64,000 nucleotides of DNA from an uncultured Pseudomonadota bacterium (GTDB lineage Bacteria > Pseudomonadota > Gammaproteobacteria > Ga0077536), in assembly GCA_903825645.1 (NCBI GenBank), contig CAIKBL010000009.1, positions 1 to 64,000 of the forward strand, written 5' to 3'. A program made the translations under genes and the position numbers. Each line of letters begins with the position of its first letter. The first letter of the stretch is position 1. Below are positions 1 to 64,000 of this stretch, piece by piece. The notes under the pieces were generated by a model that worked only from the letters and a program-made list of their open reading frames with translations, ran no database searches and was not told the origin of the DNA.

Positions 1-130
1 CAGCGCTTAGCCTTCAGCTTCCGCCAGATCCGCAGTCGGCCGCGACACCCTTGCTGTTCGGCTAACGCTTCCCCTTGTCGGGTGAGTAGAGGACTTCCAC
101 CTCCAAGTCAGTGCGCCCTGCCGGGCGCAC
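1..130 (-). mobile_element. 5' end of a group II intron, cut by the window edge
   Basis: Read on the minus strand from 130 downward, the sequence begins GTGCGCCC, matching the GUGYG 5' consensus of group II introns. It folds at once into an 8-bp stem (GTGCGCCC/GGGCGCAC), then shows a GAGG...CCTC hairpin and the AAGCGTTAGCCGAACAGC and GGGTGTCG stretches that I recognise from domain I of bacterial group II introns. The base before it is the G that ends the T8 run of the DUF1302 terminator, so the element sits directly behind an intrinsic terminator. That is the known target preference of class C (IIC) introns. The rest of the ribozyme and any reverse transcriptase would lie to the left, outside the window. 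The class assignment is inference; the 5' boundary is read from the sequence. Confidence 0.78.
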
Positions 131-131
131 C

Positions 132-161
132 AAAAAAAAGGCCGGCTTGCGCCGGCCTTTT
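132..161 (-). terminator. Intrinsic terminator of the DUF1302 gene
   Basis: GGCCGGC-TTGC-GCCGGCC forms a perfect GC-rich stem, with A8 on its left (T8 on the minus strand) and T4 on its right. It stands 30 bases after the DUF1302 stop codon and works best in the minus direction. The group II intron starts directly after its T-run. Confidence 0.88.
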
Positions 162-191
162 AGAGGCTTGAAATCTGTTTTCTAGCGAAAA

Positions 192-2438
192 CTAGAAGTA
201 ATAGGTCACGCGCGTGAACACTTCTTTCATGTTCTCGAACGTTTGCATCAGATTGTTGTTGTTGCCGCCGACATGGAACGGCTCGTTCGCATACAGGTCA
301 ATCTGCCAAGCACCGGAAGGCTTATAACGCAGCCCGGGCTGAATGAAGATACCCCCCATACGATCGGCCAACATCGCGAAATCCGCCCGCCAAATTAGGT
401 TCGGGAACGGCTGCTGGAAGGCGAACACGAAGTAATCCATCGAGTGGAGTCCGAAGTTCGATCTGGTCTGTTCAGAACCATTGATCGCATCGGTACCCGA
501 CCCGTTATAACCATCGAGTAAGCGACCAGCGAGATCTGACTGGGTGCGGTGCATCCACTCTGCCACCAAATAGGTAGCCGGGATTCCGGTGAAGATACTC
601 TGGTATTTTTCCAGAATAATGTCCGCCAGGATTTCGTCACGCTTGTCATACACGCTGCTTAACGATACTTCAGTGAAGGAGCGGTTCGGCGTGTATTGTA
701 CTTCACCACGGACAATCAATTGATCAAGCAGGTCGCCCGGCTTGGTGTTGATGATGTAGTTGAAGCCAACACCGACGTCCTGCTCACGCTTGAACTCGCG
801 GTGAATCGTGCCGCCGAGCGGTCCGAAGGCGGTAAAGAAACCGCTGACGGTATTGAAGGCCTTCGCCTTGCGCTGCCAACCATTAAGAGCCGCGCAGGGA
901 TGGGCTACCGTACAGGCTGCTGCGATGTTTGCCGCCGCCGCCCCATTAGCGCCGAAAGAGCCATCCGCCTGAACTAACGACGAAACCCCCTGAACGAAGT
1001 CCACACGGCCCTGCTTGTCCACAACGCCGATACCGTTCGCTGCTGCCAATCCGTGGCTCGCGTTCAATTCATAAATCGCGGTCGCGGCACCCTTGACGCC
1101 ATCCAATCGCACCCAACTCGCTTCATTGAACCAGTCCACATAGCTATTCGTGCCAATAGGATTCTGGAAGAATGATTGGCCGCAGCTTCCACCAGGCCCT
1201 GGATTCGAACCAGACGGGGGTCCACCAAGATAGCCAGTGACGGAGCAGAATGGGTTGAGCTTATAAACCGCCTGCATATTTTGGCTAGGGTTGTTAAACG
1301 GTCCGTTCTGGTTCCAGATGTAGACACCATCCGGCGCAACGCGGTCGACCGCCATGATCGATACCGTCAAGTCCTTCAGGAACAGGTCCGGCATGATTAA
1401 GCGAGCGCCGAAATTAAGCGTGTTCTCCATCTTCTGCCACGCAGCATCGTGGTTCAGATTCGTAACCACGAATCCGTCGGACACGACGTTGTAAGGCGTG
1501 AACGTATTCGGGATTTGGCTCGGGCTGAACATTTGGAGGAAGCTGTCAATTTCCCAGCTATTCCCAAACGTGTAGCTCGCGCGCAAGCCGGGCGACGCAA
1601 TACGCTGGTCGGAGTATTCCTCAGCCCCTGGACCGAAGAAAAGGTGACGACGTACGTCAAGGCCGTTGGCCACATCGAACACGCGGAAGAAGTAAGCTTC
1701 ACCCCACGCGATCTGCTGTTGACCAACACGGACCCAGGCGGAGCCATAGTTGAAGTCCGCGTACAAAGCTGGGATATCCAGCATCATGTCGCGGTTCTGG
1801 ACCTCTAGGCGATTGCCACGGCCACCACCAAAGTTGGCATCACTGCCGAAATAGCCCTTGGGGCCGCCGGCCATCTGATAATTGGGGCCCGGCTTCCCGT
1901 CGTCGCGGGTCGCACCCGTACCGTCAAAGTAAAAACGCAACTTACCGTAGGCCGCGATGTTTTCGTTAAACTTCGCTTGAATTTCAATCTCAGAACGCGT
2001 GTTCAACATGTTGAGTGGGTTGCCGGCGGTAGGCACTGGGTTCGGGTTCTTGGAGTTCGACAAGTACCCGCCCACCAGCTTGAAGTTTGCCGCACCAGCG
2101 GGGTTGCACAAGATGCCGTTGGCACCGCATCCGCCGAAACCAGAGTGGGTGATCAGTTGCTGGTTACCCGCAGAAGTAGCCGCAGGATTCCCGATGACGT
2201 TGTAGTTACCATGCGCCGGATCAACCATATGGCCGAAGGACGGTACGATGACGTTATTCGTCCTCGTTCCATTGTCGTGCTCGTTGGTCGGATTACCGCC
2301 GTCGTCGGTAGAAATCGCGATTTCTTCCCGGACGAAGCCGGTGATATTGAAGTCAACAGCAGATGCGATGCTGGGGATCACCGTGCTGGCAATCATTCCC
2401 CCGGCAATCAGCAGTCGCCTGGTTAGTTTATTTCCCAC
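192..2438 (-). CDS. DUF1302 family outer-membrane protein
   Basis: The 748-residue product has a signal peptide ending near residue 28 (SIASA before VDFN) and the DUF1302 layout: an N-terminal GFVREE-type strand, Gly/Asn-rich loops, and a C-terminus ending VTYYF, the aromatic terminus of outer-membrane beta-barrels. It is therefore probably a large outer-membrane channel or scaffold. The GTG start at 2438 is supported by AGGAG about 9 bases upstream. Family members commonly travel with DUF1329, YCF48-type and RND exporter genes, and all three are present here (2730-6271 and 16599-18011). This suggests movement of a hydrophobic compound across the envelope, but no substrate is established. It is transcribed alone from a 291-base leader region and ends at a strong terminator. 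Family assignment is firm; the transport role is inference. Confidence 0.9.
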   Translation of the reverse strand: MGNKLTRRLLIAGGMIASTVIPSIASAVDFNITGFVREEIAISTDDGGNPTNEHDNGTRTNNVIVPSFGHMVDPAHGNYNVIGNPAATSAGNQQLITHSGFGGCGANGILCNPAGAANFKLVGGYLSNSKNPNPVPTAGNPLNMLNTRSEIEIQAKFNENIAAYGKLRFYFDGTGATRDDGKPGPNYQMAGGPKGYFGSDANFGGGRGNRLEVQNRDMMLDIPALYADFNYGSAWVRVGQQQIAWGEAYFFRVFDVANGLDVRRHLFFGPGAEEYSDQRIASPGLRASYTFGNSWEIDSFLQMFSPSQIPNTFTPYNVVSDGFVVTNLNHDAAWQKMENTLNFGARLIMPDLFLKDLTVSIMAVDRVAPDGVYIWNQNGPFNNPSQNMQAVYKLNPFCSVTGYLGGPPSGSNPGPGGSCGQSFFQNPIGTNSYVDWFNEASWVRLDGVKGAATAIYELNASHGLAAANGIGVVDKQGRVDFVQGVSSLVQADGSFGANGAAAANIAAACTVAHPCAALNGWQRKAKAFNTVSGFFTAFGPLGGTIHREFKREQDVGVGFNYIINTKPGDLLDQLIVRGEVQYTPNRSFTEVSLSSVYDKRDEILADIILEKYQSIFTGIPATYLVAEWMHRTQSDLAGRLLDGYNGSGTDAINGSEQTRSNFGLHSMDYFVFAFQQPFPNLIWRADFAMLADRMGGIFIQPGLRYKPSGAWQIDLYANEPFHVGGNNNNLMQTFENMKEVFTRVTYYF

Positions 2439-2555
2439 TCCCGTTCTCCTCTGTAAAGATGACGGCTTAAATCCGAATCGACGTTGCGTGGGGTGAACCC
2501 CGCAGCCGCTGTTCGTTTTGTTTTAATGACGGGCCTAAAAGACCCGTCTCGCTTT

Positions 2556-2571
2556 GTTGCGTTTCCGCAAC
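2556..2571. promoter_or_regulatory. Palindrome GTTGCG-N4-CGCAAC upstream of DUF1302
   Basis: This is a perfect 6-bp inverted repeat with a 4-base spacer, 118 bases upstream of the DUF1302 start. It resembles the TGTTGCG-T-CGCAACA element at 6538-6552, although the spacer differs. It may be an operator for the exporter/carboxylase block; no regulator gene for it is seen in the window. Confidence 0.4.
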
Positions 2572-2661
2572 TTAACTCACCTGCGGCGAAACTGAAAAGG
2601 GCACTTCTCAATAATCGACGCAACTAGCACTCAAACTAGCGCATCATTTTGTGCGTTTCAA

Positions 2662-2683
2662 GCACTAGGAGCACTCCTAGTGC
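2662..2683. promoter_or_regulatory. 22-base palindrome with repeated CTAG motifs
   Basis: GCACTAGGAG-CA-CTCCTAGTGC is a 10-bp perfect inverted repeat in the gap between the YCF48-like gene and DUF1302. CTAG occurs four times within about 60 bases (near 2624, 2636, 2665 and 2677). Seven T residues follow on the plus strand, so it could act as a plus-strand terminator, but no plus-strand gene ends here. A regulator-binding site or mRNA hairpin in the DUF1302 leader region is an alternative. Confidence 0.4.
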
Positions 2684-2729
2684 ACTTTTTTTGTATTAAT
2701 TTATCCACGCACATCTTGCTGCAGTGCGA

Positions 2730-3755
2730 TTATTGCAACAACCGGGCTATCTTGCCCATGTAGCCGCCGATGTAGATCACTTGCGACACCATTTCGCCGC
2801 CTGGCGATTTCGTGGTCGCTTCGCCCGCGGCGATGGGAACGAACCAGTTACGCGCAATCTCAAGATCGGTCGATGGCGTCCACGTCACGCCGTTATCGCT
2901 ACTCCGAAGCAGCGCGCGCTGCCCGGTGACGACGATTTCGCCGTGCTTGGAGCACCACACACCGAAGAGGTTGGCATTCGACTTTGTATCCACATTGGTC
3001 CAGGTGCCGCCCATATCGGTCGTGTGCATCACGAGCCCTTCCTGACCGACGGCATAACCTGACCCGTCGGGGAGGAAAAACATGCTGAAGATAGACTTGT
3101 CGCCCTTCATCACCAGTTTCCAGTTCTCGCCGCTGTCGGTAGAGACGATGACATAGGAGAACTCGCCGCCAATCACCGCACGACCACTGTCATCAATGGC
3201 AATGGTGTATAGGTGAGGCTCGTAACCATCCTCACGGAACGTCGCCCAAGGCAGCGTCTGCTTGCTCCAGGTCTTGCCGGCATCCTTCGAGCGCAATACG
3301 GTACCAAATTCCCCGACCGCAATTGCGGTGCCCGCGGCATTAACGGCGACCTTCATGAGACGAGCTTCGCTCCCGCTCTTGATGTTTTCCCACCCACCGC
3401 CAGGTTTGCCGACCAGCACGGTACCGCGCTGTCCGACGACGATGCGCTTCTCTCCGTTAACGGCTATCCCCAGCAGGGCGAACTCCGTGCCGCTCTCGAC
3501 TTTGTTCCAGCTCGCGCCGGAGTCTTTCGTTTCCAGAATGGTGCCAAAACCGCCGACCGCGATGCCATTGGCCCCGGTCAGCGACATGTCATAAACCGCG
3601 TCATGCGGAATACCGGTGTGAACGGCGGCAAGTTGCGCGGCGCCCGCACCCTCTTCTTGGCTGAACGCCGGCCTGCTGATCCCCAGCGCGCAAACAAGCG
3701 ATGCGGCGGCCACGGCCCGGACAATCAGGGTCTGCTTCGTCATTGGAATTCTCAT
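2730..3755 (-). CDS. YCF48/BNR-repeat beta-propeller protein, exported
   Basis: This protein of about 341 residues has a signal peptide (hydrophobic stretch ending near SRPAFSQ) followed by six propeller blades. Each blade carries a G-x-x-W turn (GASWNKV, GGGWENI, GKTWSKQ, GENWKLV, GGTWTNV, GVTWTPS), typical of YCF48/Photosystem-II-assembly-like and BNR families. In heterotrophs these proteins are periplasmic and often encoded next to an RND (MMPL) exporter, as here: the RND gene ends 65 bases upstream on the same strand. A partner or assembly role for the exporter is likely but unproven. Starts at GTG 3758, ATG 3755 or ATG 3743 are possible; AGAGGAA lies 8-12 bases before the first two. Confidence 0.85.
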   Translation of the reverse strand: MRIPMTKQTLIVRAVAAASLVCALGISRPAFSQEEGAGAAQLAAVHTGIPHDAVYDMSLTGANGIAVGGFGTILETKDSGASWNKVESGTEFALLGIAVNGEKRIVVGQRGTVLVGKPGGGWENIKSGSEARLMKVAVNAAGTAIAVGEFGTVLRSKDAGKTWSKQTLPWATFREDGYEPHLYTIAIDDSGRAVIGGEFSYVIVSTDSGENWKLVMKGDKSIFSMFFLPDGSGYAVGQEGLVMHTTDMGGTWTNVDTKSNANLFGVWCSKHGEIVVTGQRALLRSSDNGVTWTPSTDLEIARNWFVPIAAGEATTKSPGGEMVSQVIYIGGYMGKIARLLQ

Positions 3756-3820
3756 CACAACAAGTTCCTCTTCTCTAAGATGCTAAGACGTAAATCGGGA
3801 TGTATACGGTTGCCGTTACG

Positions 3821-6271
3821 CTACGCCGCATGTTCGGAATAATCGAGCTTCTCAGAGATGAGCTGATGCTCGCTCGAGATGAAACTCGGCTTAATCCACC
3901 AGACCAGGAGTGGCAAGACGACCAGTGAAATAATCATGTTGATGGTCATGACCATCACCAGCAGCAAGCCCATGTCCGACAGGAACTTCAGCTTCGACAG
4001 GAAGTACCAAGGCGCAATACTCAGCAACACAATCGTCGCGGTAAAGAAAATGGCCTTGCCGGAAGTCTGCACGGCGCGCTGAATCGCCTCGCCATAGTGA
4101 CCGGAATCCTGGAATTCCTCGCACATACGGCTGACGAGATAAATACCGTAGTCGATACCAACGCCGATACCGATGCTCGCGATCGGTAGGCTGTTGACGT
4201 CGAGGCCGATGCCCAACAGCACCATCACGGACTCGAGCAGTGAGTTGGAAAAATTCACCGGAATGAGCAGGATGAGGCCGGCGACAAACGAGCGGTACGC
4301 GAGGGCGGTCAGCAGAAAAATAATGACGTTCAAGATCCCAAGGATGCGCCACTTGTAGTGGTGGACCACGTCATTCACCGATTGCTGAAGGGCAATGGAT
4401 CCTGTCGCCATACGGATCTTGAAGTGCGGGTGATCGGCGCCGACCGCATCCACCGCAGCCTGTGCCTGGCGCAGTGCCAGGTCGACCGTATCCTGCTTGT
4501 TATTCTTGTACCAAAGCGAAATCGTCCCGTTCTGCATGGTGAAGTCGGACACGTGTCCGTAGTTCTTTGCGTTCGAACCCAGCAGAAGCGCCGTCACAGT
4601 GCCGTATACGGCCTCATCGACGGGATCGATCGACGCCCATTTTGGATTGCCCCCGCCGAACAGCCGATGGGCTTCCGGCAGGTAATCCGCAAACGACAGG
4701 GTGGCCGCCGGCGGTTTCGGCTCCGCTTCGATTTGGCGTTGGATCTGGTGCATCACCGCCACCGTATGGGCCTCACGCAGAATACGCGGGCCATCCAATC
4801 CGCCTTTGCCTTCGAAAACAATTTCAAGCGTCATCAGGCCCGGGAAATGCGAGTTAATCTGGCGCACAGCTGTATTGAACTGGGAGTCGTTGAACAGCAG
4901 ATTGCTGCCCTCAATCGGATTACCGATTTTGAGCTGGGTCTGCAACGACACTGCAATCACCGCGACCACGAGAAAAAATGCAGTCGTGTATTTAGCGCGC
5001 GAGCCGTGCGAGACGCTGCCGATCACGCCGAGCATCTTGATGAGGCCGTGATGCCAGGTCTTTTTATCGCTTTTGCCGATAAGGACATCGACATTATTCG
5101 GCGTCGGCAAATACGAGGCCAGCAGTGAGGCCATGAACACGTCGGTGGGGATGAGCGCCGTGGCCCACCAGCCGGTGAAGACGGCAAAACGCTGCATGAC
5201 CGGGATGGGCGCTATCGCAATCAGGAACAGGCACACCAGATCGGTCAGCACCCCGAGGATACCGGGCGCCATCATGACACCGAGCGACAGTTGCGCCGCT
5301 TTCCGGCGGTCTTTGACTTCATGCAGGATCTCGTAAAAACGCTCGAGATATTGCACGCAGTGCGAGAAAGCACGGGCCACGAGCAACATGGGCACCACCA
5401 TGATGAGGGGTTCGATCGGCTGCTTGAGCCAGCCGGTTAACCCAAAACCCCAGATACCGCCGATGATACTGACGGTGATGGGGGCGACCACGCCCGGCAC
5501 GTTGCGCATGTAGAAAATCAACGAGCCTATCAGGGCGCAGGCCGTGATCCCGAAAATCTGCAACATCTGGACTTGGTAGGTATAGACCCAGCCCGTCAGC
5601 ATCGGCTGTCCGGCGGCATAAATCTCGTGGTGGGCATCCCGTTCGCGCTCGACCATCGCTTGCACGTATTTGAAGGTCGCACCGTAATCCAGCGTGCGCT
5701 CGATGAACGTCGCGGTGATGAGGGTCGCGGTCTCGTCTTTCGAGATCAGGAAGGTCCGCACGTTGTTAGAACGGTCAACGCGCCTTTTAAATTCGTCGAG
5801 CTCTTCTTTCGACTTCGGCGCACTGGCTTCCATCATCGGCTTGACGTCGACGCCGTACGGTGTCGCTTCAGCGTAACGGGCTTTCTCCGTCGCCACCGAG
5901 AGGATTTGATCGTGGTCGACTGCCGGCGCAAGATCCATATCGCGCGTCATGCGATAGACCTTGTCCAACGTCTCCGAATTGTAAATATCGCCGTCCTTGC
6001 GCTTAACCATCAACACGACGGTCAGCGGGTTACCGAAATTGGGGTGATCCTTAAAAGTCTGCACGAAATTGTGGTCGCTGGGAAAAAGATCCGAGAAGAT
6101 CGTTTTCACCTGCACACTGCGCAATCCGTATCCAAAAAACGCCGTGATCAGGAGCAGGATGGTCATGGATATCCCGCGATTCCCGACGACTGTGGCGGCC
6201 AACCGGTGACGTAGTGAAGTCTGCATAGTCTTTGTTTGCCTGATAGGTTGGTGGGCTTTTGCGGAAGACAC
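3821..6271 (-). CDS. RND-superfamily (MMPL) exporter
   Basis: This 816-residue membrane protein has two repeats, each with one N-terminal helix, a large periplasmic domain and a block of about five helices. The second block carries GIGVGIDYGIYLVSRM, the helix motif with the Asp-Tyr pair that relays protons in MMPL/HpnN-type transporters. The first block has VARAFSHCVQ at the matching place and lacks the Asp-Tyr pair. The family exports hydrophobic or lipid-like compounds using the proton gradient. It forms a likely operon with the YCF48 gene downstream, and DUF1302 follows. The first start is GTG 6271 without a clear ribosome binding site; ATG 6226 (MQTSLRHR) is an alternative. Substrate unknown. 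Confidence 0.9.
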   Translation of the reverse strand: MSSAKAHQPIRQTKTMQTSLRHRLAATVVGNRGISMTILLLITAFFGYGLRSVQVKTIFSDLFPSDHNFVQTFKDHPNFGNPLTVVLMVKRKDGDIYNSETLDKVYRMTRDMDLAPAVDHDQILSVATEKARYAEATPYGVDVKPMMEASAPKSKEELDEFKRRVDRSNNVRTFLISKDETATLITATFIERTLDYGATFKYVQAMVERERDAHHEIYAAGQPMLTGWVYTYQVQMLQIFGITACALIGSLIFYMRNVPGVVAPITVSIIGGIWGFGLTGWLKQPIEPLIMVVPMLLVARAFSHCVQYLERFYEILHEVKDRRKAAQLSLGVMMAPGILGVLTDLVCLFLIAIAPIPVMQRFAVFTGWWATALIPTDVFMASLLASYLPTPNNVDVLIGKSDKKTWHHGLIKMLGVIGSVSHGSRAKYTTAFFLVVAVIAVSLQTQLKIGNPIEGSNLLFNDSQFNTAVRQINSHFPGLMTLEIVFEGKGGLDGPRILREAHTVAVMHQIQRQIEAEPKPPAATLSFADYLPEAHRLFGGGNPKWASIDPVDEAVYGTVTALLLGSNAKNYGHVSDFTMQNGTISLWYKNNKQDTVDLALRQAQAAVDAVGADHPHFKIRMATGSIALQQSVNDVVHHYKWRILGILNVIIFLLTALAYRSFVAGLILLIPVNFSNSLLESVMVLLGIGLDVNSLPIASIGIGVGIDYGIYLVSRMCEEFQDSGHYGEAIQRAVQTSGKAIFFTATIVLLSIAPWYFLSKLKFLSDMGLLLVMVMTINMIISLVVLPLLVWWIKPSFISSEHQLISEKLDYSEHAA

Positions 6272-7083
6272 GAAGGCCGACGAGGTAATCCCCGCGGTGT
6301 CCTGATATCCCCCCCGACAGCCAGATTGCTACTACTTCGTTGTTTTTAAGTGCCGGTGTCCCCGCGACGCGCATTTTTGCGCTTTTTTCGCGGCTCCCCA
6401 TCCGGCCCGCACCCACGGGTCCGGCCGCCGCAAATAGCGCCCTGATACCGTCGGTCCTCACCCTGTACAAGGGTTGCGTCCCGACTATAAGGACGGGCCA
6501 GAACGCTGTCAATTATCGGATTTCTTTGGCTTTTTGGTGTTGCGTCGCAACAATGGAGGCGGGCGAAGTGCGTGTAACACCGTAACACCCGTGACCCGTC
6601 AGACCCGGCCTATAACAGCGCGGCGGAATGTCTTGGAGCGCACGATTTAAGGCACTGGCTATGAATCGCCGCGGACACTTCCTGAACGCCGCACCACCGC
6701 GTCCTACCCGGCTCTCGGTCTTGCTGAATGGCCCAAAGTCGAGCGCATCAGCAGCCGGCGTGAGAGACTCTCCCAACGCGATGTCAGCCACCCCGTAAGC
6801 GCTTGCGTGACGATGGACGGACCCGCTATCGCTTGACCTCCTCTCTAAAACGCGGGTCTTGAGGGTATGCGCAACTTATGGAGTGCGGAGACGAAACGCG
6901 GCGCAGGCGACGAGCAGTCGAGGCACCACACACGCGTTCGGAGGCCCTACGCAATGAATTAAAAGTGAGGTTCGCGAGACTCTCGTCAACGCGCAGTTAC
7001 CGACGGCGGACGCTTTTCAGGCGTACCGCGATCTCCTGCTCGCCTCGCAGCTGCCCGTTACGCCTCAGGACAGGGTCTGTCCG
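6272..7083. other. Intergenic region, 812 bases, no convincing gene
   Basis: The reading frames here are Arg/Pro-rich and have no family signature. The region should hold the promoter of the RND-YCF48 operon; the one clear element is the 15-bp palindrome at 6538-6552. A small GGACAG-GGT-CTGTCC hairpin at 7068-7082 follows the last gene of the carboxylase operon, but it has no T-run. Confidence 0.6.
6538..6552. promoter_or_regulatory. Perfect 15-bp palindrome TGTTGCG-T-CGCAACA
   Basis: Seven-base arms flank a single central base, 267 bases upstream of the RND exporter start. It is the best-formed member of a set of related sites at 2556, 14840, 18333 and 18447. Size and symmetry suit a dimeric helix-turn-helix regulator. 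Confidence 0.5.
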
Positions 7084-7923
7084 TCAGCCGGCTAAGGTGG
7101 CGCAGTTCGCGAGCACGGTCTCAGGATTGGCAGCTTCCGGAATGATCCCGAAGAGAAGATCGCCGGGTAACGCGGCCGACAGGCCCCCAGGGATCGTCCA
7201 GCCGGCGGCCGCCAGTCCGCCCCCAACCCGCGTTCCCGCCACCTGGCATTCCCGCACACGGGCAAGCGACAGATCCGCGCAGAGCAGGACATCCACGCCT
7301 TCCGGAAGGGCAACGCCAGGCCCGATCAGCGCCGCATCCAACGCCATACACGTCACCCAGCCGTAATGATGTGCGGCGTTTAGAAGTGGTCCATAGGCAT
7401 CCGCTTCGTCCACGCTCAAGGGCTCGGTACTCGCGCGAACCAGCAGGAGTCCCGCAATCGGTTTGTCTGAATAGACGCGCAGCGCCGCGACCATCGCCGT
7501 ACTGATCTCGTCCATCGCCTCGAAATCAGATCTACCCTGCGCGCCGCAGGCCGCGAGCAAATCGGCTGGCACCGGCACCCGCAGCACGATATCGACGGTC
7601 TCGCCCAACTTGTGCAGAAGTGCGTCCAAGCATTCCGCGGTATAACGACACGCGTTCCCATCCGCGAGCACCGCACTCGCCTCGGCGATTGGCTCAAGCG
7701 CGCGGTGGCGCGCCGCCAGACCCGCCGCCACGATATCAACCGTCAGCACTTCAGTTGGAATGGCTTTGCGTGCTTGGATGATCGTGTTGGCATAGCGGAT
7801 GGATTGCGTCAGCCAGTCGGTAGCCGAGTTCGCGAACACCCGATGTGCGTAACGGTCATATTCAATCCAGACGACGTGTTCACGTGCGCCATCCAGGTAT
7901 TGCTGCAAGACCCGTGGTCCCAT
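7084..7923 (-). CDS. Acetophenone carboxylase epsilon-subunit-like protein
   Basis: This 279-residue soluble protein is the last gene of a five-gene operon whose other members are the hydantoinase/oxoprolinase-type subunits of an ATP-dependent ketone carboxylase. By its place, its size and the absence of a hydantoinase domain it corresponds to the fifth (epsilon, Apc5-type) subunit of acetophenone carboxylase, which is needed in addition to the core complex. Acetone carboxylases lack this subunit, so its presence favours an acetophenone-carboxylase-type enzyme. The sequence itself shows no catalytic motif I can name. It starts with ATG 14 bases after the preceding stop codon. The assignment rests on context more than on motifs. 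Confidence 0.65.
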   Translation of the reverse strand: MGPRVLQQYLDGAREHVVWIEYDRYAHRVFANSATDWLTQSIRYANTIIQARKAIPTEVLTVDIVAAGLAARHRALEPIAEASAVLADGNACRYTAECLDALLHKLGETVDIVLRVPVPADLLAACGAQGRSDFEAMDEISTAMVAALRVYSDKPIAGLLLVRASTEPLSVDEADAYGPLLNAAHHYGWVTCMALDAALIGPGVALPEGVDVLLCADLSLARVRECQVAGTRVGGGLAAAGWTIPGGLSAALPGDLLFGIIPEAANPETVLANCATLAG

Positions 7924-7937
7924 CGTCCAATGCCTCG

Positions 7938-10166
7938 TTATTTAGCGGCCAGTGCCGCTTCGAGCTCGGCTTCCAGCTGCGCGATCCGAAGATCCTTCGG
8001 ATTCGGCATCATCACGGAGCGGATGGCATCTGCCGGGCAGGTGTCTTCAGGCGTACCCCGATACAACAGGGTGCGGTCCTTCCATGAGCCATAGAATGGC
8101 GGCTCACGCGGTGGCTCGGCGGTCTCCCAGGTCTTCACGAATTCGTGATACGGCTTCCCGCGCTGCTTACGCGCCTCGCGCTCTGCCTGCCGCGCGGCCT
8201 CCGTCGCCGCCGCATCCACTGCGCCGGTTTTTTCATCGAGGACCACGCGATACACGTTAAGCACGCTTCGCATGGAAATGAGCTCGTCGAGATAGTCTTT
8301 CGACACGAGCGCGGGATCGCGCTCGAGTACATCGCCGTAACCACCGCCACCGCCCTGGGTAATCATGTAGAGCTCACCGGGCTGCGCGAATTCAAGCTGC
8401 AGCCCCATGTGATGGGTCGAGTATTTGGCGTTCGGAAATGGCCGTTCGTTCATGATCTCGGGGATGGTGAAACGCAACAACTCGCGCTGATCTTTCATCA
8501 CCTCGAAGACGTTCACGCCCTTGACTTTGCACAGCGGCAACGTGCCCGGCGCATAACCACCAAAAATACCGTAGGTCGTGGGGAACTTGGAACCAATACT
8601 GCAGCACATGAAGCCCCACATGGACGAATCTTTCATGGTCGCAATCTGCTGGTAGCCATGCCCCCCGCGGAACTTGCCGAAGCCTTCCGCATCCTTCATC
8701 AAGCGGTGCGGCACAATCTTGATCAACGGCACTTCTTCTTCGATTAACTCCTGCTCCCCAATGTCCGCCATCGGTGCGAAAATGGGCGCGAGCGAATGCT
8801 CTCCGTCGCGATTCCAGCGCGCGGCACCGCCCATACCATTCAAATCGGCGCACACGTTGCCGACGAGCTCCCCGTACTGATTGATCCCCCCATACAGGAA
8901 GGTCACGATCATGTTGTACCAACCGGCGATGATGTCGGTGGCGCGATGACTCGAACTGTACAGATATTTCGGTACCGCAATCTGGATAGCCGTGAAGCCT
9001 GGGAAGAAGGTCATCATGCTCTGCGCGTTCGGGGCGTCCGGCGAGCAATGCAGCGCCGAGCGGCGGTCGGTCAAGACCGTCATGGGGGCAAACACCGCTT
9101 GATTACGCGGCAAATCCGGCCAGACGAAGCTCAGGAATTCCTGAGCGAGCATCCCCTTTAGTGACGCCAGTACCGTATTGTTCGGTCGATTAAGGAACTC
9201 CGGCGAAGAGCCCCGGAAATCGATGATGAGCTCATCGCCCCGCTTGTCGAGTTCGCAGCGGATCCGAATAAGGCAGTTTTCGCGCAACGTGCCGTCGGCG
9301 AAGACGTTCGAGCGAACCTTCCCGTCCGGCCAGGCGCTTAGCCGGCGCCGAACCTCGGCTTCGGTATCGGTCAGCGTCTTGCGCATGGTCGCGACCACCG
9401 CGTCGACCCCATATTCGGCAATCGCTTCCTCTACCCGCGCCTTCATGCGCATGGCAGCAAAAAACTTTGACTTCATGCCTTCCAGCTGCAGCTTGGGCTC
9501 ACGTACCGAGTTCTGCAGGAAGGTCAGGATGTCGCGTTTGAACTCATAGTTTTCGCCGACCTTGATGGGCGACATCTTGAGACCTTCATCGAACGGGGAT
9601 TCTGCCGCTGACGGCATACCGCCCGGCTCGATCGCGCCGTTTTCGCCTTCATGCACGATAGCGCCGGTGAAGCAGATGAGCTCGCCTTCATGAAACACCG
9701 GGATAACGAGACTCTGATCCGTGTTATGAATGTTGCCGTAGCGCGCATCGTTATGCATGAAGATGTCGCCATCTTTCAGGCCCACGGTCGGATCATCCTT
9801 CCAGTATTTCAGAATGAATTTCACGGGATGTTGTGTCAGCACCGAAAATATAAGCACCCCGCCCATGCTGGCGAGCGCCAAATCTCCGTTCGCCGTCCAC
9901 ACGCCGGATATGAGATCGCCCCATTTCGCACCCGGTGCTGCCCCCATCTGCTCGACCATGTCGAACGATTCGTTGCAGGCCGTCTGGAGCTTATGACGCA
10001 CCAGATTGATCTGGTCCGTATCGGTAAAACTGTCGAGCGCTCGCTGTTCACGTGGCGTGGTCTTAACCACGCTGTGATCTTCCATGATCTGCTGATCGGG
10101 CCCGAGGAAGAGCACGTTCTCTTCGAGAAATTTCTCGATAATCGACTTTTCTTGGTCACCGCCCAT
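7938..10166 (-). CDS. Hydantoinase B/oxoprolinase-type carboxylase subunit (Apc beta-like)
   Basis: This 742-residue protein has the hydantoinase B/acetone carboxylase alpha fold. The segment GDIFMHNDARYGNIHNTDQ contains the Asp and His residues that bind metal in this family, and GGGGGYGD near residue 590 is the family's C-terminal glycine motif. In acetophenone carboxylase this subunit is thought to carboxylate the enol-phosphate made by the ATP-using subunits. A charged, Lys/Arg/Glu-rich tail (about residues 640-742) extends beyond the core. AAGAGGG lies about 8 bases before the ATG start. It is fourth in the operon, 23 bases after the upstream gene. Confidence 0.87.
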   Translation of the reverse strand: MGGDQEKSIIEKFLEENVLFLGPDQQIMEDHSVVKTTPREQRALDSFTDTDQINLVRHKLQTACNESFDMVEQMGAAPGAKWGDLISGVWTANGDLALASMGGVLIFSVLTQHPVKFILKYWKDDPTVGLKDGDIFMHNDARYGNIHNTDQSLVIPVFHEGELICFTGAIVHEGENGAIEPGGMPSAAESPFDEGLKMSPIKVGENYEFKRDILTFLQNSVREPKLQLEGMKSKFFAAMRMKARVEEAIAEYGVDAVVATMRKTLTDTEAEVRRRLSAWPDGKVRSNVFADGTLRENCLIRIRCELDKRGDELIIDFRGSSPEFLNRPNNTVLASLKGMLAQEFLSFVWPDLPRNQAVFAPMTVLTDRRSALHCSPDAPNAQSMMTFFPGFTAIQIAVPKYLYSSSHRATDIIAGWYNMIVTFLYGGINQYGELVGNVCADLNGMGGAARWNRDGEHSLAPIFAPMADIGEQELIEEEVPLIKIVPHRLMKDAEGFGKFRGGHGYQQIATMKDSSMWGFMCCSIGSKFPTTYGIFGGYAPGTLPLCKVKGVNVFEVMKDQRELLRFTIPEIMNERPFPNAKYSTHHMGLQLEFAQPGELYMITQGGGGGYGDVLERDPALVSKDYLDELISMRSVLNVYRVVLDEKTGAVDAAATEAARQAEREARKQRGKPYHEFVKTWETAEPPREPPFYGSWKDRTLLYRGTPEDTCPADAIRSVMMPNPKDLRIAQLEAELEAALAAK

Positions 10167-10189
10167 GGCCGTACCCTCTTAAAAAGATT

Positions 10190-12319
10190 TTAGACTTCGT
10201 CTTTCGTCATCCACGCCGAGCCGGACAACCCCATCGTAAGCGACCAGCCTGGTTCGATCAGGTAAGTCGTTCGGGGTGACTCGATAAGCGCAGGACCTCT
10301 GACCGTCATGCCCTCGTGAACCGCCTCATAGTCATACACCGCGGTCGAATAGGACTCCGTGAATTGCGGAAACCAGCACTCCCGATGCGTGCGTGCCACC
10401 GGCTGGTCAGGGATCTGCTTGACCGAGCGCTCGAGGGACAATCGCTGATGCTCCACGTAGGACACCACACGAATGACATTCACGCGCACACCGGCCTCCG
10501 GCGCTTGACTACCTTCACCAAAGCGCTGCGCATAGTTCACGCTGAAACGATCGAGCAGGGTGATGACATCCTGCATGGATTCCAGACGACTCAGCGGACT
10601 CGTCACGCTGATCTGCGCGAGCTGATTGCCGTAGCGCATATCGAGTTCGACGCGGGTCTGGATATCACCCGGCGCGACACCCTGACGGGCGAGATCTTCA
10701 CGACCCCGTTCTTCCAACTCGGCAACCGTTGCGTTGAAAACCTCAAAATTTTCCAACATGCGTCGCTCGGTCGCGTCATACAGCATGAGGTACAACGACT
10801 TCTCGTGAATGTGGAGCGCGTTCATATTGCCGGCGCCGAGCGCTGAGAATACCGAACTGAAGGGCGGAATCAGGACTTTAAAAATACCGATCGCGCTGGA
10901 ATATCCGCAGGCATGGATCGGCCCACCGCCGCCATAGCTCAACATCACGAACTGCTTCGGGTTATAGCCCTTGACCGCGACTTCTTTGAAAATCGCCGCC
11001 GCCATATTGGCGTCCACCTTGCGTTTGATGGCTTTGGCCCCCTCGATGAGCGACATCCCGGAGGGTTTGCAGACGTACTCTTCAATTGCCCGCTCTGCGC
11101 GTCGCTTGTTGACCTTGATGGTGCCACCGGCATAGTTATCCTGGTCCAAATAACCGAGCACCAGATTCGCGTCCGTGGTCGTCGGCAATTTGCCGCCCCG
11201 CCCGTAGCACGCCGGTCCCGGATCGGAGCCGGCGCTGTCCGGACCCACTTCAACCGCGTCCCATAGCCGGTCGTAGCGGGCAATGGAGCCACCGCCCGCG
11301 CCCAGCGTGTGCAAATAAGTCATGGGCGTACTGACGAGCCAGCGATCGATGACCGGATTGAAGTCATAGAACTTCACCCCGTCAGCGGTCACGAGCCCGA
11401 TATCGAAGCTTGTGCCGCCCATATCGGTCGCGATGATGTTGGGCTCTTTGAACTGCCCCGAGATATAATTGGCCGCTTCCAGGCCCGCGATGGGACCCGA
11501 GTGAATCGTCTGCAGGGCGTGGGTCGAATTGAGCTGCGCCATGCCGGAGGTGTTGTGCACGAGCAGCATCGGACGCTGATAGCCGTTCTGCCGCAACACG
11601 ATCTCGAGCGATGACATGCCGTGATACATCTTGTCGTGGAGATAGGCGTCTAGGATCGCCGACATAGTCCGCGAATATTCGCCCTTACGCCCCGCCACGC
11701 GATGGGAAACGACAATCGGGATGGCGCCCAAAACATGCGTGGGATATTCGGACAGGATAATCCGCTCCACTTCCTTTTCGTGCGACGGATTGACCACCGC
11801 ATTGACCAGTGCCACAACGAACGCCTGCGCGCCCTGATCGACCAACTTTCGGACCTGCGTGCGCACATTCTCTTCATCGACCTTGAGCACTGCCGTACCT
11901 TTGTAATCAATACGCTCGTCGACGCCGACAATCATGCGGATAGGCACCAACGGGATTGGGCGATCAGCGCCCGGGATATCCGTTTGCTCCGCGTCCGACA
12001 GGCCATCGCCGTAACCACGGGCCCGCATGAGGGGCACTGAGGATTCATATCCCGACGTGGTGATGAGTCCGACCCGCGGACCATTGCGCTGAATCAGTGC
12101 GTTGGTCCCCAAGGTCGTGCCGTAACGTACGGCATCCACCGAGCTCAAAACCTCGCGCACCGATTTACCCAACTCGGCACATGCCTTCTGCAGCGCGTCC
12201 ATGAAACCGGCCGCCAGATTGTGATGGGTTGTCAGTGCCTTCGATTCGACATACTGATTATCGTATGCCAGAAAGCAGTCCGTGAATGTCCCGCCAATGT
12301 CTACACTAACCCGCCGCAT
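10190..12319 (-). CDS. Hydantoinase A-type ATP-using carboxylase subunit (Apc alpha-like)
   Basis: This 709-residue member of the hydantoinase A/N-methylhydantoinase family starts MRRVSVDIGGTFTDCF. It carries the two ASKHA phosphate loops, DIGGTFTD near residue 7 and DMGGTSFDIG near residue 300. Such subunits bind ATP and phosphorylate the enol form of the substrate in acetone and acetophenone carboxylases. A second paralogue (12671-14611) is in the same operon, giving the alpha/alpha' pair of acetophenone carboxylase. The gene overlaps the upstream gamma gene by 14 bases, so the two are probably translationally coupled. Confidence 0.87.
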   Translation of the reverse strand: MRRVSVDIGGTFTDCFLAYDNQYVESKALTTHHNLAAGFMDALQKACAELGKSVREVLSSVDAVRYGTTLGTNALIQRNGPRVGLITTSGYESSVPLMRARGYGDGLSDAEQTDIPGADRPIPLVPIRMIVGVDERIDYKGTAVLKVDEENVRTQVRKLVDQGAQAFVVALVNAVVNPSHEKEVERIILSEYPTHVLGAIPIVVSHRVAGRKGEYSRTMSAILDAYLHDKMYHGMSSLEIVLRQNGYQRPMLLVHNTSGMAQLNSTHALQTIHSGPIAGLEAANYISGQFKEPNIIATDMGGTSFDIGLVTADGVKFYDFNPVIDRWLVSTPMTYLHTLGAGGGSIARYDRLWDAVEVGPDSAGSDPGPACYGRGGKLPTTTDANLVLGYLDQDNYAGGTIKVNKRRAERAIEEYVCKPSGMSLIEGAKAIKRKVDANMAAAIFKEVAVKGYNPKQFVMLSYGGGGPIHACGYSSAIGIFKVLIPPFSSVFSALGAGNMNALHIHEKSLYLMLYDATERRMLENFEVFNATVAELEERGREDLARQGVAPGDIQTRVELDMRYGNQLAQISVTSPLSRLESMQDVITLLDRFSVNYAQRFGEGSQAPEAGVRVNVIRVVSYVEHQRLSLERSVKQIPDQPVARTHRECWFPQFTESYSTAVYDYEAVHEGMTVRGPALIESPRTTYLIEPGWSLTMGLSGSAWMTKDEV

Positions 12320-12674
12320 TGGCTGTCCCCTGTGCTTGCGCGTGGCGCTCTTTCAATTTATCGATATCGAGTTCAATGTCGTGCGTGATCGGATGACCGG
12401 GCGGTAGATATTCATTTTCCACCAGCGTCCCGCATCCCGGACAGTAGAATTCAATAATCCGGCACCATTTAGGATCGGGCGCGTAACTGAACGGATAACG
12501 CTCATCGAGGATCGGGTGATGGATATCCCGCGGATCTCGATTCGCGACCAACAACCCTTCCTTGTAGTTGCTGCGCGCGGGGGCAATGTCGTGGTCGCAA
12601 CGCCGGCAGTGCCAACGCTCGCTGTTGAGATCGATCTCGAGATATTCAGTGATCGCGACTCGTGGGGTACTCAT
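12306..12674 (-). CDS. Acetone/acetophenone carboxylase gamma-type subunit
   Basis: This 122-residue protein belongs to the small (gamma) subunit family of ATP-dependent ketone carboxylases. Two CxxC pairs, CRRC in the N-terminal third and CPGC in the middle, form a zinc ribbon, and the family motif ENEYLPPGHP follows. In known complexes it is structural and holds the large subunits together. Its ATG overlaps the upstream stop codon (ATGA), and its 3' end overlaps the next gene by 14 bases. This tight packing marks an operon whose products form one complex. Confidence 0.88.
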   Translation of the reverse strand: MSTPRVAITEYLEIDLNSERWHCRRCDHDIAPARSNYKEGLLVANRDPRDIHHPILDERYPFSYAPDPKWCRIIEFYCPGCGTLVENEYLPPGHPITHDIELDIDKLKERHAQAQGTANAAG

Positions 12675-14611
12675 GCCTTGCCATCCTCCAGAATGAGATC
12701 TTGATTGGGGGTAACCCGCAAATGCCAGGCGGCATCTACCAAGCAGGTCAGATAATCACCCTTGATGAGACAGGGGCCGTTGAGGGCATGTCCGGGAGCG
12801 AGATCTTTGTCCTGATAGACCGTCACGGCCGTGACGGCGTTAGCATCGAGCAGGATCGGCGTCTCGGCGCCAGCGCCCGGCACGCCGGCCACCACCCCGG
12901 TATCGGCATGCAACACCGACACCGGCAAGGCGTAGACCGCCTTCAGCGTCAGCCGCGGATCTACGTGTCCGTCAATCCCGACCTGTTCTCCCCTGACCAC
13001 CTCTTCATGCACCGCCGCCCCCGCTGCGGACCACAACGAATAGGTATATTGGCAGTCGTTCTCGTCTACCCCTTCGCCCGACATGTCGCGTCGAACGCGC
13101 GTGTTGAGCGTGGCTTTCAGGGTGCCGATTTTCCCCGCATCGTTTGCGCTGAGCGCTATTTGATGTTCGTGCGCCAGGTGACTGAAGCCGATCCCAAAGG
13201 CGCTGAATACCGCAGCCAGATGCGGCACAATAATTTTCGTCAGGCCGACGGCCCGTGCGATGCCGGTGACAATGATCGGCCCGCCGCCGCCGAAGGCCAG
13301 AAGGGCCGTCTTCGCGATGTCCGCACCCGCGGCCTTCAGCGTGCGCGACAACTGCGCACCGACCTGCTGCTGGAAGGCATCGATAATGGCACGTGCCGCC
13401 TGCTCGAGGTTCAAACCCAGCGGCGTACCGACCTGCGCCAAGACCGCTTGCGCAGCCCGCTCCCGGTCAAGCTTGAGCTCACCGCCGAGATAACGTTCGG
13501 GATCCAGAATGCCGGCGAGCAGCAGCGCATCCGTCAGCGTCGCGTCACTGCCACCACGGCCGAAGGACGCCGGCCCTGGGACCGCCCCCACGCTCTCCGG
13601 ACCAATGACGATAGCCCCCAGGTGAACGGTCACAATGGAGCTTCCCCCCAGCCCGAAGCTCTGCAGTCTGGGTAAGGGGAAGGACGTCGGTAACGTTTCA
13701 ACGGCCCCATAGGGCAGCAGTGAAACCCGTCGCCCGCTAATCACGGAAACGTCAGTGGTCGTGCCCCCGATATCCATCGACACGACTGTCTCTAGATCGT
13801 ATAGCTTCGCATAGGCCAAAGCGCCTTCGAGACCGCCCCGGGGACCCGAGCCCCAGGTTTTGATGGCGGTGGTTTTCGCGACGCGCGCGGAATCGCCATC
13901 ATTGCGAAAGATCAGGAGCGGTCGTTTGAGATGTTGACTCTTACAGACATTCTCCGCGCCGTAGAGAAAATGCTCCATGCCCGGATGCAGGTAGGAATTG
14001 ATCACCGCGGTCGCCACGCGGCGCGATAAATCGGCATCCTCGACGAGTTCGGTTGAAATCAGAAACGGAATCGCCCCCAGCAGGTGGCGGGGGTAGCGAT
14101 CCAGCAGCGCATCCTTGACCTTCTGCTCGGCGGCTGCCGTGCGCAGACACACGACCAGCCGCTGTGTCCCGACCGACAGCAGTTGGTTAATAATGGCCGT
14201 CAGCTCATCACCTTGGATGCTGCCATCCGCGGCGACCTTGATACCGGCAGGTCGGGCTGGCACCATCGCCTGCCAAAGTGCCGAATCCCCGTAGACCGCG
14301 TGGGCCCCGTAAACCGCGGCCTCCTGCCCCGCCTCGACCAGCAAGGCAACGGGAACGCCCTTGTGTTCGACCACGGCATTCGTGCCGGAAGTGGTGGAAT
14401 AGCGCAGACAATCGGTCTCGCGCATGAGGCGCGCCAGATCTTCGTCGCCGAACAATTCCCGCGAACCACGTTTCATCGCATCAATGAAACATTGCGTTAG
14501 ATCGTGCGGTGTCGTCGTCGACTTCGCATGAACCGTTCGCGCGCCGTCGCTGATGCACACGTCGGTGAATGTCCCGCCGTTATCGATGTTGACCAGAAAT
14601 CCCATCTTCAC
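12671..14611 (-). CDS. Hydantoinase A-type carboxylase subunit (Apc alpha'-like)
   Basis: First gene of the carboxylase operon. The 646-residue product has NIDNGGTFTDVCISDG at the N-terminus and SMDIGGTTTDVSVISG near residue 275, the two phosphate-binding loops of the ASKHA fold. It is a shorter paralogue of the 709-residue subunit. Two different A-type subunits plus gamma, beta and epsilon match the composition of acetophenone carboxylase and not the three-subunit acetone carboxylase. The start at 14611 has only a weak ribosome binding site. The 343-base gap upstream is shared with the divergent halogenase gene. The true substrate could be another aryl or alkyl ketone. Confidence 0.87.
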   Translation of the reverse strand: MKMGFLVNIDNGGTFTDVCISDGARTVHAKSTTTPHDLTQCFIDAMKRGSRELFGDEDLARLMRETDCLRYSTTSGTNAVVEHKGVPVALLVEAGQEAAVYGAHAVYGDSALWQAMVPARPAGIKVAADGSIQGDELTAIINQLLSVGTQRLVVCLRTAAAEQKVKDALLDRYPRHLLGAIPFLISTELVEDADLSRRVATAVINSYLHPGMEHFLYGAENVCKSQHLKRPLLIFRNDGDSARVAKTTAIKTWGSGPRGGLEGALAYAKLYDLETVVSMDIGGTTTDVSVISGRRVSLLPYGAVETLPTSFPLPRLQSFGLGGSSIVTVHLGAIVIGPESVGAVPGPASFGRGGSDATLTDALLLAGILDPERYLGGELKLDRERAAQAVLAQVGTPLGLNLEQAARAIIDAFQQQVGAQLSRTLKAAGADIAKTALLAFGGGGPIIVTGIARAVGLTKIIVPHLAAVFSAFGIGFSHLAHEHQIALSANDAGKIGTLKATLNTRVRRDMSGEGVDENDCQYTYSLWSAAGAAVHEEVVRGEQVGIDGHVDPRLTLKAVYALPVSVLHADTGVVAGVPGAGAETPILLDANAVTAVTVYQDKDLAPGHALNGPCLIKGDYLTCLVDAAWHLRVTPNQDLILEDGKA

Positions 14612-14954
14612 TCCCCTTCGGTTAACCGGGCATAAGGTGTCACACAGTCACGTCTCAGCGCCAGCGCTTCGCCTTGCATGCGCTCACAACGGATGAGGGT
14701 AGAGAGGGAGACGAAACTGCTGAATGCGTGGCAGACCACACGCCACCGGGCAAACCACCACGTCGGGTGGTTGCTCGAAGGGGTCTGATTTAACTTCAAT
14801 TTGTACCACGGCAGCAAGCCTCGCGCGCAAATCTTAATTTGCTGCGCCGCATGAAAACGAATCTCATCCGAAGGTTTGACGCACTGCGGTTACAGGCTAG
14901 CGCGGGCAGCGCATAATGTGCGGAATTGAACACCGCGGGTAGAGGGAGAGGGTT
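14612..14954. other. Divergent intergenic region between carboxylase and halogenase
   Basis: This region must hold promoters for both directions. The one structured element is the TGCTGCG-C-CGCATGA site at 14840-14854. AGAGGGAG lies just before the halogenase ATG. No gene is seen. Confidence 0.6.
14840..14854. promoter_or_regulatory. Imperfect palindrome CTGCG-C-CGCAT in the divergent promoter region
   Basis: This member of the TGYTGCR-N-YGC site set keeps the TGCG/CGCA core around a single central base, with weaker outer bases. It lies 229 bases upstream of the carboxylase operon and 101 bases upstream of the halogenase, so it could control both. Confidence 0.35.
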
Positions 14955-16493
14955 ATGAACGAACGCAGGGAAAATCCCGGTCACATCCTGATCGTGGGGG
15001 GCGGCACCGCGGGTTGGATGACCGCCATCACCCTTGCCCACGCCTGGCACGCGCTGGGGACAAAGATTACCCTGATCGAATCCGATGCCATTGGGATCAT
15101 CGGTGTCGGCGAAGGCTCGACCCCGAAAATGCGGCGCTTTTTCCAAAAGCTCGGTATCGCCGACAAAGACTGGATGCCGCAGTGCAATGGAACCTATAAG
15201 TGCGGGATCCGCTTCCCCGGCTGGTCCACGCGCCCGGGGTATGAGAGCTACTACCATCCCTTCTTTTCGATGAGTGACGATCCCTTTATTCGTGCCTTTT
15301 ATCAAAACATGACGCTCCGGCAAAGAAGTCTAGAGGCACACGCGCTGCCGGATACCTTCTTCCTCTCGAATTATCTCGCCAAGCACGCGCGTGCACCGCT
15401 GCCCACACCGGCGGCAAATTATCTGGCGGACTACGCCTACCACTTCGATGCGCGTTTGATTGGGGACTTGCTGAAGCAAAAATCACTGGCGCTGGGCGTG
15501 CACCACCTGGTGGACACGATAACGACCGTCAGGCAGACGGAACAAGGCGACCTCTCGGGCGTTGAAACCACACACCATGGTCTGGTCGAGGCGGACTTCT
15601 TCGTGGATTGTTCCGGTTTTTCCAGTCTACTGATCGGCAAGGCCCTGGCGGTCCCCTTCAAATCCTATAAAGACTTCCTGTTCAACGATCGGGCCGTCGC
15701 CATGCCCACGCCGCACGCCGATCCGGCCGTACTGCGCTCGGAGACCCTTTCCAGCGCGATGAAATTCGGCTGGGCCTGGAAAATCCCCCTCACCAACCGC
15801 GTCGGTAATGGCTATGTCTACTCTTCTGACCACCTTGATGAAGAAAGCGCTGAGCGCGAGCTCCGCGCCCACCTAAAATTACCGGCGGACGATCACACCG
15901 AGGCCCGTCATCTAAAAATGCGGGTTGGGCGTCTGGAACGCACGTGGGAGAAAAACTGTCTGGCGGTCGGACTTGCCCAGGGTTTTATCGAGCCCCTGGA
16001 GGCGACCGCGCTCATGATCGTGCAGGACACGGTGGAGAATTTCATCGAGCGCTATCAGGAGGCGGGCTTCACACCAACAGGTCGCGCGGCGTTCAATTCC
16101 AAAATAAACCTCATCTTTGACAGTGTCAAAGACTACGTTTACCTGCACTACAAGTTGAATACGCGACAGGATACCGCCTACTGGGTGGCCGCGCGCGCGA
16201 ATCCACACCTGTCGTCATCTGTCGCCGAAATTCTCGACGTCTGGGATAACGGCGGTGATCTACTGACGGAAATTAACCGGCAAAGTGAGCACATGAGCTA
16301 CAGCCCGACGTCTTGGTTCTGCATTCTGGCGGGCATGGGCCGTTTCCCTCGTAAGCCACCGCGCAAGCCACGACGAGATATTCCCGTCATCGATCCGGCT
16401 GGGCCACGACAGTCGTGTCTTGAGATGTTGAAACATTTTCCGGATCACCGCACGGTCGTCGATGACATGCGGGCAAACGCATTGGGGCTTTGA
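14955..16493 (+). CDS. Flavin-dependent (tryptophan) halogenase family protein
   Basis: 512 residues. Visible signatures are the FAD-binding GGGTAGW (residues 15-21), GEGSTP (52-57), Lys82 at the position of the catalytic lysine of PrnA/RebH (K79), and WAWKIP (273-278), the WxWxIP motif that separates halogenases from monooxygenases. The conserved FxEPLES motif reads FIEPLEAT: Glu349 is kept but the following Ser is Ala350. The family uses FADH2, oxygen and halide to make hypohalous acid, which travels to the lysine. A flavin reductase partner is not encoded nearby. AGAGGGAG precedes the ATG. The substrate is unknown; the neighbours hint at a small aromatic compound and not tryptophan. Confidence 0.88.
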   Translation: MNERRENPGHILIVGGGTAGWMTAITLAHAWHALGTKITLIESDAIGIIGVGEGSTPKMRRFFQKLGIADKDWMPQCNGTYKCGIRFPGWSTRPGYESYYHPFFSMSDDPFIRAFYQNMTLRQRSLEAHALPDTFFLSNYLAKHARAPLPTPAANYLADYAYHFDARLIGDLLKQKSLALGVHHLVDTITTVRQTEQGDLSGVETTHHGLVEADFFVDCSGFSSLLIGKALAVPFKSYKDFLFNDRAVAMPTPHADPAVLRSETLSSAMKFGWAWKIPLTNRVGNGYVYSSDHLDEESAERELRAHLKLPADDHTEARHLKMRVGRLERTWEKNCLAVGLAQGFIEPLEATALMIVQDTVENFIERYQEAGFTPTGRAAFNSKINLIFDSVKDYVYLHYKLNTRQDTAYWVAARANPHLSSSVAEILDVWDNGGDLLTEINRQSEHMSYSPTSWFCILAGMGRFPRKPPRKPRRDIPVIDPAGPRQSCLEMLKHFPDHRTVVDDMRANALGL

Positions 16494-16554
16494 GCGGGGA
16501 GATCGCCGTCGGCGGCGTGGGCGTGCGCGGGTGGGCCGCGCGGAGATCACTTAA

Positions 16555-16582
16555 AATCTCCGCGGCTTGCGCCGCGGAGATT
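16555..16582 (-). terminator. Terminator hairpin between halogenase and DUF1329
   Basis: AATCTCCGCGGC-TTGC-GCCGCGGAGATT is a perfect 12-bp stem between two convergent genes. On the minus strand it is followed by TT and then AAG, a short T tract, so it ends the DUF1329 transcript and could serve the halogenase transcript as well. Confidence 0.75.
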
Positions 16583-16598
16583 AATGCCGGGTGCCTGT

Positions 16599-18011
16599 TT
16601 AGGTGCCCAAGCGACGGATGGCGGCTTCGGTCGTGTACTTCTCGTACATTTCGATGCCGTCTTTGCCGTGGTTCCGTTGATCCTGCATACCCCCGTTGGT
16701 GTGCTGGGTGTGCTGGAAAGACGTGATACGACCACTCTGGATGTCGTGCGAGTGCACATACAACCAGCTCCACATCCCCTTCGTCTGACCCTTTTCCGAA
16801 TTGTGGAAACGGCCATCGGGTTTGGAGAAGTTGTCGAAGCCCGCTTCCCACTGCTTCCAGACCTGACCGCGACGGTCATAGCTGTTCATGGTGATGGGGG
16901 CGATCGTACGCGCATCGTACCAAATCCGCTTCTTGCTGTAGGGCGCACGTGGGTAACCCGTTGGCTCGAGTTCAACCACGAACACTTCCGGTACCAGCGA
17001 GAACGAGGAGTTCCAGAACTTCTTGCCCGATTTGCCGCCGTTGCGGCCCAAGACCCAGTTCGGATCATCCGCATTCCAGCCGCCGTTGGTCGCCAGCATG
17101 GCTGGACCGCGGCCCACCAGCTTGAAGTTACCCCAGGTCAAGGTCGGATCCCCGGTCATCCAGGCGTCCGTCAGGTAGAAGGTCGAACCCGCGATGACGG
17201 GCTCAAAACGCTGGTTGGTCGGGAAACGACGCACGCGCTTGAACGCCGGCAGGTAACCGAAGAAGTCCGGATACTTGGTCGCGTCATAGGGCCAGATATT
17301 GAGAATCGAAGTACCTTTTACGTCGTTGGGGTAATCCCACACGGCGGACTGATAGCGCAGCACGTCTTCGCCACTCTTGCTGAGCGGTGTCGGCATGTAG
17401 GGCTTCGGATCCATCTTGATGCGGCAGGTGCCTGCCACTTCACACCACCAGAAGTTGTAGTGGTACTGCTCGTTGCCGTCTGCATCCATGTCATATTCGT
17501 CGATGCAGTACTGCGCGATGTCATACCGGCCCCAGCTCAGGTTGTGCGCCGCGATGACATGACTGGCTTCAGTCGGATTCACCCACGGAATACCGCCGAT
17601 CCACGGCTTGCCTTCTTGCGTGACCACGTTGCCCTTTTCGTCAAACTTCGCGACGCCCTTGTTGCGCATGGACGCGTCGAGATAATCCGGCGGGTTGAGC
17701 TTGTAGACGTCACGTTCGGTCGCGACGACGTCACACACACGGCCCTGCTGTTTGATCTGGATGTAAGTGACCTCATCCATCAAATCCTTGACATGGTCGA
17801 CGTTATCCGCCGTCAGCTTGTCGCCAACTTTGACCTTGCCTTTGGTGTAGATACCGATGTCGAGAAGCTCTTCGGGATAGGCACGAGTAATATGGCCGTC
17901 TTCCGCGATGACATCCCACAACGGTGCCAGCACCCCCGCGCTAAATCCTGCTCCCATGGTCTGCAGGAAATGGCGACGGGAAAAGCCCGGACCGTATTTC
18001 ATAATGTGCAT
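16599..18011 (-). CDS. DUF1329 family protein, Tat-exported
   Basis: This 470-residue DUF1329 protein begins with a twin-arginine signal (SRRHFLQTMGAGFSAGVLAP), so it should be exported folded to the periplasm. It is rich in Trp, Tyr and Asp. DUF1329 proteins almost always occur with DUF1302 and are thought to act in the envelope, with a lipoprotein-carrier-like fold proposed for relatives; the biochemical role is not known. Here DUF1302 lies at the other end of an 18-kb block with the exporter and the carboxylase between them. AAGGAGG 6 bases before the ATG predicts high expression. The 483-base upstream region holds two palindromic sites. Confidence 0.9.
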   Translation of the reverse strand: MHIMKYGPGFSRRHFLQTMGAGFSAGVLAPLWDVIAEDGHITRAYPEELLDIGIYTKGKVKVGDKLTADNVDHVKDLMDEVTYIQIKQQGRVCDVVATERDVYKLNPPDYLDASMRNKGVAKFDEKGNVVTQEGKPWIGGIPWVNPTEASHVIAAHNLSWGRYDIAQYCIDEYDMDADGNEQYHYNFWWCEVAGTCRIKMDPKPYMPTPLSKSGEDVLRYQSAVWDYPNDVKGTSILNIWPYDATKYPDFFGYLPAFKRVRRFPTNQRFEPVIAGSTFYLTDAWMTGDPTLTWGNFKLVGRGPAMLATNGGWNADDPNWVLGRNGGKSGKKFWNSSFSLVPEVFVVELEPTGYPRAPYSKKRIWYDARTIAPITMNSYDRRGQVWKQWEAGFDNFSKPDGRFHNSEKGQTKGMWSWLYVHSHDIQSGRITSFQHTQHTNGGMQDQRNHGKDGIEMYEKYTTEAAIRRLGT

Positions 18012-18332
18012 TGAAACCTCCTTCAGCTAGCTATAAGGAACCGCCTTCGCGCCGTCCTGCGCGTTGGTGGCTTTTCGCGTACGCGTTTTTTACAAAGACG
18101 CCGCCCCGCGACTTCTTGTCGCTTTGCCCATGCGGTGGCGAATTCTCAGAAACGCTCTTATCTCCTCCCGCACCGAGCAATATGCAACGGCAGGGACGGA
18201 TTCTGTCACGGGAAGCACCTGAGTAGGAAGCCCCTCAAGCGTCAGTGTGCCGTTTTCCTAAAATGCCTGACTTTCCCGCGCGGTACATGCCGCAAATTCT
18301 CTCGCCTCGCTTCTTTTGCGAGGCCCGTTATA

Positions 18333-18347
18333 TGTTGCGTCGCGGCA
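18333..18347. promoter_or_regulatory. Operator-like site TGTTGCG-T-CGCGGCA
   Basis: It differs from the perfect palindrome at 6538-6552 at two bases only (GG for AA near the right end). TTATA precedes it and ATTTAAATT follows. It lies 322 bases upstream of the DUF1329 start. Confidence 0.45.
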
Positions 18348-18446
18348 ATTTAAATTGAAGTGACGCGGTCTGCCGGTAGGTACCCCACACGGGGAAAGAG
18401 GTTCATCTTGATTGCGTCGTGTGCGACGCGAAGGTCGCCTTTTATA

Positions 18447-18461
18447 TGCTGCACTGCAAAT
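18447..18461. promoter_or_regulatory. Operator-like site CTGCA-C-TGCAA
   Basis: Second copy of the element at 18333, in the same orientation and with the same TTATATG lead and A/T-rich tail. The core TGCA-C-TGCA is symmetric around one base. It stands 436 bases upstream of DUF1329 and just after the SQR stop codon (minus strand). Confidence 0.35.
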
Positions 18462-18494
18462 TTTAAAAACCGCCTGGCGGACGCTGCGAGCCGG

Positions 18495-19709
18495 TCAATC
18501 CGCGATCGGCCATGGCGTCGGCCAGCGGCGACCCCGCACGAGCCCTCGCCAGTAGATGAAGGGCATGACATATTTTTTCAGCCAGTACATGCTGCGCCGC
18601 TCCTGCGCTTGATCGAAGGGAAAGGTCTCGCAGGGCTGCAGCTCGTAGTCAAACTCGGCCAGCATCAAGCGGCCGTAACCGGTAATGAGTGGGCAGGAGG
18701 TGTAACCGTTGTAACTAGCGACCGGCGTACGTCCCGCCAGCACTGCGAGCAGATTGGCCACCAGCACCGGTCCTTGGGCACGTATCGCGGCGGCTGTTTT
18801 CGAGGTCGGCAAACTACTCGCGTCGCCTAAGCTGAAGATGTTGTCGTAACGCACGTGGCGCAGACTCGACTTATCGACGTCGACCCAGCCGGAGGAATCG
18901 GCGAGCGGGCTGCGTTTCATCACCTCCAGGGCGCCCATCGGCGGCGTCACGTGGATGAAATCATACTTCTCGAGATGTTCATCACCTTGGTCGAGATCTC
19001 TAAATACCGCCTCCCGTGACTCCGGTCGCAAGGCGATAAGCTCACGCTTGTACTGCACCTCGATATCGCGGGCAGCGGCGATTTTCACCAAGGCCTTCGC
19101 ATAATGAGGGGCGCGAAAAATTGCCGCGCCGCCGTTCAGGTAACGCACCTGGCATTGCGCCCGTATGCCGGTCAGTCGGAAGTGATCTTCCGCGAGGAAC
19201 ATGATCTTCAACGGCGCCCCAGCACATTTGATGGGCGTGCTCGGTATGGTGAATAGCGCGTTGCCGCCCCGTAATGCCTGCAGCTGCGCCCAGGTGGAAT
19301 TGACGCTGTCGAAGCTGTAATTGCTGCAAATGCCGTGACGGCCTAGCCCCTCTTTAAGTCCGGGGATAGCCTGCCAATTGATCTGAATCCCGGGTGCGAC
19401 CACTAAAGCATCGTAGCCGAGGCGCTCCCCGCTTTGGGTCACCACGAGATTTTCCGCCGGCAGAAACTCGTGAACGGCCGACTTGATCCACGCGACGCCG
19501 GGCGGGACCACCTCCTGCATCAAGCGCTGACTGCGCTCGCGGGGGTAAACGCCCCCCCCCACCAACGTCCACAGGGGCTGGTAGTAGTGATAATCCGCCG
19601 GTTCGACCAGCGTGACAGACAGAGCGGGCGCGAGACGTCGCAGACGCCCCGCCACGTTAAGGCCGGCCGCGCCCCCCCCAATCACCACGATGCGTTGCTG
19701 ACTCCTCAT
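18495..19709 (-). CDS. sqr: Sulfide:quinone oxidoreductase, type II (SQOR-like)
   Basis: This 404-residue flavoprotein has the FAD loop GGGAAGLNVAGRL at the N-terminus, a second dinucleotide region in the middle, and the SQOR signatures TPIKCAGAPLKIMFLAE and YTSCPLITGYGRLMLAEF. These contain the two redox cysteines that act in type II enzymes. The C-terminal KKYVMPFIYW is an amphipathic membrane-contact segment. It oxidises sulfide and passes electrons to quinone at the inner face of the membrane, a detoxifying role in heterotrophs. GGAG precedes the ATG by about 9 bases. It is monocistronic and apparently unrelated to the DUF1329 gene downstream. Confidence 0.85.
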   Translation of the reverse strand: MRSQQRIVVIGGGAAGLNVAGRLRRLAPALSVTLVEPADYHYYQPLWTLVGGGVYPRERSQRLMQEVVPPGVAWIKSAVHEFLPAENLVVTQSGERLGYDALVVAPGIQINWQAIPGLKEGLGRHGICSNYSFDSVNSTWAQLQALRGGNALFTIPSTPIKCAGAPLKIMFLAEDHFRLTGIRAQCQVRYLNGGAAIFRAPHYAKALVKIAAARDIEVQYKRELIALRPESREAVFRDLDQGDEHLEKYDFIHVTPPMGALEVMKRSPLADSSGWVDVDKSSLRHVRYDNIFSLGDASSLPTSKTAAAIRAQGPVLVANLLAVLAGRTPVASYNGYTSCPLITGYGRLMLAEFDYELQPCETFPFDQAQERRSMYWLKKYVMPFIYWRGLVRGRRWPTPWPIAD

Positions 19710-19877
19710 GCCATCCCATCTCCATCAGGTTTGAACGGCTGCGCGTTTTTCGTTCGTCACAACCCGTGTACCGGCGCTCACTATAGGGATTCATTCCGCT
19801 ACAGACCAGCAGTTAGGGCCACCTGAAAAGCGCTTGAATATTGCCGTGAGACCCGCGAAAACACAGCCATCCGCCCC

Positions 19878-20456
19878 TTACCGCGGGGTGGCAAGGAGCT
19901 TGGCGCGTGCGAAATCCTGTGCATCGTAGGCAGCCCGCTCGAGCGGATGCCGGCGATCTTGGCAGCCACCACAGGCGGCCATGGCGCGCGTATAGGCGCA
20001 TTTGAATCCGACCGGCCCCAGGCGCTCGAACTGCTGTACGTGGACGAGCTCGTGCACGATGATTTCGGCCAATCCATCGGCTGAGAGGCGCCGGAGTCCG
20101 GCATCGAGCACAATCAGATGGGGCGCGGGCACCACCCCAGTGGCGTTGAACAGGGGACAAAAAACAATTTGGGTAGGCGTCAGACGCGTGACGGGGACGA
20201 GCTGCAAGGCGACCAGGCGGGCCAATGCCGTGTCGATCTCGGGCACCACGGCCGACACGGGTTGCAGGGCACAGCTCGTCATCACCAGCGCCGCGAAAAG
20301 ATCGAACGCCAGGGCACAGTCGGGGGGGGACGCCTGCCCCTCGACTGAAGGCGATACGACAAGCTCATCCGCCGACGCGAGCCGTACCAGTAACAGCAGG
20401 GCACCCAACGCCGGCCACCAGCGGGTTCGCCAGCCGCGATTTCCCCGCTCGGACAT
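19878..20456 (-). CDS. Secreted HExxH-motif protein (putative zinc metallopeptidase)
   Basis: 192 residues from ATG 20456, chosen because AAGGA lies 7 bases upstream; a longer start at 20483 has no such site. An N-terminal signal peptide (WWPALGALLLLVRLASA) is followed by a domain with HELVHVQQFERLG, the HExxH zinc site plus the VQQ extension of DUF4157-like and related families. Several cysteines (including CGGC near the C-terminus) suggest a disulfide-bonded periplasmic protein. A third zinc ligand cannot be fixed by eye. The function is unknown and may not be proteolytic. Confidence 0.7.
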   Translation of the reverse strand: MSERGNRGWRTRWWPALGALLLLVRLASADELVVSPSVEGQASPPDCALAFDLFAALVMTSCALQPVSAVVPEIDTALARLVALQLVPVTRLTPTQIVFCPLFNATGVVPAPHLIVLDAGLRRLSADGLAEIIVHELVHVQQFERLGPVGFKCAYTRAMAACGGCQDRRHPLERAAYDAQDFARAKLLATPR

Positions 20457-20585
20457 ATAGATTCCTTCGCTCGACACACGCATAGGCTCCGATGATAGCT
20501 CGCCGCGCGCGCGACCGCTTCGCCGTTCGGCCCAATTTTACGGGATAATGGCGCACCTCCCTACCCGGACACGCAGAGCCCGCCC

Positions 20586-21323
20586 ATGACGAGCGAACCC
20601 GAAATTACCGTACTGATCGTCGATGACGATGAAATCGTCCGGGAGCTGCTGGAAGATTACCTGAGTGCCAGTCATTACCGGGTACTCACCGCCGCCAACG
20701 GACAGGAAGCCCGTAACCTGCTGGTCGCGCACGCCCCCCACGTGGTACTCCTCGATGTCAACTTGCCTGGCGAAGATGGGCTGTCGCTGGCGCGCTTCAT
20801 TCGCGCGCAATACGACATCGCCATCATCATGGTATCCGGTGCCGGGGATACGGTTGACCGGATTGTGGGACTCGAGGTCGGCGCCGATGACTATCTCAGC
20901 AAGCCCTTCGACCTGCGCGAACTGCGGGCGCGCCTGAAGAGCGTATTGCGGCGTTACCAACGGGATCCTCAGGCGAGCGCAGAGGACATCGTCCCAGAAC
21001 CGCTCGTCCAACATCGTGTGCAAATAGGGATCGCCTCACTCGACTTCGACAGTCGCCAACTCTTCGACCGTGATGGACAGGAGATCGCGCTCACCAGCAC
21101 CGAGTTTGATTTGCTTAAGGTCTTCGCGGAGCGCCCCAATCGGCCCCTGTCGCGCGACCAACTGATGACACTCACTCGCAACCGGGACTGGGATCCACTT
21201 GATCGCAGCATCGACATCCGGATTGCACGGCTGCGGCGCAAAATTGAAGCCGAGCCCGAACAACCGAAGGCCATCAAGACCCTACGCGGGGTGGGTTACA
21301 TGTTCGTGCCCACCCGCGCCTGA
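20586..21323 (+). CDS. OmpR/PhoB-family response regulator
   Basis: 245 residues. The N-terminal receiver domain has the acidic pair DDDE (about 15-18), phospho-acceptor Asp57 in LLDVNLPG and the lysine in SKPFD. A winged-helix DNA-binding domain follows (about 145-240), with the TSTEFDLLKVFAERPNRPLSRDQL and RTLRGVGYMF hallmarks. The next gene, 106 bases downstream, encodes a hybrid kinase and is the obvious partner. A GATAAT box at 20544-20549 is a possible -10 element. Target genes are unknown; the divergent HExxH protein gene is a candidate. Confidence 0.92.
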   Translation: MTSEPEITVLIVDDDEIVRELLEDYLSASHYRVLTAANGQEARNLLVAHAPHVVLLDVNLPGEDGLSLARFIRAQYDIAIIMVSGAGDTVDRIVGLEVGADDYLSKPFDLRELRARLKSVLRRYQRDPQASAEDIVPEPLVQHRVQIGIASLDFDSRQLFDRDGQEIALTSTEFDLLKVFAERPNRPLSRDQLMTLTRNRDWDPLDRSIDIRIARLRRKIEAEPEQPKAIKTLRGVGYMFVPTRA

Positions 21324-21429
21324 TTGTTATCACTTTGTTTCAGTTGGTTCCTGCTTTGTAGAATGATGTCCGCAGGTGAAAGCTTGTTGCTAGACTCAGG
21401 CTATACGCATTACCGGATGAGCAGCGCTG

Positions 21430-23547
21430 ATGAATCCGCCGATTACCCACAAGACGACCGCCATCCTCAATAACCTCCTGCGCCTCGATGCCCGTAACTC
21501 AACGGCTGCAGAGCAACTCTTCCTGAAAGCCGCGATTGCGTTATCGAGCGCGCGGCGCGATACCGTTTTTGATGATTTGACCCACGGTCTCGTCGAACTC
21601 CTGGATGTGGATATCGCGATGATCGGCGTGCTGGCGGACGGGCGCGATTCGCCCTCCCTAGAGGCGGTGTCGCTGTGGGCTGACGGCCAGTGGATCCGGG
21701 GGTTTCGTTATCCCGTGGCCGGCGCGCCCTGCGCGACCATCATAGGGCGCGAGTTCATGTTTTACGCCGAAGGGGTCTCGCACCTGTTCAATAACTCCGG
21801 TCTGGCCCATCTCAAGGCCGAAGGCTATGCCGCCTATCCGCTCATCGGCACCGATGGTGTCGCCCTCGGCGTGCTGGCGGTGATGACCCATGATCCCATG
21901 CAGCACGCAGATCGCATCGAGGCACTGCTGCGCATATTTTCTGATCGAATTGTCGTTGAGATCGAACGCGATCGCACCGAATCGGCGCTGAAAGCGAGCG
22001 AAGAGCTGTATGGCTCGTTTTTTAATTCAGCACTCGACGGCATGGCCATGATTACGACCGAGGGGATCATCGTCGATGTCAATCCCGCCTTGATTCGGAT
22101 GAGTGGCTTCGAACGTAGTGAGCTCTTAGGCCACAGCGTCTATGAGTTTGTCACCAACCGTGAAAAAGCCGGTACTTTCTACGCCACGGTGCTCGCACAG
22201 GGCAAAGCCTGCAACGAAGGCACGAAAACGCGCAAAGACGGCACGCTCTGGGTCTGCGAGTACCGCGCGACCCTGCTCCAGTTCCGGGGTGAAGCACACG
22301 TGCTGCAGGTGGTTCGCGATATCACGGAGCGGCGCGAGGCCGAAAAGGCACGCGTGGCCCTGGAGGCTCAATTACGCCACGCCCAGCGCATGGAAACGAT
22401 TGGGCAATTGACCGGCGGTATTGCGCATGACTTCAACAACATTCTGACCGGATTGCTGGGCTACGTGGAAGTCGCGAAAGAGCACGTGGAGACCCTGCAC
22501 GACGCCAAACTGACCCGTTATCTTGATCGGGCTCACCGATCTGGCCTGCGGGCGCGCAACCTCGTCCAGCAGATGCTGACCTTCAGCCGTGGCCAGCGCG
22601 GGCAACCGCGTGCGGTGGATCTGGCGCAGATCACCCGCGAGATGATTTCCCTGCTTGAATCCACCCTGCCGTCCTCGATCGAACTAGTCAAACAGATCCC
22701 CCCACAGCTGCCAACGACCGTGCTCGACCCGCTCCATTTCGAGCAAGTGCTGTTGAACCTGTGTATCAATAGTCGGGATGCGATGAACGGAGTCGGCAAA
22801 CTCACCATCGATCTCTCGGCAAAACACTGCGAAGACTGTTTCTGCTGCGCGTCGTGTCATCAGCCATTGGATGGCTCCTTTGTCGAACTGGCCATCACGG
22901 ACACCGGCCCCGGTATCCCGCTGGACATCCAGCAACGTATTTTCGAGCCCTTCTTCTCCACCAAGGAGTCCGGCAAGGGCACCGGAATGGGACTCGCCAT
23001 CGTGCACGGCATCGTGCATGAGTACGGCGGACACCTCGCTGTCAAAAGCGAGCCCGGCCATGGCACCACCATTCGCGTCTTGCTGCCGTGTGACACGGCC
23101 GCCCTCATTTCCCCGCTGCCACCGCCGCCCCAAAGCGCCGGACAACCGATCCGTCCCCCGCTCAGCGGCCGCGTGCTGTGCGTTGACGACAATCCGGAGG
23201 TTGGCGAATTCATGCAGGAGTTACTGGAAGGCTGGGGCCTGGAAGTGGTACGACTACTGGACAGTGTGGCCGCCCGAACGTATTTCGAGACCCATCCGGA
23301 CAGCGTTGATTTCGCCTTACTTGACCAAACCATGCCCGGCATGACCGGACTTGAACTCGCCCACGCGCTACTGGCCATTCGACCCGGTTTGAATGTCCTG
23401 CTTTATACCGGTTACAGCGACAAGGTTAATGAGGAGACGGTCAAGGCAGCCGGCATCAAGGCGCTCATCAAGAAACCGCTCGATCTGGCGCTCTTCCGTC
23501 GACAGGTCGAGTCCGCGTTGCAGAATCGCAGCGCAACAATTCAATAA
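21430..23547 (+). CDS. Hybrid sensor histidine kinase (GAF-PAS-HisKA-HATPase-REC)
   Basis: 705 residues with no transmembrane segment, so it senses a cytoplasmic signal. Domains in order: GAF-like (about 30-185), PAS (about 190-300), HisKA with GGIAHDFNNIL (His333), HATPase with DTGPGI and GTGMGLAIVHGI, and a receiver (about 580-700) with the phospho-acceptor Asp in LLDQTMPG. An unusual cysteine cluster, Cys467, 470, 472, 473 and 476, sits as an insert inside the ATPase domain just before the DTGPGI box; it could bind metal or sense redox state. TTGTTT-N18-TAGAAT at 21337-21366 is a weak sigma70-like promoter. Confidence 0.9.
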   Translation: MNPPITHKTTAILNNLLRLDARNSTAAEQLFLKAAIALSSARRDTVFDDLTHGLVELLDVDIAMIGVLADGRDSPSLEAVSLWADGQWIRGFRYPVAGAPCATIIGREFMFYAEGVSHLFNNSGLAHLKAEGYAAYPLIGTDGVALGVLAVMTHDPMQHADRIEALLRIFSDRIVVEIERDRTESALKASEELYGSFFNSALDGMAMITTEGIIVDVNPALIRMSGFERSELLGHSVYEFVTNREKAGTFYATVLAQGKACNEGTKTRKDGTLWVCEYRATLLQFRGEAHVLQVVRDITERREAEKARVALEAQLRHAQRMETIGQLTGGIAHDFNNILTGLLGYVEVAKEHVETLHDAKLTRYLDRAHRSGLRARNLVQQMLTFSRGQRGQPRAVDLAQITREMISLLESTLPSSIELVKQIPPQLPTTVLDPLHFEQVLLNLCINSRDAMNGVGKLTIDLSAKHCEDCFCCASCHQPLDGSFVELAITDTGPGIPLDIQQRIFEPFFSTKESGKGTGMGLAIVHGIVHEYGGHLAVKSEPGHGTTIRVLLPCDTAALISPLPPPPQSAGQPIRPPLSGRVLCVDDNPEVGEFMQELLEGWGLEVVRLLDSVAARTYFETHPDSVDFALLDQTMPGMTGLELAHALLAIRPGLNVLLYTGYSDKVNEETVKAAGIKALIKKPLDLALFRRQVESALQNRSATIQ

Positions 23548-23668
23548 CAATCAAGTCATTCAACGACATTATTCCGCAACACTGCACGCCTAGACTGCTC
23601 TTCATCGGGGGGGACAATCCAAAATCAGGATCCCTCTCATCCCAGATAACTTTCGCAGGAGAGCACAC

Positions 23669-23785
23669 ATGAGTAGACATCAGGAATTAATCGCCTCCAT
23701 CGGCGTCGGCCTGGCAGGTATTGCGTTTTGGACCTTGTTGGTCGCCTTCGTGGCCACCCGGCTCGCGGCACCCATCGTCGCCTAA
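23669..23785 (+). CDS. 38-residue single-span membrane peptide
   Basis: This small ORF encodes MSRHQELIAS followed by one hydrophobic helix (about residues 9-36) ending APIVA. Support comes from AGGAGAG 5-8 bases before the ATG and an intrinsic terminator 73 bases after the stop, so it is a self-contained unit. It lies 121 bases after the histidine kinase gene on the same strand and could be co-transcribed with it. No family is recognised. A small membrane accessory peptide is the obvious guess, without further evidence. Confidence 0.65.
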   Translation: MSRHQELIASIGVGLAGIAFWTLLVAFVATRLAAPIVA

Positions 23786-23857
23786 CCCACCACTTTCAGC
23801 ACGCGCAGCGATTGGACCGTCCGGTCCTCCCCCCACTCCTCGCTGCGCGAACCTCCT

Positions 23858-23888
23858 TGCCGCATCCATTTGGGTGCGGCATTTTTTT
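23858..23888 (+). terminator. Intrinsic terminator after the 38-aa peptide
   Basis: TGCCGCA and TGCGGCA form a 7-bp stem around a 10-base loop, followed by seven T residues on the plus strand. Confidence 0.85.
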
Positions 23889-23898
23889 ATGTTGCGCG

Positions 23899-24507
23899 CT
23901 ACCGAACGCCCAAAAACTTGTGCCACTGGGCCGAGAATTCATAACCCATGCCGGCCCGATTCAACCGATACACCATGTCGAGTGTTTCCGCCTGATTAGT
24001 CTCTCCGTCCTGCCAGCAGGGCTGCAGGTAGTAATTGAAGGCGCGGAAACCGCTGTAATACGCGCTCAGCTCCGCCACGGACTGACCGGTATAAATAATT
24101 TTAAGTTCGTGCGCGGTGGTGATCAGGAGTTCGTCACAGGGCGCTTTAGGCGACACGGTTAGCCAGTCGACCGGGGCCGAAATCCGGCGCATGCCGGAGG
24201 TCTGAACCTGCACAAAAAGACCGCGCTGCCGGCAAGCCGCGATGAGCGCTTCACAGTCAGGCTGCTCGGCGGGCTCTCCGCCGGTCAGGCACACCCAGCC
24301 ACGCGGGCCACACGCCGCCAACGCCTCGGTGACGAGCGTCACGACCGAAGTTTCCGTACCGCCCCGGAAGGCGAGTGACTCCGGCTGGTCACAGACAGCC
24401 CGGATAGGACATTTCACCGCGCAACCCTGCGCGCGGATGAAATACATCGGCCGCCCGGTCAGGTGACCTTCGCCCTGGACGCTGTAGAAAAGTTCACTGA
24501 TGTGCAA
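23899..24507 (-). CDS. queE: 7-carboxy-7-deazaguanine synthase (radical SAM), variant cluster motif
   Basis: 202 residues from a TTG start at 24507. This start is chosen because GGAGGAG lies 4-10 bases upstream and the protein then begins at the family's usual HISELFYSVQGEG; a longer frame to 24546 adds 13 unmatched residues. QueE converts 6-carboxytetrahydropterin to 7-carboxy-7-deazaguanine on the queuosine/preQ0 path. The FYSVQGEG substrate loop and LTGGEP motif are present. The cluster-binding cysteines read C-AVK-C-PIRAV-C (CX3CX5C) in place of the canonical CX3CX2C spacing. No queC or queD lies nearby. The variant motif leaves some doubt about the exact reaction. Confidence 0.8.
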   Translation of the reverse strand: MHISELFYSVQGEGHLTGRPMYFIRAQGCAVKCPIRAVCDQPESLAFRGGTETSVVTLVTEALAACGPRGWVCLTGGEPAEQPDCEALIAACRQRGLFVQVQTSGMRRISAPVDWLTVSPKAPCDELLITTAHELKIIYTGQSVAELSAYYSGFRAFNYYLQPCWQDGETNQAETLDMVYRLNRAGMGYEFSAQWHKFLGVR

Positions 24508-24585
24508 GACGTCTCCTCCCCGTGCCCGGACGATGCGACCGCCCACCCCGGATAACTGCGCGACTCGCGCGAAACAGAAAACCCA

Positions 24586-25539
24586 TCAGGCGGACGTTTC
24601 GAACAAGACGCTGGTCAGATAACGCTCGCCCGCATCGGGCAGGATAACCACGATGGTCTTCCCCGCCATCGCCGGCTCACGCGCGAGCCGCGCGGCCACG
24701 GCAGTCGCGGCACCGCAGGAAATGCCTGACAGAATGCCTTCTTGTGTGGCGAGGCGCCGCGCATATTCCACCGCCTCGTCGTTGGACACTCGTTCGATGC
24801 GATCGACCAGCGACAAATCAAGCGTGCCGGGAATAAAACCCGCCCCAATGCCTTGGATTTTATGCGGACCCGGTTTGACCACTTCGCCAGCCCGGGACTG
24901 CGTCATGACAGGACTCGCTTCGGGCTCCACCGCGACGGCCAGAACCGATTTCCCGCAGGTTTTCTTCAAGTATCGCGCAATACCGGTAATCGTCCCCCCG
25001 GTCCCAACCCCGGCGACGATGACATCGACCTTCCCGTCGGTTGCAGTCCAGATTTCAGGACCGGTCGTCTTTTCATGAATGGCAGGATTCGCGGGATTCT
25101 GAAATTGCTGGGGCATAAAGAACCGCCCGGGATCTTGGGCCGCGAGGGCTTCCGCCTGCGCGATCGCGCCGGCCATGCCGCGCCCGCCTTCCGTCAGGAC
25201 CACCTTGGCCCCAAAGGCCTGTAGCACCTTGCGTCGCTCCAGACTCATCGTCTCCGGCATCGTCAGCGTGATGGGGTAACCGCGCGCCGCACACACAAAG
25301 GCAAGGGCAATGCCGGTGTTGCCGCTGGTAGGCTCGATGACTTCCATGCCGGGTTTGAGTACCCCGCGGGCTTCCGCGTCCCAGATCATGGCCGCGCCGA
25401 TCCGACATTTAACCGAGTAGGCGGGATTGCGCCCTTCTATTTTGGCGAGCACCAGCGCGTGATTGGCGGCCACAACCCGGTTCAATCGCACGAGTGGGGT
25501 ATTGCCGATGGACAGGGCGTTGTTTTCGAAATAATGCAT
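24586..25539 (-). CDS. cysK: Cysteine synthase A (O-acetylserine sulfhydrylase)
   Basis: 317 residues, collinear with E. coli CysK. It makes cysteine from O-acetylserine and sulfide using PLP. The PLP lysine lies in SVKCRIG, the substrate loop is [11 protein letters not shown], the phosphate-binding loop is [10 protein letters not shown], and the C-terminal region holds GISCGAA and [15 protein letters not shown] precedes the ATG by about 8 bases. It stands alone between queE and the divergent retropepsin-like gene. Confidence 0.95.
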
Positions 25540-25755
25540 CTTGCGGTCCTCGGTTCGGGCGTTCAGGCACGACGGCCGCGCGGGCCACGGGCGATGGCCG
25601 GGATGCTACGCTGGCGCGACCGCCAACGGCAAGCCGCGGCTCCCCGAGCGGGGGGCTTTCGGCGTATAGTGCCACCGCAGAGAAAACCGGCCACCCGGCC
25701 GCGCGCGTCGCTCGAGAGCCGCCGCACCGGAGGCGCTCACTCACCGTCGAGGCCC

Positions 25756-26301
25756 ATGAAGATCAACCATTCGGCGCTGACACAAAGCCGGCGCGCCGTC
25801 CTCGCCGCGCTGACGGCACTGTCCCTCCTGCCTGCCGCGGCGGTGGCGCAGTCGCGGGTCACGCTGGGGTGGCTCGAGCGCGTTCGCCTCGAACCTTGGG
25901 GACTGCTCGCCAAAGCCAAGCTCGATACCGGGGCCAATACCGCGGCAATCAATGCGACTGACATCGAAAACTTCGAACGCGCGGGCAACCCTTGGGTTCG
26001 CTTCACGCTTGCCCTCCGCCACCGTGGCGCCTCCGCACCACCGCTGCGGCTCGAGCGCCCGCTCGAACGGCAAGTCAATATCAAGGCGCGCGGGAGCGCG
26101 CGCGTCGACACCCGCCCGACGGTGAAACTCGAGTTTTGTCTCGGGCAGGAACGCTATGAAACGCTTTTCGCGCTGGTGAACCGCAGCAACTTCAACTACC
26201 CGATTCTGCTCGGTCGCCGGTTTCTGGCGAAGGTAGCGATCATCGATCCTGCCGCCCGTTTCACCACGCCCCCCCACTGTCCCGCGCGCGCCGGCCATTA
26301 G
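25756..26301 (+). CDS. Exported retropepsin-like protein of the RimK/LysX-associated family
   Basis: 181 residues from ATG 25756. A signal peptide (about 1-32, ending AVAQS) precedes an aspartic-protease-like domain with LDTGANTAAINA, the D-T-G active-site triad of retropepsins, and FPILLGRRFL-type sequence (here NYPILLGRRFL) near the C-terminus. The family is often labelled ATP-dependent zinc protease, but the DTG motif argues for an aspartyl fold. It stands with an inactive transglutaminase and an ATP-grasp ligase, a recurring three-gene set described as a peptide-tagging or peptide-modifying system. The next gene starts 28 bases later. Confidence 0.87.
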   Translation: MKINHSALTQSRRAVLAALTALSLLPAAAVAQSRVTLGWLERVRLEPWGLLAKAKLDTGANTAAINATDIENFERAGNPWVRFTLALRHRGASAPPLRLERPLERQVNIKARGSARVDTRPTVKLEFCLGQERYETLFALVNRSNFNYPILLGRRFLAKVAIIDPAARFTTPPHCPARAGH

Positions 26302-26329
26302 GCGCCGTACGGCTTCGAGGACATCTACC

Positions 26330-27859
26330 GTGCGCCGCCTCTCTGCCGTCGTTATCTGGGCGCTGATCTTCGCCGGACTGGGGCTAACCCTGATGTACCT
26401 GAAGATCACCCGTCTCGCCGTGCCATTAGTCCCCTCTGCGCTCGCCACGGTCTGGGACGTAGAGGCGCGCGTCGGTTTCGAGGGACGCGGCTCAGCCGCT
26501 AAAATCCGGCTCGCGCTCCCGCAGTCGCCGCGCGGGTTTTCCTTCATTGGAGAAGACTTCGTTTCCCGTGGATACGGCCTGGCGGTGGGTAAGGGAGACG
26601 GTGATCTCCGGCGCGCCGTGTGGACTATCCGGCACGCCAACGGCGGCCAGGCACTCTACTACCGGCTTAAGGCCTATCCCGGTCGGGTGGAGGGCACAGG
26701 CCAGGTCCGAATCCGCCAACCCCCGGCACCTGAAGTCCCTCAGTTCACAGAGCCCCTTGCCTCGGCGGTCGGCGCCGTGCTGAGCCACGTGCGCGAACAA
26801 TCCGCCGACGCGATGACCTTCACCACGCTGCTATTCGCCATGCTGAATACCGCGGATGACGAGAATGTCAAAGTCATCCGTGAATCCGTGACGACCGAAG
26901 CCTGGCCGGATCTTGTGATCCGCCTCCTCGCGGCCGAGCACATCCCGAGCCGGGTCGTCTATGGGCTATCGCTGGGCGGGGATTTCGCCGATCGCGAACT
27001 GACGCCCTGGCTAGAAGTCCACACCGGCGAGCGCTGGCAGGGTTTCAATCCCGACACCGGAGAGGAAGGCTACCCCGCTAATTTCCTCCCCTGGATTTAC
27101 GGCCATCGCGACGTCGTGGAGGCCACCGGCGTCGACCGTATCCGGGTAACCTTCGCAGCCGCTCGCTCGCCGATGACCCGGCTTGGCATCGCCCGCAAGG
27201 TCGAGAACGCACTCGATACGGGCCTGCTGTCGCTCTCGCTGACGGACTTGCCGGTGCGCACGCAGAATGTCTACCGGGTGCTCCTGATGGTACCGCTCGG
27301 CGCCTTTGTCATCGTGCTATTGCGCATGGTCGTCGGCATCCCGACCTTCGGGACCTTCATGCCGGTGCTGGTCGCGCTTGCCTTCCGCGAGACCCGATTG
27401 ATGGTGGGGATCCCGCTTTTCCTCCTGGTGGTCTCGACCGGGCTGGGGATCCGCAGCGCCCTCACGCATTTACGCCTCCTTCTGGTCCCACGGCTTGCGA
27501 GCGTCCTGGTCATTGTCATCGGCGTGATGCTCGCAATTAGTCTCCTGAGCGCCGCTCTGGGCATCGAGCAGGGGTTATCTATCGCGCTGTTCCCCATGGT
27601 CATCCTCACGATGACCATTGAGCGCATGTCGATCGTCTGGGAGGAACGTGGCCCGGGCGCTTCGGTGCGCGAATTCATGGGGAGTCTGGGCGTCGCCATC
27701 GCGGCCTATTTCGTGATGACCGAAGAACACCTCATGTACCTCATGTTCGTGTTCCCGGAGCTGTTGCTGGTCGTGCTTGCCCTGTGCCTCCTGTTCGGGG
27801 CCTATACGGGTTATCGGCTGAGCGAGATCCTGCGCTTCCGAGATCTCACCAGGCCCTGA
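26330..27859 (+). CDS. Inactive transglutaminase fused to a 7TM region
   Basis: 509 residues. One N-terminal helix (about 7-25) anchors a periplasmic transglutaminase-like domain (about 30-300), followed by about seven membrane helices (about 310-500). The match is to the inactive-transglutaminase/7TM pair of families that always accompanies a RimK-like ATP-grasp ligase. EVHTGERWQGFNPDTGEEG is the segment where an active enzyme would carry its His and Asp. GTG start with GAGG upstream. Between the retropepsin-like protein and the ligase, it likely binds or presents a peptide at the membrane. Confidence 0.87.
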   Translation: MRRLSAVVIWALIFAGLGLTLMYLKITRLAVPLVPSALATVWDVEARVGFEGRGSAAKIRLALPQSPRGFSFIGEDFVSRGYGLAVGKGDGDLRRAVWTIRHANGGQALYYRLKAYPGRVEGTGQVRIRQPPAPEVPQFTEPLASAVGAVLSHVREQSADAMTFTTLLFAMLNTADDENVKVIRESVTTEAWPDLVIRLLAAEHIPSRVVYGLSLGGDFADRELTPWLEVHTGERWQGFNPDTGEEGYPANFLPWIYGHRDVVEATGVDRIRVTFAAARSPMTRLGIARKVENALDTGLLSLSLTDLPVRTQNVYRVLLMVPLGAFVIVLLRMVVGIPTFGTFMPVLVALAFRETRLMVGIPLFLLVVSTGLGIRSALTHLRLLLVPRLASVLVIVIGVMLAISLLSAALGIEQGLSIALFPMVILTMTIERMSIVWEERGPGASVREFMGSLGVAIAAYFVMTEEHLMYLMFVFPELLLVVLALCLLFGAYTGYRLSEILRFRDLTRP

Positions 27860-27869
27860 GGAGACCACC

Positions 27870-28811
27870 ATGTTCGGGACTTGGCTCGCCCTCCACCGCC
27901 GCGGGATCCTCGGGATCAATGCCCGTAACCGGGATTACATCATGCCCCGCAATCCGCGGCGCCACTATCCGCTGGTCGACAACAAACTCAGCACCAAGCA
28001 TCTGGCGATCGAGGCGGGGATTGCAGTGCCGACGCTCTATGGCGTGATTGAATCGGAATACGATCTCCGACGTCTCGACGCCTTGCTTGCCAGTCACCCG
28101 GGATTCGTCATCAAACCCTCGCGAGGGGCCGGTGGCGCCGGCGTCCTCGTCATCGACAGCTGCCGCAAAGCGCTGTTCGTGAAAGCCGATGGCCGCGTGT
28201 TGTCACATCATGAAGTGGCTTACCACACCGCCAACATCTTGAGCGGCATCTACAGCCTGGGCGGCGTGCCCGACCAGGCCATGATCGAATATCGCGTGCG
28301 GCCCAATCCGATTTTCGACGCCGTCAGTTATCTCGGGGTGCCGGATATTCGGCTGCTGGTGTATCGTGGTATGCCGGTCCTGGCGATGGTCCGGCTACCT
28401 ACCCGCCAATCCGATGGTAAGGCGAACCTGCATCAGGGCGCGGTCGGCGTCGGCGTGAAGATTGCGACCGGACGCACGACGACCGGTGTCTGGCAAAACC
28501 GTGCCGTCAGCGAACATCCCGATTTTGGTCTGCCACTGGCCGGACTTGAGATCCCGAACTGGCCGCAACTCCTCGAACTCGGCGCGCGCTGCTTCGAGCT
28601 GACCGGACTAGGTTTTCTTGGGGTCGATATCGTGCTGGACCAGACGCTCGGCCCCCTGCTGCTTGAACTGAACGCCCGTCCGGGACTGGGGATCCAGATT
28701 GCAAACCGCACGGGTTTGCGCGGACGGCTCGCCGCCATCGATGCGCTCGGCGCGTTGCCCGAAACACCGAGCGCCCGTGTCGCCCTCACGTGCGCACTGT
28801 TCCCCGACTAG
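27870..28811 (+). CDS. RimK-type ATP-grasp ligase (alpha-L-glutamate ligase-like)
   Basis: 313 residues with an ATP-grasp fold: ATP-binding lysine and glycine-rich loop in [16 protein letters not shown], and the metal-binding GVDIVLDQ...[13 protein letters not shown] near the C-terminus. Relatives form amide bonds between a carboxylate and an amino acid, often glutamate. The gene starts 10 bases after the transglutaminase/7TM gene. The 3' end overlaps the convergent glutathione transferase gene by 4 bases at a CTAG that supplies both stop codons. The acceptor substrate is unknown. Confidence 0.9.
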
Positions 28812-29467
28812 CGCTGGACCATCGTCTGTGCGGTCGATACGGCGGCCTCAAGCACCAGCGGTCGGGGCACGGCGATCCCCTTCTGGCAGGCCGGTCGAGC
28901 CTCGAGCCGCGCCATCCAGGCCATCAGCGCGCCCAGTCCATCGACCCGCACACCGCTCCAAGCGTGAATACGCACCCAACACCAGTTCGCGATATCCGCA
29001 ATACTATAGGCATCACATAGGAATTCGCGGCTGCTCAGCTGGTTATTCAGCACTTCGAACAGGCGCCGGCATTCGTGCTGGTAACGATCGATCGCGGGCT
29101 GGATTTTCTCTGGAAAATAGCGATAGAACACATTCGCCTGCCCCATCATTGGCCCGATGCCGGCCATCTGGAACATTAGCCACTGAATCACCTGTGATTC
29201 ACCCCGATCGTCGCGTGGCAATAGACGACCGGCTTTCTTAGCTAAATAAATCATGATCGCGCCTGACTCAAACACCACAAAATCGTCATTGGCGCGATCG
29301 ACAATAGCCGGGATACGGCCATTCGGATTCAGTTGCAAGAAATCCGGCTTCTTCTGGTCCTGCGAGTCGAATTCGACGGGGATCACCCGGTAGGGGATCT
29401 CCAACTCCTCCAGCAACACCGACACTTTCCAGCCGTTCGGAGTCGACGCGGTATACAAATCAATCAT
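28808..29467 (-). CDS. Glutathione S-transferase (YfcG/YghU-like)
   Basis: 219 residues from ATG 29467, which has GAGGA about 8 bases upstream; an in-frame TTG at 29482 is less likely. The N-terminal thioredoxin fold begins [16 protein letters not shown], where the TPNGxK loop is typical of the Nu/YfcG class that acts on disulfides and peroxides using glutathione. [11 protein letters not shown] is the glutathione-binding SNAIL-type motif. The all-helical C-terminal domain is complete. It is convergent with the ATP-grasp gene and has no operon partner. Confidence 0.88.
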
Positions 29468-29589
29468 GGGCAATCCTCGCAAGTCCGGACGATCATCGGG
29501 GCGAGCCTAGCACCGTGTGCTGGTCAGCCGCTACGCCAGCCCGTAGAGTGCCGGCTCCTTGCGTCCACCCGAGATCACCCCCGCCCGCC

Positions 29590-30474
29590 ATGTCACGTCA
29601 CTCCTCCGTCGCCGCGGCCTATCTGGGCGTCATCCTCATCTGGTCGACGGCCCCGCTTGCCACGAAGTGGAGCGGCGAGGGTCCCGGCTTTCTGTTCGGC
29701 GTGACCAGCCGCATGACAATCGGCTTCGTGTGTGTGCTCATCCTGATGGCCTGGCAGCGTCTCCCGTTACGCCGCGATCGCCAGGCTTTCGCCCATTACG
29801 GCGCCGGCACCATCAGTCTGTACGGTTCGATTTGTTTGTCATACTGGGCTGCCCAGCAGGTGCCCTCCGGATGGATTTCGGTCATCTACGGGTTGACCCC
29901 GCTCATCACGGCGATCCTCTCGCGGGTGTGGCTCGGCGAAAACTCGCTGACACCGCGCAAGCTGGCCGCGTTGGGCGTTTGCGTCGCGGGATTGGGGACC
30001 ATCTATGCCTCCGCCGCGCATTTCGGCGCCCATGCGGGCCTCGGCATCGGCGCACTGTTAGGAGGTGCCGTCCTGCATGCGTCCAGCGCGGTCCTCATCA
30101 AACGTATCGATGCGAATATGCCCGCGCTGGCCTCGGTAGCGGGTACCCTGATGTTGACGGCACCCGCCTATCTCGTGACCTTCGCGTTGTTTGACGGTCA
30201 CTGGCCCGCGCTATTGCCGATGAAAAGCATCGTGTCCATCCTCTATCTCGGCATCATCGGAACGACCGTCGGTTTTGCCTGGTATTTCCATGTCCTCAAA
30301 CATCTCAGCGCGACACAGGTCGCGATGATTTCCCTGCTCACCCCGGTGCTCGCGCTGGGAGCCGGATTCTGGCTCAATCACGAGCCGCTGACGGGCCGCA
30401 TCATCGCCGGTACCGCCCTCATTTTGACCGGCATGGTCCTTCACGAGTGGGCACGATTACGTCCTGCAACTTGA
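29590..30474 (+). CDS. DMT-family (EamA) transporter
   Basis: 294 residues from ATG 29590, where the first helix begins properly; a longer frame adds 25 Pro/Arg-rich residues. Ten predicted helices form two EamA repeats, with the WSTAPLATKW segment in helix 1 and GTTVGFAWYFHVLKHL in the second repeat. The family exports or imports small metabolites such as amino acids. Substrate unknown. The following hydrolase gene starts 70 bases downstream. Confidence 0.85.
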   Translation: MSRHSSVAAAYLGVILIWSTAPLATKWSGEGPGFLFGVTSRMTIGFVCVLILMAWQRLPLRRDRQAFAHYGAGTISLYGSICLSYWAAQQVPSGWISVIYGLTPLITAILSRVWLGENSLTPRKLAALGVCVAGLGTIYASAAHFGAHAGLGIGALLGGAVLHASSAVLIKRIDANMPALASVAGTLMLTAPAYLVTFALFDGHWPALLPMKSIVSILYLGIIGTTVGFAWYFHVLKHLSATQVAMISLLTPVLALGAGFWLNHEPLTGRIIAGTALILTGMVLHEWARLRPAT

Positions 30475-30544
30475 CAACAGGGGCCTGCTCGGTTGGCATG
30501 CACCCAGCAAAGCCCTTCATTACCGTCGATCGACGAGGCGCCTG

Positions 30545-31357
30545 ATGTCTACTGCCGCCATTCTCAAGGTCCCGGGCGCGCCCGCCCTAGCCTATAGCGC
30601 TTGCGGGCAAGGTCCAGGCGTCGTTTTTTTGCATGGAATCGGGGGTAACCGCCACAACTGGGGGGCGCAGTTACCGTTCTTTGCCCGACAGTTTCGTGCG
30701 ATCGCCTGGGACGCACGTGGCTACGGTGACAGCGACGATTATCCGGAGGCGCTCGACTTCCCGACGTTCGCCGCCGATCTGCATCGCCTGCTCGACCAGG
30801 AAGGTCTCGTCGCGGCGCATCTAGTGGGTCTGTCGATGGGCGGACGCATTGCACTCGATTTCTACGCCGGGGCGCCCGAACGCGTACGTAGCCTGACGCT
30901 CGTCGACACCTTCCCTGGTTATGACGATGCCTTTACGCCCGCAGCTCGAGAGGCCTTCCTCCGGTTGCGTAAGCAGCCGCTGCTGGACGGCAAAACCCCG
31001 CGAGAGATCGCGCCGATGATCGCCCGCACGCTGGTCAGTCGCCGCGTCGAACCCGCCCAAGAGACGGTCCTGATTGAAAGCATTAGCGCGCTGCATCCGG
31101 CGTCGTACATCAAGACGCTGGAGGCGATGACGCGCTACACGCCGGTGGCCGATTTAACCCGCATTGATGTACCGACACTCGTCGTCGTGGGCGACGAGGA
31201 TACCCTAACCCCCCCGCTGGTCTCGCGTCGAATGGCGCAGGCCATCAACGGCGCCCGGCTAGTCATCCTGCGCGGCGCAGGACATCTCTCGAACATCGAA
31301 CAACCCGCGCTGTTCAACACGGAAGTGGGTGAATTTCTGACCGCAATGCCCCGTTAA
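30545..31357 (+). CDS. Alpha/beta hydrolase (3-oxoadipate enol-lactonase-like)
   Basis: 270 residues with the full alpha/beta-hydrolase set: oxyanion loop HGIGGNRHNW, nucleophile elbow GLSMGG, acid GDEDTLTP and base GAGHLSNIEQP near the C-terminus. It resembles PcaD-type enol-lactonases and MhpC-type C-C hydrolases, but no other protocatechuate-pathway gene is close, so the substrate is open. GAGGCG precedes the ATG by about 6 bases. It is the last high-GC gene before the AT-rich segment. Confidence 0.85.
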   Translation: MSTAAILKVPGAPALAYSACGQGPGVVFLHGIGGNRHNWGAQLPFFARQFRAIAWDARGYGDSDDYPEALDFPTFAADLHRLLDQEGLVAAHLVGLSMGGRIALDFYAGAPERVRSLTLVDTFPGYDDAFTPAAREAFLRLRKQPLLDGKTPREIAPMIARTLVSRRVEPAQETVLIESISALHPASYIKTLEAMTRYTPVADLTRIDVPTLVVVGDEDTLTPPLVSRRMAQAINGARLVILRGAGHLSNIEQPALFNTEVGEFLTAMPR

Positions 31358-32288
31358 CGCCGCGGTCGCTTCTTGCGACTACGGCCCGCCGAACCGGTCT
31401 GGTGCTACCGTACGCGACGGCGCAGCGCATGGGTCGCAGGTACCGCCCGAGACCGTTGACATTCACTACTAGGAAGGCGAGTTAGGTCATGCGACAACGT
31501 GCGGTGTCTCGGATCTGCGATAAAACCGAGGCCAGACGGCGTCCTAATCAGCAAAATTTCTCTTCCGAACGAAATTAGAGAATTAATTGTCTGCAATTTG
31601 TCAATAAAGGCCCTGTCGGCCGTGATACCCGCTTACCTTAGTTTTAATCGACGGTTCATTTCAGAATCCAGCCTCGCAGATGGCATAAGACAAGCGCGAA
31701 TAAACGTACCTAGGCGAATTGATTCATTCGCGTCGTCGTCGGCGAGACGGAATTCTGGATTGTCCTACGGAATTTGTGCCTCAGGCACAGTTTCAGCAGG
31801 AACCCTTACTACTGATAACTCTTCGTACATTTTCCGCAGTAAAGAACCGCTACCGCAACTGCCAATCGACGGCGATGACCGAGAAGTTTTTGATCGTCAA
31901 GCTATCTAGAAAGCTTGCCGATACCCCTACGAATTTTAAAATAAATGAGATCCAACGTGATTCGATAAATTAGTTAGAAGATCTAGGCTAACTATCAGCA
32001 GATCAAGCAACTCCATGGAGTACGCCATCTGCTGCCTACGTTGATGCATCCTAAGACCATCCTTGGCCGAGTCTCTACTCGGAAGCCGGCAACCCTCGTT
32101 AACGTGTATTTAAGGTACCAGATTTTTTTTCTGAAATCGTCTTTTTGAAATTTAAACAACGCATTAACCAACTGGATCGGTAGTTCTTTCTTGAATCACC
32201 TAAAAGACTTTCGGGTCTGGCGCGTTAGTATCCCATCTCCGACTGAAAAAAAAGTGTCGTGCAAGCGATAGGGTCGTTACAATCCGCC
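31358..32288. other. AT-rich non-coding segment, about 930 bases
   Basis: Base composition drops from the first few dozen bases on. Short frames exist on both strands, but none has a ribosome binding site, a family motif or sensible composition. The segment may hold decayed sequence from the event that brought in the glycosylation genes. No inverted repeats or transposase motifs were recognised. Confidence 0.5.
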
Positions 32289-33728
32289 ATGAATACACAA
32301 ATTTGCAATTCAGATGTCTCGAAAGTAGAACTCTCCCAGGCTTTGCTCACAGGGAAGTGGCTTGGCTGGCTGATGTTCGCACTTGCAGCGCTTTCGTGGA
32401 TAGCCTCGGCAACGTTGATTGCCCGAGGGATCGGCATCGAAGACAGTCACGATCAGTTTCTGATCGCACTAGCCGGATTGGCTCCAGCAGGGTTTCTATT
32501 TCTGTTGGCTAAAAGCGCACAGCTCAATCTTATTCAATCCGCGTCTAAGATTTTTCCGAATTTACAGGCGCCGTCACTACCCGCACTGCTCCTTTTAGGG
32601 CTGACACTGCGTTTAACGTGGGTCTGGATTTTCCCCGCAGAGCCGACGTCAGATGGGGCTTCTTATCTTGGCTTGGCCGAGCACCTTCTGGCCAGCGGCC
32701 GATACGAGATAGCGGGCACGCTAGCCTACTGGCCGCCAGGATACCCTTTTTTCCTCGCGCCATGGCTGCTCATCTTCTCACCCGCATTGGCAATTTTGAT
32801 TAGCCAGCTTTGGCTTTATGTGATCGGCACTATTGGCTGCTACAAACTCAGCAAGTTCCTATCCGGCGATGAAGCCGCTCGTATCGCCGCCTTGCTTTTC
32901 ACGCTGTGGCCCAACCTTATCGCACTTAGCGGGACTCCCGAAAAAGAAACATTACCCCTAGCACTACTGCCGTGGATCTGCTTAGGTGTTATCAAGCCAG
33001 ACCTCCTATCCAAGGTACTTGCCGGCCTAGCGCTGGGGCTCGTCATCTTGGTCCAGCCCTCGTTTCAATTCCTCCCGATTGCGTTCCTTTTTCTGATCCC
33101 CATGCTACATGGCTGGCGGAGTTTACGTGGCGCTCTTTTTTTACTAATCAGCGCCGCCATTGTGATCGCGCCATGGACGTTGCGCAACCAGCAACAATTC
33201 AGTCAATTCGTTCTTATCAGCACGAATGGTGGTGATAATCTGTATCGTGCCAATAATCCACTCGCAAGTGGTGGTTATACCGAAAAAGGCGCAATCGATT
33301 TTTCAGAATACAGCGAGGTGGAACACGATCATGTCGCGAAGCAACAAGCTATCGAGTGGATAATCAAATACCCCGGTGACTTCTTGAAATTAGCTTGGGA
33401 AAAGCAGATACGCTTCATGGGCGATGACTCGACGGGTGTCTTCAACACACTAAAACGCGGGAGGGGTCCCCATAGCTCGATCGCGTACGTCCTGTGCAAA
33501 CTTATCGCCAACGTCTGGTGGATTCTTATTTGGATCGTGATTTCTCTTCTCGCCTGGTCTTCGCGTACAAGAACTCAAGTCCACAACATGGTCGTATGGT
33601 GGTGGTTTTATTTGTTCGCTTTGCACAGTATTTTTGAGTCGAGTGGAAAATACCATATCCCAGTGTTGTGGGTGCTATGTGTCTGGTTAGGTGGCGCTTT
33701 GACCGCACAAAAAAAAGGCCTCAGCTGA
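32289..33728 (+). CDS. GT-C (GT39/ArnT-like) membrane glycosyltransferase
   Basis: About 479 residues from ATG 32289; GTG 32259 is possible, and neither has a clear ribosome binding site. It has about 11 hydrophobic helices and an acidic first periplasmic loop, WIFPAEPTSDGASYLGLAEH, with DGASY in the position of the GT-C catalytic Asp motif. A lumenal C-terminal part contains NGGDNLYRANNP. Such enzymes move a sugar from a polyprenyl-phosphate donor to an acceptor on the outer face of the membrane. With GtrA and a GT2 enzyme directly downstream, it fits the serotype-specific (GtrC-like) role. Codons are AT-richer than in the flanking genes. Confidence 0.78.
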   Translation: MNTQICNSDVSKVELSQALLTGKWLGWLMFALAALSWIASATLIARGIGIEDSHDQFLIALAGLAPAGFLFLLAKSAQLNLIQSASKIFPNLQAPSLPALLLLGLTLRLTWVWIFPAEPTSDGASYLGLAEHLLASGRYEIAGTLAYWPPGYPFFLAPWLLIFSPALAILISQLWLYVIGTIGCYKLSKFLSGDEAARIAALLFTLWPNLIALSGTPEKETLPLALLPWICLGVIKPDLLSKVLAGLALGLVILVQPSFQFLPIAFLFLIPMLHGWRSLRGALFLLISAAIVIAPWTLRNQQQFSQFVLISTNGGDNLYRANNPLASGGYTEKGAIDFSEYSEVEHDHVAKQQAIEWIIKYPGDFLKLAWEKQIRFMGDDSTGVFNTLKRGRGPHSSIAYVLCKLIANVWWILIWIVISLLAWSSRTRTQVHNMVVWWWFYLFALHSIFESSGKYHIPVLWVLCVWLGGALTAQKKGLS

Positions 33729-34133
33729 ATGAAAATATTCGAACAATTTATGCGTTTCTGTGGCGTCGGCGGTCTGTGTACGCTGTTACAGTATTTGATA
33801 TTAATTTTTCTCGTAACCGCGTGGAACCTGCATCCGATCGCCGCGAGTTCAATTGGCTATGTCCTGTCCGGTTTTATAAATTATCAACTTAACCGAAAAT
33901 ACACGTTCCGTTCCGATGCCGCTCTAGCACATACGTTCCCGCGATTTTTGATCATCACAATTATAGGGCTATTGATGAATGCCGCAGTTCTAAAAATTCT
34001 GCATGCAGGACCTGCCACTTACTACATGCTCGACCAAATCGCAGCCACGGGGGCCACAACGATTTGGAATTTTTTCGCGAATCGTGCCTGGACATTTTCG
34101 CGAACCGGGTCCTTCACGGAGACTGCAAAATGA
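33729..34133 (+). CDS. GtrA-family polyprenyl-phosphate-sugar flippase
   Basis: 134 residues with four hydrophobic helices. The N-terminus (FMRFCGVGGLCTLLQYLIL) and the motif SGFINYQLNRKYTF followed by WNFFANRAWTF are the GtrA/DPMS family hallmarks. The protein is proposed to flip undecaprenyl-phosphate-linked sugar to the periplasm. It starts with the base directly after the upstream stop codon, and its stop overlaps the next ATG (ATGA), so the three genes form one operon. Confidence 0.88.
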   Translation: MKIFEQFMRFCGVGGLCTLLQYLILIFLVTAWNLHPIAASSIGYVLSGFINYQLNRKYTFRSDAALAHTFPRFLIITIIGLLMNAAVLKILHAGPATYYMLDQIAATGATTIWNFFANRAWTFSRTGSFTETAK

Positions 34134-35122
34134 TCCTTAGCCTCGTAGTTCCTTGTTACAACGAAGAAGCCGTGCTGCCAGTGACCATCAGGCGATTGAT
34201 AGCTTTGCTAGAAAATTTAATAAAAAGTGGTCTGCTGAGCGAAAACAGTCACGTCCTCCTTGTCGATGACGGCAGTCGTGATAGTACTTGGAAAATAATT
34301 CAGGCAGCATCTGTCGAATCAAGTTTAATTAATGGCATCAAACTTTCACGAAACCGCGGACATCAAAACGCTCTGCTAGCGGGCTTGCTCGATGCAAAAG
34401 GAGAAGCAGTCATAAGCGTCGACGCGGATCTTCAAGACGATCTTGGCGCGATTGAAAAAATGATTTTGTTGTATAAAAAAGGCGACGACATCGTCTACGG
34501 TGTAAGAAAAAACAGAGAAACCGATACATTTTTTAAGCGACTGACGGCTGAAGGTTACTATAAATTGCTCGGACGATTTGGTGTTGAAGTGGTTTTTAAC
34601 CACGCGGATTATCGATTGATGAGCCGGCGCACTATTGAGGCGTTACGCGGATTCAGCGAAGTCAATTTGTTTCTGCGCGGGATCCTTCCTCAATTGGGCT
34701 TTCGCACCTCGGTCGTCTACTACGATCGGGCTGAGCGCTTTGCTGGCGAATCCAAATACCCTCTAGGAAAAATGATGGCGCTGGCTTGGCAAGGGGTGAC
34801 GTCATTCTCAACGTTCCCTTTACGCGTGATAACTATACTGGGTCTGCTCATTTCTCTAGGTAGTCTCGGCATAACTCTCTGGGCAATTTACATACGCCTG
34901 TTCTCAGAGTTGGCAGTGCCAGGTTGGACCTCTACGGTCGTGCCCATCTACCTGCTCGGCGGCATCCAGTTACTCTGCATCGGAATCATTGGTGAGTATC
35001 TTGCAAAAATCTACTTAGAAACCAAACGCCGACCGCATTTTTTCATAGAAGAACGTGCGCAGTCATCGGCGACGGCTCGGAGCATTCTCACTGAAAATTC
35101 CCGAAAAGTTGGTGGAGAGTAA
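34130..35122 (+). CDS. GT2 polyprenyl-phosphate glycosyltransferase (GtrB-like)
   Basis: 330 residues from ATG 34130. The GT-A domain shows VVPCYNEE (residues 6-13), LLVDDGSRD and the nucleotide-metal motif VDADLQDD. Two C-terminal helices (about 230-255 and 265-295) anchor it to the membrane, as in bactoprenol glucosyltransferases. It charges undecaprenyl phosphate with a sugar on the cytoplasmic side; GtrA would flip the product and the GT-C enzyme would transfer it. The sugar and the acceptor (O-antigen or other) are unknown. Confidence 0.9.
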   Translation: MILSLVVPCYNEEAVLPVTIRRLIALLENLIKSGLLSENSHVLLVDDGSRDSTWKIIQAASVESSLINGIKLSRNRGHQNALLAGLLDAKGEAVISVDADLQDDLGAIEKMILLYKKGDDIVYGVRKNRETDTFFKRLTAEGYYKLLGRFGVEVVFNHADYRLMSRRTIEALRGFSEVNLFLRGILPQLGFRTSVVYYDRAERFAGESKYPLGKMMALAWQGVTSFSTFPLRVITILGLLISLGSLGITLWAIYIRLFSELAVPGWTSTVVPIYLLGGIQLLCIGIIGEYLAKIYLETKRRPHFFIEERAQSSATARSILTENSRKVGGE

Positions 35123-35524
35123 CGAGACCACGACGGTGGCCGGATATGTCCTGACGTGGTGGGTGCTATGCGCGACGATCAGCAAATGACGCCACAAGGT
35201 GTTCCTCTAGACGAGTACTCTGAAGCCGTTATTTTGATCGGATCAAGCGGCAATCAGGACTCGCGCTTCTGTATTGCCGGATAGTGCCGTTCGATTTTTT
35301 TGGGGCGTGCGATTTTCAGAACCAGAGATTGACACACCCAGGCTTCCGTCTTTCTTTTCGGCCCAGATTAAGAGTAGCGCCGCGCACGCACAGTATGGGG
35401 ATGTCTAGGAGCCGCTTTTTTGATGAGCAGAAGAGGTAGACCGTTAATCAAACGGCAGGAAATCTAGGTTAAATTCATCAAGCCGCCCCTGCCTGAATGG
35501 GAGGACGGCTGTTAAGATTAGTTT
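35123..35524. other. Gap after the glycosylation cassette, about 400 bases
   Basis: The gap holds a 38-codon frame (35168-35284) without a ribosome binding site, not accepted as a gene. Composition returns to the high-GC background towards apeB. No attachment-site repeat was recognised. Confidence 0.5.
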
Positions 35525-36826
35525 ATGGACCAATCAACTCTAAATAGTGCGCTCTTGGCTTTCCTGGATCGCTCTCCGACCCCCTTCCACGCGACCGCCA
35601 ATATGGTGGCCGCACTGTCGGCGAGCGGATTTGAAATACTCGATGAGCGCGAACGCTGGCAACTGCGCGCGGAAGGTCGCTACCTGGTGACCCGCAACGG
35701 CTCCTCGCTCATTGCCTTTACCTACGCCGGAAACCCCACAGCACAGGGGCTTCGCCTCGTGGGTGCGCACACCGATAGCCCCTGCCTCAAGCTCAAACCT
35801 CACCCCGAAATCCTGAGCCAGCACTATGAACAACTCAGCGCTGAGGTTTATGGGGGAGTCCTGCTGAACCCGTGGTTCGACCGAGATCTCTCCTTGGCCG
35901 GCCGCGTCACCCTGACGCGTGCGGACGGCACGCTGTGTAATCGACTCGTCGATTTTCGTACGCCCATCGCCATCATTCCAAGTCTCGCGATTCATCTGGA
36001 CCGAGAAGCCAACGAGCACCACAGCATCAACAAGCAAACCGCCCTGCCGGCCTTGATTCAAGGAAAATCCGCCACCGCTTTTGATCTCAAGCGCGCGCTC
36101 CTGCACAACCTCTCAGCCAACGATCCCGCGCTCGAAAGCGCTGGCGTTGAAGCCTTTGAGCTGTGTTTTTACGACACGCAGCCCGCTCGGCTGATCGGCT
36201 GGCATGAAGAATATCTCGCCTCAGCGCGGCTGGACAATCTGATCAGCTGCTATGCCGGATTTTGCGCGCTACGCGACACGCCGGCCGAAGTGACGCAACT
36301 GCTGGTGTGTAACGATCACGAAGAGGTAGGCAGCGGCTCCACCAGCGGTGCGCGCGGAAATTTCCTGGAGAGTGTCCTACAGAGAATACTGGGCAATCAG
36401 GAAGATCGCGCGCGGGCCATGGCACGCTCGATGCTGATCTCTACCGACAACGCGCATGCCATCCATCCGAACTTCGCGGAGCGACACGATCCGAACCACG
36501 CACCGATCCTGAACGGTGGTCCGGTCTTGAAGACCAATGCCAACCAGTCTTACGCGACCAACAGTGAATCGGCCGCAATCCTGCAACATGCGGCGCGGCA
36601 GGCCGGGATCCCTCTGCAGGCGTTTGTCGCGCGTGCAGACATGGGGTGCGGCAGCACCATCGGGCCACTCGCCGCGACGCGCCTCGGCATCGCCACAGTC
36701 GATGTCGGCGTCCCGACTTTTGCCATGCATTCCATCAGAGAACTCGCCGGCGTCGCCGACGTCTTCTCCCTTTATCGGATACTGCAGGCTTTCCTCGCCA
36801 TGCCAGAGATCAGTATCGCTTCCTGA
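35525..36826 (+). CDS. apeB: M18 family aminopeptidase
   Basis: 433 residues, close throughout to the Pseudomonas-type ApeB aspartyl aminopeptidase. Zinc ligands and active-site segments are visible: VGAHTDSPCLKLKP, FYDTQPARLIG, ARLDNL, CNDHEEVGSGST, STDNAHAIHPN and the C-terminal TFAMHSIRE. It removes N-terminal acidic residues from peptides in the cytoplasm. The SGST segment replaces the SCSH of some relatives. A short GGCGATTT/AAATCACC hairpin lies at the junction with the convergent gene. Confidence 0.93.
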   Translation: MDQSTLNSALLAFLDRSPTPFHATANMVAALSASGFEILDERERWQLRAEGRYLVTRNGSSLIAFTYAGNPTAQGLRLVGAHTDSPCLKLKPHPEILSQHYEQLSAEVYGGVLLNPWFDRDLSLAGRVTLTRADGTLCNRLVDFRTPIAIIPSLAIHLDREANEHHSINKQTALPALIQGKSATAFDLKRALLHNLSANDPALESAGVEAFELCFYDTQPARLIGWHEEYLASARLDNLISCYAGFCALRDTPAEVTQLLVCNDHEEVGSGSTSGARGNFLESVLQRILGNQEDRARAMARSMLISTDNAHAIHPNFAERHDPNHAPILNGGPVLKTNANQSYATNSESAAILQHAARQAGIPLQAFVARADMGCGSTIGPLAATRLGIATVDVGVPTFAMHSIRELAGVADVFSLYRILQAFLAMPEISIAS

Positions 36827-36836
36827 GGGCGATTTT

Positions 36837-38390
36837 TTAAATCACCACTTCAATGAGATGCGGTCCCGGCGTCTGCAACATCGCGCGGAACACCGACTCA
36901 AATGCCTCGGCGGTGTCCACGCGCTGACTATTGACGCCCATACCTCGACCCAGCTCGGTCCAGCGCAACTCGGGATTACTCATGTCGAGCATCGATAATG
37001 CGCGTGGCCCGGGTGCGCCCACGCCGACGCGTTCGAACTCGATGTTCAGGATCGCATAGCTACGGTTCGCAAAAATGACATTGATGATGTCCAGTTTCTC
37101 GCGCGCCATCGTCCACAGGGACTGCAGCGTATACATCGCGCTGCCATCCCCTTCGAGACAAATGACCTTCCTCGTCGGACAGGCAATGGCAGCGCCGACG
37201 GCCAGCGGTAGCCCGTTACCGATCGACCCGCCCATTAGCTGAATCCAGTCATGCGCCGGCGCGCCAATGCTCGCCTGCTGGCAAAATAGGCTACTCGTGA
37301 TTGCCTCGTCCACCACAATCGCATCCGCCGGCAGGCACCGCCCGATGACCTGTGCCGCCAGTGGCCCGTCGAGACGGCCACGGCCCACGGCGCGCGCCAC
37401 GACAGACTGGAACGTCTTCGGCGCCGCCGGCGCGTGCAGCGCCTCCGCGAGTGCCACAAGCGCCGCGACGGTGTCATCCGAGGGGCCGGCGAGACTCACA
37501 ACCTCGCAGCCTGGGGGAACCAAAACGCTCGGCTTGTTCGGGTAGGCAAAAAAGGCGACTGGCCGTTTGGCGCCGGCAAGCACAATGAGATCAGCATCGC
37601 CTAGCAACTCGAGCGCGCGCTCCCCGAAATAAGGCACGATCCCGATGGGGATCCGTCCTGCGCCCCGTTCGATCCGGCGATTAAAGGTCTCGGCATGCAG
37701 TCGAATGGGCAGCGCCGCGGCGATTCGACCAGCCTGATAGGCCCCCTCCCCCAATAGCCCCTCACCGCCGAGTAGCAGTACCGGTCGCTGCGCGCGGTGC
37801 AGGGCCTTGACGACGGCGTCGATCTGAAAGTCCGGAACTATTGGCAGCGGCGTGCGCGCAGGCAACCCTGGCGGGAGATAATCCGCCGGCAGTTCTGTCC
37901 AGGCACTGTCTGCCGGTGCGAGCACCGTCGCTATTTGACCGGGAACCAAGCCCGCAACGGCGACGGCTTCGGCGCCCAGCCGCGGCAGATCGGCGGGCGT
38001 GGACGCGCTGCGCAGCCAATGGGACACGGGCTGGGCGATGCCCTCGATATCCGAGGTCAACGGTGCGTCATACCGGACGTGGTAGGTCGCGTGATCACCC
38101 ACCACATTGACGACCGGACTGAGCGCCTTGCGGGCGTTGTGGAGGTTCGCGACCCCGTTGGCAAGTCCCGGGCCCAGATGAAGCAGCGTGCAGGCCGGTT
38201 TGCGCGCCATCCGCGCGTACCCGTCAGCGGCGCCAGTGACCACGCCTTCAAAAAGGGCGAGCACCGGTCGCATCCCGGGAATTTGGTCAATGGCCTGTAC
38301 CAATTGCATCTCGGAGGTACCGGGATTCGCAAAGCACACATCCACGCCGCTGCGCACGAGGGTTTCGATTAAGGCTTGGGCCCCATTCAT
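36837..38390 (-). CDS. Thiamine-diphosphate enzyme, acetolactate synthase large-subunit-like
   Basis: 517 residues in the three-domain POX/ALS order. The catalytic glutamate lies in LALFEGVVTGAADGYARM (N-terminal PYR domain). The cofactor motif GDGSAMYTLQSLWTMAREKLDIINVIFANRSY gives the GDG-to-N spacing of ThDP enzymes. It resembles stand-alone ALS-like and benzoylformate-decarboxylase-like proteins and not biosynthetic IlvB: it is shorter and no small subunit is adjacent. Divergent from the aminophenol genes, it may act on a 2-oxo acid from aromatic breakdown. GGGGAG lies about 9 bases before the ATG. Confidence 0.82.
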   Translation of the reverse strand: MNGAQALIETLVRSGVDVCFANPGTSEMQLVQAIDQIPGMRPVLALFEGVVTGAADGYARMARKPACTLLHLGPGLANGVANLHNARKALSPVVNVVGDHATYHVRYDAPLTSDIEGIAQPVSHWLRSASTPADLPRLGAEAVAVAGLVPGQIATVLAPADSAWTELPADYLPPGLPARTPLPIVPDFQIDAVVKALHRAQRPVLLLGGEGLLGEGAYQAGRIAAALPIRLHAETFNRRIERGAGRIPIGIVPYFGERALELLGDADLIVLAGAKRPVAFFAYPNKPSVLVPPGCEVVSLAGPSDDTVAALVALAEALHAPAAPKTFQSVVARAVGRGRLDGPLAAQVIGRCLPADAIVVDEAITSSLFCQQASIGAPAHDWIQLMGGSIGNGLPLAVGAAIACPTRKVICLEGDGSAMYTLQSLWTMAREKLDIINVIFANRSYAILNIEFERVGVGAPGPRALSMLDMSNPELRWTELGRGMGVNSQRVDTAEAFESVFRAMLQTPGPHLIEVVI

Positions 38391-38637
38391 GTCTATTTAA
38401 CTCCCCAGTTGTGTCCGTAGTCGAACGTAGCGCTGCCGACAAACCCCCTGCGCGCTTAGCCCAAGGCCAACCTCCCCCGAGCCGCTGTCGGCCGCGGACC
38501 ACCCGCGGTAGGCGGCGATCGAGGGTGAGCGACGATTATCCGGGGAGCGTCGCCGGAAGTCGATCTATAGGCCTTGCCGAGCCCGTCCCGCGCGCCGTAA
38601 GCTCTCGGATAATCATAGCCCCCGACAAGGCAGAACC

Positions 38638-39955
<1,318 letters not shown>

Positions 39956-39987
39956 GCGCACTGGTACCCATCACGTTAGGAGATTTT

Positions 39988-40800
39988 ATGCCGCTCGTCG
40001 CCGCCTTCCTCGTCCCTGGCTCCCCCCTGCATTATTTGCGACCCGACGTCTCCGCCTGGGCACCGTTGGCGGCCGCGTTTCGAACGGCCGCTACCGCCCT
40101 GCGTGCCGCCCGCCCGGAGGTGTTAATCGTCTATTCGACCCAATGGATTGCGGTCTTGGATGAGCTCTGGCAAACGCGCCCCGTGGTGCGCGGCCTGCAC
40201 GTCGACGAGAACTGGTATGCGTTTGGCGATTTGCCCTTCGAATTGAGAATTGACACGGTGTTGGCCGAGGCCTGCATTGCGGCAACCCCAAGCATTGGAG
40301 TGCGATCGCGCGGGGTTAATTATGATGGTTTTCCGATCGATACCGGGACTATCGTCGCCAACGGCTTCCTGAACGAAGACAACGCTGCCAGCCTCGTCAT
40401 CGCCGCCAACAACGTCTACCACGACTGGGCGCGAACTGAAGCACTGGGTGCGCTGGCGGCCGCCCAGGCGGAATTACTGGGGCGACGGTTTGCACTGGTC
40501 GGCGTGGGGGGGCTATCGGGCACCCTCTTCCGCCACGAGATCGATCCCGCAGACGATCACATCGCCTCGAGCGAAGATGACGCGCTCAACCAATCCTTCC
40601 TCGCGACACTGACGCAAGGCGACGGCGCGGCCCTACGTGCCGCCTGTGGCCCGTATGCCGCTAAAGCACGCGCCGATATGGGCATGAAACATCTGGCCTT
40701 CGTACTCGGAGGGCTCGGACCACATTATAGTGGCGCGACGACGCTCGGCTACGGCCCGAGTTACGGGAGTGGCGCCGCCGTCGTGCAATTCACCGTGTAG
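39988..40800 (+). CDS. amnA: 2-aminophenol 1,6-dioxygenase, alpha subunit
   Basis: 270 residues from ATG 39988, with AGGAG 5 bases upstream. It is a LigB-type paralogue of AmnB that has lost most metal ligands: the N-terminus reads AAFLVPGSPLHYL where the catalytic subunit has APHPPHL. This fits the non-catalytic alpha subunit of the AmnA/AmnB heterotetramer. The gene order deaminase-beta-alpha is compact. The semialdehyde dehydrogenase expected next in the pathway is not in the window. Confidence 0.88.
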   Translation: MPLVAAFLVPGSPLHYLRPDVSAWAPLAAAFRTAATALRAARPEVLIVYSTQWIAVLDELWQTRPVVRGLHVDENWYAFGDLPFELRIDTVLAEACIAATPSIGVRSRGVNYDGFPIDTGTIVANGFLNEDNAASLVIAANNVYHDWARTEALGALAAAQAELLGRRFALVGVGGLSGTLFRHEIDPADDHIASSEDDALNQSFLATLTQGDGAALRAACGPYAAKARADMGMKHLAFVLGGLGPHYSGATTLGYGPSYGSGAAVVQFTV

Positions 40801-40802
40801 GC

Positions 40803-40834
40803 GGTGGGCGTGCCGGTAAACCGGCGCGCCCACC
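40803..40834. terminator. Long hairpin between convergent amnA and homospermidine synthase genes
   Basis: GGTGGGCGTGCCGGT and ACCGGCGCGCCCACC pair over 15 positions with one G-T wobble and a two-base gap. No T-run follows on either strand, so termination is plausible but not certain. Confidence 0.5.
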
Positions 40835-40849
40835 ACACACTAGCCTCAT

Positions 40850-42277
40850 CTAGACGCGAATGTTCGAGAATTGCCAAGGATCTGAAGTATCCAGCGTCTC
40901 CGGGAAAAGCTCCCCCCGCTGATACAGGGGCGTCCAATCCGAGTAGGCCCCGACTACCGGTCCAAGATAAGGCGCACAGATTTCAAGATTGCGCCTGAAA
41001 TCCATTTCATCAGGCTCCACGATACCGCGCATCGGATTCTCCATGGCCCATATCATGCCGGAGAGAACAGCGACCGTGACCTGCAGGCTCGTCGCGCTGT
41101 TATGGGGAGCCAGTGCACGCGCTTCCTCGATGGAAAGCTGGGAACCATACCAGTAAGCATTACGCGCATGGCCGGCCAGGAGCACGCCAAGCTCATCAAC
41201 GCCATGGGCAATGTCTTCCATCAGGATGCGCTTGCGCGACTGTAGATGCCAATTCCGTCCGGCAAACTCATGCACGGACAGCACCGCAGCATCGCAGGGA
41301 TGGTAGGCATAGTGGACCGTTGGCCGGTAACGAACGTCATCGCCTACCCGCAGCGTAAGAAAATCCGAAATCGAAATGGACTCGCCATGGGTGATCAGGA
41401 AGCCCTGATAATGTCCGGCAAGCGGCGTCCAGCTGCGAACACGGGTACCCGCGCCGGGGCGCATCAGATAGATAGCGCTATCCGCGCCGAAGTCATGTCG
41501 ATGACCATCTGCCGGAAGGGTCTTCTCGTGCGTCCCCCAGCCGAGCTCAGCAGGCTGCGATCCTTCGCTCACAAAACCGTCCACCGACCAGGTGTTGACG
41601 AATTCATCGACCGCCTTGGGCACAAAGGAAGTCTGCGTATCGCGCTCTGCAATATGGATGACCTTGACGCCCAAACGCGCCGCGAGCGCGGCCCAGTCCT
41701 CACGTGACACCGGATCGCGCACAGGTAAGGCCAGATCGGTTGCGATATTGAGCAATGCCTGTTTCACGAAATGGGAGACCAACCCAGGATTCGCGCCATG
41801 GGTGATGACGGCTGTCGGTCCGCCCGGGCGGATCTTCCGCAGCGCCAGCGCCGATTCACGCAACGCATAATTAGAGCGCAGCGAGGCCGGTACGTTCGGA
41901 TCTGTATAACCGCCGGGCCAAGGCTCGATACAAGTATCCAGATAAAGGGCGCCCTGCTGCCCGGCGAGCTCGATGAGGGCGACACTTGAGACATCGACGG
42001 ACAGATTCAGGAGGAAATCGCCCGGAGCGAGTAAAGGTTGGAGGATCTGTCGATAATTCTCTTGGGTCAGCGGCTGGAGCAGGAAGGGGATCCCATAGGC
42101 TTCCGCCTCCGCCTGGCCGGCCAGATCGGCGGTCACGATGATGATGCGCTCGGGACTCATACCGCCGATGTGCCGGAGGATCAGCGGCAGCACGCCCTGA
42201 CCAATACTGCCGAAGCCGACAAACACAAGCCGACCGGCAAATCGGGTATGGACGGTGGACGGAATGGAAGCTGTCAT
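40850..42277 (-). CDS. hss: Homospermidine synthase
   Basis: 475 residues of the saccharopine-dehydrogenase-like fold. The NAD loop is VFVGFGSIGQGVLPL. Family segments include DTCIEPWPGGY, THGANPGLVSHFVKQAL, GWGTHEKTLP and ENPMRGIVEPDEMDF. The bacterial enzyme makes homospermidine from putrescine with bound NAD. TGAGGA lies about 10 bases before the ATG. It has no operon partner and is convergent with amnA. Length and motifs are complete. Confidence 0.92.
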   Translation of the reverse strand: MTASIPSTVHTRFAGRLVFVGFGSIGQGVLPLILRHIGGMSPERIIIVTADLAGQAEAEAYGIPFLLQPLTQENYRQILQPLLAPGDFLLNLSVDVSSVALIELAGQQGALYLDTCIEPWPGGYTDPNVPASLRSNYALRESALALRKIRPGGPTAVITHGANPGLVSHFVKQALLNIATDLALPVRDPVSREDWAALAARLGVKVIHIAERDTQTSFVPKAVDEFVNTWSVDGFVSEGSQPAELGWGTHEKTLPADGHRHDFGADSAIYLMRPGAGTRVRSWTPLAGHYQGFLITHGESISISDFLTLRVGDDVRYRPTVHYAYHPCDAAVLSVHEFAGRNWHLQSRKRILMEDIAHGVDELGVLLAGHARNAYWYGSQLSIEEARALAPHNSATSLQVTVAVLSGMIWAMENPMRGIVEPDEMDFRRNLEICAPYLGPVVGAYSDWTPLYQRGELFPETLDTSDPWQFSNIRV

Positions 42278-42566
42278 CGGGCGAAAATCCTCAGTTGGGG
42301 GCGCGCAGCGTGCCCAGAATTACGGTGGCATGCAAGGGCCACGACCCTTAGCTACCGCGATCAACAGGAACGTGAAATGGTCCGTTTCGCGGACACGCGA
42401 GCGAATAAAATCCGCGTGCAACGGGCTACATAGAAAAGCGATTGTCTGGAGCGACAGCAGGACACCCCAAGCCCCGGCCCTTTGGCTTTGCCCAGCCGAC
42501 TAGGCCTGAGGCGTCGTGGCGAATTGGTTATTTTGGACGGGCGGGCTCCTCATGAGGCGTCGCCGA

Positions 42567-42815
42567 TCAGAAACCGACATCCTGACGAAGCTTGTCTTCT
42601 GCCGCCTGCAGCGCCTTTTCCTTGCGCGCGAGCTGCTTCTCGCGCAGCAGCTCTGCGCGATGCACGCGCTGCGTAATGGCAGCAAGTTGGGCTTCTTGTG
42701 CGTCACCCGCCTGAATGACGAGCGCCGCCTCCAAGTCTGAAAGCAATTCAGTCCGCTGTTTGGGTGATTGTTTCCAGATCCTGAGCTTCAGCGCGTGTAT
42801 GGTTTCCTGCGTCAT
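42567..42815 (-). CDS. Small coiled-coil protein, unknown function
   Basis: 82 residues, largely helical and charged, with a likely coiled coil over the last 45 residues (repeated Lys/Glu/Ala/Leu heptad-like pattern AELLREKQLARKEKALQAAEDKLRQ). AAGGAGA lies about 7 bases before the ATG, which supports a real gene. No family is recognised. A second small charged protein is encoded 320 bases upstream on the same strand. Confidence 0.6.
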   Translation of the reverse strand: MTQETIHALKLRIWKQSPKQRTELLSDLEAALVIQAGDAQEAQLAAITQRVHRAELLREKQLARKEKALQAAEDKLRQDVGF

Positions 42816-43135
42816 GCGATCTCCTTCGAACAGAGTTTGCGCGGCAACCGCATCCTCGCGCGCAAGCGCTGTGAGCGCCCGACAAGACGAGGATAACGGG
42901 AACGAGTCGCGCTGCCCAAAAATGCAGCGCTCGTGGTAGTGGCTACCGCCATCAGACCGGCGGCGCGCCGGTCGCCATCCTAGGCGGACAACAGGCTCCG
43001 ATCGGCCCGGTTCGCGGGCTAGAGCGCCGTCGACACGCGCGGCTTCCTGACAGTCGATTATTCAAAATCATTCGACTCACGACAAGTCCCTGCGGAGATC
43101 CCGCGTCCACCAGACTTGTTCGAAGTCGGCTCCCT
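42816..43135. other. Intergenic region, 320 bases
   Basis: No supported gene. A GACCGGC/GCCGGTC hairpin near 42955 has no T-run. The promoter of the 82-residue gene is expected here. Confidence 0.45.
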
Positions 43136-43291
43136 TCATTCAGCCGCCGCCTCGCCGGCCGGTACGGTCACCTCTTGTTCGGTCTCTGGCTCGTCTTTCG
43201 AACCCGATTTCTTCAACCGTTTTTCTTCCTTCTTCTGCTTTTTGACCATATCGCGCTGGCGTTTCTCAAAAGCATAGTTGGGCTTGGCCAT
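43136..43291 (-). CDS. 51-residue basic/acidic small protein
   Basis: Begins MAKPNYAFEKRQRDMVKKQ and continues as a very Lys-rich helix (KKEEKRLKK), then an acidic, Ala-rich tail ending GEAAAE. Short proteins starting MAKPNYxFEKRQRE with a lysine-rich helix are widespread in proteobacteria, with no known function; the likeness is from memory. The upstream AAGAG is a weak ribosome binding site. Confidence 0.65.
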   Translation of the reverse strand: MAKPNYAFEKRQRDMVKKQKKEEKRLKKSGSKDEPETEQEVTVPAGEAAAE

Positions 43292-43694
43292 AAGACGTCT
43301 CTTTTACTTGAATAGATAGATTGAACACTAAGCGTAAGCGATTTTTGGCCCCGCTGCGCGGCACAGCACCCTGCGGCCAGCAAAAACGCACGTAAATTGT
43401 CGCAACTGCCTAGCCGCTGGTCCCTGAAAGTCGCGCTGCCACGTGCCTCAGGCTCCGCGTTTCGCGTGCCCTGCGCGGGCCGACTGTGCTTCGGGAATAT
43501 GCCGTGGGAAAGAACGACACCGAAAGGCGCGCCCGACACCGTCGCCTCATCAGCGCCCCGTTCGTTTTCACAAAACGCCCACGCCTACTCCCCGCGCCAG
43601 CCGTGCAGGGCGCCTCGCACACGGCGAACCTCGGGGTGCAAGACGGTTCCAGCGCTTCCACTGCGACGGTTCACCCGCGCCGGCAGGCCATCCT
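43292..43694. other. Intergenic region, about 400 bases
   Basis: Overlapping frames on both strands are Arg/Pro/Ser-rich with no motif or ribosome binding site. Nothing convincing is seen. Confidence 0.45.
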
Positions 43695-45344
43695 TCAGCG
43701 GGTCAACCACTCAAATTTCTGCGGCTTACGGGTCGCTTGGGGATTGATCATGACGTTAATCAGCGTTGGCATCGATTGCTCAGCCGCATCACGCAGCGCA
43801 CTTCGGAGCGCCTCTGGCGTGGTCACAAAATACCCTTTGCCACCAAAGGCTTCAATGACCCGATCATAGCGCGCACTCGGGGTGTAGACATGAGGCGGAA
43901 TCGGATCACTGAGTTCCGTCTCACCCACCCCTATCCCGTTATTATTGACGATCACAAAGGTAATCGGTAACCGGTAACGGCAAGCGGTTTCTACTTCCAT
44001 TCCGCTGAAACCGAACGCCGAATCGCCTTCCACACAAAAGATCCTGCGCCCGGGATGTACTACGGCTGCCGCGATCGCAAAGGCCAGTCCGACGCCCATG
44101 GTGCCAAAAGTACCCGCGTCCAGGCGTTGCCGGGCCGCGTAATTCAGCAAGACGCTGCGCCCGATGTCCATCGTATTCGCCCCTTCACTGCAGATAATGG
44201 CATCGCGCGGAATATGGTCGCGGATTTCGCCCATCACACGGTAATACCCCATCGGGACCCGATCATCCTGCATCATCACCCCGACCTGCGCCTGATTTTC
44301 GGCAATCTTTGCGCGCAGGGATACCCACCAGTCGTTCGCCGGGGCGTACTGCCAGGGTGCCGCGTCTAGGGCATCGTTGAGTTGTCCCATCACCGCGCCA
44401 GCATCCCCGACTAGTGCCGCTTCGGTTGGCACATTGGTCCCTATTTCATCGGCTGCAATGTCTAGCTGAATGATCCGGACATTGGCCGCAAAACGTGGCT
44501 GAGTCCCAAAATGCATAATCCAGTTCAATCTCGCGCCGATCAGGAAGACTACGTCAGCCTCCTGCAGCGCATGGGAACGGGCCGGCGCGACCGATAAGGG
44601 ATGGTCATCGGCGACTACGCCCTTGCCCATCGGTGAGGCAAGGAAAGGCAGTTGGGTGTGTTCTATGAAGCGACGCACTGCCGTCTCGGCACGAGCGTAG
44701 GCAGCCCCCTTGCCCACGACGACGAGCGGGCGTTGCGCCGAGCGCAGCGCGGCCAGCGCCGCCGTGACAGCAGCCGGATCGGCCAAGCTCTTAGGCGCTG
44801 GCGGGCAGCGCTGTGGCCACCGCAACGCCGCTTCTTCTGTGGTGCCCGTAATGATGTCATTCGGCAGATCAAGATAGACCGCGCCTGGCCGGCCATACAT
44901 GGCGGTCCGCACGCATTTTTCGAGATAAGCCGGTACCCGCGCGAGGGAGTCGGGGCGAGTGGAAAGTTTCACATAGGGTCGCGCGGACTCCATTTGCGGC
45001 GCCTCCTGAAACGCGCCCTGCTCGCGTTGATAGGAATCCGGCGCGCCGCTCAGGAGCAACATTGGCCAGCAATTCGCCCACGCATTGGAAAGACCGGCGA
45101 TGGCATGGACCATACCAGGCCCGCAGACGGTCATGCAGACACCCGGCCGCCCCGTCAGATACCCCGCCGCGCCGGCGGCGTAACTCGCTGCCTGCTCATT
45201 GCGGAAACCGTAGAACTGCAGGCCTTCTCGCTGCGCCGTCTGGGCGAGTTCCATGACCGGGAACCCGACGACCCCAAAAATATGCTCGATTCCCTGCTGT
45301 TTCAAACTGCGCGCGATCACGGTGCGCCCATCGAGTTGTGTCAT
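43695..45344 (-). CDS. 2-hydroxyacyl-CoA lyase / oxalyl-CoA decarboxylase family ThDP enzyme
   Basis: 549 residues. The PYR domain holds GVVGFPVMELAQ and catalytic Glu in FRNEQAASYAAGAAGYLTGRPGVC; the PP domain holds VEGDSAFGFSGMEVETACRYRLPITFVIVNNNGI. The C-terminus (LINVMINPQATRKPQKFEWLTR) and RLDAGTFGTMGVGLAFA match peroxisomal-type 2-hydroxyacyl-CoA lyase (HACL1) better than oxalyl-CoA decarboxylase. It would split a 2-hydroxyacyl-CoA into formyl-CoA and an aldehyde shortened by one carbon. GGAGG stands 8 bases before the ATG. The thioesterase gene lies 51 bases upstream on the same strand. Confidence 0.88.
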   Translation of the reverse strand: MTQLDGRTVIARSLKQQGIEHIFGVVGFPVMELAQTAQREGLQFYGFRNEQAASYAAGAAGYLTGRPGVCMTVCGPGMVHAIAGLSNAWANCWPMLLLSGAPDSYQREQGAFQEAPQMESARPYVKLSTRPDSLARVPAYLEKCVRTAMYGRPGAVYLDLPNDIITGTTEEAALRWPQRCPPAPKSLADPAAVTAALAALRSAQRPLVVVGKGAAYARAETAVRRFIEHTQLPFLASPMGKGVVADDHPLSVAPARSHALQEADVVFLIGARLNWIMHFGTQPRFAANVRIIQLDIAADEIGTNVPTEAALVGDAGAVMGQLNDALDAAPWQYAPANDWWVSLRAKIAENQAQVGVMMQDDRVPMGYYRVMGEIRDHIPRDAIICSEGANTMDIGRSVLLNYAARQRLDAGTFGTMGVGLAFAIAAAVVHPGRRIFCVEGDSAFGFSGMEVETACRYRLPITFVIVNNNGIGVGETELSDPIPPHVYTPSARYDRVIEAFGGKGYFVTTPEALRSALRDAAEQSMPTLINVMINPQATRKPQKFEWLTR

Positions 45345-45395
45345 GTGCCGAACCTCCGAATTATTAGGGTTTTCGCTTGCAATGTGGGCGGCTCA

Positions 45396-45884
45396 TCAGC
45401 CGCTGGGGCGCCCCGCGCCAAGTCCTATTGTACGCCCGATCCAGACCGGCTTTGGGAGAGCCGCCTGCGCCTGCTGCAGGGCCTGAATGCGGGTGAGGAG
45501 CGGGGAGTCAAATGGGCAACTGCGCCGGGTTGCTAGGTTAAAACTCAGGGAGAGTGCCTCTTGGGTCGCAAGCAGCGTGGTGTCCCGGTACATCGCCTGA
45601 CCGATATGGACACGTTTTCCGTCGGTGGCCACGATACGTGACTCAATCCGCAGTGGGTCGCCCAGCATGGCCTCGTTCTGATAGGTGATATGCGCCTCTA
45701 GTGCGACGGTCGAACGCTGATGTAGCTCACGATAGGCGGTCGTCAAGCCATAGGCCACTTTCAGATCTTCAATGGCGAGATCAAACGCCGTGTGGTAATA
45801 GGCGACGTTCATATGGTCGTTGTAATCGAGCCATTCAGGCTTGACGGTCAAACGGGTAATCACAAGGCCTGCGGTGTCGTTCAT
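45396..45884 (-). CDS. Hotdog-fold acyl-CoA thioesterase
   Basis: 162 residues with the 4-hydroxybenzoyl-CoA-thioesterase-like signature WLDYNDHMNVAYYHTAFD near residue 18, where Asp-x-x-x-His-Met marks the active site. The best likeness is to the betainyl-CoA/carnitine-associated thioesterase branch, but no carnitine gene is near. AGGAAAG precedes the ATG by about 6 bases. Sharing an operon with the acyl-CoA lyase suggests a CoA-ester pathway. Confidence 0.82.
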   Translation of the reverse strand: MNDTAGLVITRLTVKPEWLDYNDHMNVAYYHTAFDLAIEDLKVAYGLTTAYRELHQRSTVALEAHITYQNEAMLGDPLRIESRIVATDGKRVHIGQAMYRDTTLLATQEALSLSFNLATRRSCPFDSPLLTRIQALQQAQAALPKPVWIGRTIGLGAGRPSG

Positions 45885-46023
45885 GTACTTTCCTGTGCGC
45901 GTCGATTCATTCTGCCCGGGCGGGGAAGACAGCCTTCAGTCCCCGGCAAATGGATTCTACCCCGTTAGGCCCCTCGGGCCACGACCACCCGCTGGCACTC
46001 ACGCGTTTTTTTGCTTCCCGTCC

Positions 46024-46029
46024 TATAAT
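46024..46029 (+). promoter_or_regulatory. TATAAT -10 element of the yajD-like gene
   Basis: A consensus TATAAT stands 29 bases before the ATG. The -35 region is poor (CGCGTT-like behind a T7 run). The predicted leader is only about 20 bases. Confidence 0.5.
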
Positions 46030-46057
46030 GCCCCGACGCGTCAGCCGTGGGGATCCC

Positions 46058-46435
46058 ATGAACGTCAGAAAAACACCCGATCAGGCCAAACTAGACCGCG
46101 TCGTCAGCGAAGCACGGCGCAACCGTGAACTACGTGAGCAGGATTACCGGGCGCAGGCCCTGAAACTATACCCGTGGATTTGCGGACGCTGCAGTCGAGA
46201 GTTCACGCGCGAGAATTTGCGTGAACTCACCGTCCATCACCGTAACCATGATCATGACTTCAATCCGACTGACGGCACCAACTGGGAGCTGTTATGCGTG
46301 TATTGCCATGAGCAGGAACATGTCCGACTCGTCGAGGCCGCGCAGGGCATGAATTCGGTGGGTTCACGGCAGGCGGATCGCGCCGTCGCGACCAGCAATC
46401 CCTTCGCGGGATTAGCCGATTTACTCAAACGCTGA
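46058..46435 (+). CDS. YajD-type HNH nuclease family protein
   Basis: 125 residues from ATG 46058; the longer frame upstream covers the TATAAT box and is not used. It has CGRCSREF and CVYCHEQEHVR, two CxxC zinc pairs, around ELTVHHRNHDHDFN, which supplies the HH and N of the beta-beta-alpha-metal active site. This matches the YajD/HNH family, conserved in gammaproteobacteria with an unclear cellular role. It stands alone between the divergent thioesterase gene and the convergent oxidoreductase gene. Confidence 0.85.
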   Translation: MNVRKTPDQAKLDRVVSEARRNRELREQDYRAQALKLYPWICGRCSREFTRENLRELTVHHRNHDHDFNPTDGTNWELLCVYCHEQEHVRLVEAAQGMNSVGSRQADRAVATSNPFAGLADLLKR

Positions 46436-46442
46436 GTCGCGG

Positions 46443-47531
46443 CTAACGGGCTAAGGCCTGGTTCACCCGTGGCATGACTTCCTCAGCCATCAAACGCATG
46501 GATGTGCGGGCAAGCGCCGGATCTGCCCAGTCGTGACCGGCGTAAACCAGTGTGCCGAAATCCCCAACCTGCTCACGAAGGGCAAGGATTTGATCGACTA
46601 CCTCGTTAACCGTACCACACAGGACGAGGGAATCTAGCACCGACTCCAGGGTAATTCCGGCATCCGATTCGTCGCGCCGCGTTTTGAACAGATCGGCACG
46701 GCCATTCCCGATCAGTTTGCGCATCAGACTACGATAATAGTGCCCATAGGGGCCCTCCGCACTCCGGGCATAGGCCCGGGCCGTGGCACGCGTCTCCGCG
46801 ACAAAAAGGCTTCGCGCCACGCGCCAATTTCGCGGCGCGGCGACCAGCCCACCCGCTGCGGCCCCTTCGAGCATTTTGGGCCAATGGCTGGCAACCCAAA
46901 TGGGCTGCAGAAAATTAGCGGAAATAATCGACCAGCCATGGCGCGCGGCATGTGCCACTGACGCCGAATGCGGTGACACACAGGCAACGGCAATCGGCGG
47001 ATGGGGGCGCTGCAAGGGCTTCAAGATGAGACCCTGACCGATTTCGCGATCCAGCGTGCGCGCGGTTGAAATCTGCCAGAACGTACCGTCCAAATCATAG
47101 GGGGCATCGCCGCGCCAGATCGCCAAGACCTGTGCGATGGCCTCATGCGCCATCGCGTTTCGGTCTAGATTGAGCGTGCCAAAGACCTCGGCGTCCGAAC
47201 GCAGACCGCCCGGGCTGATGCCGAGAATAAAACGCCCGTCGCACATGTGGTCAATCATAGCCACTTGCGCGGCGACCGCCGCCGGATGCGTATTGGGTAG
47301 GTTAATCGTGCCGCTCCCGAGCCGGATGCGCTTCGTCGCGTAAGCAAGCGTGGAGAGGAACATGAGTGAGGAGGTGACGGTCTCCGCTAAATCGGTCACG
47401 TGCTCGCCGACGAAAGCTTCCGCGTACCCGAGTTCGTCGGCGAGCAGAATGGCGGCGCGATCCTCTCGCAGGGTTTCGCGGTAATCGCGCTGAAGCGGAT
47501 GCAGCGGCATCGTAAAGAAGCTGAGATCCAT
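46443..47531 (-). CDS. Luciferase-like (LLM) flavin-dependent oxidoreductase
   Basis: 362 residues of the bacterial-luciferase TIM-barrel family: MDLSFFTMPLHP start, GYAEAFVGEHV, RIRLGSGTINLPNTHPAAVAAQVAMIDHMCDGRFILGISPGG. It resembles proteins annotated as limonene-type monooxygenases, which use reduced FMN and oxygen. A flavin reductase is not adjacent. The gene stops 8 bases before the convergent yajD stop and follows the DMT transporter by 5 bases, so it is co-transcribed with it. Confidence 0.85.
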   Translation of the reverse strand: MDLSFFTMPLHPLQRDYRETLREDRAAILLADELGYAEAFVGEHVTDLAETVTSSLMFLSTLAYATKRIRLGSGTINLPNTHPAAVAAQVAMIDHMCDGRFILGISPGGLRSDAEVFGTLNLDRNAMAHEAIAQVLAIWRGDAPYDLDGTFWQISTARTLDREIGQGLILKPLQRPHPPIAVACVSPHSASVAHAARHGWSIISANFLQPIWVASHWPKMLEGAAAGGLVAAPRNWRVARSLFVAETRATARAYARSAEGPYGHYYRSLMRKLIGNGRADLFKTRRDESDAGITLESVLDSLVLCGTVNEVVDQILALREQVGDFGTLVYAGHDWADPALARTSMRLMAEEVMPRVNQALAR

Positions 47532-47536
47532 AACCG

Positions 47537-48457
47537 TCAGCGGCTCCCTCGCATGAATTGGCGGCGCAGGTATACATTGTTGGCGACCAACGACAGAACC
47601 ACAATGCCCGCGCCGACGATTTCAACTGACTCGAAGCGATAGCCTTGCACGGCCCGATACGTGAAGGTAACCACGGGCATCATGTTGCTCAACAACATCG
47701 AGTTAAGCGGACCCACGCGCCGGGTCCCGAAATTCCAGGCCAGCATGCTGATCGAGACCCCGCAGATCCCTAAAAAACTGAGCTGCGGTGCCACCGCTCT
47801 GTAATCCGCCCACGCCGGAGACGGTACCCAGCCTGCGCGGACTAAAACGCCCGTGACGATGAGATTGGCAACGGTGCCACAAAGAATGGTCAACACCGTG
47901 ATACGCAAGACCGACCAGCCCCGTAAACGCTCAGTTCCGAGCGTGTAATAAATCCAGCAAAAACCGCCCGCCAGTATCAGCACACTGCCAAGCACTGCGT
48001 CTGCGGTCTTCCGGTGCGCCCCCCCTCCGCCCGTGACGACTAAGACTACACCGAGGAAGGCGATGACGATGCAAAGCAATGTGAAGCGTGCGGGGCGTTT
48101 TTTGAAAAAAATCCATTGGACCGCCATCATGATGGTCGGCTGTAGCGCGACCACTACGGAGCCGTGCTCGGCGCCCGCAATGGAGACCCCATAAAACACC
48201 ATCAGCGGAGAGAAACTCATCCCCATGGCGCCCATGCTGGCCACCAACGTTGGCCGCCCGTCGAACCGCAAAACACCGAGACCTTCACGAAAAATGAGGA
48301 TAGGCGTGAGGATCATTGCCGCAACTAAATAGCGGATAAGGGTCACATGAAAAGAATCGACGTGAATGAAGACATCTTTGGCGATGGGAAACTGCGCGCC
48401 CCAAATCGTCACCGCACACAAGCAGGCCATCAGTCCGCCGAAAAAAGTCTTATTCAA
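47537..48457 (-). CDS. DMT-family (EamA) transporter
   Basis: 306 residues from TTG 48457, preferred because GGAGG lies 6 bases upstream; the longer frame from GTG 48493 adds 12 Arg-rich residues. Ten helices in two EamA repeats, with CAVTIWGAQFPIAKDVF in helix 1 and SILAWNFGTRRVGPLNSMLLSNMMPVVTF-type sequence near the end. It shares an operon with the LLM oxidoreductase, so it may carry that enzyme's substrate or product. Confidence 0.83.
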   Translation of the reverse strand: MNKTFFGGLMACLCAVTIWGAQFPIAKDVFIHVDSFHVTLIRYLVAAMILTPILIFREGLGVLRFDGRPTLVASMGAMGMSFSPLMVFYGVSIAGAEHGSVVVALQPTIMMAVQWIFFKKRPARFTLLCIVIAFLGVVLVVTGGGGAHRKTADAVLGSVLILAGGFCWIYYTLGTERLRGWSVLRITVLTILCGTVANLIVTGVLVRAGWVPSPAWADYRAVAPQLSFLGICGVSISMLAWNFGTRRVGPLNSMLLSNMMPVVTFTYRAVQGYRFESVEIVGAGIVVLSLVANNVYLRRQFMRGSR

Positions 48458-48610
48458 AGGGCGCCTCCGACCCGCTCGACGGTGGGCCAGCACTTAGGTG
48501 TCATGGTTGGAAACTACTCCGGGCTGAGATCGCCCGCCGCGACGGCGAGCAAAACACCGCAGTGTACAGGCTATGGACTCAGCAGGTTAAAAGAGAGTCG
48601 CTACGCGACT

Positions 48611-49690
48611 CTATTCGCTGCTGATCTGCTGTGTGTCCGCTTTGACCGAGGAAATCAGTGTATTCTTATGCGCCCACCACCGCCGCCCCTCCAGGTATTG
48701 CCAGATCAGCAGCGCCGGGATCCCGAGGAGTAATTCGCGGGCGCGCTTTGCCAGTGATAATGCGAGGCAAATCTGTGGCGAAAGGCCATAGATGGCGCCT
48801 AACAGAATGAGCCCACCTTCCTGCACACCGAGCGAGCCCGGGATGGCGAAAGCCAATCCTCGGATCACCTGGCTCAGGCTTTCGAGCACGACGGCTTCTC
48901 TGAGATCGATCTCGCTCCCGAGAAAATAAAGGATCACCCAGATCTCAATGGCGCCAATCAGCCAAGACAGCAGGTGCGCGTTAAACGACAAGAGCAACCC
49001 GATAGGTTGCCGCATGATGCGTTGGAGAGAATCGTGAAGGCCTTCGATTGCGATGTCTCGCAACGCCGGGACGCGTCCGGCGAGATCCGTGAAAAGTCGC
49101 TCGGCGGCCTGGAAAACGCCCCTGCGTGCCGCCCAGAAAATGGCCGGCAGCACGGAAAGCAGCAGACCGAGTCCCACCACTGCCCACTCGATGATGGGGC
49201 CCTGATGACCATCCACGAGGAGCATGGCAAGCCCGACGCCAGTGAAAATCACCTGACTGGCGATTTGCGCCCCGAGATCGGCGATGAGCGTGCTGACGGC
49301 AAGCCCGGTGGTCGCCCCATGCAGGGCAACAATCCGTACGGCGATCACCTCGCCTCCCAACTGCGTGAGCGGCAGCAGCCCACCTACGGCCTCACTGATC
49401 CAACGGGCGAGCACAAACGCGCGGGCCGGCCGGATGTGCTCCAGTCGACCGATCGAATACCAGCCACGCCCCGATAACCAGACCTGCGCAAAATGGGCGG
49501 CGACGATCGCCAGCATGCCCCAACGGATGCCGACCAAGGCACCGATAATTTCACGCGCCCCGTAGTGAATGACCAGACACGCGCCAACGAGAAATCCAAA
49601 CACGGCAACGGCCAAGATTCCAATACGGACGTGGCCCCGAGTGCTTGAGGGCTCTAAGTGCCCGACGGGAGATGGTCTCGGCAACGGCAT
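48611..49690 (-). CDS. Lysylphosphatidylglycerol synthase transmembrane (UPF0104-type) protein
   Basis: 359 residues with about eight hydrophobic helices and the family pattern LLPLTQLGGEVIAVRI...GLAVSTLIADLGAQIASQVIF and FAIPGSLGVQEGGLILLGAIYG. These are flippase-like domains related to the N-terminal half of MprF. No catalytic synthase domain is attached, so a lipid-flipping or hopanoid/glycolipid-associated role is more likely than lysyl transfer. ATG start with GAGA upstream. No operon partner. Confidence 0.85.
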   Translation of the reverse strand: MPLPRPSPVGHLEPSSTRGHVRIGILAVAVFGFLVGACLVIHYGAREIIGALVGIRWGMLAIVAAHFAQVWLSGRGWYSIGRLEHIRPARAFVLARWISEAVGGLLPLTQLGGEVIAVRIVALHGATTGLAVSTLIADLGAQIASQVIFTGVGLAMLLVDGHQGPIIEWAVVGLGLLLSVLPAIFWAARRGVFQAAERLFTDLAGRVPALRDIAIEGLHDSLQRIMRQPIGLLLSFNAHLLSWLIGAIEIWVILYFLGSEIDLREAVVLESLSQVIRGLAFAIPGSLGVQEGGLILLGAIYGLSPQICLALSLAKRARELLLGIPALLIWQYLEGRRWWAHKNTLISSVKADTQQISSE

Positions 49691-49964
49691 GATCTCGAAA
49701 GGTAGTGAATATGAAACGCTAAGGCCCGGGCCCCGAGCCTCAGGGAAAATACGCCCGCGGGATTATCCGCCAACCCGCACAGGAATGCCCGTCCGGACCG
49801 CGCGGCGTATCAAACCGGCGGTCGTGCGCGCACGCAGTACGCCGGCTTCCTGTCAGTCGTCGCCCTACGTCTGCGCAAGCCCATCGCGTTGACTGCGCCC
49901 TAATACAACGAAGTATCTCTGTGAGGCGCCACAACCTAACGGGAAGTCTGTCTATTTGGGACGC

Positions 49965-50783
49965 CTAGCGGGGATGCAACAACGCTCGAGAACGTTCGAG
50001 CCAGGCTACTCTGGCTTCCATCGGTTGCGCCACATAGGCTTCCATGATGGCGACTGCTTCATCAGTCAACATGGTGTGAATGAACGCATCGCCCTCGATC
50101 TCCAGACCAGCCTGCAGATGTACCTCGCTGCCCTCATACACGGCGCGCTTGGTCTCCGCGATCGCCACCGACGAGAGCGGCAACATCGCGCGAGCTATTT
50201 CCAGCGCTCGGGCCAATGCATCCGTCGCAATTTCATGGACAAGGCCGAGTGCAAGCGCTTCGTCGGGTTTGCAGATCCGGCCTCGCAGGATGAAATCAAT
50301 AGCGCGACCTGCGCCGATCAGACGGGAAAGACGCTGCGTGCCGCAGCCGCCGGGAAGAATACCGAGCGTCACTTCGGGTAGACCGTAACGAAAATCACCG
50401 GCCTGGGCGATTCGGATATCGCAGGAGAGCGAAGTTTCGAATCCGCCCCCCATGGTGCTGCCGCTCATAGCCGCAATTACCGGCTTAGGGAGATCGCGCA
50501 GATTGGTAAGTGTCGCGTTGTGCTGGTGCAGCCAGGCACGTCCCATATTCATCATCAGCGGGCGATTTCGCGCGCTCACCAACAACTCTTCCACGCTGTA
50601 ATGCGTGATGAATCGATGGGGGAGGCCACCGGTAAGAATCACAACGCGGACTTCCGGTGCGCGCCAAGTCTCGACCAGATCCCGCAATTCTTGCATACCC
50701 TCTGCGGTCATGTAATTCATCGGGGGGTTTATATATTTCGCGACCACAATGCCGTCTGTGTTTTCCGTGTGCCAGAGTGCCAT
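49965..50783 (-). CDS. Enoyl-CoA hydratase (crotonase family)
   Basis: 272 residues. Both catalytic glutamates of enoyl-CoA hydratases are in place: one in GSTMGGGFETSLSCDIRIA and one in LPEVTLGILPGGCGTQRL. The oxyanion-hole region is unusual (GGLPHRFITHYSVEEL where FCAGAD-type sequence is usual). AAGGAGA lies about 9 bases before the ATG. It is monocistronic and could serve fatty-acid or aromatic-acid beta-oxidation. Confidence 0.87.
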   Translation of the reverse strand: MALWHTENTDGIVVAKYINPPMNYMTAEGMQELRDLVETWRAPEVRVVILTGGLPHRFITHYSVEELLVSARNRPLMMNMGRAWLHQHNATLTNLRDLPKPVIAAMSGSTMGGGFETSLSCDIRIAQAGDFRYGLPEVTLGILPGGCGTQRLSRLIGAGRAIDFILRGRICKPDEALALGLVHEIATDALARALEIARAMLPLSSVAIAETKRAVYEGSEVHLQAGLEIEGDAFIHTMLTDEAVAIMEAYVAQPMEARVAWLERSRALLHPR

Positions 50784-50923
50784 CTCAAAATCTCCTTGAA
50801 AGTAGACAAGTCCAAAGGCGCTCCCCGGCGGAGGGCGGCGGCTTCGGGTAAATGATCATGGAATTTAACCGCAGAGGGTCAAATCCGAGCCCGACGAGAT
50901 TAAATGCTTAGCGCGTCAAACCA

Positions 50924-51748
50924 TCAGATCTCAATCACACAGCAGGCATCAAAACCCTTCTGCTCACCCTGCTCTGCATAGCCTAGCGGGTTCGCCCGGA
51001 CTCGGCATCGTCCGATTTGATAGTCGCTTGCGCAATGCAAATGGCCGTGTAACCACAAGTCGGCTTCCGGTACCAGATCATCAAGTGCATTGCAGAATCC
51101 GGCCGTCCCGGGTGTCAGACCAAAGCGTGGATCATGGCTGCGTAAGCTCGGTGCAAAATGCGTCACCACCACCGTACGACCCGCGTGGGGGATCATCAAC
51201 GCCGCGCGCAGCCACGCCTGGCACCGCAGGGATTCTTCGCGCATGGCCGCCGCATCAAATAACCGCCCCTCACGCTGGGTCGCCGCCTTCTCGAGGTAAT
51301 AATTAGCAGGGCGAAAGCACTTTTCGCGCATCCGCAGGTTATACGTCATCGAACCGGGTAGATGGCTAGGTCGATCGCCGAAACAGTCGAAATCACTCCA
51401 CAAGGTCGTGCCGAGAAAACGAACACCGTGGAGGATGACGCTACTCTGTTCGAGCCAGATCATACCAAGCGCCTCAACCCTTTCGCGCAGCCCCTCCCTG
51501 CACTCGTCAAAATCCTGCCCGTCGTATTCGTGATTTCCCGGAATATAGAGTACGGGCACTGGCCAATGGCGCAGCGCCGGCGAAAAGCGGGTCAAACACC
51601 AATCGGCTTGGCCATGGGCGGCCATCGGCGTATCGAATCCCGCGCCAATATCGCCAGCGAGCACGAGCACGTCAGCCGACGGGGCAACCACAGGCCGAAA
51701 ATGAGGATCGACTTCCAAATGGAGATCACTCAGCAGCTGAATCTTCAT
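50924..51748 (-). CDS. Calcineurin-like metallophosphoesterase
   Basis: 274 residues with the ordered metal motifs of the family: SDLHLEVD (residues 6-13), LAGDIGAG, IPGNHEYDG, VTHFAPSLRSHD and HGHLHCASDYQIG. The substrate is unknown. The ATG has no ribosome binding site but a very A-rich leader, and it lies just after an intrinsic terminator (51770-51800) that closes the 26-codon ORF upstream. Expression may therefore depend on read-through or on a promoter in the A/T-rich stretch. Confidence 0.87.
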   Translation of the reverse strand: MKIQLLSDLHLEVDPHFRPVVAPSADVLVLAGDIGAGFDTPMAAHGQADWCLTRFSPALRHWPVPVLYIPGNHEYDGQDFDECREGLRERVEALGMIWLEQSSVILHGVRFLGTTLWSDFDCFGDRPSHLPGSMTYNLRMREKCFRPANYYLEKAATQREGRLFDAAAMREESLRCQAWLRAALMIPHAGRTVVVTHFAPSLRSHDPRFGLTPGTAGFCNALDDLVPEADLWLHGHLHCASDYQIGRCRVRANPLGYAEQGEQKGFDACCVIEI

Positions 51749-51769
51749 GCGTTTTTATTTTTTTTGATG

Positions 51770-51800
51770 CTAAAAATGAAGGGCCGCCTTACGGCGGCCC
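51770..51800 (-). terminator. Intrinsic terminator between the 26-codon ORF and the phosphoesterase
   Basis: GGGCCGCC and GGCGGCCC pair perfectly around a 4-base loop. On the minus strand TTCATTTTT follows. A second small hairpin TTGAC-TCTC-GTCAA lies at 51810-51823, between the ORF and this terminator. Confidence 0.78.
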
Positions 51801-51852
51801 CTCGTGAGATTGACTCTCGTCAACCTCGGATCACGTCGATGCGCAAAACACA

Positions 51853-51933
51853 TCAAGCGGTGTGACACCCTAAGGTGCTAAGCCGCTCGAGACCCTTCGG
51901 CTGGCGCGAGGACAGGTTAATCTCACTAGACAT
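51853..51933 (-). CDS. 26-residue ORF with exceptional ribosome binding site
   Basis: The ORF encodes a 26-residue peptide that begins MSSEINLSSRQPKG, continues LERLSTLG and ends CHTA. Directly upstream, AAAGGAGGTGATCC (51935-51948) is the exact complement of the conserved 3' end of 16S rRNA, about as strong a ribosome binding site as can be made; the T between it and the ATG leaves very short spacing. After the stop come a small hairpin and an intrinsic terminator, then the metallophosphoesterase gene. It could be a leader peptide for attenuation of that gene, a short functional peptide, or a precursor of a modified peptide. One Cys and one His sit near the C-terminus. No modifying enzyme is adjacent and no family is recognised. 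Confidence 0.6.
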   Translation of the reverse strand: MSSEINLSSRQPKGLERLSTLGCHTA

Positions 51934-52010
51934 AGGATCACCTCCTTTCAATCAATGATGAGGTGCCAGTATGTTACGGAATCTATCCCCGCGAAAGACC
52001 TTGGCACCGC

Positions 52011-52886
52011 TTAGAACCCCGCCTTGAGGGCGACGCCACAGAGCGGACTCGCCAGGGACATGCGATGGAGCCGCTCCCGGATGAGCAGGTTGAGCTTCGG
52101 GATGATCCCAAATGTGGCATCCAGCTCAAACAGCAGGTGCTCACGCGGGCCACTCGCGTGCTGTAATGTCCACTGAACCCAGCGCGCCGGGGCTCGACGC
52201 GCCTCGCTGATCACGCGGAGCTCTTCGAGAAGACGTCCGGCCGCAAGATAAGCCTCACGCGGACGGCCAAGATTCCAGGGGAGATCAAGGGAAGAAAAGA
52301 ATTGCGCACCGTGTTCGGGGTCAAGTCGCCCCAGGTGAGGTTCCAGCCCCGGTTGGGCAAGCGCGATCGTCGGCGTTAAGGTTGCACGAAAACCCAGTGC
52401 GCGGAAATCTCGTCGCAATTGAGCGATACGAAGCGCTCCCGGTGGCCCATCGAAGCCGACCAGGCGCACATCGAGGCTCCCATCGGGCAAGGTGCCCGAC
52501 TGCACGTCATGTCCAGGCCATTGCAGCCATTGCACAAGCTGCGTGCGCATTCGCGCCTCCGCAGCCACATTTCGGGTCACGCCGATAAGGTCCGGACTAA
52601 ACGCGAGGGCCGCCTTGAGCGGCATCCCAGTCCGCACCCCGAGGCCGGCCGCCGGCGCGTTGGAGAAGAGAACTGAGGCACCTTCCCCGGGCTGATCGAC
52701 CAACACACAAGGTGGGGCTTCGACGCCCCTAAGGACCACTTCGAGAGGGAATTGGGTCAGGATGATTTTAAGCGCGGCGTCGGTTTCACGAACACGGGCG
52801 CTACACAGAACGCGCGCCGGCAGGATTCGTGGGGCGAACGCGGGAAGGAGTCGCCGGGTATCGCGCGTGTTATCTATGGGGCTCAT
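52011..52886 (-). CDS. ImuB-like Y-family polymerase relative, shortened
   Basis: 291 residues. The middle resembles the N-terminal part of ImuB (TQFPLEVVLRGVEAPPCVLVDQ...AAGLGVRTGMPLKAALAFSPDL, DGSLDVRLVGFDGP), and the end resembles the little-finger segment (LLEEL...RWVQWTLQHASGP...LIRERLHRM). ImuB proteins are normally about 480-520 residues; here the helix-hairpin-helix region between the two parts and the C-terminal tail are missing. It lies 59 bases downstream of lexA on the same strand, so it is probably SOS-induced, yet imuA and dnaE2 are absent. A degenerate remnant or a streamlined variant are both possible. Confidence 0.65.
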   Translation of the reverse strand: MSPIDNTRDTRRLLPAFAPRILPARVLCSARVRETDAALKIILTQFPLEVVLRGVEAPPCVLVDQPGEGASVLFSNAPAAGLGVRTGMPLKAALAFSPDLIGVTRNVAAEARMRTQLVQWLQWPGHDVQSGTLPDGSLDVRLVGFDGPPGALRIAQLRRDFRALGFRATLTPTIALAQPGLEPHLGRLDPEHGAQFFSSLDLPWNLGRPREAYLAAGRLLEELRVISEARRAPARWVQWTLQHASGPREHLLFELDATFGIIPKLNLLIRERLHRMSLASPLCGVALKAGF

Positions 52887-52945
52887 GCTCGTTTTCCTTT
52901 TAATCTTCTACGGTCGATCCATCATCCGGCCCGGTCTGCCCGGTC

Positions 52946-53560
52946 TCAGAGTCCTTGGGTGCGGAGAATGCCGACACCACGTCCCTCAAGCATAAAATTT
53001 TCGGTGCGCAAATCGACCAAAATGGGCGAAAAATCACGATTTTCAGCCTTAAGTGTCACCAAATTACCTATTCGGTTGTAACGTTTCACCGTCACCTCGT
53101 CCCCAATTCTCGCCACGACGATCTGGCCGTTCGTGGCCACCGCGGTCGTATGCACGGCTAGGAGATCACCATCAAGGATCCCCACGTCCTGCATGCTGCT
53201 GCCCTGCACGCGCAGGAGATAATCCGCGCGCGGGTGAAACAAGGCCGGATCAATCTGGTGCCAATCCTCGATATGTTCGGTGGCGAGCACCGGCTCACCC
53301 GCCGCTACCCTACCGACAATCGGTAAGCCCACCGCCGCTGCTGGTGGCGCGAGGATGCGGATTCCACGCGATGCCCCTGTCCGCAATGAAATGGCCCCTT
53401 TGCGAGCCAATGCCTGCAGATGACTCTCGGCAGCGTTGGCCGAACGCACCCCGAGTAAGCGGGCCAATTCCGTGCGCGTCGGGGGTAAACCTGTCTGCGC
53501 AATCGCATGACGGATCGCTTCCAAGACTTCTGTCTGGCGCTCAGTGAGGGGCTCTGACAT
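52946..53560 (-). CDS. lexA: LexA repressor (SOS regulator)
   Basis: 204 residues from ATG 53560 (GTG 53563 is also in frame). A winged-helix domain with [23 protein letters not shown] is followed by the S24 protease domain. The self-cleavage site is Ala87-Gly88 in RVAAGEP, and the catalytic pair is Ser122 in GSSM and Lys159 in VTVKR. It closely follows E. coli LexA. An SOS box overlaps the translation start region, so the gene is autoregulated. The ImuB-like gene follows in the same transcript. Confidence 0.96.
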
Positions 53561-54097
53561 CACGCACCTGTTTATTTATACAGGTGTATATAAAACCACC
53601 TTGGGAGGAATTACGCAACCCGTGAGCGCAAACAAACCAAAAACTCAGTTTTTTGGTGACGAGAAGGGGTTCGGGGGAAAGATACTGAGGACGCGCGCGG
53701 TCAATCGTGCGCTCAACCGGAAAAACGCTTTCGCGGGAAGGACGGATCCTCGCTCGGGAAGTCGACCTTCTCGTCAGCGGATCGCCAATTGGCTAACAAT
53801 GCCAAAATGCCACATCGATGGATGGCGCGTTGCACCGGGCGCCGCAGCGCAAACGATCGCCCGTAAAAAAAAGATTGAAGGTGCACCAAACCCCATTAGC
53901 CGCTCTCGGTAGCGTCGCCCTGACGCCCCCGGGATTGGGTAATCCAGCCACAACGCCTATGAGACAAGCAGTCACCTTGGCCACGTTTTCTGTTGTGCGG
54001 GCTCAACCCGACGTCTCGATGCGGCCCCAACAACGACCGACCCCACCAGCGGCACCGTAAAATGACGAGCGCTTAGGCAACACCTGTACTTTTCTGC
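53561..54097. other. Region between lexA and prpF, about 540 bases
   Basis: It holds the SOS box and an A/T hairpin (ACCAAAAA...TTTTTGGT, 53636-53657). A plus-strand frame 53622-53912 begins at GTG near a GGGAGGA, but the spacing is too long and the composition is poor, so it is not called. Confidence 0.5.
53565..53586. promoter_or_regulatory. SOS box (LexA operator) of lexA
   Basis: CACCTG-TTTATTTATA-CAGGTG contains the CTG-N10-CAG core of gammaproteobacterial LexA sites, with symmetric flanks. On the minus strand TATAAA within the box is a likely -10 element. The right arm (AGGTG), 4 bases from the ATG, also looks like the ribosome binding site, so operator, promoter and translation start overlap. 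Confidence 0.9.
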
Positions 54098-55291
54098 TCA
54101 GAACGCGTCAGCAGGGACTCGAACCCAGCCTTCCATCAAGACACGGGCGCTGCGGCTCATAATCGCCTTGGTCACCGTCCATTCGCCCTGTTGCAGATGC
54201 GCTTCGGCGCCGACACGGAGCGTCCCGGAGGGATGACCAAAACGCACCTCCCGTCGTAATCCGCCCCCCGCCGCTAGATTCACCAACGTGCCTGGAATGG
54301 CCGCGGCCGTGCCGATTGCCACTGCCGCCGTACCCATCATGGCGTGATGTAACTTCCCCATGGATAACGCTCGGACAAGCAGATCGACATCACCCACCTC
54401 AACGCGTTTGCCGCTGGAAGAAACGTAATCCGCAGGCGCCGCAATGAATGCTATTTTCGGCGTGTGTTGGCGCGTCGCCGCCTCCTCCACTCGTTTGATA
54501 AGTCCCATGCGCAGGGCGCCATAGGCGCGCATGGTCTCAAATCTGGCGAGTGCTGCGGGATCACCGTTGACCGCGTCCTGAAGCTCGGTACCGGTGTAAC
54601 CAACGTCTTTCGCATAGACAAATATCGTCGGGATACCAGCGTTGATCATGGTGGCTTTGAAACGTCCCACTCCCGGCACGTCTAGTTCATCGACCAGATT
54701 ACCTGTCGGGAACATCGCCCCACCGCCGTCTCCTTCGCCTTCGTCCGCTGGATCGATGAACTCAATCTGGACCTCGGCTGCCGGAAACGTGACACCGTCC
54801 AGTTCGAAGTCCCCGGTTTCTTGCACCGCACCGTCGGTAATCGGCACATGGGCAATGATCGTTTTGCCAATATTAGCCTGCCAGATGCGAACGGTGCAGA
54901 CACCGTTGACGGGGATACGCCCCGTATCAACGAGGCCATTAGTGATGGCGAAGGCCCCAACGCCCGCCGTGAGATTGCCACAGTTACCACTCCAATCGAC
55001 GAACGACTTGTCGATGGAGACTTGTCCGAACAGATAGTCCACGTCGTGGTCGGGTCGACTGCTCTTGGCCAGAATGACCGTTTTGCTGGTACTGGACGTG
55101 GCGCCCCCCATACCGTCAATCTGTTTGCCATATGGATCGGGACTACCGATCACCCGCCGAAGCAACTTGTCGCGCGCCTCGCCCGGCTGCTGACAGCGTT
55201 CTGGCAGATCCGTCAATCGAAAAAAAACACCCTTACTGGTGCCGCCGCGCATGTAAGTAGCCGGAATTTTTACCTGGGGGGCGTACGCCAT
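54098..55291 (-). CDS. prpF: 2-methylaconitate isomerase PrpF
   Basis: 397 residues of the PrpF/diaminopimelate-epimerase-like fold. Marker segments are PATYMRGGTSKGVFF at the N-terminus, DWSGNCGNLTAGVGAFAI with the active-site Cys, and MGKLHHAMMGTAAVAIGTAAAIPGT near the end. PrpF isomerises the 2-methylaconitate made by AcnD so that aconitase can complete the methylcitrate cycle. It is the last gene of the prp operon, 84 bases after the isomerase gene. The full length is intact. Confidence 0.95.
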   Translation of the reverse strand: MAYAPQVKIPATYMRGGTSKGVFFRLTDLPERCQQPGEARDKLLRRVIGSPDPYGKQIDGMGGATSSTSKTVILAKSSRPDHDVDYLFGQVSIDKSFVDWSGNCGNLTAGVGAFAITNGLVDTGRIPVNGVCTVRIWQANIGKTIIAHVPITDGAVQETGDFELDGVTFPAAEVQIEFIDPADEGEGDGGGAMFPTGNLVDELDVPGVGRFKATMINAGIPTIFVYAKDVGYTGTELQDAVNGDPAALARFETMRAYGALRMGLIKRVEEAATRQHTPKIAFIAAPADYVSSSGKRVEVGDVDLLVRALSMGKLHHAMMGTAAVAIGTAAAIPGTLVNLAAGGGLRREVRFGHPSGTLRVGAEAHLQQGEWTVTKAIMSRSARVLMEGWVRVPADAF

Positions 55292-55375
55292 AGCCTATCT
55301 CCTCGAAGTCATGCTGAATGTTGGTGGGTTTCCAACCGGGTGCACCGGACAGGCAGCTGTCGCGGCACTCGCGCC

Positions 55376-56257
55376 CTACTCTCCGTTGAACACTGCCGAT
55401 CGCTTTTCACGAAACGCCCTGACACCTTCCCGCGCATCGCGCGTCTCCGCGCAGGCTTGGAGCAGTCGTTTCTCCCTCTCGATATGGGCCGAGAGATTCT
55501 GTTGGGTGACATTCGCGCAAAGTTGCTTAATAGCCGCCAACGACGCGGGCGCAGCCTGACGCAGCCGGCTCACCAGCGCGCCCCCCGCCGACTCTAACGC
55601 GTCTGGCGCGTAAAGCGCGTCCACCGCCCCGGCCGCCAGACATTCTTCGGCAGAGAACACATCGTTCGTCATGAGCCAGCGCTGAGCCTTTACCGCGCCG
55701 ACTCGGCGAGCAAGGAAAAACGAGGCGCCGAGATCAGGCGACAGACCGATCGCGGGATAGCCCGCACGCAACTTCATTGTCGTGCTGGCCAGCACAAAAT
55801 CCGCCATGAGCGCGAGCCCTATGCCCGCACCACCGATCGGTCCGCTGACGAGCGAGACGATCGGGCACGGCGCCGTCGCCAGCGTTATGAATCCTGCATG
55901 CAGAGGCTCCAGTGTTTCCGCGATATAAGGTCCAAGCGCATCCCCGACTGCGACAAATCCTTCAATGTCGCCACCCGCACAGAAGATGCGGCCGCGCGCC
56001 GAAATGACGATGACGCGCGGCTTGGCCGCCACGACCGACTCAAACGCGCGTGGCCAAGCCTTGCTGTGCGCCAGACCAATCGTATTGGCGTGCGTCTCTC
56101 GGTCAAGTATCAGGCGACCGATGCCATCATCAACCTGCCACTCAATACCGCTATCACGCGTGAGCGGGACCGTCACAATCTGAGGCCCCTCAAGAGGGTC
56201 CTTGAGGGGCTCAAAATACGCGCCTGACTTTTGTCTATCATGTTGCCGCTCGCTCAA
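55376..56257 (-). CDS. Crotonase-family isomerase-like protein inside the prp operon
   Basis: 293 residues from TTG 56257, which overlaps the acnD stop (TTGA); an internal GTG start at the VTVPLTRDSG segment is possible. The fold is crotonase, but both hydratase glutamates are missing: GGAGIGLALMADF has no Glu, and AIGLSPDLGASFFLARRVG has Asp where PaaG-type enoyl-CoA isomerases carry their base. It should therefore isomerise and not hydrate enoyl-CoA. It sits between acnD and prpF, an unusual member of this operon, perhaps feeding propionyl-CoA formation. Confidence 0.8.
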   Translation of the reverse strand: MSERQHDRQKSGAYFEPLKDPLEGPQIVTVPLTRDSGIEWQVDDGIGRLILDRETHANTIGLAHSKAWPRAFESVVAAKPRVIVISARGRIFCAGGDIEGFVAVGDALGPYIAETLEPLHAGFITLATAPCPIVSLVSGPIGGAGIGLALMADFVLASTTMKLRAGYPAIGLSPDLGASFFLARRVGAVKAQRWLMTNDVFSAEECLAAGAVDALYAPDALESAGGALVSRLRQAAPASLAAIKQLCANVTQQNLSAHIEREKRLLQACAETRDAREGVRAFREKRSAVFNGE

Positions 56258-58848
56258 TGCTCCTTCGATGACGCAAGAAAATCCTGCGCGAATCGCTGCA
56301 AGACGCCGCCGGCTTCGTAGATAGAAACCTCTTCAGCGGTATCTAAACGGCACGTTACCGCGGTCTCGACACGTTCACCGTTTCGCCGATGAATAACCAG
56401 CGTGAGATCAGCGCGGGGTGTCCGTATACCGGCTACGTCGTAGGTCTCGGTACCATCCAACCCCAGTGTTTTTCGGCTCAATCCGGACTTGAATTCAAGC
56501 GGCAGTACGCCCATTCCAATCAGGTTGGTGCGATGAATGCGCTCGAAACCTTCCGCCACGATCGCCTCGACACCGGCGAGGCGTACGCCCTTTGCAGCCC
56601 AGTCACGAGACGAGCCCTGACCGTAATCAGCGCCGGCGATGATCACGAGCGGCTGCTTGCGGTGCATATAGGTCTCAATAGCTTCCCACATCCGCATTAC
56701 CGTACCCTCCGGCTCAACCCGCGCGAGAGATCCCTTTTTTACCTTGCCATCAACCACCGCCATCTCGTTGATCAGCTGTGGGTTCGCAAACGTCGCACGT
56801 TGCGCTGTCAAATGATCGCCTCGGTGGGTCGCGTAGGAATTAAAATCTTCTTCCGGCAAACCCATCTTCGTCAAATATTCGCCGGCAGCCGAATCCGCCA
56901 AGATAGCGTTGGAAGGTGAAAGATGATCCGTGGTGATGTTGTCGGGTAGCACGGCGAGCGCTCGCATACCCTGGAGGGTTCTTTCTCCGGCAAGGGCACC
57001 TTCCCAATACGGTGGGCGGCGGATATAGGTCGACTTCTCGCGCCAATCGTAGAGCGGTTTCACCTTAGAAACCGGACCACCTTTGTCTTCGAACATCGGA
57101 ATGTAGACGCTGCGAAACTGCTCGGGCTTCACACTTTGGCTCACGATCGCATCGATTTCAGCATCCGACGGCCAGAGATCTTTGAGCAGAATTGGCTTGC
57201 CCGTGGCGTCCGCGCCGAAAGAATCACGCTCGATGTCAAAACGTACGGTGCCCGCCAGTGCATAGGCCACAACCAACGGCGGCGAGGCGAGAAAAGCCTG
57301 CTTAGCATAGGGGTGGATACGTCCATCGAAATTTCGATTACCGGACAACACGGCCGTAGTATACAAATCACGATCAACGATCTCTTGTTGGATTTTGGGA
57401 TCCAGCGCGCCGGACATTCCATTGCAAGTCGTACAGGCAAAAGCGACGATGCCAAATCCGAGGCGCTCCAGCTCGGATTTCAAACCGGCCTCCTCCAGAT
57501 ACAACGCAACTGTCTTGGAACCAGGCGCCAACGAGCTTTTCACCCAGGGCTTACGCGTGAGTCCGTGGCGGTTCGCATTGCGCGCAAGCAGCGCAGCGGC
57601 AATGACATTGCGCGGATTCGACGTATTTGTACAACTCGTGATCGCCGCAATAATGACCGCTCCGTCAGGCATTTGCCCTGGCGTATCGGTCCATTTTCCG
57701 GCTATCCCCTTGGCGGCAAGATCGGTCGTCGAAACGCGCGCATGGGGATTGCTGGGACCGGCCATGTTGCGCACTACACTCGACAGGTCGAATGCCAGCT
57801 TTCGCTCATAAACCGCGTTTTCAAAACTGTCCGCCCACAGGCCTGCTTCCCTGGCATAGATTTCAACCAGTTTTACTTGCTCATCCGTACGTCCCGTCAG
57901 TTTCAGGTAATCAATAGTCTGCTGATCAATAGAGAACATCGCGGCCGTCGCACCGTATTCTGGCGCCATATTAGAGATAGTCGCGCGATCCCCCAGTGTT
58001 AGCGAGGAGGTGCCCTCGCCATAGAATTCCAGATAGGCACCGACCACTTTCGACTTACGTAGAAACTCGGTGAGCGCCAAGACGAGATCCGTAGCCGTGA
58101 TGCCTGGTTGCAATCGACCGGAGAGCTGGACGCCGACGATTTCCGGTAACCGCATCCATGACGCTCGACCCAGCATCACATTCTCAGCCTCCAATCCCCC
58201 TACGCCGATAGCGATTACACCGAGCGCATCTACGTGGGGCGTGTGGCTATCGGTGCCCACACAGGTATCTGGAAACGCCACGCCTTCCAGCACATGGATA
58301 ACCGGCGACATTTTCTCCAGATTAATCTGGTGCATGATGCCATTACCCGCCGGAATCACGATGACATTATCGAACGAGCGTTTCGTCCAGTTGATAAAGT
58401 GAAAGCGATCTTCGTTTCGACGATCTTCGATGGCGCGATTCTTCTCAAACGCCTGCGGATCAGCACCTCCCGCCTCGACAGCCAGCGAGTGATCTACGAT
58501 CAGCTGGACTGGTACAACCGGGTTCACCTTCGCCGGATCTCCACCCTGATCCGCGATCGCATCACGGAGACCCGCAAGATCCACCAATGCGGTTTGACCC
58601 AAGATGTCATGACAGACAACGCGGGCTGGGTACCACGGGAAGTCGAGCTCGCGTTTGACTTCAATGATCTGCTTAAGAAAATCACTGACGATTGCCGGAT
58701 CTGCACGACGCACGATGTTTTCGGCATGCACCCGCGCCGTGTAGGGCAACTTGCTCCAGGCATCGGGGCGGATTGCGTTGACTGCCGCCCGTGCGTCGAA
58801 ATAGTCGAGCTTTGTGCCCGGCAGCGGCTTACGGTATTCAGAGTTCAT
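56254..58848 (-). CDS. acnD: 2-methylcitrate dehydratase (Fe-S), AcnD
   Basis: 864 residues of the aconitase family. Cluster cysteines lie in ITSCTNTSNPRNV and ACTTCNGMSG. The substrate-binding swivel domain holds GADYGQGSSRDWAAKGVRLAGVEA and the HRTNLIGMGVLPLEF end. AcnD dehydrates 2-methylcitrate to an isomer of 2-methylaconitate and needs PrpF, which is present. It starts 18 bases after prpC and its stop overlaps the isomerase start. Confidence 0.96.
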   Translation of the reverse strand: MNSEYRKPLPGTKLDYFDARAAVNAIRPDAWSKLPYTARVHAENIVRRADPAIVSDFLKQIIEVKRELDFPWYPARVVCHDILGQTALVDLAGLRDAIADQGGDPAKVNPVVPVQLIVDHSLAVEAGGADPQAFEKNRAIEDRRNEDRFHFINWTKRSFDNVIVIPAGNGIMHQINLEKMSPVIHVLEGVAFPDTCVGTDSHTPHVDALGVIAIGVGGLEAENVMLGRASWMRLPEIVGVQLSGRLQPGITATDLVLALTEFLRKSKVVGAYLEFYGEGTSSLTLGDRATISNMAPEYGATAAMFSIDQQTIDYLKLTGRTDEQVKLVEIYAREAGLWADSFENAVYERKLAFDLSSVVRNMAGPSNPHARVSTTDLAAKGIAGKWTDTPGQMPDGAVIIAAITSCTNTSNPRNVIAAALLARNANRHGLTRKPWVKSSLAPGSKTVALYLEEAGLKSELERLGFGIVAFACTTCNGMSGALDPKIQQEIVDRDLYTTAVLSGNRNFDGRIHPYAKQAFLASPPLVVAYALAGTVRFDIERDSFGADATGKPILLKDLWPSDAEIDAIVSQSVKPEQFRSVYIPMFEDKGGPVSKVKPLYDWREKSTYIRRPPYWEGALAGERTLQGMRALAVLPDNITTDHLSPSNAILADSAAGEYLTKMGLPEEDFNSYATHRGDHLTAQRATFANPQLINEMAVVDGKVKKGSLARVEPEGTVMRMWEAIETYMHRKQPLVIIAGADYGQGSSRDWAAKGVRLAGVEAIVAEGFERIHRTNLIGMGVLPLEFKSGLSRKTLGLDGTETYDVAGIRTPRADLTLVIHRRNGERVETAVTCRLDTAEEVSIYEAGGVLQRFAQDFLASSKEH

Positions 58849-58866
58849 GATGCTTCAGGGTCCTCG

Positions 58867-60021
58867 TTACTTTCGATCCCGCAGGGGAATGAATTTCTGA
58901 TCTTCAGGACCAACGTAATTCGCACTCGGACGGATGATCTTGCCATCGATGCGCTGCTCAATGACATGTGCGGACCAACCCGCAGTGCGGGCAATCACGA
59001 AGAGCGGGGTAAACATGGCCGTAGGCACGCCCATCATGTGGTAGCTCACCGCACTGAACCAGTCTAGGTTCGGGAACATTTTTTTGGCTTCCCACATAAC
59101 CGACTCCAGCCGTTCGGCGATGTCGTACATTTTCATGTTCTTTTCTTCTGCTGAAAGCTCGCGCGCCACACCCTTAATCACCTTGTTGCGCGGATCGGAG
59201 ACGGTATAGACCGGATGGCCGAAACCGATCACCACTTCCTTACGTTCAACACGGGCACGGATATCCGCCTCAGCCTGGTCTGGATCGTCGTAGCGTTTTT
59301 GAATCTCGAATGCGACTTCGTTAGCACCACCATGCTTTGGGCCACGTAGCGCACCGATACCGCCGCAAATAGCCGAGAACATGTCGGAACCGGTGCCCGC
59401 AACCACGCGCGAAGCAAAAGTCGAGGCATTGAACTCATGCTCTGCGTATAGATTCAACGAAGTGTGCATCGCGCGCACCCAGCTATCGCGTGGCTTTTCC
59501 CCATGCAGGAGATGCAAGAAGTGAGCACCAATAGAGTCATCGTCCGTTTCAACGGAGATCCGTTTGCCATTGTGGCTAAACTGATACCAGTACAGCAGCA
59601 TCGAACCCAGCGAGGCCATCAATTTGTCGGCAATATCCCGCGCACCCGGGTGATTATGATCGTCTTTCTCAGGCTGAAGACAGCCAAGCACCGAGGCGCC
59701 GGTCCGCATCACATCCATCGGATGGGCGTAGGGCGGCAGCTGTTCCAGCGCGGTCATCAGCGCGGCCGGCAAGCCACGTAGGGCTTTTAGCTTGGCCTTA
59801 TACCCGGCCAGTTCTGCCGCGTTGGGGAGTTTGCCGTGCACCAACAAGTGGGCGATTTCCTCAAATTCGCAGGTGTCTGCGATGTCGAGGATGTCGTAGC
59901 CTCGATAGTGCAGATCATTGCCACTACGCCCAACGGTACACAGCGCAGTGTTCCCGGCTGCGGTGCCGGACAGGGCAACCGATTTCTTGGGCTTAGGCAA
60001 AACTTGTTGGGTATCGGTCAT
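58867..60021 (-). CDS. prpC: 2-methylcitrate synthase
   Basis: 384 residues of the citrate synthase fold, in the shorter PrpC class. Visible landmarks are [22 protein letters not shown] at the N-terminus, [34 protein letters not shown] and [16 protein letters not shown], which supply the catalytic His and the CoA-binding loop, and the Asp in [13 protein letters not shown]. It joins propionyl-CoA and oxaloacetate. Second enzyme gene of the operon, 42 bases after prpB. Confidence 0.96.
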
Positions 60022-60063
60022 GTTGAGTCTCCTGTTGAAATCAATCCGAGATCGCGTCCGCGA

Positions 60064-60948
60064 TCACTTGCCCTTTTGGAACAATTGGTCGAGTTTTTCT
60101 TCGTACGCATGGTAGCCTAGGAAATCATAAAGCTCACTGCGGGTCTGCATGAGATCAAGCACACCCTGTTGGGTACCATCCTTGCGGATCGCCTGCATCA
60201 CGGTGAGTGCGGCTTTCTGCATGGCACGGGTAGGTGACAACGGGTAGAGCACCATGGCAATACCCTGCTCGTGCAACTCATCGCGCGTGTAATAGGGCGT
60301 CGTGCCGAACTCTGTGATGTTGGCCAAGACCGGCGCGCTCACGGCATCACACACTTTCTTGTACATGGTGATATCAGTCATCGCCTCCGCGAAAATCGCG
60401 TCTGCGCCCGCCTCAACGAAAGCGCTAGCGCGGTCGATGACGCCTTGGAGACCTTCAGCCTGCAGGGCATCTGTGCGCGCCATCAGGACAAAATCCGAAT
60501 CCGTCTTGGCGTCCACGGCGGCTTTGACGCGATCAACCATTTCCGCCGTCGAAACAATTTCTTTATTCGGGCGGTGACCACAGCGCTTCTGTGCGACCTG
60601 ATCTTCCAAATGGACGGCAGCGGCGCCGGCAGCCGTCATTTGCTTGACAGTACGGGCAATATTGAACGCTCCCCCCCAACCGGTGTCTATGTCGACTAGC
60701 AACGGAGTATCGACCATGCTCGTAATACGACGCACGTCGGTCAATACATCGTCGAGCGAAGTAATACCCAGGTCCGGCAGACCGTAGGAATAGTTGGCCA
60801 CGCCCGCGCCCGACAAATAGATAGCCCGGTAGCCGCAGTGTCGGGCCATCATCGCTGCATAGGCATTGACGGCGCCAATGATCTGCAGCGGCTTCTCTTC
60901 ACTGATCGCGAGACGGAAACGACCACCGGCGGTGAGTTTAAGCGTCAT
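60064..60948 (-). CDS. prpB: 2-methylisocitrate lyase
   Basis: 294 residues of the isocitrate-lyase/PEP-mutase superfamily. The active-site loop [11 protein letters not shown] with its catalytic Cys is present, as are [16 protein letters not shown] and [11 protein letters not shown]. It splits 2-methylisocitrate into pyruvate and succinate. The ATG overlaps the stop of the regulator gene (ATGA), so it is translationally coupled. Confidence 0.96.
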
Positions 60949-61628
60949 AAGTTATCTCTCTGGTGTTGCTCGATATTCTGGCGGGCTGAACTGATGTGAC
61001 GACGCATCAACATTTCGGCAAGATCGCCGTCATGGGCCTCGATCGCCTCGACGATGCGCTGATGCTCACCGAAGGCTTTCTGAGGGCGTTTGGCTGAGGC
61101 GCTGATCTGATAACGATACATCCGTATGCGATGGTAGAGCTCCCCGATAAGCAGCTCGGTTAAGGCCGTATTGTGACTGCCTTGAATAACGCGATAGTGA
61201 AAATCAAGGTCGCCTTCCTGCTGGAAATAGGCCATATCGGCTTTTAGCGCCTCATCCTGCTCGTGAGCAGCCAACAAGTTTCTGAGCCCGTCAATTTCTT
61301 CGGGACTCATGTGCACCGCTGCCAGTCGAGCCGCCATCCCCTCGAGGGCCTCGCGCACGTAGTAGATTTGGATCAGGGCCTCATGGCAAAGCGAGGCAAT
61401 GCGGATACCGACATGTGGTGTTCTCTCCACGAGGCGTCGGGATTCCAAGCGGCGTAAGGCTTCTCGCAGAGGTCCGCGGCTCGTGCCAAACCGCTCGGCA
61501 AGCTCCGTCTCGCCTACCCGCGAGCCCGGTGGGATATCGCCACGCACAATGGCGTCCTGTAGGGCGGAAAAAACCCTGTCTGCCGCGGTGCGCGACGCTT
61601 TTATATTATCGATTTCAAGGTTAAACAC
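60945..61628 (-). CDS. GntR-family (FCD) regulator of the methylcitrate operon
   Basis: 227 residues with an N-terminal winged helix ([48 protein letters not shown]) and a C-terminal FCD effector domain with the metal-binding His/Asp pattern (including [12 protein letters not shown]). It is first in the prp operon and so is probably autoregulated. GntR-type regulators of methylcitrate genes (PrpQ-type) are known in proteobacteria; the name here is inference. GTG start; no clear ribosome binding site, so leaderless translation is possible. Two palindromes upstream are candidate operators. Confidence 0.9.
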
Positions 61629-61634
61629 AGCTAA

Positions 61635-61644
61635 TTGTGCACAA
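61635..61644. promoter_or_regulatory. Palindrome TTGTGCACAA at the regulator start
   Basis: A perfect 10-bp palindrome only 6 bases before the GTG start. It shares the TTGT/ACAA arms with the site at 61698-61709 and is a plausible second regulator-binding site. Confidence 0.45.
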
Positions 61645-61697
61645 CGTTCGGCTTTGCGACAGAAAATTAACCGGATTCAGGGCGCCAGTCAATCCAA

Positions 61698-61709
61698 ATT
61701 GTCGACAAT
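61698..61709. promoter_or_regulatory. Palindrome ATTGTCGACAAT, candidate operator of the prp operon
   Basis: A perfect 12-bp palindrome 70 bases upstream of the GntR gene start. TTGT-N2-ACAA is a typical shape for FCD-type GntR regulators, so this is the most likely binding site for the operon's own regulator. Confidence 0.65.
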
Positions 61710-61901
61710 GATGCTCCCGGGAGCTGATGTCGTCACGGGCGTGATTTGGCGTATAGAAAGTCGGTAATTTCAACGGCGCACCGCCGACTTTTGCCTCGAC
61801 AGTGGTGCTGTGCCCGCCACCCAATGCTCGGTGAAGCTTACAGCACACCTCCGGCGCCGCGCCGACGCGTGCCGACCTCGGATCGTCACCCTGCGTGCTC
61901 T

Positions 61902-63155
61902 TTAAGGCGCCGTCGAAGGACCCGATGGGCCTGACAGCTTAAGCAGCGCGGACAGACAATGGCCCGTGAAATCGACCCGCGTCGACGCCGCTAACGGTCT
62001 CGCGAGAAACTGGCCCCCAAACGCAGGCAGGCCCGGGACAATGCGCGGTCCATTCGGCAGCGTAAGCACCGTTTGCCCCCGCAGGATCTGAAGCCCCATC
62101 GCCTTGGGGATTTCCGTCGCCAGCCACTGATTTATCTCGCCAGCCAGTACGCTGTCCCCCTCCCCGGCTCGACGCAGTGCGCTTAAGGCATCGATAAGCC
62201 CTTCCATCGCATCGCAGGTATTTTCGCTCGGGAGATGAGCTTGCTGACTGGCCAAGAAACGTCTCGTCTGCCGCTTGATGAATTCGAGGAAAGATTTTTC
62301 CTGCGTATCCGCATATCGAGCCGAAGCCGCCATGATCCCCCAGGCAACAAAATCGACCTCAAAGTGACTATCGTATTTCCGTGTTAGCGCCTCATCCACG
62401 GAAATCAACTGCGCGTTCACCCGCTCATTTTCGGGGTATAGATGATGGTATTCAGCCAAAGCGAGCCACGCCTCACCGTCACCATAGGGAACAGTCAGCA
62501 AAGAAGCCGGTAAAACGCGGAATCCATCGCCCGGAAGCCTCAGCGCCAAAAGCCCCTCTAGCCAGGCCTGCCGTTGATCTGTAAAGCGCAGATCACCACT
62601 CGTATGGGCGTAACGTAGCTCTGCGAGTAGTGCTAAGGCCGTCGCACCGACATAGGCACCGCCATATCCTTCATGGGGGACTAGCACGCTGCCAGCGCCC
62701 CACGTTTGGTACGACAAACCAAGATAGTCGAGCGCGCGCGCTAATTTGTATCTGCCGATTGGGACAGACAGCAGTCTGGTTTTTTCGAGCAAGACTTGCG
62801 CGGTAGATTTACCGATTGGCTGGCTATAGCGGACGAGAGCGCGTAGATAACGCTGCAATACGGGGGCAAGACGACGGTCGCCCGTGCGACTGTAAAAATC
62901 AGCGAGTACCGAGGCCGCGAAGGCCTGCCGCGTCAGGTTCGGCGCGGTCACCGTCCGAGTTTCGGCACCCCTCGCCGCCAGAAAATTTAATTCGTACGGC
63001 TCTAAACCCGACGGTTCTTGGACAGCCAGCATGCTCTCCACGGTCAGCCGGATGGCATCCCCATGGTCATCTGCGCTGGCAAATGAACCTTCTGCCACGA
63101 GCAACCAGGTGATAGTGAGTGCCCGTGCGAATCCAGCAACGAAGTGTCGGCGCAT
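61902..63155 (-). CDS. Secreted protein of unknown function, helical toroid-like
   Basis: 417 residues with a signal peptide ending near SFASADD. The mature part is rich in helices with repeated Tyr/Leu/Ala stretches (YGGAYVGATALALLAELRYAH, YGDGEAWLALAEYHHLYPEN, DFVAWGIMAASARYAD) that resemble alpha/alpha-toroid proteins such as glycoside hydrolase or lyase relatives. I cannot name a family or a catalytic site. AGGAAG lies about 10 bases before the ATG. No operon partner; the prp regulator gene starts 273 bases downstream on the same strand. Confidence 0.75.
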   Translation of the reverse strand: MRRHFVAGFARALTITWLLVAEGSFASADDHGDAIRLTVESMLAVQEPSGLEPYELNFLAARGAETRTVTAPNLTRQAFAASVLADFYSRTGDRRLAPVLQRYLRALVRYSQPIGKSTAQVLLEKTRLLSVPIGRYKLARALDYLGLSYQTWGAGSVLVPHEGYGGAYVGATALALLAELRYAHTSGDLRFTDQRQAWLEGLLALRLPGDGFRVLPASLLTVPYGDGEAWLALAEYHHLYPENERVNAQLISVDEALTRKYDSHFEVDFVAWGIMAASARYADTQEKSFLEFIKRQTRRFLASQQAHLPSENTCDAMEGLIDALSALRRAGEGDSVLAGEINQWLATEIPKAMGLQILRGQTVLTLPNGPRIVPGLPAFGGQFLARPLAASTRVDFTGHCLSALLKLSGPSGPSTAP

Positions 63156-63478
63156 ATTTTCAAGTCTTCCTGTCGGCTTTTATTGTCACCGATGGCGCTA
63201 CCTCTGACGAGGTTTCCAACCACGCGAGTGCACAGAACGCCACAGAAAATAGAGCGTGAATAGCGCCCCGGCTCAACAAATACTCAACGAACGTCTATTC
63301 GTCATCTATCTTTGTTGCGCGAATACTTATCATCGCTATTTTGTTGCGGTAAATTCGGAAAACGTTTCTAGCGTGACTGTCGCGCATACCACTTGTCAGC
63401 GAGCCGGCGCGGAGAGGTACTATGCGGGGCGAGCGTCACCAAACACTTGCTCAGCTATAAATTTGGAGTCATGCCCTA
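63156..63478. other. Divergent intergenic region, 323 bases
   Basis: It contains two direct copies of TTTGTTGCG, at 63311-63319 and 63340-63348, 29 bases apart, in an AT-rich stretch. They resemble the half-site seen upstream of DUF1302. No gene is seen. Confidence 0.5.
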
Positions 63479-64000
63479 GTGCGCGTATTGATAATCGGTG
63501 CCAGCCGTGGAATCGGCCTTGAAACTAGCCGCCAGATGCAAGAGGCTGGACACACGGTGCGAGCGCTGTCGCGCTCGCCCATCGAGCACGAGAGGTCCCA
63601 TCCAAATTTCGAGCAAGTCCGTGGTGATGCGCTTAACAGCCAGGATATAAACGCTGCACTGAGGGGGGTGGACGCGGTCATCTCCTCACTTGGGATCAAT
63701 CTGACAGCGCTTTTCCAACCCGTGCATCTTTTTTCCGACGCGACACGGATATTGCTTGCTGCCATGACCGGCCATGGGATCAAGCGGCTCATTTGCGTGA
63801 CCGGCTTTGGCGCAGGCGATAGCCATGAGCGCATCGGTTGCCTGCAGCGGATCCCCTTCAACATCCTCTTCGGTCGAGCGTACGCCGATAAAAGTCAGCA
63901 AGAACAATTAATCAAGGAAAGTTCGCTGGATTGGACCATCGTACGACCTGGAGTACTGACTAATGGACGGCGGACAGGCCGCTACAAAATTCTCAATGAG
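63479..64000 (+). CDS. NAD(P)-binding NmrA/SDR-like protein, 3' end beyond the window
   Basis: An open frame from GTG 63479 to the window edge (174 codons seen, no stop). It begins VRVLIIGASRGIGLETSRQM, with the GxxxGxG dinucleotide loop, then RALSRSP and GVDAVISSLGIN, and later SSLDWTIVRPGVLTNG, the atypical-SDR/NmrA pattern. TTGGAG lies 10 bases before the GTG. The function (flavin reductase-like, epimerase-like or regulatory) cannot be settled from the visible part. Confidence 0.82.
   Translation, partial: MRVLIIGASRGIGLETSRQMQEAGHTVRALSRSPIEHERSHPNFEQVRGDALNSQDINAALRGVDAVISSLGINLTALFQPVHLFSDATRILLAAMTGHGIKRLICVTGFGAGDSHERIGCLQRIPFNILFGRAYADKSQQEQLIKESSLDWTIVRPGVLTNGRRTGRYKILNE

Follow-up and report, generated by a model that had tools for sequence, protein, structure and literature searches.

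The window analysed here, a stretch of 64,000 nucleotides that comprises bases 1-64000 of contig C9 in a genome assembled into 90 contigs (4.13 Mb), opens inside a class C group II intron which has almost certainly retrotransposed behind the intrinsic terminator of a DUF1302-family gene, and which most likely splits this gene from a gene of the ExbB family. Since base 1 of the window is also base 1 of the contig, the contig breaks off within the intron, which leaves no room in the window for D5 or a reverse transcriptase (RT), and the edge stems from the assembly and not from biology. The features at the junction are collected in Table 1.

Table 1. Features at and around the terminator-intron junction in the window.
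Feature	Coordinates	Strand	Basis
Group II intron (assigned to IIC, bacterial class C), 5'-terminal 130 nt	1..130	-	5' end GTGCG at 130; homology, RF02001 register
First domain I hairpin of the intron	130-111	-	
5' exon, last 9 bases (T8-G)	131..139	-	same T-run and G in intron-free relatives L029, L031, L033
Putative IBS1, the terminal TTG of the 5' exon	within 131..139	-	position by covariation
Intrinsic terminator hairpin: 7 GC pairs, GCAA loop, A4 able to pair with the T run	140..161	-	hairpin conserved in relatives
DUF1302-family gene, 5' flanking, served by the terminator	192..2438	-	PF06980, E 5.9e-20

On the minus strand the sequence reads as a hairpin with the arms GGCCGGC (157-151) and GCCGGCC (146-140) around the loop GCAA (150-147), followed by T8 (139-132) and a single G (131); an A4 tract (161-158) may extend the stem by pairing with the T run. 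At window 130, GTGCGCCC abuts this unit of 7-bp GC stem, T8 and G (157-131), and GTGCGCCCGGCAGGGCGCAC starts at the same position, directly behind G131. The preliminary description had held that a group II intron starts straight after the terminator stem and T8-G. This is confirmed on the minus strand, where the boundary can be placed to the single base, with G131 as the last base of the exon and G130 as the first of the intron. RNA folding of window 170-1 gave -82.4 kcal/mol (z -3.5), with the terminator and the first intron hairpin both formed.

The best match of window 131-1 is to an intron on plasmid pAZKH of Azoarcus sp. KH32C (NC_020548.1; L006:3503 to about 5380), at 88.5% identity across 130 of 132 bases (E 3e-39), and an annotated ltrA gene (group II RT/maturase) lies ~410 bases downstream of the start of that intron. 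A match of this strength to an annotated intron marks the 130 nt of the window, far beyond chance, as group II intron sequence. The Azoarcus copy likewise stands behind a terminator hairpin, which is followed by TTTTTTCTTG; unlike the window copy, it is complete and encodes an intact 465-aa RT. Matches to the first 132 bases occur in 118 of 72,556 plasmid records.

The Rfam group II models, a check proposed in the preliminary description, agreed with the window copy in register and not in score. No Rfam family reached its gathering score in the window. The best group II model on window 1-200 was RF02001, with 19 bits against a cut-off of 32 over model positions 1-45, where the contig end cuts the match short; in the window as in Azoarcus the model starts at intron nt 86, so that the register is the same. 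Across the whole own genome RF02001 gave no match at E up to 1, and most of the 47 matches to window 1-200 in a relaxed Rfam search (E up to 10) were sRNA families placed on the terminator hairpin, which were rejected as chance. The Azoarcus (L006) and Pseudomonas HD6515 (L008) copies pass all three of RF02001, RF01998 and RF00029. The window copy has a GUGYG 5' end and a domain I in register with known introns, as expected of the 5' part of a group II intron.

The assignment to class C draws on the proteins of the homologues and on the insertion site. The RTs of the Azoarcus and Pseudomonas copies (465 and 419 aa) pass TIGR04416, PF00078 and GIIM, and Pfam finds only RVT_1 and GIIM in them, with no endonuclease domain. 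Among solved structures in the PDB the nearest to the Azoarcus RT is, by a wide margin, the GsI-IIC RT (E 8e-143). The next entries range from 4e-111 to 5e-89, with 6me0 and LtrA below these (3e-39 and 6.5e-36), and by this comparison the homologue is nearest to the class C RTs. A site directly behind an intrinsic terminator, a mark of the class, is seen in the window and at 74 of 80 homologous junctions, and the empty sites of relatives agree with it. These lines of sequence evidence support the view that the window element is a IIC, or bacterial class C, group II intron, as had been proposed at the outset; the homologues with RT and catalytic domains, the empty sites and a 3' half on another contig all agree with that proposal.

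To what extent the homologues share this kind of target can be judged from a search of the 84,980 species genomes in genome_contigs with the first 20 intron bases, which found at least 117 stretches, of which 80 junctions were listed and tested. Among these listed matches a hairpin and T-rich tail lie directly upstream of the intron 5' end at 74 of 80 junctions, as against 5 of 1,599 positions picked at random within these loci and 10 of 1,600 shuffles; the thresholds for hairpin score and T content were set after the junction list had been viewed, and the 80 are not all proven introns, several matching the window intron across only ~20 bases. Two of the six failures (L049 and L091) hold the reverse complement and contain introns with the 5' end GTGCGCCCTGCCGGGCGCAC; read in their own direction, they have a T-rich tail and, by eye, an upstream hairpin. 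At L054 intron homology is absent beyond ~26 nt, and L085, L107 and L119 failed because their hairpin scores of 9, 10 and 3 lay below the threshold of 12.

The short pairing between the exon and the intron was sought as covariation in 16 loci, retained out of 50 with enough flank among 84 candidates. In these 16 relatives Watson-Crick covariation links exon positions -1, -2 and -3 to intron nt ~181-183: the antiparallel neighbours exon -3/205, -1/203 and -2/204 (alignment columns) rank 2, 3 and 10 by mutual information, and the triple pairs in 0.896 of cells, whereas no triple in 300 permutations exceeded 0.708. The pair ranked first, exon -10 with column 533, forms base pairs in a minority of cases and was taken as noise. 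The covariation marks intron nt about 181-183 as the probable EBS1 of the relatives. In the window copy EBS1 would be expected ~50 nt past the contig end, as a predicted CAA at about intron nt 181 that would pair with the terminal TTG (IBS1) of the exon; we infer this pairing from the relatives.

The remainder of the intron was looked for in the own genome with the complete Azoarcus intron as query. Intron nt 1-129 were found on C9 and the part from nt ~1640 onward on both C44 (right end, minus strand) and C13 (left end), together with RT pieces at the end of C58 and one 79-base piece on C5; six matches at E 0.3 or worse were taken as chance. D5 scores no less than the RF00029 gathering value on two contigs other than C9, at the right end of C44 and the left end of C13. 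The middle of the intron is absent from the assembly, and of its own RT the assembly holds only the C-terminus, on C13/C44, with a premature stop. C13 begins at the exact intron base where C44 ends, and in about 240 aligned columns the two 3' halves show 3 mismatches and 2 gaps of one base; the shared break base and the near-identity point to a collapsed repeat. The sequence on C58 (C58:35797-36447; L002:1355-2005) is a 5'-truncated RT fragment of the same intron family, which runs off the contig end and has lost at least about 60 internal bases.

The preliminary description had suggested a comparison with an empty site, and such sites exist in three genomes of the same genus (L029, L031 and L033), in which the DUF1302 stop codon is followed by the terminator and the T-run-G, with no intron. 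The next gene after the empty site starts ATGGAAAT in all three and, as tested on L029, belongs to the MotA/TolQ/ExbB family. A fourth same-genus genome (L030, G002) has by reading a terminator without intron, the ExbB-family gene not being seen in the stretch shown, and in a fifth (L042, G003) the alignment ends at a contig end. With the DUF1302 protein as query against genome_contigs no relative was confirmed.

The own orthologue of the ExbB-family gene is 79% identical and lies on C44 (57650-57003, minus), reading away from the intron. Its presence there, taken with the gene order of the relatives, makes it most likely that C9 and C44 flank one intron, situated between the DUF1302 gene and the ExbB-family gene. 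The distance from the intron 3' end (placed by homology, ...CCCGAT) to the ATG of this gene is 393 nt, longer than the spacer of the relatives (roughly 145-215 nt by reading), and the first about 220 nt of the C44 spacer do not align with the relatives, so the empty sites do not fix the 3' junction to the base.

It is very unlikely that the C9 copy is instead a remnant of an intron. Such remnants occur, for at L025 (near 1500-1530; genome G014, C93:30871) a terminator is followed by the initial ~27 nt of a related intron and then, across an internal deletion, by RT sequence, and the own C58 holds its truncated fragment; C9, however, stops inside the intron and not at a junction, and the 3' end on C44 leads to the gene which follows DUF1302 in the three same-genus genomes. 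A rearrangement at the repeat that joins C9 to C13 has a still slimmer chance: C13 offers a second candidate 3' end, with an almost identical 3' half and the same start base, but gene order in the relatives favours C44. That the 130 nt are no intron at all, but some repeat or RNA with a chance likeness to GUGYG, has a vanishingly small probability. It would agree with the lack of a window match above an Rfam gathering score, but it is already refuted by the homology, which spans all 130 nt and keeps the register of complete annotated introns.

The history that best fits these findings is the following. A IIC intron retrotransposed right behind the DUF1302 terminator, on the same strand and leaving the terminator whole, its target presumably chosen by the known IIC rule of a terminator stem-loop plus a short IBS1-EBS1 pairing; its RNP would have reverse-spliced behind the terminator, after the T-run, so placing the intron between the DUF1302 gene and the MotA/TolQ/ExbB-family gene that follows it in relatives. 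The genome holds at least two near-identical copies, at which the assembler broke, so that the 5' end stands on C9 and the 3' ends on C13 and on C44, the latter being the partner to which gene order points. Past splicing and mobility of the intron are implied by this history. The suggestion that the insertion may affect the 3' end of the DUF1302 transcript found no support: the terminator is whole on the 5' side of the insertion, and no effect on this transcript is therefore expected. The ExbB-family gene could be affected only through a dependence on read-through or on sequence that the intron has displaced.

Group IIC, or class C, introns are known to insert after intrinsic terminators (Robart et al. 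2007, as summarized in PMC4424553 and PMC8919778), and in the mechanism outlined in PMC4424553, PMC8919778 and PMC7161350 the IIC RNP finds its target by the terminator stem-loop together with a short IBS1, and enters behind it by reverse splicing. Terminator-inserted class C introns resemble the present one in their position directly behind a rho-independent terminator on the same strand, in the 5' GTGCG, in an RT without En domain (in the homologues) and in a short IBS1-EBS1 pairing (predicted for the window copy); none of the differences is one of principle, the window copy being partly assembled and the genome's 3' halves carrying the RT stop. The window intron is thus a further copy of a well-known kind, and it raises no new question about class C introns. 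Its value is that an insertion targeted to a terminator can be read here cleanly, beside intron-free sites from the same genus, and that it shows how contig edges at such introns conceal gene neighbours, the flanking genes here standing on two contigs. The class C-attC introns of integrons, cited in PMC4424553, are of the same class and target the attC site, whereas the target here is a terminator.

The mobility of the element can be considered in the light of its RT lesion. In the 3' halves on C13 and C44 the RT frame reads ...ERAFRSAFQ*RGRGWNSG..., with a stop at residue 425 of 465 (Azoarcus numbering), which sits behind the GIIM domain (333-408) and about 40 codons before the RT end. This premature TAA is common to two near-identical halves at different sites (L003:1-60 on C13 and the right end of L005 on C44). 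Because both carry the same stop, the element may have lost the ability to move by its own means, and two copies with one lesion suggest multiplication either after the lesion or by an RT acting in trans; the shared lesion may also have arisen through segmental duplication or a two-step history. That the own copies multiplied despite an RT without its last ~40 residues is a doubtful reading; were it true, the copies could belong to a class C lineage that is non-autonomous and relies on an RT in trans, or the C-terminal stretch could be dispensable.

Two further loci deserve mention. On a plasmid of Polaromonas sp. P1-6 (L007:3501-3631) an intron 5' end stands behind a T-rich tail with no RT listed within the stretch; this intron is ORF-less or truncated, or its RT is merely unlisted in the PLSDB gene table. 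In the own genome, C42:54695-54769 (L004:1501-1575) holds an isolated D5-like match of 42.9 bits, over the RF00029 cut-off, on a contig with no RT domain match, and it is either a remnant or a chance resemblance.
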